This document shows, piece by piece, positions 1 through 40,252 of a stretch of 40,252 nucleotides of DNA. The notes beneath the pieces are model-generated. The model was not told where the DNA came from. It saw only the letters and a list, made by a program, of their open reading frames with translations, and ran no database searches. Made by a program: the position numbers and the translations under genes. Position 1 is the stretch's first letter, and every line of letters starts with the position of its first letter. Origin of the DNA: Clostridia bacterium (GTDB taxonomy: Bacteria; Bacillota; Clostridia; Oscillospirales; CAG-272); assembly GCA_017456145.1 (NCBI GenBank), contig JAFTJZ010000032.1, forward strand, positions 1-40,252, read 5' to 3'.

Positions 1-135
1 ATTAGGGAATTTACCCCTCATTTTGCCTGCTTTTTCCTTCTTTTTTCATCTTTTGAATGTTGGATCGTTCCTTTTTTTCCTTATTTCTCATGCTTACTTC
101 CACTCCTTTCCTACTGTGGAACTTACTTTGAGAAT
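1..135. other. AT-rich intergenic start of window
   Basis: This is pyrimidine-rich, AT-rich sequence before the stop codon of the minus-strand glycosidase fragment. I see no convincing gene, terminator or promoter here. A 65-codon plus-strand frame runs through it, but it is hydrophobic low-complexity sequence with no ribosome-binding site. Confidence 0.4.
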
Positions 136-828
136 TTACGGAATACGATTCTTCGCAATTGGCAGAACGGCAGGATCGCAAGAAACCTCCTCCATCATGT
201 GCTCGGCATCGATCAGATAGACGTGTTCCGCGGCAAAATCACAGGTAAAGGCGGTGTCCTCACCGAGATTGACCACCATGAGTGCCTGTCTGTCACCCTC
301 TTGGTCACAAGCAGCAAGAGCAAGCAGCTTGGTGTCATTGCTCTCGCACGCGACCTCATTGCCAAGGGCGTACAGCTCACCGAATGCCTTGAAGGCATAA
401 TAGGTGCAAAGCGGCTTGTGATTCATCGGATTGAACAGACCGCCGTACATAGACGCTGCAATGCGGGCATCGTAATAGCAAAGAATGTCTATATTGGTCC
501 GCTGCATTTTGATCATCATGTTGGCTGCCTGCGCTGCCGCATAAGAGGTTCCACGATGCTCCAGCTGCGGCGCGTTGTTCCACTCGTTGAGCTGTGTTTC
601 AAGGCCCGCATAACCAAGCTCTGCCAAGCGCCTCTCCAGATATCTCTGCATGGCTGCCGCAGAGTCGGCACTGTCATAGCAGTGCCAGGAGAAAAAGTCG
701 ATCGGTGCGTTTTCCTTTTTGATATAAGCGAAAAATCCCTCAAAAAATCGAACAAATTCAACGTATTGCGGCGTTTCGCAGATGGGGTCGCTAATCATTC
801 GTCTAAAATCGCAGGAAATGCTGGACAA
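136..828 (-). pseudogene. GH39-like glycoside hydrolase, C-terminal fragment
   Basis: About 230 residues look like the C-terminal part of a family 39 glycoside hydrolase (beta-xylosidase-like, acting on plant glycans). Visible features are a DFFSWHCYDS segment and an NEWN segment, where the family places its catalytic nucleophile Glu. A small beta-sandwich-like tail (ALMVVNLGEDTAFTCDF) follows. Whole enzymes are about 450 to 550 residues, so the N-terminal half with the acid/base Glu is missing. The frame opens at 828 inside a ribbon-helix-helix gene on the other strand, with no ribosome-binding site, so that start is not real. Either the 5' part was deleted or the two halves were joined by a rearrangement or assembly join near 780-800. 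I am fairly sure of the family and sure of the truncation. Confidence 0.6.
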
Positions 829-952
829 ATTGCACGTAGTTGCCGACTACGAGGGCAGAAGTGCTAACAGCCAGATCTTAGTCCTCATCCGCGACCTGAT
901 CGAAAAATACGAAGAAAAGCACGGTGAGATCAAAACGGGAAAAAGAAATTGA
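782..952 (+). pseudogene. Arc-type ribbon-helix-helix DNA-binding protein, 5'-truncated
   Basis: A 56-codon frame reads MGSLIIRLKSQEMLDKL, then HVVADYEGRSANSQIL, and ends with VLIRDLIEKYEEKHGEI plus a Lys-rich tail. This matches the Arc/MetJ-like ribbon-helix-helix pattern: a beta-strand, a first helix, the turn EGRSANSQ, and a second helix. Members usually have several more residues in front of the IRLK strand. Here that part is replaced by sequence antisense to the glycosidase fragment, and no ribosome-binding site precedes the ATG. An intrinsic terminator follows at 962-990, as expected for the end of a real transcription unit. It probably once encoded a small transcriptional regulator. 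Confidence 0.5.
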
Positions 953-961
953 TCCGCACGC

Positions 962-990
962 AAAAAAGGCTGCCGCTTGCAGCCTTTTTT
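962..990 (+). terminator. Intrinsic terminator after the ribbon-helix-helix gene
   Basis: A run of A, a GGCTGC stem, the loop CGCTT, a GCAGCC stem and six T form a classic rho-independent terminator 10 bases after the stop codon. It is symmetrical, so it could also work on the minus strand. Confidence 0.85.
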
Positions 991-1010
991 GTTTGCTGCG
1001 CAAGAAATAC

Positions 1011-1039
1011 TTGCATTCCCTATAAAACTATGATATAAT
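1011..1039 (+). promoter_or_regulatory. Sigma-A-type promoter for trmK-nif3
   Basis: A TTGCAT -35 box at 1011-1016 and a perfect TATAAT -10 box at 1034-1039 are separated by 17 bases. They lie about 45 bases upstream of the trmK start. The same box pair and spacing recur upstream of asnS and of the SGNH lipoprotein gene. Confidence 0.8.
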
Positions 1040-1083
1040 ATAGTATTATATGTCGCGCACACGCGCACGCGAAAGGATGCACC

Positions 1084-1836
1084 ATGAAAGCTCCAACACC
1101 CAAACGCATTCCGCTCTCTCCTAAGAGTGGTCAAATGCCTCCCCTGCCCCGCCTTGATGCACGTCTCTGTGCCGCGCTGCCTTTTGTTCGCGGCGGCACG
1201 GTCGCCGACGTCGGCACCGATCACGCCTATCTGTCACTCATTTTGCTCAGAACGGGCGCGTGTCGCTTTGCCGTCGCCACCGACATTCATCTTCCCCCCG
1301 CTCATCGCGCCGCCGACACGCTCTCGCGCTACGGCATCGGGGACGGACAAGCCGCCGTTCTCTGCACCGACGGGTTGCGCGGCTGCGAGGATTATCGCCC
1401 CACCGATATTCTGATCTTCGGCATGGGCGGTGAGATGATCATTCACATTTTGCGGGACGCGCCGTGGGTGCGTGACCCGTCCGTGCGCCTCATTCTGCAG
1501 CCGATGACGCGGCAAGCCGAGCTGCGAGAATACCTCGCCGCAAACGGCTTTGGCATTGTGGATGAAAACGTCGTCAAAACCGACCGTCCCTACCAGATCA
1601 TCTGCGCCGAGTACGACGGGAATCTCCGCACGCTCTCCCCGATCGGTGCACTGCTGGGACAGATCAATCTTGACCGCCGCGACGCCATCATACTGGAGCT
1701 GGCAAAAAGACAGCTGGACATTCTCACCGTTGCCCGCCAAGGAAAACAAAAGGGCGCCGCCCCCGACACTGCCTGCGAGGACATACTGATCGCCGCCCTG
1801 ACCGATTATCTGAACCCTCCACAATCCGCTGATTAA
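1084..1836 (+). CDS. trmK: tRNA (adenine(22)-N1)-methyltransferase TrmK
   Basis: The 250-residue product is a class I SAM-dependent methyltransferase of the TrmK (YqfN) family, which methylates N1 of A22 in bacterial tRNAs. The Rossmann glycine motif is VADVGTDHAYL near residue 40. Further on are an acidic segment ending TDI, the family signature IFGMGGEMI near residue 115, and LILQPM, typical of TrmK. The ATG at 1084 follows an AAAGGA ribosome-binding site. The gene has its own promoter at 1011-1039 and precedes nif3 by 72 bases, the usual arrangement in Bacillota. Length is close to the family norm of about 230 to 240, with a short N-terminal extension. The call is secure at family level. 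Confidence 0.9.
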   Translation: MKAPTPKRIPLSPKSGQMPPLPRLDARLCAALPFVRGGTVADVGTDHAYLSLILLRTGACRFAVATDIHLPPAHRAADTLSRYGIGDGQAAVLCTDGLRGCEDYRPTDILIFGMGGEMIIHILRDAPWVRDPSVRLILQPMTRQAELREYLAANGFGIVDENVVKTDRPYQIICAEYDGNLRTLSPIGALLGQINLDRRDAIILELAKRQLDILTVARQGKQKGAAPDTACEDILIAALTDYLNPPQSAD

Positions 1837-1847
1837 AATTTCTGCAA

Positions 1848-1880
1848 GGCCGAAACTCTTTTTCATAAAGGTTTTCGGCC
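1848..1880 (+). other. Inverted repeat in the trmK-nif3 gap
   Basis: GGCCGAAA at 1848-1855 pairs with TTTCGGCC at 1873-1880 across a 17-base loop. There is no T tract, so it looks like an internal operon hairpin (mRNA processing or spacing) rather than a terminator. Confidence 0.45.
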
Positions 1881-1908
1881 GCTGAAGGCATCTGAAAGGA
1901 CACTAACC

Positions 1909-2697
1909 ATGACCACATCCGATCTCTACCGTGCACTGCGCGAAAAAATCCCTGCCGCAATGGCGTATGAATGGGACAATGACGGCGTGATGTGCCTCCC
2001 CGAGCCAAGCCGCCCCGCCCGTCGGGTGCTGCTGGTGCTGGACATCACTGACGAGGCCGTCGATCACGCCATCCGCAATAACTATGACCTCATCGTCTCG
2101 CATCACCCTCTGATCTTCAAGGGAATCAAGCACCTCACCACCGAGGACATCATCGCCCGCCGCTGCATCAAGCTGTGCCGCTACGGAATCACCGCCCTCT
2201 CCTTTCACACCGCGCTGGATGCCATGGACGGTGTCAACGACCGTCTTGCCGCCGCCCTTGGGCTGACCGATATTACTCCGTTTGGCGATCGGGCGTATCC
2301 CGTCGGGCGCCTCGGCTCACTCCCCGCCCCCATGCCCGCCGAAACGTTCGCTGCGCACGTCGCACAGACGCTGAACTGCACGGCTGTCACCGTGGGGAAT
2401 CCCGAGATCCCCGCATATCGCATTGCCGTGATCGGCGGCTCCGGGGAGGACGATATCCCCGCGGCCATTGCCGCAGGAGCCGATACCATGGTCACGGGCG
2501 AGGCCGGCTACCACGAAATGCTGGACGCCGCCGCTATGGGCTTTGATGTCATCACCGCCGGGCATTTCTTCACCGAGCAGTCCACGCTAGTGATGCTCAA
2601 AGAGCTGCTCGCCTCCATCGACCCCTCCATTCAGTCCGACGTTTATAACACCAACCGCATGCTGACGGTGGTGAGCGCAAGGGGCGTTGCCCTTTGA
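1909..2697 (+). CDS. Nif3-like dinuclear metal centre protein (YqfO family)
   Basis: The 262-residue protein belongs to the NIF3/YqfO family. Characteristic metal-binding segments are visible: YDLIVSHHPLIFKG near residue 60, SFHTALDAMDGVND near residue 98, and a C-terminal GHFFTEQSTL. These supply the His, Asp and Glu ligands of the two-metal site in solved family members. It lacks the extra central domain of longer homologues such as B. subtilis YqfO (about 370 residues). The cellular role is unsettled; GTP cyclohydrolase-like and metal-homeostasis roles have been proposed. It sits directly downstream of trmK and probably shares its transcript. The start has an AAAGGA site upstream. Confidence 0.9.
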   Translation: MTTSDLYRALREKIPAAMAYEWDNDGVMCLPEPSRPARRVLLVLDITDEAVDHAIRNNYDLIVSHHPLIFKGIKHLTTEDIIARRCIKLCRYGITALSFHTALDAMDGVNDRLAAALGLTDITPFGDRAYPVGRLGSLPAPMPAETFAAHVAQTLNCTAVTVGNPEIPAYRIAVIGGSGEDDIPAAIAAGADTMVTGEAGYHEMLDAAAMGFDVITAGHFFTEQSTLVMLKELLASIDPSIQSDVYNTNRMLTVVSARGVAL

Positions 2698-3160
2698 CCC
2701 CACCAAGAACTTTTTGAAAAAAGGTTCTTGGAATTCCAAAAACTTTTGGAAACTTTTCAGCATAATTCATAGCGTTTCTGTTCTGAATAAGCGGGCAGAA
2801 ACGTCCATGTGGAGCCCCTTCCCCACAAGTAAGCTTAAAAGCTTGTTTCGCGTAGGAACGGACAGCCCGAGACCTGTCCCTACAAGTCCAACGTAAAACA
2901 ACTATTCAGACGAGCAGGGCAACCCCTTTGCCCTGCAGATCAAATTCCCGGCTACACAGAGGGCCGCACCGCACAAACAATTTCGATCCCACACGTGCAG
3001 GCAACCGCCAGCGGGGGATCTACAAGGGGGGCTCCCCCTTGTACGCCTTTTCTTTCGCCTATTTCTTTGGGGCGTGCCAAAGAAATAGGCAATAAACCAA
3101 TTATAATTAGAAATCTATATTCGCACAAATTAAATCATCTCCCACGAAAGGAATACCACT
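2698..3160. repeat. Intergenic region with palindromic repeat elements
   Basis: These 463 bases hold no gene. They start with a hairpin pairing CCAAGAAC (2703-2710) with GTTCTTGG (2724-2731) and a TTCCAAAA/TTTTGGAA palindrome close behind. Both are versions of the elements at 32220-32700. Around 2850-2895 lies a GTAGGAAC...GTCCCTAC inverted repeat related to the element at 32763-32912. At 3021-3043 TACAAGGGGG pairs with CCCCCTTGTA over a 3-base loop. At 3057-3090 a perfect 14-bp stem (GCCTATTTCTTTGG and its complement) has a 6-base loop. The first hairpin may terminate trmK-nif3 transcription. Confidence 0.7.
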
Positions 3161-3832
3161 ATGACCTACGTTGTTTCCAACCTCCACGGTTGCTACGAAA
3201 AATTCAAAGAACTGCTCGAGGAAATCCGCTTCCGTGACCGCGACGTCATGTACCTGCTTGGCGATCTGGTCGACTACGGCGACCAGCCTATGGAGCTGAT
3301 TGCTGACATTTCCATGCGCTATAACATCTACCCCATCGCGGGCGAGCACGATTTTACCGCTGTCAAAATGCTCACCGGTATGGATAAGCTCCTCGCCGCA
3401 GGCGAGATGCCCGATGCCGAGTTTGCTGCCGAGCTGACCGACTGGGCAAACCACGGCGGCAAGGTGACGTTGGACGCCTACCGCACCTTGGACGACGACA
3501 TGAAAGAGGGCGTCATCGACTACCTGTGCGATATGGCCTTGTATGAGGAGGTCTCCGTCGGCGGTAAGGAGTATTTCCTGACCCACGCGGGCATCGCCGA
3601 TTTTGACCCCAATACTGACCCCGAAGATTACCAACCCGAGGATTTCACCACCGAGCCCGCCGATTTGGATGGGATCTACTTCCCCGACAAAACGCTGGTG
3701 GTCGGCCATGTCCCCGATCAGAGCGGCAAGATCCGCCGCGGCGAGAACGTCATCGCCATTGATTGCGGCGTTGCCTTCGGCGGCAGACTCGGTTGCTTGT
3801 GCCTGGAAACCGGAGAGGAATTTTATGTCTGA
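3161..3832 (+). CDS. Metallophosphoesterase-fold protein with altered metal-site motifs
   Basis: The 223-residue protein has the layout of the bacterial PPP-type phosphatases. Motif 1 is SNLHG (residues 6-10), motif 2 GDLVDYG (34-40), motif 3 GEHD (61-64), followed by a later THAG and a VGHV. Active enzymes have DxHG, GDxVDRG and GNH(E/D). Here the first metal ligand Asp is Asn7, the phosphate-binding Arg is Tyr39, and the Asn of GNH is Glu62. It is therefore a diverged, possibly inactive or differently specific, relative of serine/threonine or diadenosine tetraphosphatases. An AAAGGA site precedes the ATG. The stop lies 8 bases inside rlmD, so the two genes are translationally linked. Confidence 0.75.
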   Translation: MTYVVSNLHGCYEKFKELLEEIRFRDRDVMYLLGDLVDYGDQPMELIADISMRYNIYPIAGEHDFTAVKMLTGMDKLLAAGEMPDAEFAAELTDWANHGGKVTLDAYRTLDDDMKEGVIDYLCDMALYEEVSVGGKEYFLTHAGIADFDPNTDPEDYQPEDFTTEPADLDGIYFPDKTLVVGHVPDQSGKIRRGENVIAIDCGVAFGGRLGCLCLETGEEFYV

Positions 3833-5246
3833 TCGTAAAACCAAGGGTATGCACAGGTCGGCCGCTCCCATTCAAAAGAACGATATCGTCACACTGCGCA
3901 TTGAGGAGATCAACAACCTCGGCTGCGGCGTGGGTCACCTGCCCGACGGGCGGGTCATGTTCGTGCGCGGCACGGCAACGGGCGACGAATTGACGGCAAA
4001 GGTCATCAAGGTGGCCGGCAGTTATCTGGTCGGTCGCCCCGAGCACTATACGGCCGTCTCCCCCTACCGTACCGATGCCGATTGTCCCGCCTACCCTGCG
4101 TGCGGTGGCTGCGTCTATCGCCATATCACCTACGAGCATGAGCTTGCCATCAAGAAGAATTATGTAAAAAACGCCTTTTGTAAGGCAGGACTTCCCGATG
4201 TGGTCGTCGAAGACGTCCGCACGACAGGGCAAATCGTTTCCTATCGCAATAAAGCACAGTACCCTGTGGGGAACGGTGCAGACGGTATGATCGCCGGCTT
4301 TTACGCCGACCACACCCATCGCATCCTCCCTACCGATCACTGCGCCCTCCAGCCCCCCGTTTTTTCCGAAATCGTCCGCGCCGTCTGCGGTTTTTGCGAT
4401 CGTTACGGCATCCGCGCCTACGATGAGACAAACAGCACGGGGCTTTTGCGCCATATCTATCTGCGGCAGGGTACGCTCAGCGGGCAGGTGCTGCTCTGTC
4501 TTGTTATCTGCGGCGACACGCTGCCTCATGCGAATGCGCTGTGCGACGAGCTGACCGCTGCCTTCCCCGCTCTTGTCGGCATCCTGCTCAATCATAATCT
4601 GAAAAACACCAACGTCGTGCTGGGCGAACGCTACACACGGCTTTATGGAAAGGACACGCTGCGAGACACGCTCTGCACCTTGGAGTTTGATATCGCGCCC
4701 GCCGCCTTTTATCAGGTCAATCACGATGCCGCCGAGCTGCTCTACGGTATCGCCCGCGAGCGCGCCGCACTGACAGGCAAGGAAACGCTGCTCGATCTTT
4801 ACTGCGGCATCGGCACCATCGGCCTTTCCATGGCAGACGGCTGTGCACGCCTTGTCGGCATTGAAATTGTCCCCGAGGCGGTGGAAAACGCCAAGGAAAA
4901 TGCCCGCCGCAACGGCGCGGACAACGCACTCTTTTTCCGGGGCGACGTAGGGGACGACGGCGACGTCTCCTCCCTGCTCTCGCGGGCGGAGGCAGCACTC
5001 GGCACACTGGACGTTGACGTCGCCATCATTGACCCGCCCAGAAAAGGCACAACACCCGCGCTGATCGCCCTGCTCGCCCAGCGGCAGATCAACCGCGTGG
5101 TCTATGTCTCTTGCGACGTCGATACGCTGGCCCGCGACTGCGCGATCTTCCGCCAACACGGCTATGAAATCGGCACCGTTACTCCCGTCGATCTGTTCCC
5201 ACGAACGGGGCACGTTGAAAGTGTCGTTTGTCTCACGAGAAAATGA
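3825..5246 (+). CDS. rlmD: 23S rRNA (uracil-5-)-methyltransferase, RlmD/RumA type
   Basis: The 473-residue protein is a TrmA/RumA-family RNA methyltransferase that makes m5U in 23S rRNA. An N-terminal TRAM domain (LRIEEINNLGCGVGHL) is followed by the 4Fe-4S ligands in CPAYPACGGC, with a further Cys downstream. The C-terminal Rossmann domain has QVNHDAAELL, LYCGIGTIGLS, DPPRKG and VVYVSCD, which includes the catalytic Cys. I chose the ATG at 3825 because GGAGAGG precedes it and family homology starts there; the same frame is open further upstream to 3603. The start overlaps the phosphatase gene by 8 bases. The last codons (HVESVVCLTRK-stop) recur as degenerate copies downstream. The Gram-positive RlmCD type, which modifies two positions, is equally possible. 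Confidence 0.9.
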   Translation: MSDRKTKGMHRSAAPIQKNDIVTLRIEEINNLGCGVGHLPDGRVMFVRGTATGDELTAKVIKVAGSYLVGRPEHYTAVSPYRTDADCPAYPACGGCVYRHITYEHELAIKKNYVKNAFCKAGLPDVVVEDVRTTGQIVSYRNKAQYPVGNGADGMIAGFYADHTHRILPTDHCALQPPVFSEIVRAVCGFCDRYGIRAYDETNSTGLLRHIYLRQGTLSGQVLLCLVICGDTLPHANALCDELTAAFPALVGILLNHNLKNTNVVLGERYTRLYGKDTLRDTLCTLEFDIAPAAFYQVNHDAAELLYGIARERAALTGKETLLDLYCGIGTIGLSMADGCARLVGIEIVPEAVENAKENARRNGADNALFFRGDVGDDGDVSSLLSRAEAALGTLDVDVAIIDPPRKGTTPALIALLAQRQINRVVYVSCDVDTLARDCAIFRQHGYEIGTVTPVDLFPRTGHVESVVCLTRK

Positions 5247-5294
5247 GCAAAACTCAAAAATTCGTTTTACAGTAGTAATGGTTAACATATCGAA
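5211..5294 (+). repeat. rlmD tail and leader: parental copy of the cassette boundary repeat
   Basis: This is the genuine rlmD 3' end (5211-5246, encoding HVESVVCLTRK-stop) plus the leader 5244-5294. Positions 8041-8076 repeat the coding part with 34 of 36 bases identical. Positions 8199-8249 repeat the 51-bp leader with 47 of 51 identical. The helicase start lies 12 bases beyond this copy. Confidence 0.9.
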
Positions 5295-5306
5295 AGGAGT
5301 TGCTGT

Positions 5307-7934
5307 ATGAATAAATTTAAAAATATACAGTTTCGCGGAACGTTCCGCGATTATCAGCAGCGCGTGCTTGATAATGCTGATAAATATTTAAAAGACGGAA
5401 AAATCAATATCGTAGCAGCGCCGGGTAGTGGTAAGACAGTCCTTGGACTTGAGTTGATTCGACGTTTGGGTGCGCCTTGTATCGTTCTTTCTCCTACAAC
5501 GGCAATCCGTCAGCAGTGGGGCGAAAGATTCAAAAATTTATTTCTTGAAAATGAAGACGAATTTTCATCGTTTTTTTCCAATGATCTACACAAAATTAAG
5601 CTTCTCAACTCGGTAACTTATCAATCGTTATACACTGCTATTGAAAAGGTTTCGGTAAATGATGATGGAGATGTTGACTGTTCGGATATTGATATATTTG
5701 CTGAAATAAAAGCGTTTGGAATAAAAACCGTATGTCTTGACGAAGCTCACCATCTGAAAAACGAATGGCAAAAAGCACTTGAAAAATTCATTTCTTCGCT
5801 TGATAAAGACGTGAAAATCATTTCTCTCACAGCCACACCGCCGTATGATTCGGAAGGCGCGGAGTGGAGCAGATATATGAATATCTGCGGCGAGATTGAC
5901 GAAGAAATTTTCGTTTCGGAGCTTGTTGGGCAAAATACGCTCTGTCCACATCAGGACTACATATATTTTAACTACCCAACAGAATCCGAAATTGCAAGCT
6001 TTCAAAACTACAAAGAGTGTGCCGCTCTTGCCGTAGAAGAGCTTGGCAAGCTTGACCTGTTTGCACAGGTGTGTCAGACCTTAAATGCTGAAAAAAATTA
6101 CGAAGTATTATTTTCTGCCGTGAAGGAATATGTTGCGCTTGTCACTTTGCTCCGATATTATGGTTTTGAAATTGATAAAAAGCTAATTCGTGAATTGACC
6201 GCTAAAAGAGGTTTGCCTTTTTTTAAAATGCAGTATGCAGAAACGGCGATTCAATTTTTGCTTGACGGTGAGATAATTACTGATGAGCAAAAGGCAGAAA
6301 TCATTTCCATACTGAGGGATCATTCTGTTTATGAGAAAAAGATGGTAACGCTTGATCTAAACGAGCGTTTGAAAAGAACATTGGTTTCCTCTGTGGGAAA
6401 GCTTGAAAGCATAATGAGTATCGCCAAGAATGAGGTCGCTGCAATGGGTGACCGACTGCGCATGCTTGTTCTGACCGATTATATCAAAAAAGAAAATCTT
6501 TCAAAAATAGCATCGGCAGAGGAATTTAATTCCGTTAACATTGTCAGCATATTTGAAACGCTGCGCCGTGCAAATCTAAATGTGAATATCGGCGTGCTTT
6601 CGGGTACACTCGTTATCCTTCCAAAAGCCATTGACTTGTCTGATATAAAACACAAAAAAGAGGATATCCCAAATACCGATTACTGTACCGTTGAATTTTC
6701 AGGCGCGACCCATCGTAGCGTAGATTATGTCGGAAAACTGTTCGAGCGAGGTGAAATACAAATTCTCGTCGGAACAAAATCGTTACTTGGCGAAGGGTGG
6801 GACTCCCCTTGTATCAATTCGCTGATTCTTGCAAGTTTTGTCGGAAGTCTCGTTTTATCCAACCAAATGCGTGGACGTGCGATACGCATCAACAAAAGCG
6901 ATCCCGAAAAATCGTCTAACATATGGCATCTCGTTACTGTTGAGCCCGAATATTTGTTTAAGAATAAAACAACTGAAAGAATTTCAGCCTACATCAAAGA
7001 AGATTACAAAGAACTTACTTCGTACGACTATGTAATCTTAAAACGCCGTTTTGATTCATTTATGGGGCCAAATTACACAACGGGAACAATTGAAAGCGGA
7101 ATTGAACGAATTACCTTGATTCAGCCGCCCTTCGACAAAAACGGCATTGAGCGTATCAATGAGGAAATGTTAAAGCTATCTGCCAAACGCGTCGAAGTCA
7201 AAAGCAAATGGCACGGTGAAGTAGCAGACGGAAGCTTTGCCGTTGGCGTAGAAACCGATATTCCAAAAGAAGCGAAAGTCCCTGTATTCACCTTTTGGAA
7301 TTTTGCACTTAACTCTATTATAGTAGCGACAGAAATAGCTTTAATGCAACCGCTTGTGAGATTGATTTCAAATAATAATATTCCCTTGACCTTGGGAACG
7401 CTTGCAGTGATGGTGGGATTGTTTATTCTTTTGTACAACGGTATAAAAAAGATGGTGCTGCACTCCAATCCTGCTAATTCTATAAAAACTCTTGGCGTTG
7501 CGGTTTACAAAACTCTTTGCGAATGCGATTTGATATCACCGTCAGCCAAAGTGGAAACAACCGCTCATAGGCAACTATATTTTGTTGCGTTGCATTTGCG
7601 AAACGCCTCAATTCACGATCAAAATATTTTCAATACGGCTATGGCAGAAATGCTGTCGCCCATTGAAAACCCACGCTACATTCTGATTTCAAAAGCAAAA
7701 TTCAAGCGTTACAACTATGAGCTTTCCTTTGCTTGTCCTTTGATCATTGGCAAGAAGAAAGAATACGTAGAGGTGTTGGCAGAAAAATTAAAGAAGACAA
7801 CAGGCAATTTTGAACCTGTGTATACACATCGTGAGGACGGACGGAAGTTAATTCTTAAATGCAGAAAGCACTCGTATATAACCTTTAACGAAAAGGCAAT
7901 GGGAAAGAAATATAAAGTTTCTCACTTTGAGTGA
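5307..7934 (+). CDS. SF2 DEAH-type helicase with two C-terminal transmembrane helices
   Basis: The 875-residue protein begins with an SF2 helicase core. A Q-motif-like FRGTFRDYQQ is followed by Walker A AAPGSGKT (about 38-45), Walker B DEAHH (about 145), motif III TATP (about 175), GEGWDSP and motif VI QMRGRAIR (about 520). A long insert separates the two RecA lobes. Past the core, around residues 660-710, two hydrophobic helices are evident (NSIIVATEIALMQPLVRLI and TLGTLAVMVGLFILLYNGI), then a soluble tail of about 165 residues. A membrane-anchored helicase is uncommon and suggests a defence or envelope-linked nucleic-acid function; that is inference. An AAAGGAG site precedes the ATG. The gene is AT-rich compared with rlmD and is the first one behind the rlmD tail. 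Confidence 0.85.
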   Translation: MNKFKNIQFRGTFRDYQQRVLDNADKYLKDGKINIVAAPGSGKTVLGLELIRRLGAPCIVLSPTTAIRQQWGERFKNLFLENEDEFSSFFSNDLHKIKLLNSVTYQSLYTAIEKVSVNDDGDVDCSDIDIFAEIKAFGIKTVCLDEAHHLKNEWQKALEKFISSLDKDVKIISLTATPPYDSEGAEWSRYMNICGEIDEEIFVSELVGQNTLCPHQDYIYFNYPTESEIASFQNYKECAALAVEELGKLDLFAQVCQTLNAEKNYEVLFSAVKEYVALVTLLRYYGFEIDKKLIRELTAKRGLPFFKMQYAETAIQFLLDGEIITDEQKAEIISILRDHSVYEKKMVTLDLNERLKRTLVSSVGKLESIMSIAKNEVAAMGDRLRMLVLTDYIKKENLSKIASAEEFNSVNIVSIFETLRRANLNVNIGVLSGTLVILPKAIDLSDIKHKKEDIPNTDYCTVEFSGATHRSVDYVGKLFERGEIQILVGTKSLLGEGWDSPCINSLILASFVGSLVLSNQMRGRAIRINKSDPEKSSNIWHLVTVEPEYLFKNKTTERISAYIKEDYKELTSYDYVILKRRFDSFMGPNYTTGTIESGIERITLIQPPFDKNGIERINEEMLKLSAKRVEVKSKWHGEVADGSFAVGVETDIPKEAKVPVFTFWNFALNSIIVATEIALMQPLVRLISNNNIPLTLGTLAVMVGLFILLYNGIKKMVLHSNPANSIKTLGVAVYKTLCECDLISPSAKVETTAHRQLYFVALHLRNASIHDQNIFNTAMAEMLSPIENPRYILISKAKFKRYNYELSFACPLIIGKKKEYVEVLAEKLKKTTGNFEPVYTHREDGRKLILKCRKHSYITFNEKAMGKKYKVSHFE

Positions 7935-8267
7935 TCGTCAAAAATGGGGACAAATGTTACTTTCCACCCCAATAAAATATACCTTTTGCATTTACAACCC
8001 CCGTTTTTAGCAGGGTTTGAGACCTTTTGGAGTCTTGACCCACGTGGAAAGTGTCGTTTGTCTCACGCGAAAATGAGCCAAAATCGGCTTAAAATAGGTG
8101 AAAACGAGCCTTTTTGAGTGGTTTTTGAGGAAAATTTCAAAAAATCAGTGTTCAAAATCAAAAAAGCCCCAATTTTGCGTTGGGACAAATGTTACTTTTG
8201 AGCAAAACTCGAAAGTTCATTTTACAGCAGTAATGGTTAACATATCGAAGAAAAAGGAGCGATGGAT
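7935..8267. repeat. Cassette boundary behind the helicase: rlmD-tail copy plus leader copy
   Basis: No gene is seen in these 333 bases. In order they hold: GGGACAAATGTTACTTT at 7947-7963; a boundary repeat at 7971-8076 ending in codons for HVESVVCLTRK-stop; an AT-rich segment with an AAAATCGGCTT-like stretch; a second GGGACAAATGTTACTTT at 8182-8198; and a 51-bp leader at 8199-8249 that is 92 percent identical to the leader behind rlmD. The segment between the two 17-bp repeats may be an empty or decayed cassette. Confidence 0.85.
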
Positions 8268-8720
8268 ATGAGAAAAATTTTAATTAAATATTATAATCAA
8301 GAACTTCCGGCAATTCTTTTGGCTCGTTTCGATATGGTAGATAATGAATTTGTTTCTGTCAAAGGTTTGTTTGGTAAAATAAAAGATATTTTTACTCCTA
8401 TGAATCGTCAATACTGCTTGGTTTTCATTCCTTGGAAGCATCGAGAAAAAGAGCTTGTTTTGCTTCCTATGAGTGATATAATAACGATTGATAAGCTAAT
8501 AGGTAACGATATCGTTTCGATTGAAAAGTACATTAGCCCTTTCACGGAAGAAGATCCCTATTATGCTGAATACAAGATATCAAATTTTGTCGGCTATAAA
8601 TTTATATACGAATATAAAAATTACATTGCGGACATTAGAAATCAATGCTTTAGGAAACCTCTTGAGATATTGTATCAGCACCACCCCGAACTTTTGCAAG
8701 AGGAGTTTGACGAGGAATAA
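8268..8720 (+). CDS. Hypothetical protein of the rlmD-linked array
   Basis: I do not recognise this 150-residue protein. It looks globular and soluble, rich in Ile, Tyr and Lys, with alternating hydrophobic strands (QYCLVFIPWK, ELVLLPMSDIITI) and an acidic C-terminus ending LLQEEFDEE. No catalytic motif, signal peptide or membrane helix is visible. The ATG at 8268 is 8 bases from an AAAGGAG site; an in-frame ATG at 8262 is only 2 bases from it. Its leader duplicates the one in front of the helicase, and its stop codon lies inside the next boundary repeat. The gene is therefore neatly packed between two repeat copies. Composition is AT-rich like the helicase. Confidence 0.7.
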   Translation: MRKILIKYYNQELPAILLARFDMVDNEFVSVKGLFGKIKDIFTPMNRQYCLVFIPWKHREKELVLLPMSDIITIDKLIGNDIVSIEKYISPFTEEDPYYAEYKISNFVGYKFIYEYKNYIADIRNQCFRKPLEILYQHHPELLQEEFDEE

Positions 8721-8821
8721 AATATACCTTTTGGCTTTACAACCCCCGTTTTTGGCAGGTTTTGAGACCTTTTGGAGTCTTGACCCACGTGGAAAGTGTC
8801 GTTTGTCTGGCGAGGAGGTAA
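8716..8821 (+). repeat. Cassette boundary repeat, copy 2
   Basis: Positions 8716-8812 match 7971-8067 with about four mismatches and no gaps. The copy ends in codons for HVESVVCLARR-stop, again imitating the rlmD C-terminus. The GAGGAGG inside its last codons serves as the ribosome-binding site of the next gene, whose ATG follows four bases after the repeat's stop codon. Confidence 0.85.
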
Positions 8822-8825
8822 CACA

Positions 8826-9293
8826 ATGAAAAAAATAATATCTTCAAGATCTGCTTTAGTGATATGTTCTTTTTCAACTCTTTTGTTTTGGAGTCTTTCG
8901 TTGATCTCGTTTGGACTTGCTGTATCCGGAGAGCCACAAGAGATATGTATAGGACTATTGCTTTTTAGTGTTTGTTTCGGTTTTGGTTGCTTTCTTTTAT
9001 GGTACTTGAATCGAGCAGCTTGTGTTGTTTGGATCAAGGACGGTATGATAAAGTGCAAAGGACTCATATATGGCTTTCATAAAGAATGCGCTGTTCGTGC
9101 CATTCAAACCGTACAAATAAAATATGTTCATCGCGAAGTGGGTTTTGGTACCTTTGTCTACTTGGTAGATGATCGCGCACCATCCTATCAAAAGTTCTTC
9201 CGCATCAGAAAGGATAGTTACATTTGTTTCCGAAAAAACAAGAAAAACTTGGAGTTTCTGCGCTCTTTCTGGTCGGGAGAGGTTGAAAAGTGA
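8826..9293 (+). CDS. Small membrane protein with two N-terminal helices
   Basis: The 155-residue protein starts with a short basic segment and two transmembrane helices (ALVICSFSTLLFWSLSLI and IGLLLFSVCFGFGCFLLW). A soluble part of about 95 residues follows, with beta-strand character (VVWIKDGMIKCKGLIYG). The layout recalls bacterial PH-like membrane proteins, but I see no diagnostic motif, so the name stays descriptive. The ATG at 8826 was preferred to an upstream in-frame ATG at 8796, which lies inside the boundary repeat; GAGGAGG is 8 bases before 8826. It is the third gene of the rlmD-linked array. With the helicase it makes two membrane-anchored proteins out of four. Confidence 0.75.
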   Translation: MKKIISSRSALVICSFSTLLFWSLSLISFGLAVSGEPQEICIGLLLFSVCFGFGCFLLWYLNRAACVVWIKDGMIKCKGLIYGFHKECAVRAIQTVQIKYVHREVGFGTFVYLVDDRAPSYQKFFRIRKDSYICFRKNKKNLEFLRSFWSGEVEK

Positions 9294-9327
9294 GACTTTA
9301 AGATATTACACCCCCCGTTTTCGCCCC

Positions 9328-9386
9328 AAAATATACCTTTTGCTCTTATGCCCCACGCCGATAGTATCGTGTGCTTAACAAAAAGC
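9328..9386 (+). repeat. Cassette boundary repeat, copy 3 (degenerate)
   Basis: AAAATATACCTTTTGC is followed after a short gap by CACGCCGATAGTATCGTGTG. The latter reads HADSIVCLTKS in the rlmD-tail frame but lacks the immediate stop. It misses the roughly 35-bp insert carried by copies 1 and 2, so it is a different lineage of the repeat. An ACACCCCCCGTTTT stretch just upstream resembles part of that insert. Confidence 0.7.
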
Positions 9387-9472
9387 ACAAATCAACTCGT
9401 AGGACAGACTTGCATATACGGTTAGGCAAGCTCGAATTTTTTGATATATTTTACGTCAAAGAGGAGATGCAT

Positions 9473-9961
9473 ATGATTAACCCGAATATCGAAGATTATA
9501 TTTGCAGGGAATTGCTTGTAGATGAACAAAAAGTCGCATTGGATTTCATTGGTTTTTTGAGAGACAACAACCTGGTTTTCTATAAAGATAATTGTGAATG
9601 CTGGAAGAATAAAATATACTATTGGGTGAAATCAGGTGATGAATGTATCTGTTTTATTGCAATAAAAGACCCTGACAAAACAGATAACCATTGGACGGTA
9701 TGGTCAGATGATATGGGGTCAGCGTGGCTCGAACAATCCCCCGTGGATAATGTTATAAAAGAAATTGCTTGGAATCGTATCGACCATTGTGGTCATTGCG
9801 GTTCTTGCGGCGGCGGGCGACACAAAGTTATCTTTGGGAAAGAATTTGATGATGTTTGCGGATGTACCTTTAGAATTGACAATCCCACTTTGAGCGATTT
9901 ATTTTTCCTTAAAAAAATGGTGGAAATAAGACTAAAAGAAATAAATAATCAACAGCAGTGA
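9473..9961 (+). CDS. Hypothetical Cys-rich, probably zinc-binding protein
   Basis: The 162-residue protein has no family I can name with confidence. Its C-terminal half contains HCGHCGSCGGGRHK and a further VCGC, a spacing that suggests a structural zinc site. The N-terminal half reads as a mixed alpha/beta domain (DEQKVALDFIGFLRDNN). It ends in a Lys-rich helix. The ATG at 9473 lies 6 bases from a GAGGAG site; the in-frame ATG at 9467 touches that site and is unlikely. It is the fourth gene of the AT-rich array behind rlmD, between boundary copies 3 and 4. There is no signal peptide or membrane helix. Confidence 0.7.
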   Translation: MINPNIEDYICRELLVDEQKVALDFIGFLRDNNLVFYKDNCECWKNKIYYWVKSGDECICFIAIKDPDKTDNHWTVWSDDMGSAWLEQSPVDNVIKEIAWNRIDHCGHCGSCGGGRHKVIFGKEFDDVCGCTFRIDNPTLSDLFFLKKMVEIRLKEINNQQQ

Positions 9962-10032
9962 TGTGCTTTTAGTTTCATCAATTCCAACAGGTAAAACACT
10001 CCTGTAGATTTTTCGCCTTGTGCCCCGATTTT

Positions 10033-10125
10033 GAATGGAGACAAATAGTAAACAGAAGTATACCTTTTGCCCTCTTGACCCACGCCCGACATATCCGTTT
10101 GTCTTACGCGACAATGGGTCAACTA
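10033..10125 (+). repeat. Cassette boundary repeat, copy 4 (degenerate)
   Basis: GAATGGAGACAAATAGTAAAC resembles the GGGACAAATGTTACTTT motif of copy 1 (a degenerate match). It is followed by GTATACCTTTTGCCCTCTTG and CCCACGCCCGACATATCCG, and then by a stretch reading VCLTRQ in the rlmD-tail frame. This is the last copy. Beyond it the base composition rises toward that of the core genes. Confidence 0.65.
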
Positions 10126-10169
10126 CGGCTAAATAACCGAATCTATTTACGGGAGAACAGGAAAGCACA

Positions 10170-11045
10170 ATGCAATATAACGAAATTAAAACAAAAAATC
10201 AAGGAAAAATTTCAATGGAAAATTACACCGTTAACGTGATCACGTCCTTTGCTGCGTGCGAGGCATATGTCAAGGACTTTTGTGCTGACAACCGCTTTTC
10301 CGCCCCCATGCTTTCCAATGACGAGCAGCTGAAATGCAATCTGATCAAAGCGATTGAAACGTCGGACGAATATGCTGTGATCGGGATATACAAATCACAG
10401 CGTATGGTCGGCCTGTTTTCGTTTCTCACGCTAAAGGACGAAAAATATCTTGAAATGCTGGTCGGTCTTTCTCGCGATGCTGCGGCATACTGCGAGATGC
10501 TTGACTATCTGAAGGCGCATTTCGCCGACTACCGTGCGGATTTCATTTTCAATCCGAACAACGATCTGCTGCTCAGCTGCTTGCGGCAGCGGGGCGCGGA
10601 TTTTGATGCAGAGCAGCAAAAGATGATCTATCGTCATTCCGCGCCCGCTGTGGACACCACGGGCATCGAGCTGCTCGCGGAGCCATATATCCCCGCATAT
10701 CTTGAAATGCATAACACGGATATGTACTGGACGGGTGACAAGGTCATAGAGGCGCGCGACAGATTCCGCACACTTGTAGCTCTGGAGCGCGGGTGTGTCG
10801 TCGGGTACTTGGACGTGACCTATACCTTTGAGGAAAACGAGCCGTTTGACCTGCTGGTAAAGCAAGCATATCGAAGAAAAGGATATGGGCGAAGGCTGCT
10901 GGCAAAGGCACTGGAAATGAACGGCTCCAAAGGGATGATGCTGCTCGTCGACATTGACAATATCGCTGCCATACGCCTATATGAATCCCTGGGCTTTGAG
11001 AAGGCAGAGAATCAGAACAGCCTGGTTGCCCATTTGAAAATCTGA
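10170..11045 (+). CDS. GNAT family N-acetyltransferase
   Basis: The 291-residue product carries a C-terminal GNAT domain with acetyl-CoA-binding motif A (KQAYRRKGYGRRLLAKAL), followed by NIAAIRLYESLGFEKAENQN, the usual end of the fold. The N-terminal 140 residues form a second, degenerate GNAT-like half, as in two-domain members. The substrate is unknown. The ATG at 10170 has AGGAAAG 7 bases upstream. A second ATG at 10215 (276 residues) also has an AGGA and homology may begin there, so the start is uncertain. It begins about 45 bases after the last rlmD-tail copy and could be the final cargo or the old flank. An HD-domain gene follows after 21 bases. Confidence 0.8.
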   Translation: MQYNEIKTKNQGKISMENYTVNVITSFAACEAYVKDFCADNRFSAPMLSNDEQLKCNLIKAIETSDEYAVIGIYKSQRMVGLFSFLTLKDEKYLEMLVGLSRDAAAYCEMLDYLKAHFADYRADFIFNPNNDLLLSCLRQRGADFDAEQQKMIYRHSAPAVDTTGIELLAEPYIPAYLEMHNTDMYWTGDKVIEARDRFRTLVALERGCVVGYLDVTYTFEENEPFDLLVKQAYRRKGYGRRLLAKALEMNGSKGMMLLVDIDNIAAIRLYESLGFEKAENQNSLVAHLKI

Positions 11046-11066
11046 TGCAAAACGGAAGGATCGGAC

Positions 11067-11669
11067 ATGGATACGAGAAAATTATTGGAGGTTTTATGTG
11101 TAGCCGAGCGGCTGAAGGATATGACGCGGCATTGCTATACCAAGAATGGCAGACGTGAAAGCGTGGCGGAGCACAGCTGGATGACGACCTTGATGGCCTT
11201 TTTCATCAAGGATGAATTTCCCGAGGTGGATATGGACAGGGTGATCAAAATGTGCCTGATCCACGATCTGGGCGAGGCCTTTACCGGCGATATTCCCGCA
11301 TTTGACAAGACCGAGGATAATGAAAAAACCGAAGAACGCTTACTGTACGCATGGGTAGATACACTACCCGAGCATTACAGAACCGAAATGTTGGCTCTGT
11401 ATGAGGAAATGGCAAAGCGAGAAACGGTGGAGGCAAAGGTCTACAAAGCGTTGGACGGTTTAGAGGCGCTCGTTCAGCACAACATCTCCGATCTCTCCAC
11501 ATGGATCCCAAGGGAATATACGCTGAATCTAACGTATGCGGACGACAAGGTCGCTTTTTCGGCGTATCTGAATGAATTAAGAGAAGAAATACGAAAAGAC
11601 ACCTTGAAAAAGCTGGAACAATCATCCATTCCGGGCAGCGATGCCTCCTGCGAGCACGCCGAATCTTAA
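11067..11669 (+). CDS. HD-domain hydrolase, HDDC2/YfbR-like
   Basis: The 200-residue protein is an HD-superfamily phosphohydrolase resembling YfbR/HDDC2 5'-deoxynucleotidases. Metal ligands are visible as AEHSW near residue 35 and IHDLGEAFTGDIP near residue 65, with a conserved KALDGLEALVQH helix later. Family members remove phosphate from deoxynucleoside monophosphates; the exact substrate cannot be read from sequence. The start has AAGGAT 7 bases upstream and lies 21 bases behind the acetyltransferase, so the two are probably co-transcribed. The last 15 residues are low-complexity and outside the domain. Confidence 0.8.
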   Translation: MDTRKLLEVLCVAERLKDMTRHCYTKNGRRESVAEHSWMTTLMAFFIKDEFPEVDMDRVIKMCLIHDLGEAFTGDIPAFDKTEDNEKTEERLLYAWVDTLPEHYRTEMLALYEEMAKRETVEAKVYKALDGLEALVQHNISDLSTWIPREYTLNLTYADDKVAFSAYLNELREEIRKDTLKKLEQSSIPGSDASCEHAES

Positions 11670-11712
11670 GGGCTGCCTCGCCAAAAAATGAAACAGCAAA
11701 GGAGATGATCTG

Positions 11713-12351
11713 ATGGAACGATATACGGAAGCTCGCGGTAATTACCACGTTGCATATTATTCGGTTTTTATAGATCAAGCCATGAAATTGACCGCCTTGG
11801 ATTTTGCCAAAAGAATCATTCTGACGGATAATCAATATTCCAGATTACTGCCGACCGAGGTACGCAATTCCAACAACGTGAGTATGCAGCAAAAAATCGA
11901 AATTCAACGAACCTACATGGGAAAATTAGGCGAAATGGCTTTTTTGAAATTTTTACAGGAAAATCATAAAAATGTAAACACCCGCGGAATGTTTGATGTT
12001 TTTGAAGGGCAGCAGAACGTAGATTCCTTCGATTTTATCACTTCAACCGGAAAATCGGTCGATGTGAAAACAGGTTTCCGCAGCAACCACACACGATTAT
12101 TGGTTCATGTCGATCAGTTTGATCACATTCCCAAGGACTTCTACGTTGCCGTAAAAATTGACGCGCCGGACGTGGATTCCCGAAACAAAATCGTAGACTG
12201 GGACAATCTATCGACCGCCTATATCATAGGCTATGCCGATTACACCTATATGAAACAATATGCCGGCATCCACGACTTTAGTGAAGGCCCCGCCAGATGG
12301 CTGTATTACAACAAGCTGATGGGGATTGATAAATTGTTGCATCTGTTTTGA
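11713..12351 (+). CDS. Putative PD-(D/E)XK nuclease of the restriction-modification island
   Basis: I do not recognise an established family in this 212-residue protein. An all-helical N-terminus leads into GKLGEMAFLKFLQE near residue 75. Then come DSFDFI and KSVDVKTGF near residues 104-120, a D-x(n)-DxK layout typical of PD-(D/E)XK nucleases. It is followed by beta-strand sequence (RLLVHVDQFDHIPKDFYVAVKI), as in that fold. It opens the restriction-modification operon, 41 bases before the adenine methylase, so a restriction endonuclease paired with that enzyme is the simplest reading. The start has a strong AAAGGAGAT site. The family call is inference; presence of a real gene is nearly certain. 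Confidence 0.6.
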   Translation: MERYTEARGNYHVAYYSVFIDQAMKLTALDFAKRIILTDNQYSRLLPTEVRNSNNVSMQQKIEIQRTYMGKLGEMAFLKFLQENHKNVNTRGMFDVFEGQQNVDSFDFITSTGKSVDVKTGFRSNHTRLLVHVDQFDHIPKDFYVAVKIDAPDVDSRNKIVDWDNLSTAYIIGYADYTYMKQYAGIHDFSEGPARWLYYNKLMGIDKLLHLF

Positions 12352-12392
12352 GCGAAAACATTAAACATTGGAAGATTGAGCGGTAAATAACA

Positions 12393-13985
12393 ATGAGTTT
12401 GATCATGAACAAAGCCAAAGAGCTGACGATGCGGTATTTGCTGTCGGAAAGCAAAGCGGATCGTATCTCTCAAGTGCTTACAGAGTTAACCGTCATAACC
12501 GGAGATCCCTTTTGGGATACGGACGTGCACTCTCCCCTTGACTACACATCCGTGCAGGATTCTCTGGCGACGCTGAACGAAAAAGAATATATCCGCAAGC
12601 GCAGAGGCGTCTATTATACGCCGCTTGATGTCGTTGCATTTATTATAGCAAACACCGTAAAAATGCAGCAGGGGCGCATTGATACCGCCACCATCAACGG
12701 GACATTTCCCCCTGACGATTCCATAACGAAAAAAAATGTTTTGGATCCCACCTGCGGGGCGGGCGAATTTTTGCTTGCCTTTCTTGATGCCAAATTCTGC
12801 GGGGTCTCCTCTCCTACCAAAGCATGGGTGAGAGGTGCCGTTCGCACGATCTACGGGAACGACACCAATCCTGAATCCACAACAATTGCCAAGATCCGAT
12901 TACTTCTTTGTGTTTACCATACCTACGGCGACGCATTTACCAACGGCGTGGGCGAGATCCTGAATCGCAATTTTTCTCATCACGATTTCATCGCTCCCGT
13001 AGACAAAGCGGCCTTTGGTCAATATGATTTTATTGTCGGCAATCCACCCTACATAGAGGATTCTAAATGCGAGACCCCTGTCTTTGAGCGGTACGGAAAC
13101 ATCTATTGCAACGTGCTTGACAACGCTGTCCACCTCCTGAAAAAAGGAGGGGTCATGGGATTCATCCTGCCTCTGTCGTACATATCCACGCCGCGGATGT
13201 ATAAAATCCGTGCACGAATGACGCATCGTCTGAAGGAGCAGCTTTTGCTGTCGTATGCCGACCGTCCCGATTGTCTGTTCACGGCGGTTCATCAAAAGCT
13301 GTGTATTCTGATCGGCAAGGAAGGCAGCGGCGGAAGGATTATCACCAGTGGGTATCATTATTGGTATAAAAACGAACGGCCCCGCCTGTTTGACGAGGTC
13401 TTTATCCATGAAAATACCCTTGCCACCGATGAATGTATTCCCAAAATCGGGCTGCCCATTGAGGAGCGGATTTTTCACAAAATAGTTCAGCAGCCGCATA
13501 CATTGTCCGCACTCATCGGCGGCAATGGCTACAGCGTCTACCTGAATATGCGTGCCTGCTTTTGGATCAAGGCATTCACAGCGCCTCATGTCGGGGCTGA
13601 ATATAAAGAATACGGGTGTAACAGTGCTTGGGAACAGCAGTATGCTGCGGGCATTTTGAATTGCTCCCTGTTTTGGTGGTATTGGGTCAGCGTATCCGAT
13701 TGCTGGCACATTACGAAAAAAGAGCTCAAGGGATTCAAGGTTCCCCCTGTACCGATCGACCCCGCACTCACCAAGCAGGTACAACAGCTGGAGCACAAGC
13801 TGGAGCTGACGAAAAAATACGTCGGAACAAAGCAGACCGACTATGAGTACAAGCATAAAAGCTGCCTGCCCGAGATCGAGTCGCTCGACAAAACGATCAA
13901 CGCTCTGTATGGGCTGACCGAAGAGGAATCGGCATATATCATTGACTTTGCCAAAAAATATCGCACAGGAGGAACAGCAGAATGA
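12393..13985 (+). CDS. N6-adenine-specific DNA methyltransferase (Eco57I/TaqI-like)
   Basis: The 530-residue protein is a gamma-type amino-methyltransferase. SAM-binding motif I is VLDPTCGAGEF near residue 116, and the catalytic motif IV is NPPY near residue 216. A C-terminal region of about 250 residues would hold the target-recognition domain. It should modify adenine at N6 at the site cut by a partner nuclease of the island. A weak ribosome-binding site precedes the ATG; ATG 12405 is an alternative. The last codons overlap the cytosine methylase start by 4 bases (ATGA). Without a fused nuclease domain it is methylase-only, unlike type IIG enzymes. Confidence 0.85.
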   Translation: MSLIMNKAKELTMRYLLSESKADRISQVLTELTVITGDPFWDTDVHSPLDYTSVQDSLATLNEKEYIRKRRGVYYTPLDVVAFIIANTVKMQQGRIDTATINGTFPPDDSITKKNVLDPTCGAGEFLLAFLDAKFCGVSSPTKAWVRGAVRTIYGNDTNPESTTIAKIRLLLCVYHTYGDAFTNGVGEILNRNFSHHDFIAPVDKAAFGQYDFIVGNPPYIEDSKCETPVFERYGNIYCNVLDNAVHLLKKGGVMGFILPLSYISTPRMYKIRARMTHRLKEQLLLSYADRPDCLFTAVHQKLCILIGKEGSGGRIITSGYHYWYKNERPRLFDEVFIHENTLATDECIPKIGLPIEERIFHKIVQQPHTLSALIGGNGYSVYLNMRACFWIKAFTAPHVGAEYKEYGCNSAWEQQYAAGILNCSLFWWYWVSVSDCWHITKKELKGFKVPPVPIDPALTKQVQQLEHKLELTKKYVGTKQTDYEYKHKSCLPEIESLDKTINALYGLTEEESAYIIDFAKKYRTGGTAE

Positions 13986-15097
13986 GCAGCTACAGAATCA
14001 TCGACCTGTTTTCAGGGTGCGGCGGTTTATCAACCGGCTTTGTGCAAAACGGATGTTCGGTTGAAAAAGCACTGGAATATGACCCGATGATCGCCTCTAC
14101 CTATCAGGTCAATCACCCCGATGTCCCCATGATCATCGATGACATCAAAAACGTAGGACTATCCGATGCTTTTGCGGATTGTGCCGCAGAGGTCATCATC
14201 GGCGGCCCCCCGTGTCAGGGATTTTCCATGGCGGGTGCCCGCATACGCTCGGGATTTATCGACGACCCCCGCAACTATCTTTTCAAGCATTATTTCAATG
14301 TTGTCAAGACCGTCAAGCCCAAGGTGTTCGTCATGGAAAATGTCAAAGGGATCATGACCATGCAAAACGGGCAGATATTCCAAGAAATTCTGCGAATTTT
14401 TTCCTCCCCGGAGCTGCTTGGCGATCAGCCGTACAAAATGTGGTACAAGCTGATCAAAGCCGTGGACTTCGGTGTTCCGCAGCAAAGAGAGCGAATGATC
14501 CTCATCGGAACCAGACTTGAAAACGCGGATATAGATCGCTTATGGGCACTGACACGTGAGGAGATACAAAGAGACGTTCCTTCCTTTTTCGACAAGGTAA
14601 CGGTATATGATGCCATATCCGATCTCCCGCCCCCCAATGCAAGCGGATTGGTTCCAACGCCTGTCCCCATGACGCCATATCAACAGTATCTGGCAGCAAG
14701 CAGCGACGTATTGACCAACCACACCCTGCCTCACCATGAGCAGCACGCAATCGAACGGATGCGCAGAGTAAAGAGCGGCGAGAATTATACCGTGCTCAAC
14801 GAAGACATTAAATCCGTTCACAGCGGCTCTTACGGTCGGCTGTCCTGGGACGAGCCCTCCCGGACGGTGACCACCCGTTTTGATACCCCTTCGGGCGGCA
14901 GATTCATTCATCCGACCGAAAACAGGACCCTGACACCAAGAGAGGCGGCGAGACTGCAGAGCTTCCCGGACAGCTATGTCTTCCGGGGGAACAAGAGCTC
15001 CATCTGCAGGCAAATCGGCAATGCCGTGCCGCCAAAGATCTCTTACTTTTTGGCTCGTCTGGTCGAAAAAATTTTAACCACGGAGGATCAAGGATGA
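13982..15097 (+). CDS. DNA (cytosine-5-)-methyltransferase
   Basis: The 371-residue protein shows the ordered motifs of C5 methylases: motif I DLFSGCGGLSTGF (about 8-20), catalytic motif IV GGPPCQGFS (about 73), motif VI MENVKG, motif VIII QQRERMILIG (about 166), motif IX LTPREAARLQSFPD (about 317) and motif X IGNAVPP (about 344). The variable target-recognition domain lies between VIII and IX. It protects the site of the downstream McrB/LlaJI-type nuclease pair, judging by operon order. Start and stop overlap both neighbours by 4 bases, indicating translational coupling. The enzyme looks intact. Confidence 0.93.
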   Translation: MSSYRIIDLFSGCGGLSTGFVQNGCSVEKALEYDPMIASTYQVNHPDVPMIIDDIKNVGLSDAFADCAAEVIIGGPPCQGFSMAGARIRSGFIDDPRNYLFKHYFNVVKTVKPKVFVMENVKGIMTMQNGQIFQEILRIFSSPELLGDQPYKMWYKLIKAVDFGVPQQRERMILIGTRLENADIDRLWALTREEIQRDVPSFFDKVTVYDAISDLPPPNASGLVPTPVPMTPYQQYLAASSDVLTNHTLPHHEQHAIERMRRVKSGENYTVLNEDIKSVHSGSYGRLSWDEPSRTVTTRFDTPSGGRFIHPTENRTLTPREAARLQSFPDSYVFRGNKSSICRQIGNAVPPKISYFLARLVEKILTTEDQG

Positions 15098-16914
15098 ACC
15101 CCCTTCTTCAAGCAAAATATGACGAACTGGCATCTGCAGGTGATTATGAGTGTTGGTATCTGGTCAAACAGCCGACCGCGTTCGACAGCCTGTGTTATCT
15201 GGTATCCTTTCTCAAAGAGTTTCAAGATGCGAATGCGACGGGAAATCTGCAAGAGCATATAGAAAAATGCGTAAAGAATCTGCAAACGACCAAACCCGCC
15301 ATTGAAATATCCAACAACTATCGGGCATTGCGAGTGGCTGCGTTTTTTGGACTCATCACCATGCGCTCCAAGGGGTACAACGATGCGGACATCACGCCGA
15401 CCTATGATGAAATCCGCGCCAGATGTGGCGGCGAATTTGAAAGAACTGCTGCATACGCGGATATCATCGACCGACAGATCGAAAAAATATTTTTAAGCTC
15501 CGAGATCGATGAGGAAAAGGACGGCATTCGTAAGGATTTCCGCCTATACCCGGTCATGCTGTTATACAAGGTGCTGCTCGAGCTCGGCAGAACAACCGGT
15601 CAATATACCATCGACATGACGGAATACCGCTATCTTGTGGCAACAAGCAAAAAATATTCAGACTATCTTGATGCCTTGCTGCTGATCCGATTGATGCGGC
15701 AAGACCCCGGATCCAAGGAAAAATTTGAGACCTACAGAGCGAAATTCGACAACAGGCTGATACAAGCGCTCAAGCAGCTTGGAACGCTGACCGTCGACAA
15801 GGACTCCGTTTCGCTCAACCCCGCGGCACTGGAGACAGTGGCACATCGGGTATTTGTCTTTGAAAACAATCCTGACATTCATACAACCGAGCACTATTTG
15901 ACGTTTTTAGGATCGACAAATCGTCTCACCGACCACAATCAAACAAGGACACTCCAAACGACGCCACCCGTGTATCCGTATGACCACGCCCGGATCGGCG
16001 CACACAATCGCATCGTTTACGGTACACCCGGATGCGGAAAGTCCTTCTACGTGCAAAATACGTTTCTCTCTGCGTGCGGTGTTGCCAAGGAGCACAGAGT
16101 ACGAACGACGTTCTACATGGACTACACCAACACGGACTTTGTCGGGCAGATCCTTCCCAAGGTAGAACAACAGGGCGACAAGAGAATCGTCACCTATGCG
16201 TTCCATCCCGGGCCGTTTGCACTGGCGCTCAGGATGGCAATTGAGAATCCCGACCATGCCGTCGCACTCATCATCGAAGAATTAAATCGCGGAAATGCGG
16301 CAAGCATTTTCGGAGATATCTTCCAGCTTTTGGATCGCGATCAGACGGGAAAGAGCCAGTACAGCATTACAAACACCGCCCTTCAGGATTATCTGAATCA
16401 GCAATTTGATAAAAAATATGTGTTTGACCACATCGCAATTCCCTCAAACCTTTACATCGTGGCAACCCTGAACACAAGCGACCAGAACGTCTTCACGCTG
16501 GACACCGCATTCAAGCGCAGATGGCAGTTTGAGAAGCTGCGCAATTTCTTCACGGCAGATCACAGCTACAAGGAGTATTTCATCCCCGGCATGGAGGAGA
16601 TGACGTGGGAGCAGCTGGTATATGCCATCAACACCTACATCGTCATGAGCGGCGATGCCCTGTCATCGGAGGATAAGCAGCTCGGTATTTATTTTATCGA
16701 CGAAGGATCCCTGTGTGCAAGCAAAGAGGAATGTAAAAATGAGCAGCGGATCGAACGCTTTGCCTACAAGCTCTTCGAATATCTTTGGGACGACGTGGCC
16801 AAATTCGCTCGCGCGGATTGGTTCCAAGCAGACATCAAAACGCTGGACCAGCTGATCGACCGTTATAAGAAGGTTGGCAAGAAGGTCTTTGCCGAGGGTG
16901 TGCTCGGATCATGA
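15094..16914 (+). CDS. McrB-like AAA+ NTPase subunit of a LlaJI-type restriction system
   Basis: The 606-residue protein has about 300 N-terminal residues without a recognisable domain, probably DNA-recognition. An AAA+ module of the McrB clade follows: Walker A GTPGCGKS (about 308), Walker B IIEELNRGNAASIFGDI (about 390), and LNTSDQNVFTLDTAFKRRW (about 457). The last corresponds to the NTAD region that gives McrB its GTP preference. In LlaJI (R1) and BsuMI (YdiS) such proteins power DNA translocation for a LlaJI-family nuclease. The gene overlaps the cytosine methylase and the nuclease gene by 4 bases each. Whether it uses GTP or ATP cannot be told. Confidence 0.88.
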   Translation: MNPLLQAKYDELASAGDYECWYLVKQPTAFDSLCYLVSFLKEFQDANATGNLQEHIEKCVKNLQTTKPAIEISNNYRALRVAAFFGLITMRSKGYNDADITPTYDEIRARCGGEFERTAAYADIIDRQIEKIFLSSEIDEEKDGIRKDFRLYPVMLLYKVLLELGRTTGQYTIDMTEYRYLVATSKKYSDYLDALLLIRLMRQDPGSKEKFETYRAKFDNRLIQALKQLGTLTVDKDSVSLNPAALETVAHRVFVFENNPDIHTTEHYLTFLGSTNRLTDHNQTRTLQTTPPVYPYDHARIGAHNRIVYGTPGCGKSFYVQNTFLSACGVAKEHRVRTTFYMDYTNTDFVGQILPKVEQQGDKRIVTYAFHPGPFALALRMAIENPDHAVALIIEELNRGNAASIFGDIFQLLDRDQTGKSQYSITNTALQDYLNQQFDKKYVFDHIAIPSNLYIVATLNTSDQNVFTLDTAFKRRWQFEKLRNFFTADHSYKEYFIPGMEEMTWEQLVYAINTYIVMSGDALSSEDKQLGIYFIDEGSLCASKEECKNEQRIERFAYKLFEYLWDDVAKFARADWFQADIKTLDQLIDRYKKVGKKVFAEGVLGS

Positions 16915-18182
16915 TGAAAATCCGTCATTTTCACCCGCATAAGGTAACGGGCAAGGCAGACGATCAATTCGTGGGACTGAAAATCATCGGGAGCGAAATT
17001 CATTTCTACTACCCGGAATCCTATCGGCTGGACATGGACGCGCCAACGGTAAGGAATGATATCATCGACCTTTTAAGAACCGTTACCCTCGCAAAAACAC
17101 CATCCACGCAGATAACACAAGCCCACAACACACCGCACAGCGGCAAAGACTTTGCTCTGGTCTCATACCTTTGGGTCATCCACGATTTCTGCACCAACGG
17201 GTTTTACGTCAATCGGGAAAAGCGATACGCAACCAATCAGACCGGCAGAGTCCATTGGAAGAAGACCATGCAAACGCAGCCGATCATCTCTGACGGCAAT
17301 ATCATCTATCCCTATATCGTGACAGAGACAAAAAGCAGTGTGGACAACATTCTGGTGGAGATTCATAAATATTGTGTCAAAAAGAGCATCGACCATATCG
17401 GGTGGCTGTTCAATCTCACCTCGTCCTTTATTGAGACCGCTCCCTTCCATGAAACGACAAAGAAGCTCTACATCGCGACCCTTAACCAAGAGCTGAATAA
17501 AACCTTCGACGACGACAAACGGCTGCGATTGTGGCACCTGAAGAACGTGATCGTGGGGCTTGATGCAAATGACGGCAAGAATGAGGTTGTCTACGGGGTC
17601 GATTCATACCACTACGTTTATGAGAAGATGATCGACGCCATCTTTGGCAACGTCAAGGATCTCAAGGAGTTCCTTCCGAGCGCCACATGGCACCTTCTCC
17701 GCAATCATTACGCCCGGACACCAAGCTCAAAGCTCCGCCCGGATACTCTTATCGTCAAGGGAAACGACATCTTCATTCTGGACGCAAAATTCTACAGATT
17801 CGGCTATACGGGAAAAGAGGAAGATTTGCCCGAAACGACCTCCATACAAAAACAGATCACCTACGGTGATTACATTCAAAAGAACGTGAACCACATACAG
17901 ATTCGGAGCATCTACAACGCGTTTCTCTTGCCCTATGATAAGACAAGAGAGGTGTTCCGCTCCGATGACGATATTCAATATGTGGGCTTTGCCGGGTCCA
18001 CATGGAAGGACAACAACCAAAACCATGAGTTGATCCATACGTTTCTCATCGATCTCTACCACGTTGTAAAGACATGGAATCGCTGCAGCCATGAAACTGA
18101 CGTTGCCTTCCTCATCGACGCCATCCAAGAGCACCAACGTGATGCATCGCGATTCATTTGCGAGCATACCGCACGGGACTGA
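16911..18182 (+). CDS. LlaJI-family (McrC-like) restriction endonuclease subunit
   Basis: The 423-residue protein matches the LlaJI restriction endonuclease family, represented by LlaJI R2 and B. subtilis YdjA. A PD-(D/E)XK site is visible as SSKLRPDTLIVKG followed by FILDAKFYRFG near residues 275-293: Asp of RPD, Asp and Lys of DAK. A helix with QKQITYGDY follows, as in this fold. It should cut DNA in complex with the McrB-like partner encoded immediately upstream. The two ATGs at 16911 and 16914 are equivalent; the first overlaps the upstream stop. It is the last gene of the island. Confidence 0.85.
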   Translation: MMKIRHFHPHKVTGKADDQFVGLKIIGSEIHFYYPESYRLDMDAPTVRNDIIDLLRTVTLAKTPSTQITQAHNTPHSGKDFALVSYLWVIHDFCTNGFYVNREKRYATNQTGRVHWKKTMQTQPIISDGNIIYPYIVTETKSSVDNILVEIHKYCVKKSIDHIGWLFNLTSSFIETAPFHETTKKLYIATLNQELNKTFDDDKRLRLWHLKNVIVGLDANDGKNEVVYGVDSYHYVYEKMIDAIFGNVKDLKEFLPSATWHLLRNHYARTPSSKLRPDTLIVKGNDIFILDAKFYRFGYTGKEEDLPETTSIQKQITYGDYIQKNVNHIQIRSIYNAFLLPYDKTREVFRSDDDIQYVGFAGSTWKDNNQNHELIHTFLIDLYHVVKTWNRCSHETDVAFLIDAIQEHQRDASRFICEHTARD

Positions 18183-18274
18183 GGCATCTTTTTCCGAATG
18201 TCGACACCGCCTGAGGTTACTTGATGGTTTTGAACATTGGCAAAGAATACAACGATACGTCGAAAGGACTTATT

Positions 18275-18976
18275 ATGCATCCTATCATTTGTCTGACCCC
18301 CGACGTGGACGCCGAGCGCGACACGACGGTGAATTTCACCTACGTTCATGCCCTGACGGAAACAGGTGCGATCCCTTATCCGCTGCCTTATCTGGACAGT
18401 GAGGCGGCGCTGGAGGCGCTTTGCGCGCTATGCGACGGCTTTGTCTTCTCCGGCGGCGTGGACGTTCACCCGCGCTACTACGGCGAGGATGTCAAGCCGA
18501 CGTGCGGCAACATCAATGAGGCGCGCGACACGCTGGAGCTGCGATTGTTCGCGGCGGCATACGCGACGGGCAAGCCGATCCTTGGCATCTGCCGCGGTGC
18601 GCAGCTGGTCAATGTGGCACTGGGCGGCACGCTGCATCAGGACCTTCCGAGCGAGATCGACACCACCATCGCCCACCGCCAGACCGAGCCGAAATTCGCC
18701 GCGTCACACCATGTGTCCGTCCTTGCCGACACCCCTTTGCACGTATTGACGGGGGTCGACCGCATCCGCGTCAACAGCTTTCATCACCAAGCCATCCGCA
18801 CGCTCGGGCGCGGACTTTGCCCCATGGCACTCGCAGACGACGGGGTCATTGAGGCGGCGTATCTGCCCGGCGAGCGTTACTTGCGCGTTTATCAGTGGCA
18901 CCCGGAGCGTCTGGTCGCCTCCTGCCCGCACAACCGCGCCATCTTTGATGATTTTGTCGCGGCGTGCGCAGGGTAA
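18275..18976 (+). CDS. Gamma-glutamyl-gamma-aminobutyrate hydrolase family peptidase (C26)
   Basis: The 233-residue protein is a class I glutamine amidotransferase-like peptidase of the PuuD group, which hydrolyses gamma-glutamyl bonds such as that of gamma-glutamyl-GABA. The nucleophile Cys is in GICRGAQ near residue 103, after the GGVDVHPRYY oxyanion region. The catalytic His and Glu are in QWHPER near the C-terminus. The ATG at 18275 has CGAAAGGA just upstream and starts the conserved sequence. An in-frame ATG at 18221 would add 18 unrelated residues. No putrescine-pathway genes adjoin it, so the physiological substrate is open. Confidence 0.88.
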   Translation: MHPIICLTPDVDAERDTTVNFTYVHALTETGAIPYPLPYLDSEAALEALCALCDGFVFSGGVDVHPRYYGEDVKPTCGNINEARDTLELRLFAAAYATGKPILGICRGAQLVNVALGGTLHQDLPSEIDTTIAHRQTEPKFAASHHVSVLADTPLHVLTGVDRIRVNSFHHQAIRTLGRGLCPMALADDGVIEAAYLPGERYLRVYQWHPERLVASCPHNRAIFDDFVAACAG

Positions 18977-19117
18977 AGAAATATATATCTACAAATATCA
19001 AGGTGCACTGTATGTCGCATAAGAAAAGGCGATATCACACATACCATCGGATTTATACGCATCTTCAGGGATGTATGACGATGAATTTGCCTTGAACGAA
19101 ACACAGGAGGAAAACAC

Positions 19118-19855
19118 ATGACAGAAATCTTATTGCTGGGAACATTTCATTTTATGGAAAGCCCGATAGCCTTTTATTCCGACAAGGTGCAGGATGAGCT
19201 GGAGATGCTCGCGCAAAAGCTGCTGCGTTTCTCTCCCGATGCCATTGCCGTCGAGGCAGCCAAGGATGCGCAATCGGACGTGGATCGCTCGTATCATACA
19301 TTCTGCTTAAACGATCTGCGCAACGTAAGCAAAATGCAGACCGAAACACTTGGAGAAATACATATGTTCGGCGGAACATATCCGATCACATATAACAACG
19401 AATGTATACAAATCGGTTATCGTATAGGCAAGCTGGCGGGGCTTGAAAAAATTCACGCAATCGATGACGATACCGTTTGGGATACAAAGGTCATGCACTC
19501 TCCGACGCCTTGCCTGAACGATGCCATGAAAGCGTTACGCACCGATGAGGACAAGCATACCGACGATTCCCTCCTTGCTCTGTACCGATATTATAACGGC
19601 GTTGAATGGTCAAACTTGAACCACGCCATCTACATTCAGATGAATGCGATCAGCACCGATCATGCATATGCGGGTGCACAGGCCGTGGCAAAATGGTATG
19701 AGCGCAATTTGAAAATATTCTCTAACATTCAACGGATATCCAAGAACAGCAAGCGTCTGTTCATTCTTTACGGTGCCGGGCATTTACAAATATTAAGAGA
19801 GCTCATTCATGCAGACAACCACTTAAAATTGGTTGATGTTTATGATTACTTATAA
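19118..19855 (+). CDS. DUF5694-like protein (TraB/Tiki fold)
   Basis: The 245-residue protein has LLGTFHF at its start, a Glu in IAVEAAKDA, and LFILYGAGHLQILRELI near the end. This His/Glu/His arrangement is shared by the TraB/Tiki/ChaN-related putative metal-dependent hydrolases, and the closest pattern I know is DUF5694. No signal peptide or membrane helix is seen, so it is probably cytoplasmic. The function is not established. AGGAGG lies 8 bases before the ATG. It stands alone between the amidotransferase-like gene and the transporter gene, each separated by 60 to 140 bases. Confidence 0.7.
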   Translation: MTEILLLGTFHFMESPIAFYSDKVQDELEMLAQKLLRFSPDAIAVEAAKDAQSDVDRSYHTFCLNDLRNVSKMQTETLGEIHMFGGTYPITYNNECIQIGYRIGKLAGLEKIHAIDDDTVWDTKVMHSPTPCLNDAMKALRTDEDKHTDDSLLALYRYYNGVEWSNLNHAIYIQMNAISTDHAYAGAQAVAKWYERNLKIFSNIQRISKNSKRLFILYGAGHLQILRELIHADNHLKLVDVYDYL

Positions 19856-19912
19856 TATATCCGTACGTGCTCTCATCCGACGTAAATGATACCTTCGCCA
19901 CACGGAGTCATT

Positions 19913-20875
19913 ATGAAAAACAAAAAGCTACTCGGTAATTTTCTTCTTATTCTGACCGCCATGATCTGGGGAACGGCATTCGTCAGCCAGCGGGTGGGCA
20001 TGGAGTTCATCGAGCCCCTCACCTTCAATGCCGCGCGCTACGTATTCGGCACGGTGGCGGTGGGCATGGTTGCCCTCATTACCCATCTGACCAAACGGCG
20101 CACCCCCGACACCCGCGCCCCCGAGGTCATCCGCGCATCCAATGCGGCCACCCTGCGAGGCGGCATCGGCTGCGGCATATTTCTTGCTGTGGGCGGTTTT
20201 TTCCAGCAAGCCGGATTGGTCTACACCACGGCGGGAAAGGCGGGTTTTATCACCGCCTTGTATATGCTGCTCGTTCCCATCGTCAATTTTCTGATCTTCA
20301 AAAAGAAAAACACCCTGCAGGTCTGGCTTGCGATCCTCATCGGCGTAGGCGGTATGTACCTGCTCTGCGTCAGCGACGGCTTTCATCTGGCATACGGTGA
20401 TATTTTAGTGCTGCTTTGCGCGTTTATGTTCTGTGGGCACATTCTGTGCTGTGATCATTTCGTACGGTATGCCGATCCCGTTCGGATGTCGGCGATCCAG
20501 TTTGCAGTCGCGTCCTGCCTTTCGACCGCTGCGGCATTCATCCTGGAGGAGCCGAGCTGGGAAAAGATCGTCTCGGCGACCGTTCCCATCCTGTATTGCG
20601 GGCTGATCTCGGGCGGTGTCGGGTATACGCTTCAGATCGTCGCACAGAAAATGACCGATCCGACCATCGCCTCGTTGCTGATGAGTCTGGAGTCGGTGTT
20701 TGCCGTCATCGCGGGCGCGCTGCTGCTGCAGGAGCGCATGAGCACGCGGGAGCTGATCGGCTGCGTTGTCATGTTCGCCGCCATTGTGCTGGTGCAGATC
20801 CCGATTGGTAGAAAAAAGCGCCATGACAAGCCGTCCTCTCCTTCACAGCATCGGGGTCAGGACGACAAGCTCTGA
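19913..20875 (+). CDS. EamA-family (DMT) transporter
   Basis: The 320-residue integral membrane protein has about ten helices in two EamA repeats, the drug/metabolite transporter fold. Typical first-repeat signatures are LTAMIWGTAFVSQRVGMEFI and GKAGFITALYMLLVPI. The second repeat ends with TIASLLMSLESVFAVIAGAL followed by GCVVMFAAIVLVQI. The substrate cannot be inferred; members export amino acids, sugars or drugs. I took the ATG at 19913, since conserved sequence starts there and CGGAG precedes it; an earlier in-frame start at 19886 adds nine unrelated residues. The C-terminal tail is basic and cytoplasmic. Confidence 0.88.
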   Translation: MKNKKLLGNFLLILTAMIWGTAFVSQRVGMEFIEPLTFNAARYVFGTVAVGMVALITHLTKRRTPDTRAPEVIRASNAATLRGGIGCGIFLAVGGFFQQAGLVYTTAGKAGFITALYMLLVPIVNFLIFKKKNTLQVWLAILIGVGGMYLLCVSDGFHLAYGDILVLLCAFMFCGHILCCDHFVRYADPVRMSAIQFAVASCLSTAAAFILEEPSWEKIVSATVPILYCGLISGGVGYTLQIVAQKMTDPTIASLLMSLESVFAVIAGALLLQERMSTRELIGCVVMFAAIVLVQIPIGRKKRHDKPSSPSQHRGQDDKL

Positions 20876-20908
20876 TAAAATCCACGATCTCCGAAAGGAC
20901 TCCACCCC

Positions 20909-21592
20909 ATGAAAACAACGATAAAATCCGCCCTTGTCGCCACCATTCCCGTGCTGACCGGGTACTTGGTGCTCGGCTTTGGATTTGGCATTATCCTCAA
21001 CGCCAACGGTTACGGCGTTCTGCTCGCCTTTGCCATGAGTGGGCTGATCTACGCCGGCTCCATGCAATACGTTGCCATCGGGCTGATCAGCGGCGGTGCT
21101 TCGCTCCTGACCGCTGCCATCACGACGTTGATGGTCAACGCCCGTCATCTGTTCTATGGCATTTCCATGCTCGATCAATACCGCGATACCGGCAAGTGCA
21201 AGCCGTATCTGATCTTCGCACTGACCGACGAAACCTACTCTTTGGTCTGCACGGACAAGCTCCCCGTCCCACCTGAGCACCGCAAGAAGTATTATCTGTG
21301 GGTCTCACTTCTCAACCATCTGTATTGGATCACGGGCTCGGTCATCGGAGCAGTTGTCGGATCCCTGGTACAATTCAACAGCGAGGGCATTGACTTTGCC
21401 TTGACGGCACTGTTTTTAACGGTGTTTCTTGACCAATGGCTGAGCACCGAAAAGCACCTTCCGGCGCTTATCGGTGTCGGCGCATCGGTGCTTTGTCTGA
21501 TCCTTTTTGGCAGCGAGAATTTCCTGATCCCGACCATGCTGCTCATTGCGCTGCTGCTGTGTTTGTACAAGGAGGGCGACCGACATGAATGA
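20909..21592 (+). CDS. azlC: AzlC family branched-chain amino acid export subunit
   Basis: The 227-residue membrane protein fits AzlC, the larger subunit of a two-component branched-chain amino acid exporter. It has GYLVLGFGFGI near the start, then MQYVAIGLISGG, and the characteristic LMVNARHLFYGISML near residue 80. Several hydrophobic helices continue to the end. The last 8 bases overlap azlD, the normal arrangement, so both subunits are made together. An AAAGGA site lies upstream. No Lrp-like regulator gene adjoins. Confidence 0.92.
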   Translation: MKTTIKSALVATIPVLTGYLVLGFGFGIILNANGYGVLLAFAMSGLIYAGSMQYVAIGLISGGASLLTAAITTLMVNARHLFYGISMLDQYRDTGKCKPYLIFALTDETYSLVCTDKLPVPPEHRKKYYLWVSLLNHLYWITGSVIGAVVGSLVQFNSEGIDFALTALFLTVFLDQWLSTEKHLPALIGVGASVLCLILFGSENFLIPTMLLIALLLCLYKEGDRHE

Positions 21593-21911
21593 TCTGCACA
21601 CCTGGGGAATGGTCGCCGTGATCGCGTTGGTCACAGCCCTGATCCGTTTTCTGCCCTTTCTGATCTTCCGCGGAGATAAGAAAACACCAAAGCTGATTGA
21701 AAAGCTGGGACGCATCCTTCCGTATGCCATCATGGGTATGCTGGTGGTCTACTGTCTCAAGGGGATCAGCTTTACCGACGTCAGCGGCTTTTTGCCCTCG
21801 CTGATCGCTTGCGCCGTGGTCGCACTGCTGCACCTGTGGCGACGCAACACCCTCATCAGCATCATTGCAGGTACGCTGAGCTATATGCTCTTGGTACAAT
21901 TGGTATTTTAA
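21585..21911 (+). CDS. azlD: AzlD family branched-chain amino acid export subunit
   Basis: The 108-residue membrane protein is the small AzlD partner. It has about four helices, with TALIRFLPFLIF near residue 20, PYAIMGMLVVYCLKGI near residue 47 and a final LISIIAGTLSYMLLVQLVF. The ATG at 21585 has AAGGAGG upstream and overlaps the azlC stop. An earlier in-frame ATG at 21546 lies within azlC and is unlikely. About 140 bases without features separate it from the next gene. Confidence 0.9.
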   Translation: MNDLHTWGMVAVIALVTALIRFLPFLIFRGDKKTPKLIEKLGRILPYAIMGMLVVYCLKGISFTDVSGFLPSLIACAVVALLHLWRRNTLISIIAGTLSYMLLVQLVF

Positions 21912-22052
21912 GACGAGCTCCCGTCCATGACGCTGCATATTCGCCATACGAAAACCGTCTCCGCCTTTGCCCGCTGTGTCACGGGGGAACGTAGGCGCTG
22001 CGCACAAAAAATCATCACATGACACCATTCCAAAATCCAACAAGGAACCGAT

Positions 22053-22568
22053 ATGAACTACATCATCCGAACCATTCAAAAGCAGGACGATCCGCACATT
22101 GAGCGCGTCATCCGCGATTGCCTGATCGAGTTTGGCGCCAACCATGAGGGCACCGCCTGGGCAGACCCCGATCTTGGCAGATTTTCCGAGATCTATCGCA
22201 CCACGGGCAATCGTTATTGGGTCGCCGTAGACGAGGATGGACACATTTTCGGCGGGGTCGGCATCGGCGCACTTTCGGGTGCGGACGGCATCTGCGAGCT
22301 ACAGAAAATGTACTGCATCCCGTCTGCCCGCGGCACGGGTGTTTCCCACGCGCTGATGCAAGCGGCGCTGCAATATGCAAAGGACCATTACCGCGCGTGT
22401 TATCTGGAAACGCTGGACAACATGACCGCTGCACAGAAATTTTATGAAAAATACGGCTTTGTCCGTATAGATCGCCCCATCGTGCAAACGGCACATTATG
22501 CCTGCGAGGTCAAATATCTTCGCTCGCTTACCGATCTGCCCGACGCAAAGCTGCAAGAGCAAGAATAA
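22053..22568 (+). CDS. GNAT family N-acetyltransferase
   Basis: The 171-residue protein is a single-domain GNAT. Motif A is LQKMYCIPSARGTGVSHALM, and the C-terminal MTAAQKFYEKYGFVRIDRPI completes the fold. HIFGGVGIGALSGADGICEL is the preceding beta-strand pair. It resembles the MarR-linked or YjdJ-like small acetyltransferases; the substrate is unknown. It stands 27 bases before the PHP-domain gene and is likely co-transcribed with it. The ATG has CAAGGAACC upstream. Confidence 0.82.
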   Translation: MNYIIRTIQKQDDPHIERVIRDCLIEFGANHEGTAWADPDLGRFSEIYRTTGNRYWVAVDEDGHIFGGVGIGALSGADGICELQKMYCIPSARGTGVSHALMQAALQYAKDHYRACYLETLDNMTAAQKFYEKYGFVRIDRPIVQTAHYACEVKYLRSLTDLPDAKLQEQE

Positions 22569-22595
22569 TCAATATATTGTAGAAGGGACCATCCT

Positions 22596-23312
22596 ATGTT
22601 AATCGATCTCCATACCCACTCCTCGGGCATCAGCAAATGCTGTCGCATCCCCGCAGAAAAAGTCATTCAAGCTGCCAAAGAAAACGGTATTGACGGCATC
22701 GTACTGACCAACCATTATCAAAAGAATTACATCACCGACGGAGATGTCCCCGCATTTGCCCGCCGCTACGTCGAAGAATACCATTACGCAAAAGAATGTG
22801 CAAAGAAGGTGGATTTTCCCGTTTTCTTCGGTATTGAGGTCACCATGGAGCGGTATGGCGGCGTTCATCTGTTGGTTTATGGGGTGGAGGAGGACTTCCC
22901 CCTGCAATATCCGACGCTCTTTGACATGACGCAAGAGGAGCTGTACCGCTTGGTCAAGGCCCATGGCGGCACCACGATTCAAGCGCACCCTTATCGGCAA
23001 AATATCGACCGTATGCTCGACCCCGCACTGATGGACGGCATTGAGATCAATTGTCATCCGCTCTACGAGGGCACGCATCTGGATGCGCTGGTTGCATTTG
23101 CCAAGGCGCACGATCTGCTTTTGACCTGCGGCGGCGACTTTCATGCCGACACCCACCGCCCACGCTGCGGGGTCTATCTGCCCGAAGGAATACAGAGCAG
23201 CCGCGAGATCTGCGCCTACCTTGCCGCCACCGACGAGATCCGCCTGTGCGTGCAGGAGGTCACCGAGCGCGTCTCGTTTGACGTGAGTTATCGGCGGGAT
23301 AAAATTTTATGA
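22596..23312 (+). CDS. PHP-domain metal-dependent phosphoesterase
   Basis: The 238-residue protein has PHP metal-ligand motifs in order: DLHTHSS (residues 4-10), VLTNHYQ (about 37), FGIEVTMERYGG (about 77), TIQAHPYR (about 128) and CGGDFHAD (about 180). PHP proteins use two or three metal ions to hydrolyse phosphoesters; polymerase-linked and histidinol-phosphatase roles are known relatives. This free-standing form has no assigned substrate. The stop overlaps the next acetyltransferase by 4 bases (ATGA). A GAAGGGA site precedes the start. Confidence 0.85.
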   Translation: MLIDLHTHSSGISKCCRIPAEKVIQAAKENGIDGIVLTNHYQKNYITDGDVPAFARRYVEEYHYAKECAKKVDFPVFFGIEVTMERYGGVHLLVYGVEEDFPLQYPTLFDMTQEELYRLVKAHGGTTIQAHPYRQNIDRMLDPALMDGIEINCHPLYEGTHLDALVAFAKAHDLLLTCGGDFHADTHRPRCGVYLPEGIQSSREICAYLAATDEIRLCVQEVTERVSFDVSYRRDKIL

Positions 23313-23962
23313 AAGCACCAAAAGAGGACAAACCACACATGGACGCTACAACACCATCCAATTATTTCATCCGCCCCGCTACGCCCGCAGACGCAGCCGC
23401 ACTTTTGGACATTTACGCGCCGTATATTCTGCATACGGCGATCACCTACGAATATGAGGTACCGTCAGTGGAGGATTTCGCCGCCCGCATTAAAGGCACG
23501 CTGCAAAAGCATCCCTATCTTGTCGCGCAGGAGAAGGGGGCGCTGCTCGGCTACGCCTATTTGTCCCCTCTGAGCTCGCGGGCGGCGGGTGCATGGGCCG
23601 CCGAGACCAGCATCTACGTCGCCAAGGACGCACACAAAAAGGGAGTGGGTCGGCAGCTTTACGAGACACTGGAGCGCGTCGCGCAGGCACAAAACATCGT
23701 CCATCTGAGTGCACGGATCGCGTACTCGCCCGACGGCGACGACCCTTATCTCAACCGCAACAGCATTGATTTCCACACCCACATGGGCTACCGTTGGGTG
23801 GGCGAGTATCGCAGATGCGGGTTCAAGTTTGGCAACGGGTACAGCCTTGTCATAATGGAAAAGCAGCTTGGCGATCCCGCTGACAGCACACCGCCCGCGC
23901 CCGTCATTCCCTTCCCCGCTCTGCCGCGCGACGTGCTTGTCGCCGCGGGTGTAACCGTTTGA
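23309..23962 (+). CDS. GNAT family N-acetyltransferase, phosphinothricin-acetyltransferase-like
   Basis: The 217-residue protein has the PAT/Bar-type pattern: YFIRPATPADAAALLDIYAP at the start, HTAITYEYEVPSVEDF, AETSIYVAKDAHKKGVGRQL (motif A), and HTHMGYRWVGEYRRCGFKFG at the end of the fold. About 35 Pro/Ala-rich residues follow. PAT-like enzymes acetylate amino-group analogues such as methionine sulfoximine. Resistance to phosphinothricin should not be assumed. The first ATG overlaps the PHP stop. ATG 23339, with AGAGGA upstream, is an equally good start and gives 207 residues. Confidence 0.82.
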   Translation: MKAPKEDKPHMDATTPSNYFIRPATPADAAALLDIYAPYILHTAITYEYEVPSVEDFAARIKGTLQKHPYLVAQEKGALLGYAYLSPLSSRAAGAWAAETSIYVAKDAHKKGVGRQLYETLERVAQAQNIVHLSARIAYSPDGDDPYLNRNSIDFHTHMGYRWVGEYRRCGFKFGNGYSLVIMEKQLGDPADSTPPAPVIPFPALPRDVLVAAGVTV

Positions 23963-23973
23963 GGTAGGCTGTT

Positions 23974-24561
23974 ATGGCAAAAAAGATCAAACTTGCAACA
24001 CTGGTCAGCGCCGTTTTGTGCGCGGTGTTGATCTCGCTGTATTTTTGGCGCGGCGCACCTCTGTTGCTCTCGCTCGCCATCACGGCGGGGACGTTTTTCT
24101 ATCATTTTGCCATGCGTCTTACCGTCGGCGCACTGGTCAATGCCATCATGCATAATCACGCGGATGCAAAGGGCACTTGGTTTTGCCCCCGTGCATGGGA
24201 GAAAAAATTATATGCCCGCCTCGGTGTCCGCAAGTGGCGGGAGCGGATGCCGACCTATGACCCATCCCTGTTTTCCTTGGAAACACATACCGTCGACGAG
24301 ATTCTGGGCGCCAATTGTCAAGCAGAGGTGGTACATGAGATCATCGCACTGCTCAGCTTTGTGCCGCTTACGACCGTGCCGCTCTTTGGTGCCTTTCCCG
24401 TATTTCTGATCACCTCGATCCTCGCCGCCGCGTACGATATGTTATTCGTCATCATGCAGCGATACGCCCGTCCGCATCTTTTACGGATCGCCTCCCGTGC
24501 GGGAATATCGTCAAACCCAAAAAGTAAAGGAGACCAACATGATCAAAGCCGTCCTATTTGA
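23974..24561 (+). CDS. CrtO-like (glycosyl-diaponeurosporenoate acyltransferase family) membrane protein
   Basis: The 195-residue protein has two N-terminal hydrophobic helices (LATLVSAVLCAVLISLYFW and a second ending FFYHFAM) and two more near the C-terminus. Between them are WEKKLYARLGVRKWRERMP and ANCQAEVVHEIIALLSFVP. This matches proteins often annotated as glycosyl-4,4'-diaponeurosporenoate acyltransferase in Bacillota, but no carotenoid genes are nearby. The name therefore reflects family resemblance only. Its last 23 bases overlap the next gene. GAGGTAGG precedes the start. Confidence 0.65.
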   Translation: MAKKIKLATLVSAVLCAVLISLYFWRGAPLLLSLAITAGTFFYHFAMRLTVGALVNAIMHNHADAKGTWFCPRAWEKKLYARLGVRKWRERMPTYDPSLFSLETHTVDEILGANCQAEVVHEIIALLSFVPLTTVPLFGAFPVFLITSILAAAYDMLFVIMQRYARPHLLRIASRAGISSNPKSKGDQHDQSRPI

Positions 24562-25204
24562 TTTTGATTACACGCTTGGCAACTCGGAGGAGGGTATCAT
24601 CCTCTCTGCCAATTATGCCCTGAACGCGATGGGTCTTGCTGCTGCCGAGCGCGATGCCATCCGTCGCACCATCGGGCTGACACTGCCGCACACCTACGCC
24701 GCCTTGACGGGGGACGATGACGCGCAAAGAGCAGAGCAGTTTACGGCACATTTCATGCATCGAGCGGACGAGGTCATGACCGAGAGCACCGTCCTTTATG
24801 ACGGTGTGCTCGACACGCTGGCTGCACTGAAGAGCCGTGGCATTGCCATCGGTATCGTTACGACCAAATACAGTTTCCGTATCGATCGCATTTTTGCGAA
24901 ATACAACGCTCGCCATCTGCTTGATCTGATCGTGGGCGGCGACAACGTCAAGGCCAAAAAGCCTGACCCCGAGGGAGTGCTCTACGCAATGGACGCGTTG
25001 CACTTGACTCGTGGCGAGGTGCTCTACGTCGGTGACAGCACGGTGGATGCCAAAACGGCTGCCGCCGCGAACATTCCTCTTTGTGCTGTGCTGACGGGAA
25101 CCACGACCGCCGAGGAGTTTGCTCCCTTTGCACCGCTGTACATTGCCGATACCGCGGTGGCGGGCTGCCGCCGCTTGATCCTGTCCGAGGGGGAGATCAC
25201 ATGA
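24539..25204 (+). CDS. HAD family hydrolase, phosphoglycolate-phosphatase-like
   Basis: The 221-residue protein is a subclass IA haloacid-dehalogenase phosphatase. Motif I is DFDYTLGNS (residues 8-16; Asp8 nucleophile, Asp10 acid/base). Motif II is IVTTK, motif III Lys lies in VKAKKPDPEG, and motif IV is YVGDSTVDAKTA. The alpha-helical cap between motifs I and II suits small phosphorylated metabolites. The ATG at 24539 has AAAGGAGA upstream; 14 residues of an earlier in-frame start are unsupported. It overlaps the upstream gene by 23 bases and the downstream kinase by 4, so it sits inside an operon. Confidence 0.88.
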   Translation: MIKAVLFDFDYTLGNSEEGIILSANYALNAMGLAAAERDAIRRTIGLTLPHTYAALTGDDDAQRAEQFTAHFMHRADEVMTESTVLYDGVLDTLAALKSRGIAIGIVTTKYSFRIDRIFAKYNARHLLDLIVGGDNVKAKKPDPEGVLYAMDALHLTRGEVLYVGDSTVDAKTAAAANIPLCAVLTGTTTAEEFAPFAPLYIADTAVAGCRRLILSEGEIT

Positions 25205-26058
25205 GTCGTTTTTCCTTCGTCAGCAAGATAAAAATCGAAAAGGGCTGGTCGGGCGACGAAAAATATCTCGCCACGACCGAGGACGGCAGCCGCTATCTGC
25301 TGCGCCTCATGTCGCCAAGCAAGGGCGAAAAATTCGCCCCTGCTCTCCCGATCCTTCGTGCTCTTGCGAAGAAGGGCGTTCCCATGTGCCAAACGTATGA
25401 AATCGAATCGCAAGCGGATCGTGTGGCGGTCGTGCAGCGCTTTGTGGACGGTGCAGATGCCTACGACGTCATTCCATACGCAGACACGGCGACGCAATAT
25501 CGTTACGGTGTGCAATCCGGCAGAACACTGCGCGACATTCATTCCATTCCCGCGCCTGCGACACAGCCTGACTGGGAGAGCCGTTTCAACGCCAAGATGG
25601 ATCGCAAGATCGCCATGTACGAGCAGTGTCCCGAAAAATTTGACGGTGCAGAGCAGATGATCGATTACATCAACACCCACCGCCATCTGTTGCACGGCAG
25701 ACCTCAATGCTTTCAGCACGGAGACTACCACATCGGCAACATGATGATTGAGGGGGAGACCGTCACCATCATCGACTTTGACCGTTACGACTTCGGCGAC
25801 CCGTGGGAGGAATTTAACCGCATCGTCTGGGATGCTCAAGCGGCCCCTGTCTTTGCCGCAGGACGGATCGACGGATATTTTGACTTCGATGTCCCCGCAG
25901 ACTTCTGGGCACTGCTTGCCATGTACATCGCCTCCAACACGCTCTCCTCGCTCCCGTGGGCGATCCCCTTCGGGCAAAGTGAGATCGACACCATGCGCAA
26001 GCAAGCCCGAGATGTGCTCTGCTGGTACGACGGGATGTGCCGCACCGTACCAACGTAG
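25201..26058 (+). CDS. APH-fold phosphotransferase (aminoglycoside-kinase-like)
   Basis: The 285-residue protein has the aminoglycoside phosphotransferase/choline-kinase fold. LLRLMSP near residue 35 carries a residue equivalent to the N-lobe ATP-binding region. QHGDYHIGNMM near residue 180 is the Brenner catalytic loop, with catalytic Asp and Asn. IIDFDRYDFGDPWEE is the metal-binding DFG equivalent. Chromosomal members like this usually act on small metabolites rather than antibiotics. ATGA overlap with the HAD gene makes co-translation likely. A second APH-fold gene follows within 50 bases. Confidence 0.82.
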   Translation: MSRFSFVSKIKIEKGWSGDEKYLATTEDGSRYLLRLMSPSKGEKFAPALPILRALAKKGVPMCQTYEIESQADRVAVVQRFVDGADAYDVIPYADTATQYRYGVQSGRTLRDIHSIPAPATQPDWESRFNAKMDRKIAMYEQCPEKFDGAEQMIDYINTHRHLLHGRPQCFQHGDYHIGNMMIEGETVTIIDFDRYDFGDPWEEFNRIVWDAQAAPVFAAGRIDGYFDFDVPADFWALLAMYIASNTLSSLPWAIPFGQSEIDTMRKQARDVLCWYDGMCRTVPT

Positions 26059-26106
26059 TATGAACTGGCAAAAAATGCTCTGACACCAAAGAAAGGCTGA
26101 TAAAAT

Positions 26107-26901
26107 ATGAACCGTACCCCCATCACTGTCAATCCCGAGGATTATCCTATTGAATACCGTTCGCTGCTTGGCAGCGAGGTCTACAATAGCAGCTGCTCAC
26201 CGGCAGCACAGGTGCTGTTTATCGACAAGGTCGGCGGGGTTTTCATCAAGCGTGCCGCCGCCGGCTCTCTTTGCCGCGAGGCAACCATGACCCGTTACTT
26301 TCACAAGCTCGGTCTTGCCGTTCCCGTGCTGGACTATCGCACCGAGGGTGCGCAGGACTACCTTGTGACCGTACGTGCCGAGGGTGAGGATTGTACCCAT
26401 CCCATGCACCTGGCGCAGCCCGAGCGCCTTTGCGACCTTTTGGCCACCACGCTGCGCACGCTGCACGATACGCCCGCACCGGATTGTCCTATCCCTAACC
26501 ACACTGCGCTGTATTTGCAAACAGCCAAAACCAATGCCGAGGCGGGAATGTTTGACGCGACTTGTCTGCTGAACGACCGTCTGCGCGACACCGTGCGCTC
26601 CGCTGCCGACGCTTACGCCATTGCCGCGCGCGATGGCAAGAACTTGACACAGGACGCATTGCTGCACGGAGACTACTGCCTGCCCAATGTCATGCTCAGC
26701 GATTGGCACCTGAGTGCCCTGATCGATCTCGATCACGCCGGCATGGGCGACCGCCACGTGGACCTTTACTGGGGCGCATGGACGCTTTGCTACAATCTCG
26801 GGCACGATCAGCTACGAGAGCGATTTTTCGACGCCTACGGGCGCGATTTGATTGATCTCGACAAGATCGAATTGATATCCATCATTGAAACGCTTGGATA
26901 A
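26107..26901 (+). CDS. APH(3')-like phosphotransferase
   Basis: The 264-residue protein follows the APH(3') order: VFIKRAAAGSLCREATMTRYF (ATP-binding Lys, then helix Glu), LLHGDYCLPNVML near residue 193 (catalytic Asp and Asn), and LIDLDHAGMGDRHVDLYW (magnesium-binding Asp). Length equals that of kanamycin-type kinases at about 264. Residues after the catalytic loop fit the same clan. Resistance to an aminoglycoside is possible but not shown. The start has GAAAGG upstream, and the esterase gene follows 13 bases after the stop. Confidence 0.82.
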   Translation: MNRTPITVNPEDYPIEYRSLLGSEVYNSSCSPAAQVLFIDKVGGVFIKRAAAGSLCREATMTRYFHKLGLAVPVLDYRTEGAQDYLVTVRAEGEDCTHPMHLAQPERLCDLLATTLRTLHDTPAPDCPIPNHTALYLQTAKTNAEAGMFDATCLLNDRLRDTVRSAADAYAIAARDGKNLTQDALLHGDYCLPNVMLSDWHLSALIDLDHAGMGDRHVDLYWGAWTLCYNLGHDQLRERFFDAYGRDLIDLDKIELISIIETLG

Positions 26902-26914
26902 AGGAGATATCACC

Positions 26915-27841
26915 ATGAACTACCAACACATTCATCCGAACTACCCGGACGCTGCCGACGTTGACGGCTGGATCGATGCTCTGTACGCAGCTGCTTGTGA
27001 GATGCCCGTCACGGCGCATTCCCTTGGCGGCTACGGCTACCATAACGCCTGCGGACCGATGCATATGCACCGCTCGGCACTGATCAGATTTTCGCAGGAG
27101 GGAATGCGTCCCTTTTATGGAATGTGGCATCCCGCGATGGGCTCTCCGCGTCCGCTGGTGGTGCATCTACCCGGCTATGGCTCCGAGCTTTCCACGCACC
27201 ACGACGTCGCAGCCTCGAACTACAACCTTTTGGAGCTTGTCCCCATGGGGTACTGGACGCCGGACGGCTTTGCGGACGAGCTGCGCCATCCCAAGACAGG
27301 CACTTGGCCGGTTCTGACCGAGAGCGTCATCGACCGCCACGGTCCCGAGAGCTACTGGGGCTGGATGATCAACGCCATCGGCGCCATCCGCTGGGCGATG
27401 ACGCAGTCAAGTGTTCTACCCGAGCGCGTATCCTTCTTTGGCACCAGCCAAGGTGGCGGCACGGCGCTTTTGCTCGGCTCGATCTTCCGCGAGCACGGTA
27501 CGCGTTGCGTCTGCGCGGATGAGCCCTTCCTGACCAACTACCCGCTCACCAACTTTACCGGCGCGTATAACATCATTCCGGCGGGGCTGGAGGTAGTCGG
27601 CGAGGAGATCGGCTGGAACAATCTCGGATATGTGGACAACATGTGCCACGCGCATCGTATGACGTATCCCGTTCTTCTGACGCTGGGCACGGGGGATGAC
27701 GTCTGCCCGCCGCCGACCATCCGTGCCCTGTTTGATACGCTGGACACCGACAAAATGCTGTTCTCCATGCGCGGCAGAGGTCACGGCCACCAGTTTGAAT
27801 TTATCCGCCACGTACTGACGTACTTGGAATTGTATGCGTAG
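26915..27841 (+). CDS. Acetyl xylan esterase / cephalosporin-C deacetylase family (CE7-like)
   Basis: The 308-residue alpha/beta hydrolase resembles the AXE1 family, which removes acetyl groups from xylan fragments and small esters. The nucleophile Ser is in FFGTSQGGGTALL near residue 179. The acid Asp is in LGTGDDVCPPPT, and the catalytic His in RGRGHGHQFEF near the end. PLVVHLPGYGS is the oxyanion-hole strand. The ATG at 26915 follows a strong AAAGGAG; an upstream TTG start at 26885 is not needed. There is no signal peptide, so it is intracellular. A hairpin at 27854-27889 follows as the likely transcript end. Confidence 0.85.
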   Translation: MNYQHIHPNYPDAADVDGWIDALYAAACEMPVTAHSLGGYGYHNACGPMHMHRSALIRFSQEGMRPFYGMWHPAMGSPRPLVVHLPGYGSELSTHHDVAASNYNLLELVPMGYWTPDGFADELRHPKTGTWPVLTESVIDRHGPESYWGWMINAIGAIRWAMTQSSVLPERVSFFGTSQGGGTALLLGSIFREHGTRCVCADEPFLTNYPLTNFTGAYNIIPAGLEVVGEEIGWNNLGYVDNMCHAHRMTYPVLLTLGTGDDVCPPPTIRALFDTLDTDKMLFSMRGRGHGHQFEFIRHVLTYLELYA

Positions 27842-27853
27842 GGAATAAAATTT

Positions 27854-27912
27854 GCGGGGGAAACTTTTTTGGAAAAAAGTTTCCCCCGCACCCTCTTCAA
27901 AAAACTTTTGAT
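27854..27912. repeat. Hairpin element, left copy of an inverted pair
   Basis: A perfect 17-bp stem (27854-27870 with 27873-27889, 2-base loop) starts GCGGGGGAAAC. It is followed by CCCTCTTCAAAAAACTTTTG. It can terminate both the esterase transcript and the converging lipoprotein transcript, though no T run follows. The same module returns inverted at 28762-28825. Confidence 0.8.
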
Positions 27913-27952
27913 CAAGGGGTTGTTCGTAATACTGTTATCGGTGAAAAGCAAT

Positions 27953-28546
27953 TCACGTTGTCGGCGGTACCCATGCTCGGTCAAGATTTCTGATGCCAAA
28001 AACCTTGCGCAACACAGGAATTTTGCCGTACTCGGTATTGACGGCAACCCAACCGTCATCAAATCTGACGCGAACCCGTTCTCCTACAGCAAAGTCATCT
28101 GCCGAAATGGAGTAATATTCATTCATTTCGTACCCCCAAAGCGGAACAATACAACATTGTCCGTATTTCAGCAATTCATCAGAGTAATCAAACGAAGGTG
28201 CCTCTTTGTCCTCCTTGGCTATAGGCGCAACGACTAGATAATCTGCACCAATTTTTTTAATTTCACCCCTGAAAAACGGGGTGGGACCTGGGACGGGGTG
28301 ATTTCGTGGATCTTCACCGTAGACCTCGATTGTATACGAAGTACACAGGTCGGGCAGCTCCAAGGTGTCGCCGCGCACAGAACGCCATTCCTCGCTCGTC
28401 TTGGTGGGAGCATCGTCAGAAAAAGCGGGCAACGACTCGTCAAAATCGAAAGTAATATCCTTCGGGGGTGAGCAAGAGATACAACCAAACGTCAGCAGCA
28501 ATGCGCAGATCCAGGAGATACCGCGAATCAACGCAGAAGATTTCAT
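27953..28546 (-). CDS. Small secreted lipoprotein, unknown
   Basis: The 197-residue protein begins with a signal peptide (basic MKSSALIRG, hydrophobic ISWICALLLTF) and Cys at residues 22 and 25. Either could be the lipidated one; neither context is a perfect lipobox. The mature part is a Pro- and acidic-rich linker and a small domain with RGEIKKIGADYLVVAPI and ERVRVRFDDG, beta-rich like an OB-type fold. I do not recognise a family. It has its own promoter at 28599-28628 and lies between two inverted hairpin repeats, separate from spoIVA. GAGGTG lies upstream of the ATG. Confidence 0.75.
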   Translation of the reverse strand: MKSSALIRGISWICALLLTFGCISCSPPKDITFDFDESLPAFSDDAPTKTSEEWRSVRGDTLELPDLCTSYTIEVYGEDPRNHPVPGPTPFFRGEIKKIGADYLVVAPIAKEDKEAPSFDYSDELLKYGQCCIVPLWGYEMNEYYSISADDFAVGERVRVRFDDGWVAVNTEYGKIPVLRKVFGIRNLDRAWVPPTT

Positions 28547-28568
28547 ACGATTTCACCTCTTTCTTTGC

Positions 28569-28586
28569 GGTGCCGATCAGGGCACC
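28569..28586 (-). other. Leader hairpin of the lipoprotein mRNA
   Basis: GGTGCC at 28569-28574 pairs with GGCACC at 28581-28586 around a 6-base loop. It lies in the short 5' leader between the promoter and the start codon. It may be structural only. Confidence 0.4.
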
Positions 28587-28598
28587 TTGGATGGTTTT

Positions 28599-28628
28599 AT
28601 TATACAGTACAGACGATCCCCCTGTCAA
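28599..28628 (-). promoter_or_regulatory. Sigma-A-type promoter for the lipoprotein gene
   Basis: On the minus strand, a perfect TTGACA (28623-28628) and a perfect TATAAT (28599-28604) are 18 bases apart. They lie about 50 bases upstream of the start codon. Confidence 0.8.
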
Positions 28629-28761
28629 CTGTTACGAAAATATGTTTACATATCGTTCATAAAATTTGTAATTTTGCACGAATCAACGGCACCGTTTTTG
28701 TTCAAAACACCCAAATACAAAAAAAGATAGAATCGCTCATCTCCGAGACAATCCTATCCTT

Positions 28762-28825
28762 TTTCAAAAGTTTTTGAAGAGGGGGTGCGGGGGAGAAACT
28801 TTTTCCCAAAAAGTTTCTCCCCCGC
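28762..28825. repeat. Hairpin element, right copy of the inverted pair
   Basis: CTTTTTCAAAAGTTTTTGAA and a G-rich run lead to an 18-bp perfect stem (28787-28804 with 28808-28825, 3-base loop). It mirrors 27854-27912. It sits 11 bases past the spoIVA stop and may terminate that transcript. Confidence 0.8.
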
Positions 28826-28835
28826 CTTCTATTCC

Positions 28836-30314
28836 TCAAAGCAATATGCAAATCAACCCGTTGCTGCCCTCGTTGATGATGCGTTCCAGCGTCTCGGACA
28901 GCCGCGCGCGCGCCTCGGGCGCCATATGCTCCAGCTTGGCGTGCAAGCCTTCGTTGACCAGCTCGTAGAGCGTCTTGCCAAAGAGATTGGACTGCCAGAT
29001 CGAGCCCGGGTCACCGTCGAACTCCTGCAGCATGTAGCGCATGAGATCCTCGGACTGCTGCTGCGTCCCGACGACGGGATTGATCTCAGTCTCGATGTTG
29101 GCACGGATCATATGAATGGATTGTGCCGAGGCGCGCAGATGCACACCGTAGCCGCCCTGCTGCTTGATGATCTCAGGATCCTCCAGATGCAAATCATCGA
29201 TCTCGGGCATAACGATCCCGTAGCCGTCCCGCTCTGCGCTCTCCAGTGCATCTGCTACACGGTCGTATTTCACCTTCATCTCGGACAAGGAGCGCAATAG
29301 CCCCAAAAGCTCCTGCTCGCCATCGATCTCAAAGCCCGTCAGCTCACTGATCACCTTATAATACAACCCATCGGCCAGCGTGACGTTGAGCTGTGCCGTG
29401 CCGTCGCCCAGCGATACCCGCTCGACATCCACGCGGCGAACGTATTCGTTATCCTCCAAGGCAGCAAACGCCGTCGCCACATCGCCCGTCTTCTTGACCT
29501 TGGCGGCACATTCGTCGATCCCGCTCTCCACCGACAATCGTATCCGATGCGTCGGCTCCAGCGCCGCCGTCCATTCCGGCAACCGAACGCACAACTCGCG
29601 GACGGGAAATTCATGCAGCACCATCTTTAAGATCTGCCGAACATCTTCGCCGTCAAGATCCAGACAGTTGACCAGTGCCACAGGCACACCATAGCTCTGC
29701 TCCAGTGTATACGCTAACGAGATGGCAGCGGGAGCGCTTGGGTCGACCGTATTAAGCACTACGGCAAATGGCTTGCCCAATGCCTTCAGCTCACTGACTA
29801 TACGCTCCTCGGCCTCAACGTAAGCGCTGCGCGGCAGCTCGCCGATGGTTCCGTCGGTGCTCACCAGCATACCAATGGTAGCATGATCGCAGATGACCTT
29901 GCGAGTACCCATCTCGGCCGCCTGCACAAAGGGCATGGGCTCGGCTTGCCAAGGCGTGTGCACCATGCGCTCCTTGCCGTCCTCCTGCGTCCCCAGCACA
30001 TCGGGAACAAGGTAGCCGACGCAGTCCACCATGCGCACCTTGGCGCTGACACCGTCGGAGAGATTGACCTCTACCGCCTCATCGGGGATAAATTTCGGCT
30101 CGGTGGTCATGACCGTTTTGCCCGCGGCAGACTGGGGCAGCTCGTCACGCGCGCGCTCCCGTGCGTGAGGGTCGGCAATACCGGGCAGCACCAACGCCTC
30201 CATAAATCGCTTGATAAAGGTGGATTTTCCCGTCCGCACGGGACCGACCACGCCGATGTATATCTCTCCATTTGTCCGCGTGGCAATATCCTGATAAATT
30301 GCATATTCCGCCAT
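28836..30314 (-). CDS. spoIVA: Stage IV sporulation protein A
   Basis: The 492-residue protein is SpoIVA, the ATPase that polymerises on the forespore surface to form the base of the spore coat. Length equals that of B. subtilis SpoIVA. Walker A is GPVRTGKST (residues 24-32), and the G3-like motif is MVDCVGYLVPD near residue 97. The C-terminal end NGLICILL corresponds to the membrane- and SpoVM-binding tail. The ATG at 30314 starts conserved MAEYAIYQDIA and follows a GGGAGGG site; the frame open to 30359 adds unrelated residues. A sigma-E-like promoter lies at 30358-30387. This gene shows the organism makes, or descends from makers of, endospores. Confidence 0.96.
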   Translation of the reverse strand: MAEYAIYQDIATRTNGEIYIGVVGPVRTGKSTFIKRFMEALVLPGIADPHARERARDELPQSAAGKTVMTTEPKFIPDEAVEVNLSDGVSAKVRMVDCVGYLVPDVLGTQEDGKERMVHTPWQAEPMPFVQAAEMGTRKVICDHATIGMLVSTDGTIGELPRSAYVEAEERIVSELKALGKPFAVVLNTVDPSAPAAISLAYTLEQSYGVPVALVNCLDLDGEDVRQILKMVLHEFPVRELCVRLPEWTAALEPTHRIRLSVESGIDECAAKVKKTGDVATAFAALEDNEYVRRVDVERVSLGDGTAQLNVTLADGLYYKVISELTGFEIDGEQELLGLLRSLSEMKVKYDRVADALESAERDGYGIVMPEIDDLHLEDPEIIKQQGGYGVHLRASAQSIHMIRANIETEINPVVGTQQQSEDLMRYMLQEFDGDPGSIWQSNLFGKTLYELVNEGLHAKLEHMAPEARARLSETLERIINEGSNGLICILL

Positions 30315-30357
30315 AAAATACCCTCCCACATAACTTTGCGAAATCATTCTTCGCTCC

Positions 30358-30387
30358 ATTATATGGGAGGGATGATATTTTTATTCC
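30358..30387 (-). promoter_or_regulatory. spoIVA: Sigma-E-like promoter of spoIVA
   Basis: On the minus strand, GGAATA at 30382-30387 is followed 16 bases later by CATATAAT at 30358-30365. This agrees with the mother-cell sigma-E consensus (ATA, 16 to 18 bases, CATACAAT-like). SpoIVA is a sigma-E gene in B. subtilis. The -10 is also close to TATAAT, so sigma-A use is not excluded. Confidence 0.6.
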
Positions 30388-30420
30388 TGCTTTCAAAATG
30401 CTTCAATGTGCGCCCTCGCT

Positions 30421-30617
30421 CTCCTCATCCGTCAGCCTTCGGCTGCCACCTTCCCCGCTGGGGAAGGTTAAATGAAATCCATGCTGTCATGCGCTATTTT
30501 TAATTGTAAAAAGCTTGGGAAATTATAGATTTTCCGGCAAAAAGTTACGCCAAAAATCCACTCTATCCTTTGCCTTCTCCAGCGGAGAAGGGGGACCACG
30601 AAGTGGTGGATGAGGAG
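30421..30617. mobile_element. MITE-like palindromic element
   Basis: The 197-bp element has perfect 10-bp ends, CTCCTCATCC at 30421-30430 and GGATGAGGAG at 30608-30617. Inside are hairpins: AGCC/GGCT at 30434-30444, CCTTCCCC/GGGGAAGG at 30449-30467, CCTTCTCC/GGAGAAGG at 30573-30591 and CCAC/GTGG near 30596. The middle is AT-rich. No transposase is encoded. It lies between the spoIVA promoter and the DUF559 gene, whose stop codon is 33 bases away. Confidence 0.75.
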
Positions 30618-30649
30618 ATCAGAATTTGATCCATCTCCATTGAGAAAGA

Positions 30650-31027
30650 TCATTTATCCTTTCGCAAATCGGAAGACTGCAAGCCAAGATGCTTTAGTAT
30701 ATCCATGCAAACAACTTGAAAATGATCATTGACATCTCTGTTACTGTATCTCAACACCGTAATTCCCAATTGTTGCAATTCAAAATCTCTAATTTTATCG
30801 GCTTTCCAATTTTTCGGAACTTGATGTTGAGCACCGTCAATTTCAATGACAATTCTTTTCGTTGCAATAAAGAAATCCACAATATAATTACCGATATTCT
30901 TTTGTCTGTTCACTGTTACAGGCAACTTCTTCAGAAAATCATACCATAAGTGTTTCTCTTCATGCGTCATATTTTTTCGCAACGTTTTGGCAGCAGCGAC
31001 AAGATTTTTATCGTATTTATAAATCAT
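30650..31027 (-). CDS. DUF559 (VSR-like) endonuclease-domain protein
   Basis: The 125-residue protein is a DUF559 endonuclease-like protein of the very-short-patch-repair fold. Signatures are LRKNMTHEEKHLWYDFLKKL, the catalytic core NYIVDFFIATKRIVIEIDGA followed by QH, and ITVLRYSNRDV. The Asp of VDF, the Glu-Ile-Asp and the following His make up the PD-(D/E)XK-type site. The start is 3 bases past the NUDIX stop with no clear ribosome-binding site, so translation is probably coupled. A palindromic MITE-like element follows its stop closely. The gene may be cargo attached to the end of the gdpD-NUDIX operon. Confidence 0.85.
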   Translation of the reverse strand: MIYKYDKNLVAAAKTLRKNMTHEEKHLWYDFLKKLPVTVNRQKNIGNYIVDFFIATKRIVIEIDGAQHQVPKNWKADKIRDFELQQLGITVLRYSNRDVNDHFQVVCMDILKHLGLQSSDLRKDK

Positions 31028-31030
31028 GCG

Positions 31031-31474
31031 TCAAGCTTTTTTCAACCTGCAATCCAACTCATACAGCGCGGTGCGATTAGAATCCCATTTGAGCTTGGCG
31101 CAGACTTCTTGGTAAGACAACCACACGCACTCGGTATGCTCATGCGACAGAGCAAGGTCTTGGCTGCACTCAAAGCCGAAGGCGTACTCCGGAATCACGT
31201 AAAGGTCGGCCGCCCAACCGTACTGTCTGCCGCAATCCTTGAAAATGCTGGTCGGGATGTAGCACATAGAAGTCAAGCGAAAGACGGGCGCATTCTCCAC
31301 GCCGCCTTCCTCCCAAATCTCGCGTATGGCTGCCGTTTCGGGTGACTCGTTGTCCTCGCCGCCGCCGGCGATAAACTGCCACTGGTCGTGATCGGCGCGG
31401 TGCAGCACGCAATACTGCACCTCTCCCTCGACCACGCGGTACGGAATGGCTAAAATTTGAAACGGTGCTCTCAT
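31031..31474 (-). CDS. NUDIX hydrolase
   Basis: The 147-residue protein contains a complete Nudix box, GGGEDNESPETAAIREIWEE followed by GG. The G-x5-E-x7-REUxEE spacing is intact. It is preceded by VLHRADHDQWQFIA, as in dATP pyrophosphohydrolase (NudB-like) members. It hydrolyses a nucleoside diphosphate linked to another group; the substrate is not known. The ATG at 31474 is preferred, with GGAG upstream; the frame is open to 31519 inside gdpD. The start is 5 bases after the gdpD stop and the stop 3 bases before DUF559, so the three genes form an operon. Confidence 0.88.
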   Translation of the reverse strand: MRAPFQILAIPYRVVEGEVQYCVLHRADHDQWQFIAGGGEDNESPETAAIREIWEEGGVENAPVFRLTSMCYIPTSIFKDCGRQYGWAADLYVIPEYAFGFECSQDLALSHEHTECVWLSYQEVCAKLKWDSNRTALYELDCRLKKA

Positions 31475-31479
31475 AACCC

Positions 31480-32199
31480 TTACTCCAAAATATTTCTGGT
31501 AATATAGTCCACGCCCCACGCGGCGAGCTGCTCGGCGCGAGCCGGGTCATCGACCGTCCAGCAGTTGACCTTAAGTCCTGCGGCGTGCATCGCGTTCACA
31601 CGCTCCTCGGTCAAAGCGCCATGCTGGATGTCGATATCCATGCCGTCCTTAACCAGCCGCGCGATCATCTCATCCGAGCCGTCACCGGTCAAAAACTGCA
31701 CCGTCTGCCCCGGTAAAATGGCGCGAACGCGGAGCAGATTTTCATAGTTGAACGAAATGAACACGGTAGAATCAAGGTAGTCCAAGCCGCGGATGATCTC
31801 GACAAAGCGCGCGGTCTCCTCGGGAGTGAAGTCGCTCTTGAGCTCCAACACGCAGATTTTCTCGTACTTCTTGCAGATGGAAATATAATTCTCCAGCGTT
31901 GGCACGCGCAGATCTTCTCTCCCCTTGCTGCCGTCCATGTCAAACAGAACGACGCTCTGCATGGTCTTTGCCGTGACCGTCTCGGCTGCGATCTGTTCGC
32001 CGCCCACGCGCGCCAGATTGCCGTCGTGCAGCGTGACAAACTTGCCGTCTGCCGTTCTCCAGATGTCGGTCTCAATGCCCCAATAGGAGCGGTTCCCCGC
32101 CGCGACAAATGCCGCATTCGTGTTCTCTCGCTCCAGACCCGAAAGTCCTCTGTGCGCGACCATTTGTACATTCTTCTTGTTGAATTTGATGGTATTCAT
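31480..32199 (-). CDS. Glycerophosphodiester phosphodiesterase
   Basis: The 239-residue TIM-barrel enzyme hydrolyses glycerophosphodiesters to glycerol 3-phosphate and an alcohol. Metal and catalytic residues are visible in VAHRGLSG (His-Arg-Gly), GIETDIWRTADGKFVTLHD (Glu, Asp and the second His), and CVLELKSDF. The end, NCWTVDDPARAEQLAAWGVD followed by YI, is the standard final strand. There is no signal peptide, so it is cytoplasmic like UgpQ. The ATG at 32199 has GGAGGAC upstream. It heads the gdpD-NUDIX-DUF559 operon. The region upstream is packed with repeats and I see no clear promoter. Confidence 0.92.
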   Translation of the reverse strand: MNTIKFNKKNVQMVAHRGLSGLERENTNAAFVAAGNRSYWGIETDIWRTADGKFVTLHDGNLARVGGEQIAAETVTAKTMQSVVLFDMDGSKGREDLRVPTLENYISICKKYEKICVLELKSDFTPEETARFVEIIRGLDYLDSTVFISFNYENLLRVRAILPGQTVQFLTGDGSDEMIARLVKDGMDIDIQHGALTEERVNAMHAAGLKVNCWTVDDPARAEQLAAWGVDYITRNILE

Positions 32200-32224
32200 A
32201 GTAGTCCTCCTTGTTGCCAAGGGG

Positions 32225-32700
32225 CTTTGCCCCTTGGATCCCCACCAGAAACCTTTTTGAAAAAAGGTTTCTGGACTTCCAAAAACTTTTGGTGAATTTT
32301 TGATTGAATTTTTTGCGGTTCTGTTCTATCGTTGCGGCTCGATCATCCTTGTGGGGTCCCTGCCCCACATGGTTGCGATGCCTCCGGCGGGCAGGGCGCT
32401 GCCCTGCACCTGCCAAAGAACCTTTTGATAAAAGGTTCTTTGGGATCTCCAAAACCTTTTATGATTTTATTGCTTAATTTGTAACGGTTCTGTTCTATCG
32501 TTGCGGTTCGATTGTCCTTGCGGGGCCCCTGCCCCACATGGTTGCGATGCCTCCGGCGGGCAGGCCGCTGCCCTGCACCTGCCAAAGAACCTTTTGATAA
32601 AAGGTTCTTTGGAATCTCCAAAACCTTTTATGAATTTATTGCTTAATTTGTAACGGTTCTGTTCTATCGCTGCGGTTCGATTGTCCTTGCGGGGCCCCTA
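32225..32700. repeat. 169-bp tandem repeat with internal hairpins
   Basis: Units start at 32340, 32509 and 32678 (partial), exactly 169 bp apart and nearly identical. A shorter related half-unit starts near 32225. Each unit contains CCTGCCCCACATGGTTGCGA, CTCCGGCGGGCAGG, an AAAGAACCTTTT/AAAAGGTTCTTT hairpin, CCAAAACCTTTTATGA and GTAACGGTTCTGTTCTATCG. The element at 2703-2800 is a diverged single copy. No protein-coding potential is evident. The two full copies probably arose by recent unequal duplication. Confidence 0.85.
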
Positions 32701-32762
32701 CCCCACATGGTAAGCACAACCATATTGTCCGGCTGTGCACAAACAAAATCTTCTTCGATGAC

Positions 32763-32912
32763 TGTAGGGACCGACGTCCTCGGCGGTCCGCTACAAACGA
32801 TGATTGGCAAATCATGTCAAGAACGTATCATGAAAAAATCGAAATCGGATGTAGGCATATTAAAAAATCAAAATCTACTCTTTTGGGACCATCGGGGACG
32901 CCGGTCCCTACA
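32763..32912. mobile_element. MITE-like element with GTAGGGACC ends
   Basis: TGTAGGGACCGACGTCC at 32763-32779 is matched in reverse by GGACGCCGGTCCCTACA at 32896-32912 (16 of 17). The 150-bp element carries no gene. A related short form lies around 2850-2895. Confidence 0.65.
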
Positions 32913-33099
32913 GGTTCGGAATATTTCACTCGAATGCAAACGGAACCAAGCATGCCCATACTCCATGGTATAAAGCCTTTCAAAAGACCATCCGGCTACG
33001 AAGATGTATCCCCTGCAGCCATACCAATTGGTCAAGTTTTTTTGAAAGGGGGCGCGGGGGGAAACTTTTTGTTCACAAAAAGTTTCCCCCCGCCAATCA
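32913..33099. repeat. Hairpin element, third copy, downstream of the aminotransferase gene
   Basis: After unremarkable sequence, CAAGTTTTTTTGAAAGGGGG leads to an 18-bp perfect stem at 33054-33071 and 33076-33093 with a TTCA loop. It has the same module order as 28762-28825. It ends 6 bases from the aminotransferase stop and may end that transcript. Confidence 0.75.
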
Positions 33100-34383
33100 T
33101 CATTTCTCTAACAACTTCTCCACGGCTGCCAGCTTGGTACAGGTGGTCAACACACGCGTTGCTGCCTCCATATCCGCGAAGGCAGGCCAAGTGGGAGCGA
33201 TGCGGATATTACTGTCGTGGGGATCGATGCCGTAGGGGTAGGTCGCGCCGACCGTCGTCAGCACCACACCCGCCTCACGGCAAAGCTCAAAAATGCGCTT
33301 TGCGCAGCCGTCCATGACGTAAAAGCTGATAAAATAACCGCCACGTGGAGCGATCCATCTTGCGATCCCGCTGTCTCCGATCTCCTCGGAGAGGATCTGC
33401 AGCACCCGCTCAAAGCGCGGACGCAGCACATCCGCCTGACGGCGCATATGATTCATCACGTTCTCGGCATTACCAAAATATTTCACGTGACGAATCTGAT
33501 TGATCTTATCAAAGCCGATGGTCTGAATGCTCATGACCTTGAGAATCTGCTTGATATTCGCCTCGGAGGCCGCAAGAACTGCCACACCCGCGCCGGGGTA
33601 GGTCACCTTGGAGGTCGATGCGAAGTAGAAAACGCGATCGACGTTGCCATGACGCTCGCAGGCAGCGAAAATATCAGCCAATACGTCAGGCGCATCGGGG
33701 TACAGATCGTGGATGCAATAAGCATTATCCCACATAATGCGGAAATCGGGCGCAGCCGTCTTCATGGCGCCAAGTCTTTCAACCGTCTCGTCGGAATAGG
33801 TAATACCGTCGGGATTGGAATACTTGGGGCAGCACCAGATGCCCTTGACGGCAGGGTCTGCGGCGACAAGGGTTTCCACCTCATCCATGTCGGGACCCGT
33901 TGCGGTCATCTTGACGGGAATCAACTCAAAGCCCAGCGACTCGGTCACAGCAAAGTGACGGTCATATCCGGGGCAAGGGCAAAGAAACTTGACCTTTTCC
34001 TCGCGGCACCAGGGACGCTCGCTGCCCACCACACCGTAGAGCATAGCGCGGGAGAGCGCGTCGTACATCAGATTGAGCGAGGAGTTACCCGCCACGATCA
34101 GACGGCTCTCGGGGATGTTCAAAAGCTCAGAAAAAAGTGTCTTCGCCTCGGGAATGCCGTCAAGAAGGCCGTAGTTACGGTAATCAAAGCCCTTGATCCC
34201 CTTGGTATCGGTGTTGTCCTTGATGCAGTCCAGCAGGCCATCGGACAGATCCAACTGCTCGCGGCAGGGCTTGCCGCGGGACAGATCAAGGCTCAATTTC
34301 TGTGCTTTGATCTGCTCGTATTCGGCGAGCAGCTGTGCGTGGAGCGCAGAAAGCTGCTCTTTATTATAATTTTGATAATTCAT
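33100..34383 (-). CDS. PLP-dependent aminotransferase class I/II
   Basis: The 427-residue protein is a fold-type I aminotransferase of the group sometimes annotated as aspartate aminotransferase-like or MocR-type aminotransferase domain. [20 protein letters not shown] is near the start, followed by [19 protein letters not shown] (cofactor phosphate region) and [27 protein letters not shown] has the PLP-ring Asp and Tyr, and [20 protein letters not shown] holds the Schiff-base Lys. The tail carries an Arg in NIRIAPTWP that would bind the substrate carboxylate. There is no DNA-binding domain. The ATG at 34383 begins conserved [10 protein letters not shown]. It lies 30 bases behind asnS and probably shares its transcript. 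Confidence 0.9.
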
Positions 34384-34413
34384 AAGCGATGTGAAATCCT
34401 TTCTCAAAGGGAA

Positions 34414-35808
34414 TCAGAAATCTGCGCTGCCCGTGGTACGGGGGAACGCCTCAACGTCACGGATGTTGGACATACCCGTGATATACATGATCAATCTCTC
34501 AAAGCCCAGACCAAAGCCTGCATGCTTGGTACCGCCGAACTTACGCAGCTCGATGTACCAGGAATAGTCCTCGGGGTTCAAACCGAAGGTGTTGATGGCA
34601 TCCAAAAGAACGTCCAATCTCTCCTCACGCTGCGAACCGCCGATCAGCTCACCAACGCCGGGAACCAGCATATCCGCTGCGGCGACCGTCTTACCATCGT
34701 CATTGCGGCGCATATAGAAGGCCTTGATCTCCTTGGGGTAATCGGTGACGAATACGGGCTTTTTGAAGATCTGCTCGGTGAGATATCTCTCGTGCTCGGT
34801 TTGCAGATCCATACCCCAGTATACGTCGTAATCGAATTTATGTCCCGACTCCTGCAGGAGCTTGACCGCCTCGGTATAGCTGACACGACCAAAGTCGGCA
34901 GCGACCAAGGATTCAAGTCGCGCCTTGAGCTCAGTGTCGATGAACTTATTGAAAAATTCGACCTCGGCGGGGCACTGCTCCATGACGTAGCTGAGCACGA
35001 ACTTGATCATTGCCTCGGCAGTGTCCATATAGTCGGTCAGATCGGCAAATGCCATCTCGGGCTCGACCATCCAGAACTCTGCAGCATGGCGCTGGGTGTT
35101 GGAGCGCTCGGCACGGAAGGTGGGGCCAAAGGTATAGATATTGGCGTAAGCCATGGCAAAGGTCTCGCCGTTGAGCTGACCCGAGACAGTCAGTCCCGTC
35201 TTTTTGCCGAAGAAATCTTGCGTGTAGTCGATCTCGCCCGTCTCGTTCTTGGGGACGTTATCCAAGGGAAGGGTGGTGACCTGGAACATCTCGCCCGCTC
35301 CCTCGCAGTCCGAGCCTGTGATCAACGGCGTATGGACGTAGACAAAGCCACGCTCCTGGAAGAACTTGTGAATGGCGTAAGCCGCCACCGAACGTACGCG
35401 GAAGACAGCGTTGAAGGTATTGGCGCGAGGACGCAGATGCGCGATGGTACGCAGATATTCAAAGGAGTGCTTTTTCTTCTGCAGCGGGTAGTCGGGGGTC
35501 GAGGTTCCCTCGATCTCGACGCTCTCCGCCTTCATCTCAAACGGCTGCTTTGCCTCGGGCGTCAGAACAAACGTGCCGCGCACCACAAAAGCCGCACCCA
35601 CGTTCTGCTTTGCCAGTTCCTTATAGTTATTCAGTTTGTCCGCCTCAATGACCACCTGCAGATTCTTCAGATAGCTGCCGTCGTTGAGCTCAATAAAGCC
35701 AAAAGCGTTGGAGGCGCGAATGGTACGAGCCCAGCCCGCGACGGTGATGCACTGATCGGCATAGCTTTGCGGATCGCAAAATAACTGTTTGACGGTAATA
35801 CGTTCCAT
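34414..35808 (-). CDS. asnS: Asparaginyl-tRNA synthetase
   Basis: The 464-residue class IIb synthetase has an N-terminal OB-fold anticodon-binding domain ([20 protein letters not shown]) and the catalytic domain. Motif 2 is [20 protein letters not shown], followed by MVEPE. Motif 3 is [14 protein letters not shown] near the C-terminus. [16 protein letters not shown] marks AsnRS rather than AspRS. The ATG at 35808 starts [10 protein letters not shown] with AAGGAA upstream; the longer open frame adds 28 unrelated residues. A strong promoter lies about 155 bases upstream. The leader does not show a convincing T-box. An aminotransferase gene follows, a plausible link in aspartate/asparagine metabolism. 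Confidence 0.96.
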
Positions 35809-35963
35809 GAGATACGGTTCCTTTCTGTTCCGCGCATGGCGCAGATGATATCCATTTGAATTTTTTGCCCTTTCAAATTGCATCCTCGGCAAGTCGGCAA
35901 AGGTGATATTTTTGCAATTTTACGGCGTGGCGGCACCATCGCCTCTCGGGCGCACTATGGGAT

Positions 35964-35992
35964 ATTATACCACACTTTTAACTCAAATGCAA
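35964..35992 (-). promoter_or_regulatory. asnS: Sigma-A-type promoter for asnS
   Basis: On the minus strand, TTGCAT (35987-35992) and TATAAT (35964-35969) are 17 bases apart. About 150 bases of leader follow before the asnS start. Confidence 0.8.
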
Positions 35993-36032
35993 GCATTTAC
36001 TTGATATTTTTTCGCTTTTCGCCTTTCTTTTT

Positions 36033-38501
36033 TCACTTTTTTTCCCCTTGACCCTCCGCGCGGTCGTCCGACGGGTGATTCTCCCAAAATGCGCGCACCA
36101 ACTCTGCAAGATTTTTTGCATTTCCTGCATATTGCAAATGTCGCCAGTGGGCGGGATACAGCTGTGTATAGGCGGGCGTAGCATAGCGGTCGTCGATCAG
36201 AACGACCACGCCGACATCCTCCTCGCGGCGAATGACTCTGCCCGCCGCCTGCAGTACACGATTCATACCGGGGTAAAGATAAGCGTATTCGTAGCCCATC
36301 TCGCAGCGATTCTGATAATATTCCTGCAAGATATTGCCCTCATTGGACAGTCCCTGCAGCCCCACACCGACAATGATACTGCCGATCAGGCGATCACCCG
36401 GCAGATCCACGCCCTCGGAGAAGGAGCCGCCCAACACGCAAAAACCCACGCGGAGCACACCGCGATCCGCTTGAAAGGCATCGAGAAATTCCTCCCGCTC
36501 GCGCGCATACATTCCCTTTTTCTGGACGATAGCAGTCACGCGAGGGTATCTGGCGCGAAAGGCGCGCAGCACCGTTTCCATATATGCATAGGACGGAAAA
36601 TAGACGATATAATTACCCCTGCGCCCCGACACGGTAGCGGCGATGCAGCGGGCGATCTCCTCGGCAGACAGCGCACGGTGCTCATAGCGGGTCGAGAGGC
36701 TCTCAACGGCAAATAGCCCGAGATTTTCCCTTTCATACGGAGAGGACAGTGCCAAATGCTCCGCGCCCTCTCTGCCGCCAAGCAGATCCATAAAATAGGT
36801 CAGCGGCGTGAGCGTGGCGGAGAACAACACCGCGGCACTGCCGCGGGCGAGCGCAACGTCCAGCACGTACGACGGATCCAGACAAAACAGTCGCACCGTC
36901 ACCTCTCCCCCTTCGATCAGGACATAGGAAAGATACCTCTCGTCGTAATGCTCCAGAATACACAGATATTCCCGTAGGACATACAGCATCTCCGCAAAGC
37001 GGGGAGCGATATCCTCCTCGCGATGCGCCTGCAGCCAGTGATCGAGGAGCGCATACAGGGCAGAAATTTTTTCGTTCAATGATGTCAGTGGGCTGCGGGA
37101 AAGATAAAATCCGCGATCGTTGCCATCATCATCTCGGGTCAGATTGTCACGACAATGCACACGCAGCCCCCGCATCAGCGAGATCACGCCGTCCAAAGCG
37201 TCCACCGTACGGGCGTCCCGCTCGTCCAGCAGTGCGCAAAGCGCCTCCAGCGGCTTGCAGCGCAGCTCTGCCGAATACATATCCCGCGCACGATCGGCAA
37301 GGTTATGCGCCTCGTCCACCAAAAAGACGGACTTTCCGCCGATCGCAGCCGACGGCATAAAATATCGCCGCAGATAGACCATCGGGTCAAACACGTAGTT
37401 ATAGTCTCCGATGATAATGTCGCAATGCTCGGAGACATCCAGCGACAGCTCATACGGGCAGACCTGATATTTCGCGGCAACCTCCAGAAGGCGGGCGCGG
37501 TTATACCCCCGTCCTCCGTTGAGCAGCTCGTACACCGCGTCGGGCGCGCGATCGTAATAGGACGCGGCATAAGGACACTCAAACCCATTGCAATGGGAGG
37601 ACAGCCGCCCGCCGCCCACCCCGAGCGAGGCATACATCGGACAGATCTGTTCTCGTGCGGTCAGCACGACGGCACGCAGTGGGGCACCGCAATCCACCAG
37701 CCGTCGAACGGCATCAAACGCCTCGCGACGGGTGCTCGCCTTGGCTGTCAGATAAAAAATGCGGTCGCACTTGCCCTCTCCCAGCGCGCGCACGGCGGGA
37801 TAAAGCGCAGACATGGTCTTACCAATGCCCGTCGGTGCCTGGGCAAACAGCCGTTTCCCCTTGCCAATGGTGCGATAGGCGGCACGGATCATGCGCTCTT
37901 GCCCCTCGCGCATATACGAATATGGAAATTTCTGGTGAGTCAGCGCAGGCAGCTCCTCCACTGCGTGCGCCACACACAGCTGTGCCCAGCGGGCAACTAA
38001 GGACAACAGCTGCTCATAATATGTGCGCAGCACCGCGGCGGGGAGATATTCACTATCCTCTTTGATCTTGCCGTCATCGGCACGGACACGAACCAGACGA
38101 ACGCGAACACCGTCCAGGGCCTTTTCGCAGCAGAGAAAATGGGCGTAGACACGCAGCTGCGCCATATGCACGGGCATAACGGGCTGATAAAAGCGATAAT
38201 TGCCGACACTTTTGATCTCCTCGACGATGTAATAGCCCTGCCCGTCCTGCTCAATACCGTCGGCACGACCGTGGACCTCATAAGCAATTCCCTCGTACAG
38301 AGTGGTATGATGCAGCGGCACCTCGGCACGATAGCCCGCGCCCCTGCCCTTTTGCAGCTTTTGATGCCATTGTGTTCCCGTCTGCATGGCAGCAAACATC
38401 GCACGTCCGCCGCCATATTCCAGATCCCCCGACGACAGTGCCGTCTCACACAGCTCCCGCACCGACATCTCCACGCACGCGCGTTCGACATGATACCGCA
38501 T
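36033..38501 (-). CDS. DinG/XPD-like Fe-S helicase with N-terminal RecB-type nuclease domain
   Basis: The 822-residue protein joins two parts. Residues 1-190 carry a PD-(D/E)XK nuclease of the RecB/Cas4 type: Asp81 in GRADG, the EEIKS motif at 94-98, and Gln115 and Tyr119 in AQLRVYAHFL. Residues 195-822 are an XPD/DinG helicase with Walker A APTGIGKT (222-229), Cys287, Cys304, Cys309 and Cys348 spaced for a 4Fe-4S cluster, and DEAHN from 396. YQNRCEMGYEYAYLYPGMNR and AAGRVIRREED are the C-terminal motifs. It probably unwinds and trims damaged or flapped DNA. AAGGAGGG precedes the ATG, and a consensus promoter lies at 38544-38572. Confidence 0.92.
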   Translation of the reverse strand: MRYHVERACVEMSVRELCETALSSGDLEYGGGRAMFAAMQTGTQWHQKLQKGRGAGYRAEVPLHHTTLYEGIAYEVHGRADGIEQDGQGYYIVEEIKSVGNYRFYQPVMPVHMAQLRVYAHFLCCEKALDGVRVRLVRVRADDGKIKEDSEYLPAAVLRTYYEQLLSLVARWAQLCVAHAVEELPALTHQKFPYSYMREGQERMIRAAYRTIGKGKRLFAQAPTGIGKTMSALYPAVRALGEGKCDRIFYLTAKASTRREAFDAVRRLVDCGAPLRAVVLTAREQICPMYASLGVGGGRLSSHCNGFECPYAASYYDRAPDAVYELLNGGRGYNRARLLEVAAKYQVCPYELSLDVSEHCDIIIGDYNYVFDPMVYLRRYFMPSAAIGGKSVFLVDEAHNLADRARDMYSAELRCKPLEALCALLDERDARTVDALDGVISLMRGLRVHCRDNLTRDDDGNDRGFYLSRSPLTSLNEKISALYALLDHWLQAHREEDIAPRFAEMLYVLREYLCILEHYDERYLSYVLIEGGEVTVRLFCLDPSYVLDVALARGSAAVLFSATLTPLTYFMDLLGGREGAEHLALSSPYERENLGLFAVESLSTRYEHRALSAEEIARCIAATVSGRRGNYIVYFPSYAYMETVLRAFRARYPRVTAIVQKKGMYAREREEFLDAFQADRGVLRVGFCVLGGSFSEGVDLPGDRLIGSIIVGVGLQGLSNEGNILQEYYQNRCEMGYEYAYLYPGMNRVLQAAGRVIRREEDVGVVVLIDDRYATPAYTQLYPAHWRHLQYAGNAKNLAELVRAFWENHPSDDRAEGQGEKK

Positions 38502-38543
38502 CTCATCCCTCCTTCTTTGAACTTCTTTGAAAATTCTCTTATT

Positions 38544-38572
38544 AGTATACCATATTATTCAATTCCCGTCAA
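38544..38572 (-). promoter_or_regulatory. Sigma-A-type promoter for the DinG-like helicase gene
   Basis: On the minus strand, TTGACG (38567-38572) and TATACT (38544-38549) are separated by 17 bases, about 45 bases before the start codon. It points away from the SGNH gene promoter at 38622-38650. Confidence 0.75.
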
Positions 38573-38621
38573 TCGTCCCTGATAAATTTACTGTATTTTC
38601 AATTAAAAACAGCACTTCTTC

Positions 38622-38650
38622 TTGCATTTTTGCGCTCGATATTGTATAAT
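38622..38650 (+). promoter_or_regulatory. Sigma-A-type promoter for the SGNH lipoprotein gene
   Basis: TTGCAT (38622-38627) and TATAAT (38645-38650) are 17 bases apart and about 45 bases upstream of the start at 38697. Confidence 0.8.
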
Positions 38651-38696
38651 GGTCTTATCTCAGTGCAAGAGATAAAACTTCAAAGGAGAAATGAAC

Positions 38697-40016
38697 ATGA
38701 AAAGCAACTTTCACTTATTTCGTTTGATGATGTATGCACTGCTTTGCGGCATGCTGTTTGCAGCCCTTGGCATGGTATCCTGCGCGCCGCAGTCCGAGAC
38801 GCCGGACGATCCGCAGCCCAATCCCATGGAAGATGACCCCTCAAAATCGGATCAGACGCCCAAGCCGGAACCGGAGCCTGCGCCCGAGCAGACCGTCGAG
38901 CCGGAGCCTGCCGAACCGGAAAAGCCCGATCTGACCAATCTGTTCAACACAGACACACTGCAGATGGGCTGGGTCAACGGTGCGGGACAATCCAGCCCCG
39001 ACGGCTCCTTCCGCACCTGCGACATGATCCCTGTGTATGAGGATGACGTGGTACTGTTCGGCGCTGCCGTCACCACACAGGGCTGGCACATGGTCGTTTA
39101 TGACGAAAATGAGCAGCCGCTGCGCGATGTGACCATTCATAACGGTCTGACCATTCTGGAGCGCCTGCAGGACGACACCGCCATCATGCAATACGTTGTA
39201 CCTGCCGACGTCGCATATCTTCGCATGGTCTGCGACGGACGTTATCAATCCTTGTATCTTGTAACCGTCAACGAACCGTTCAACGCAGAGGATTACTTTG
39301 CGTATTTTGAGCAGGACAACCCCAACGCGCCCTCCGTCGAGGCAGATCCGAGCAGTCCTCTTTACGGGCTGAAGGCTCTGTTTTGCGGCGACTCCATTTC
39401 CTACGGACATTACGACATTCCCGCGGGCTACTCCTGGGCGGGGCGTATTCAGAAATACTATGGCACCATCTCGGACAACCGCTCCCGCAGCGGATGGTGT
39501 CTGTCCACCGTACGCGGTGCAGGCGGGCAGATCGTCAATCAGCTCAAGAGCGCCAAGGATGGTGATTATGATCTGATCGTCGTCCAGGGTGGCGTCAATG
39601 ATGCGTGGGGCTCGACCGACGGGACCAACATCATCGCGCCCGTGGGAGAGGTGACCGATTCGTTTGACGTCAAGGATTTCGACACGACGACCTATGCGGG
39701 CGGCCTTGAGGAATTTTTCTATTATGCGCGGCAATACTTCCCCGATGCGACATTATGCTACATCATCTCCTTCTATATGCCGAACGCGGGCGTAGGACAC
39801 GTGGGTGACATGGAGGAATATTACGCCGTCGGCATGGAGATCTGCGACAAGTGGGGCGTTCCCTATTTGGATATGTATCACGACGATTATCTCAACTACG
39901 AGCTTTTGGAGATCGGCACGGCGAAATGCCTACAGGATCCCGTCCATCCCAATGCGCTGGGGTATGATCGCATCTCGCCTTATATCGGTGATTGGCTGGA
40001 AACGGTTGTGGAATGA
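38697..40016 (+). CDS. SGNH/GDSL-hydrolase lipoprotein
   Basis: The 439-residue protein is exported and lipid-anchored. The signal peptide MKSNFHLFRLMMYALLCGML leads to Cys29 in MVSC. A Pro/Glu-rich linker (PKPEPEPAPEQTVEPEPAEP) follows, then a beta-rich N-domain. From about residue 225 comes an SGNH hydrolase with FCGDSISYG (nucleophile Ser), VVQGGVNDAWG (block III) and DPVHPNALGY (Asp and His of the triad). Members deacylate carbohydrates or lipids outside the cell; acetyl-glycan removal would suit a gut saprophyte, but this is inference. The ATG at 38697 is 7 bases from AAAGGAG; ATG 38691 is too close. It has its own promoter at 38622-38650. Confidence 0.88.
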   Translation: MKSNFHLFRLMMYALLCGMLFAALGMVSCAPQSETPDDPQPNPMEDDPSKSDQTPKPEPEPAPEQTVEPEPAEPEKPDLTNLFNTDTLQMGWVNGAGQSSPDGSFRTCDMIPVYEDDVVLFGAAVTTQGWHMVVYDENEQPLRDVTIHNGLTILERLQDDTAIMQYVVPADVAYLRMVCDGRYQSLYLVTVNEPFNAEDYFAYFEQDNPNAPSVEADPSSPLYGLKALFCGDSISYGHYDIPAGYSWAGRIQKYYGTISDNRSRSGWCLSTVRGAGGQIVNQLKSAKDGDYDLIVVQGGVNDAWGSTDGTNIIAPVGEVTDSFDVKDFDTTTYAGGLEEFFYYARQYFPDATLCYIISFYMPNAGVGHVGDMEEYYAVGMEICDKWGVPYLDMYHDDYLNYELLEIGTAKCLQDPVHPNALGYDRISPYIGDWLETVVE

Positions 40017-40032
40017 TTCAGGAAAGGGGCGT

Positions 40033-40252
40033 GCGAGGGGAAGTTGGGGCGTTGCCCCAAGCCCCACTTAAGGCGCTTTTTCGAGAAAAAGCGCCTTAAG
40101 AATCCGCAAAAAGCTTGAAATAGGGGGTAATCCTGTTTTATAAAGTTTTTGGAAGGAAGCGCGAGGGAAGTTGGGGCGTTGCCCCAAGCCCCACTTAAGG
40201 CGCTTTTTCGAGAAAAAGCGCCTTAAGAATCCGCAAAAAGCTTGAAATAGGG
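40033..40252. repeat. Direct repeat of about 128-bp period at the window end
   Basis: Two near-identical blocks start at 40033 and 40161. Each holds AGTTGGGGCGTTGCCCCAAG, then a 16-bp perfect stem CTTAAGGCGCTTTTTC with its complement (40067-40100 in the first copy), then AATCCGCAAAAAGCTTGAAA. The second copy is cut by the window end. The first hairpin could end the SGNH gene transcript. Confidence 0.85.

Follow-up and report, generated by a model that had tools for sequence, protein, structure and literature searches.

The rlmD gene in the 40,252-nt stretch of Clostridia DNA analysed here (the window) is followed by four AT-rich single-gene units, which lie between rlmD and an acetyltransferase gene and are each closed by a repeat carrying a copy of the rlmD 3' end. 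We interpret this array, together with its counterparts in other genomes, as the product of serial integration of single-gene, non-autonomous cassettes at the rlmD 3' end, with a putative serine recombinase acting in trans, and assign this explanation as a whole a probability of about three in four. The units, their shared ends, their occurrence in distantly related hosts, the exchange of rlmD tails and the linkage to a recombinase gene are apparent from sequence comparison.

Organization of the rlmD locus

In the window, rlmD ends at position 5246 with the peptide HVESVVCLTRK and a stop codon, and further copies of this tail begin at 8041, 8786, 9354 and 10081, in agreement with the original prediction (Table 1). 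The copy at 8041 is identical to the rlmD tail at 34 of 36 bases, with peptide and stop unchanged, those at 8786 and 9354 encode HVESVVCLARR-stop and HADSIVCLTKS, respectively, and the copy at 10081 is degenerate. The near-identity previously noted for the two full copies was also borne out, with 96% identity between the 93-nt stretches 7971-8063 and 8716-8808. The repeat itself, initially put at about 100 bp, is considerably longer: full copies comprise about 280 nt, in which a right arm precedes the rlmD tail and a spacer of variable size separates the tail from a 56-nt leader (Lft), which ends in the ribosome-binding site of the cargo gene. The right arm begins at or near the stop codon of the preceding cargo gene and contains ATACCTTTTGG or a variant twice in many copies, and the tail part of the repeat corresponds to the rlmD tail (CACGTNGA...). 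The first leader of the window follows directly on the true rlmD tail, and a leader search at the repeat 8716..8817 gave no match before cargo 3. Cargo genes had been predicted to start 5 to 100 bases past a copy, but the second gene is located about 190 bases after its copy.

Table 1. Coordinates of rlmD and of the array parts in the window.
Feature	Position	Strand	Remarks
rlmD (rumA), 23S rRNA uracil-C5 methyltransferase, target gene	3825..5246	+	Pfam tRNA_U5-meth_tr, TRAM
rlmD 3' end, proximal attachment site	5211..5246	+	left half host, right half element-type tail
Unit 1 leader (Lft)	5244..5300	+	ribosome-binding site at end; HMM 57 bits
Cargo 1, 875-aa superfamily-2 helicase	5307..7934	+	ResIII E 1.5e-18
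Full repeat copy, right arm and element-type rlmD tail	7971..8077	+	tail from 8041
Unit 2 leader (Lft)	8197..8251	+	59 bits
Cargo 2, 150 aa	8268..8720	+	no family match; stop TAA overlaps next repeat
Full repeat copy	8716..8817	+	tail from 8786; runs into cargo 3 ribosome-binding site
Cargo 3, 155 aa	8826..9293	+	hydrophobic stretches by eye; cluster 1 relatives in other arrays
Divergent repeat copy, GAGACTTTAAG form	9292..9381	+	tail from 9354; 60 bits
Cargo 4, 164-aa Cys-rich protein	9467..9961	+	no family match
Distal repeat, degenerate tail	9992..10116	+	tail from 10081; 32 bits (38 bits for 9995-10111)
Right flank, GNAT acetyltransferase	10170..11045	+	taken as chromosomal

The GC content falls from 0.56-0.60 (positions 2000-4999) to 0.36-0.44 (5000-9999). 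The crossover at the rlmD 3' end would lie near CACGTTGA, and the distal tail at 10081, which differs from the element tail at 15 of 21 positions, may represent the original rlmD end, displaced and decayed. A protein 85.6% identical to the window helicase is encoded by the first unit of an array in G040, which belongs to a genus (g36) other than that of the window host. A chance repeat was rejected, with a repeat-derived pattern matching twice in the window and in none of 100 dinucleotide shuffles, and a structural RNA family was dismissed after Rfam gave no match at E 0.5 in 5150-10250. In the 117 contigs of the host genome (BLAST, E 10), the repeat was found nowhere outside this locus except for a 22-nt match (E 1.78), and scattering of the repeat far from rlmD, named beforehand as contrary to a cassette interpretation, is thus not seen in this genome.

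Adjoining the array, 11713-15097 encodes a 212-aa protein, an Eco57I-like methylase and a cytosine methylase, and is probably a restriction-modification locus. A 169-nt unit occurs three times in tandem at 32250-32756 (the later copies 82% and 61% identical to the first), and 40038-40252 contains a pair of identical 88-nt copies with a long palindrome inside.

Architecture and cargo of the units

From 53 loci (seven duplicate loci dropped) 95 units were cut, of which 94 were counted and one, an artefact of negative length, was left out; none of the loci that supplied the 95 units carries the repeat on the opposite strand. The units have a median length of 728 nt. A single cargo ORF is present in 71 of the 94 units, two in 12, three in 2 and none in 9, counting ORFs of at least 70 aa and leaving out those for S23 and GIY-YIG proteins. 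The cargo stop codon is located no more than 10 nt from the start of the right repeat in 52 of the 69 scorable units, and the leader was matched in 52 of the 94 units and not in the other 42.

These figures bear on the alternative that the units are worn remnants of larger rlmD-integrated elements (ICEs/IMEs), i.e., CIMEs, and the arrays piles of such remnants. PMC5704250 describes how decayed elements accumulate in tandem, and a recombinase-bearing element does occur at rlmD in G045. Furthermore, the units share with CIMEs att-type flanks and the lack of integrase and transfer genes: no serine integrase is encoded among the window cargo, and no transfer genes were found among the cargo or spacer ORFs scanned elsewhere (18 of 119). 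However, the compactness of the units, most of them with one gene whose stop codon abuts the repeat, and the leader shared by 52 of the 94 do not resemble independently eroded remnants, and one minimal unit recurs across hosts with very different RlmD proteins, for which independent decay is an unlikely source. We consider accretion of decayed elements quite improbable and favor discrete single-gene cassettes.

The 119 cargo-size ORFs form 67 clusters, of which 46 are singletons and 21 have at least two members. The 18 proteins scanned outside the window are mixed, several of them metabolic and many without a family, and include a peptidase, an amidotransferase, a phosphodiesterase and a serine hydrolase (PF00144); the remainder contain domains of unknown function or lack a match. 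A role of the cargo in defence, as originally suggested, was not sustained: in the window, PADLOC returned only weak matches for the helicase (E 0.003 or worse) and none for the other three genes, and the 18 proteins from elsewhere are of mixed kinds, as noted above. The window helicase had no match among the viral contigs searched, and an origin of the repeat in phage, plasmid or virus collections was likewise rejected, as it matched no phages, plasmids or viral contigs in the collections searched.

Several additional features of the tails and spacers were observed. A long ungapped hairpin between the tail and the DNA behind it is present at 14 of 151 tails compared with 13 of 3020 shuffles. 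At these 14, an inverted copy of the tail follows and the versions change on both arms, so that the tail constitutes one hairpin arm. An attC-like, hairpin-folding site was considered as a general rule, but 137 of the 151 tails fail this test, which is ungapped and misses bulged hairpins. The spacers between tail and leader often contain palindromic elements (e.g., L034:2882-3140, L048 and L100:4421-4792), some of which include a small ORF for a four-helix-bundle (S23, PF05635), GIY-YIG or DUF559 protein. A second type of tail (ESVVCLSREKADDYI...) is located behind rlmD in L228 (G005) and L229 (G098) and is followed in both by nearly the same 96-aa protein, possibly representing another cassette family at the rlmD site.

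Distribution of the repeat

A repeat HMM built from 53 copies matched 102 of 395 genomes of the host family, including that of the window, and 27 of its 71 genera. In the order, 18 of 394 genomes contain the repeat, seven of these from other families. BLAST with one repeat copy matched 13 of 97 genomes, again including the window's own, and the exact repeat pattern was found in 73 stretches of a collection of 84,980 species genomes. A ruminant sample is named in the titles of 54 of these 73, 18 are 'SIG' metagenome-assembled genomes with no host in the title, and one, from Clostridium polyendosporum, has no HMM repeat match. The array carriers are uncultured Clostridia, many from the guts of sheep, goat and deer.

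After removal of seven duplicates, 79 repeat loci were obtained. The repeat lies within 4 kb behind rlmD, on the same strand, in 32 of the 34 loci whose stretch holds the rlmD 3' end. The fetched stretches of the other 45 do not include an rlmD end; two of these 45 begin at a recombinase gene instead.

Movement of units and exchange of rlmD tails

The strongest evidence for movement of the units is provided by the cluster 2 gene (163 aa), which is 90-98% identical at the DNA level in all 15 pairs of six loci, two of them from known genera (g37 and g3), whereas the RlmD proteins of the five loci that show rlmD share only 40-57% identity. In the six pairs profiled, identity amounts to 87-97% over the last 30 nt before the gene, i.e., the end of the leader, to 73-93% over the initial 30 nt of the repeat, and to 10-53% in 30-nt windows downstream of the tail. 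On the upstream side, similarity stops at the leader or in the spacer, with the whole spacer covered in one of the six pairs. One unit thus recurs among hosts with divergent RlmD and unrelated downstream flanks, as anticipated by the proposal of serial integration at the rlmD 3' end.

Differences between sister species point in the same direction. Of the 21 genomes of genus g37, 17 yielded an rlmD gene, and 15 of the 17 rlmD ends are of the element type as judged by eye; of the others, one is natural-looking and one carries a long extension. Among the 12 g37 genomes with at least 600 nt behind rlmD, at least 500 nt of this region are common to only one of the 66 species pairs. A fixed gene order in relatives, which would speak against cassettes, was not observed.

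Among the best 30 of 51 rlmD matches in the family, seven of the eight genes with a repeat or leader match end in ESVVCLT, and of the 22 without such a match two end in ESVVCLS and the rest differ. No more than 3 mismatches to the element tail over 21 positions were counted in 26 of the 32 first tails, in 48 of the 59 internal ones and in 24 of the 45 last ones, the last tails being more distant from the element tail than first and internal tails combined (Mann-Whitney P 1.6e-5). The tails were picked via the repeat HMM, which favors element-like tails, so that this comparison is conservative for last tails; some of these may also not mark the true array end, as units without a recognisable repeat can follow. 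Several last tails (HVETLVVLGRK-stop, HVETVVNLSKI-stop and HVETIVCLNKK-stop) resemble natural ends of RlmD and follow a right arm of the element type. This pattern, as judged by sequence comparison, is the expected footprint of site-specific integration with a crossover near CACGTNGA, which would join the host left half to the element tail at rlmD and, where the array ends, the element right arm to the tail that the host gene had originally. The rlmD 3' ends have thus been exchanged in the manner of ICEs with serine integrases at rumA/rlmD. In G029, which lacks a repeat match, rlmD is followed by a ROK kinase-like gene (by eye), and a related gene (66% in DNA) is located behind the array in G041.

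Homologous recombination between the repeats of about 280 nt following DNA uptake or conjugation, with no site-specific cassette recombinase at work today, would also exchange units. Similarity of the repeats between arrays is about 72-96%, the upstream spacer moves along with the gene in some pairs, and no dedicated recombinase is common to the array genomes tested, all of which this explanation would accommodate. It leaves unexplained, however, how units enter rlmD via a short shared core, why distal tails look natural and why arrays also start from the 3' end of a recombinase gene. We consider it unlikely, and retain site-specific integration of cassettes as the preferred explanation.

A candidate recombinase

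The original prediction had described the array as devoid of a recombinase, which is accurate for the window units, yet five genomes have a large serine recombinase gene immediately ahead of an array. It had also suggested a search for a recombinase with the tail in its own flank, and such a gene was indeed found: the 3' end of the large serine recombinase gene is the same site. The recombinase (558-590 aa) contains Resolvase, Recombinase and zinc-ribbon domains and ends in ...TQVESLVCLTRK or kin. Its NCBIfam scores for CcrB, CcrC and CcrA (205, 157 and 123 bits) remain below the respective cut-offs of 900, 900 and 700. Based on its position and its 3' end, we regard it as the likely cassette recombinase.

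An ORF scan of the collected loci, with models made from recombinases of these genomes, identified large serine recombinases in three genomes, two of which (G258, locus L116, and G252, locus L083) have the recombinase gene directly before the array, its last codons forming the site (...DNDTQVESLVCLTRK-stop and ...DNDTQVETIVCLCKQ-stop). A different serine recombinase of 386 aa, without a zinc-ribbon match, is encoded behind rlmD and a leader at L291:3905-5062 (G306); its 3' end is unrelated and not linked to the site.

At E 1e-60, homologs of the recombinase are present in 12 of the 395 family genomes. Five of these 12 also have the repeat, which in every case follows the recombinase gene on the same strand, at a distance of 0.9-2.5 kb from its 3' end. 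The repeat occurs in 5 of 12 genomes with the recombinase compared with 97 of 383 without it. As the recombinase was found in 12 and the arrays in 102 of 395 genomes, co-occurrence within genomes therefore provides no strong link; the link is one of position. The 26 nt left of the crossover are considerably more alike between 52 repeats and 10 recombinase genes (-0.98, one of the ten being mis-anchored) than in 200 column permutations (mean -8.58, maximum -2.71), and both rlmD (-4.82) and two distant recombinases (-4.57) are less alike to the repeats. The host genome of the window encodes no recombinase homolog at E 1e-60, and none of the six serine recombinases seen in it ends in the tail.

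In G045, rlmD is occupied by an element of about 13 kb; a long C-terminal extension of RlmD marks the near end of this element, and the recombinase is encoded at its far end. Such an extension occurs in seven of nine recombinase genomes examined (of the 12), and is absent from G258 and G293. In G293, rlmD carries the array tail followed by a leader, and the recombinase gene is broken. The extension comprises about 90 residues (HVETVCLLSKLN...GIIERENYNKPKSEDAKQPQCPP... or a relative) in G389, G252, G192, G031, G045, G057 and G186, and is probably the footprint of a serine-recombinase element integrated at rlmD.

A chromosomal Xer-like tyrosine recombinase might alternatively mobilise the cassettes. 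It is the sole PF00589 protein common to the seven array genomes first tested (by eye), and the array genome G102 has no other PF00589 match. A search for a dedicated tyrosine recombinase likewise yielded none but this Xer-like protein common to the array genomes tested. On the other hand, it also occurs in genomes without a repeat match (e.g., G005, G022 and G044), and no scanned array locus lies beside it; a tyrosine recombinase next to an array, as in integrons, was not seen in the loci scanned, where the only one found is that of L298, a locus fetched for this gene. Mobilisation by Xer appears very improbable to us, and the large serine recombinase remains the candidate enzyme.

Proposed mechanism and comparison with known systems

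A full cassette would consist of an element-type rlmD tail, a spacer, a leader with a ribosome-binding site, one gene and a right arm. We propose that a large serine recombinase of the rumA/rlmD-targeting type, whose own gene also ends in this site, recombines the right-arm/tail site of a circular cassette with the rlmD tail, the right arm and element tail forming the cassette site and the rlmD end the target. Action of this enzyme on the cassettes, their excision, circular intermediates and tandem growth would all be parts of this model. Because the element tail encodes an RlmD end and is similar to the natural target, further insertions may remain possible after the first, and arrays may grow. 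Tandem growth requires a site that remains active after integration, which ordinary serine integrases do not provide unless a helper factor is present. The recombinase, usually absent from the array genomes, could act in trans when delivered by elements that pass through rlmD. Cassettes are also located at the far end of the recombinase element, giving rise to integron-like arrays behind the recombinase gene. The copy of the RlmD C-terminus in each cassette would keep the host gene unbroken by the insertion.

RlmH, like RlmD, is a ribosomal RNA methyltransferase. In PMC6222049, where the rlmH product is called a tRNA methyltransferase, SCC and ECC elements are likewise described as entering the 3' region of a methyltransferase gene (rlmH) by means of large serine recombinases (CcrAB), and some strains have more than one att site. 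ECC elements have a size of 21-78 kb with ccr aboard according to that source, whereas the units described here have a median length of only 728 nt and are inserted at rlmD and not at rlmH. According to PMC4701971, streptococcal ICEs that encode a single serine integrase enter rumA (rlmD) in such a way that rumA and the integrase gene swap their 3' parts, in line with the original statement that some streptococcal conjugative elements integrate at the rlmD/rum 3' end. The target gene and the reciprocal exchange of 3' parts are thus common to both systems, but the streptococcal ICEs and IMEs are large and autonomous, in contrast to the integrase-free one-gene units described here, which are arrayed and have a common right arm and often a common leader. 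CIMEs, as described in PMC5704250, are also non-autonomous, att-ended units that pile up at one site; they are decayed ICEs or IMEs, whereas the present units are compact and recur in one form.

The arrays described here consist of exchangeable one-gene cassettes in one orientation. Integrons, the textbook single-gene cassette system, and CALINs (clusters of attC sites without an integrase) likewise line up single-gene cassettes, oriented alike, next to a fixed site, with or without an adjacent integrase, and most arrays found here resemble CALINs in lacking a recombinase. However, integrons employ a tyrosine recombinase and folded attC sites, whereas the recombinase linked here is of the serine type and the site encodes protein. 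Single-gene cassettes at rlmD were not named in the open-access PMC titles and abstract openings searched. The system appears integron-like in its collection of genes and probably depends on a different (serine) recombinase. With somewhat less confidence than in the cassettes as such, we favor the broader view that it is a serine-recombinase counterpart of the integron, which would capture, store and shuffle one-gene cassettes, each carrying the RlmD C-terminus, at two platforms, namely the 3' ends of rlmD and of the recombinase's own gene.

The serial insertion at one site could potentially be developed into a serine-integrase tool for stacking genes. The birth of cassettes would become amenable to testing, as the cargo stop codon is often part of the repeat. 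If the proposed explanation is correct, the arrays would open up a store of small unknown genes (46 of the 67 cargo clusters being singletons), and a serine recombinase with a coding attachment site would constitute a second solution for collecting single genes in gut Firmicutes, such that cassette arrays would have arisen more than once.
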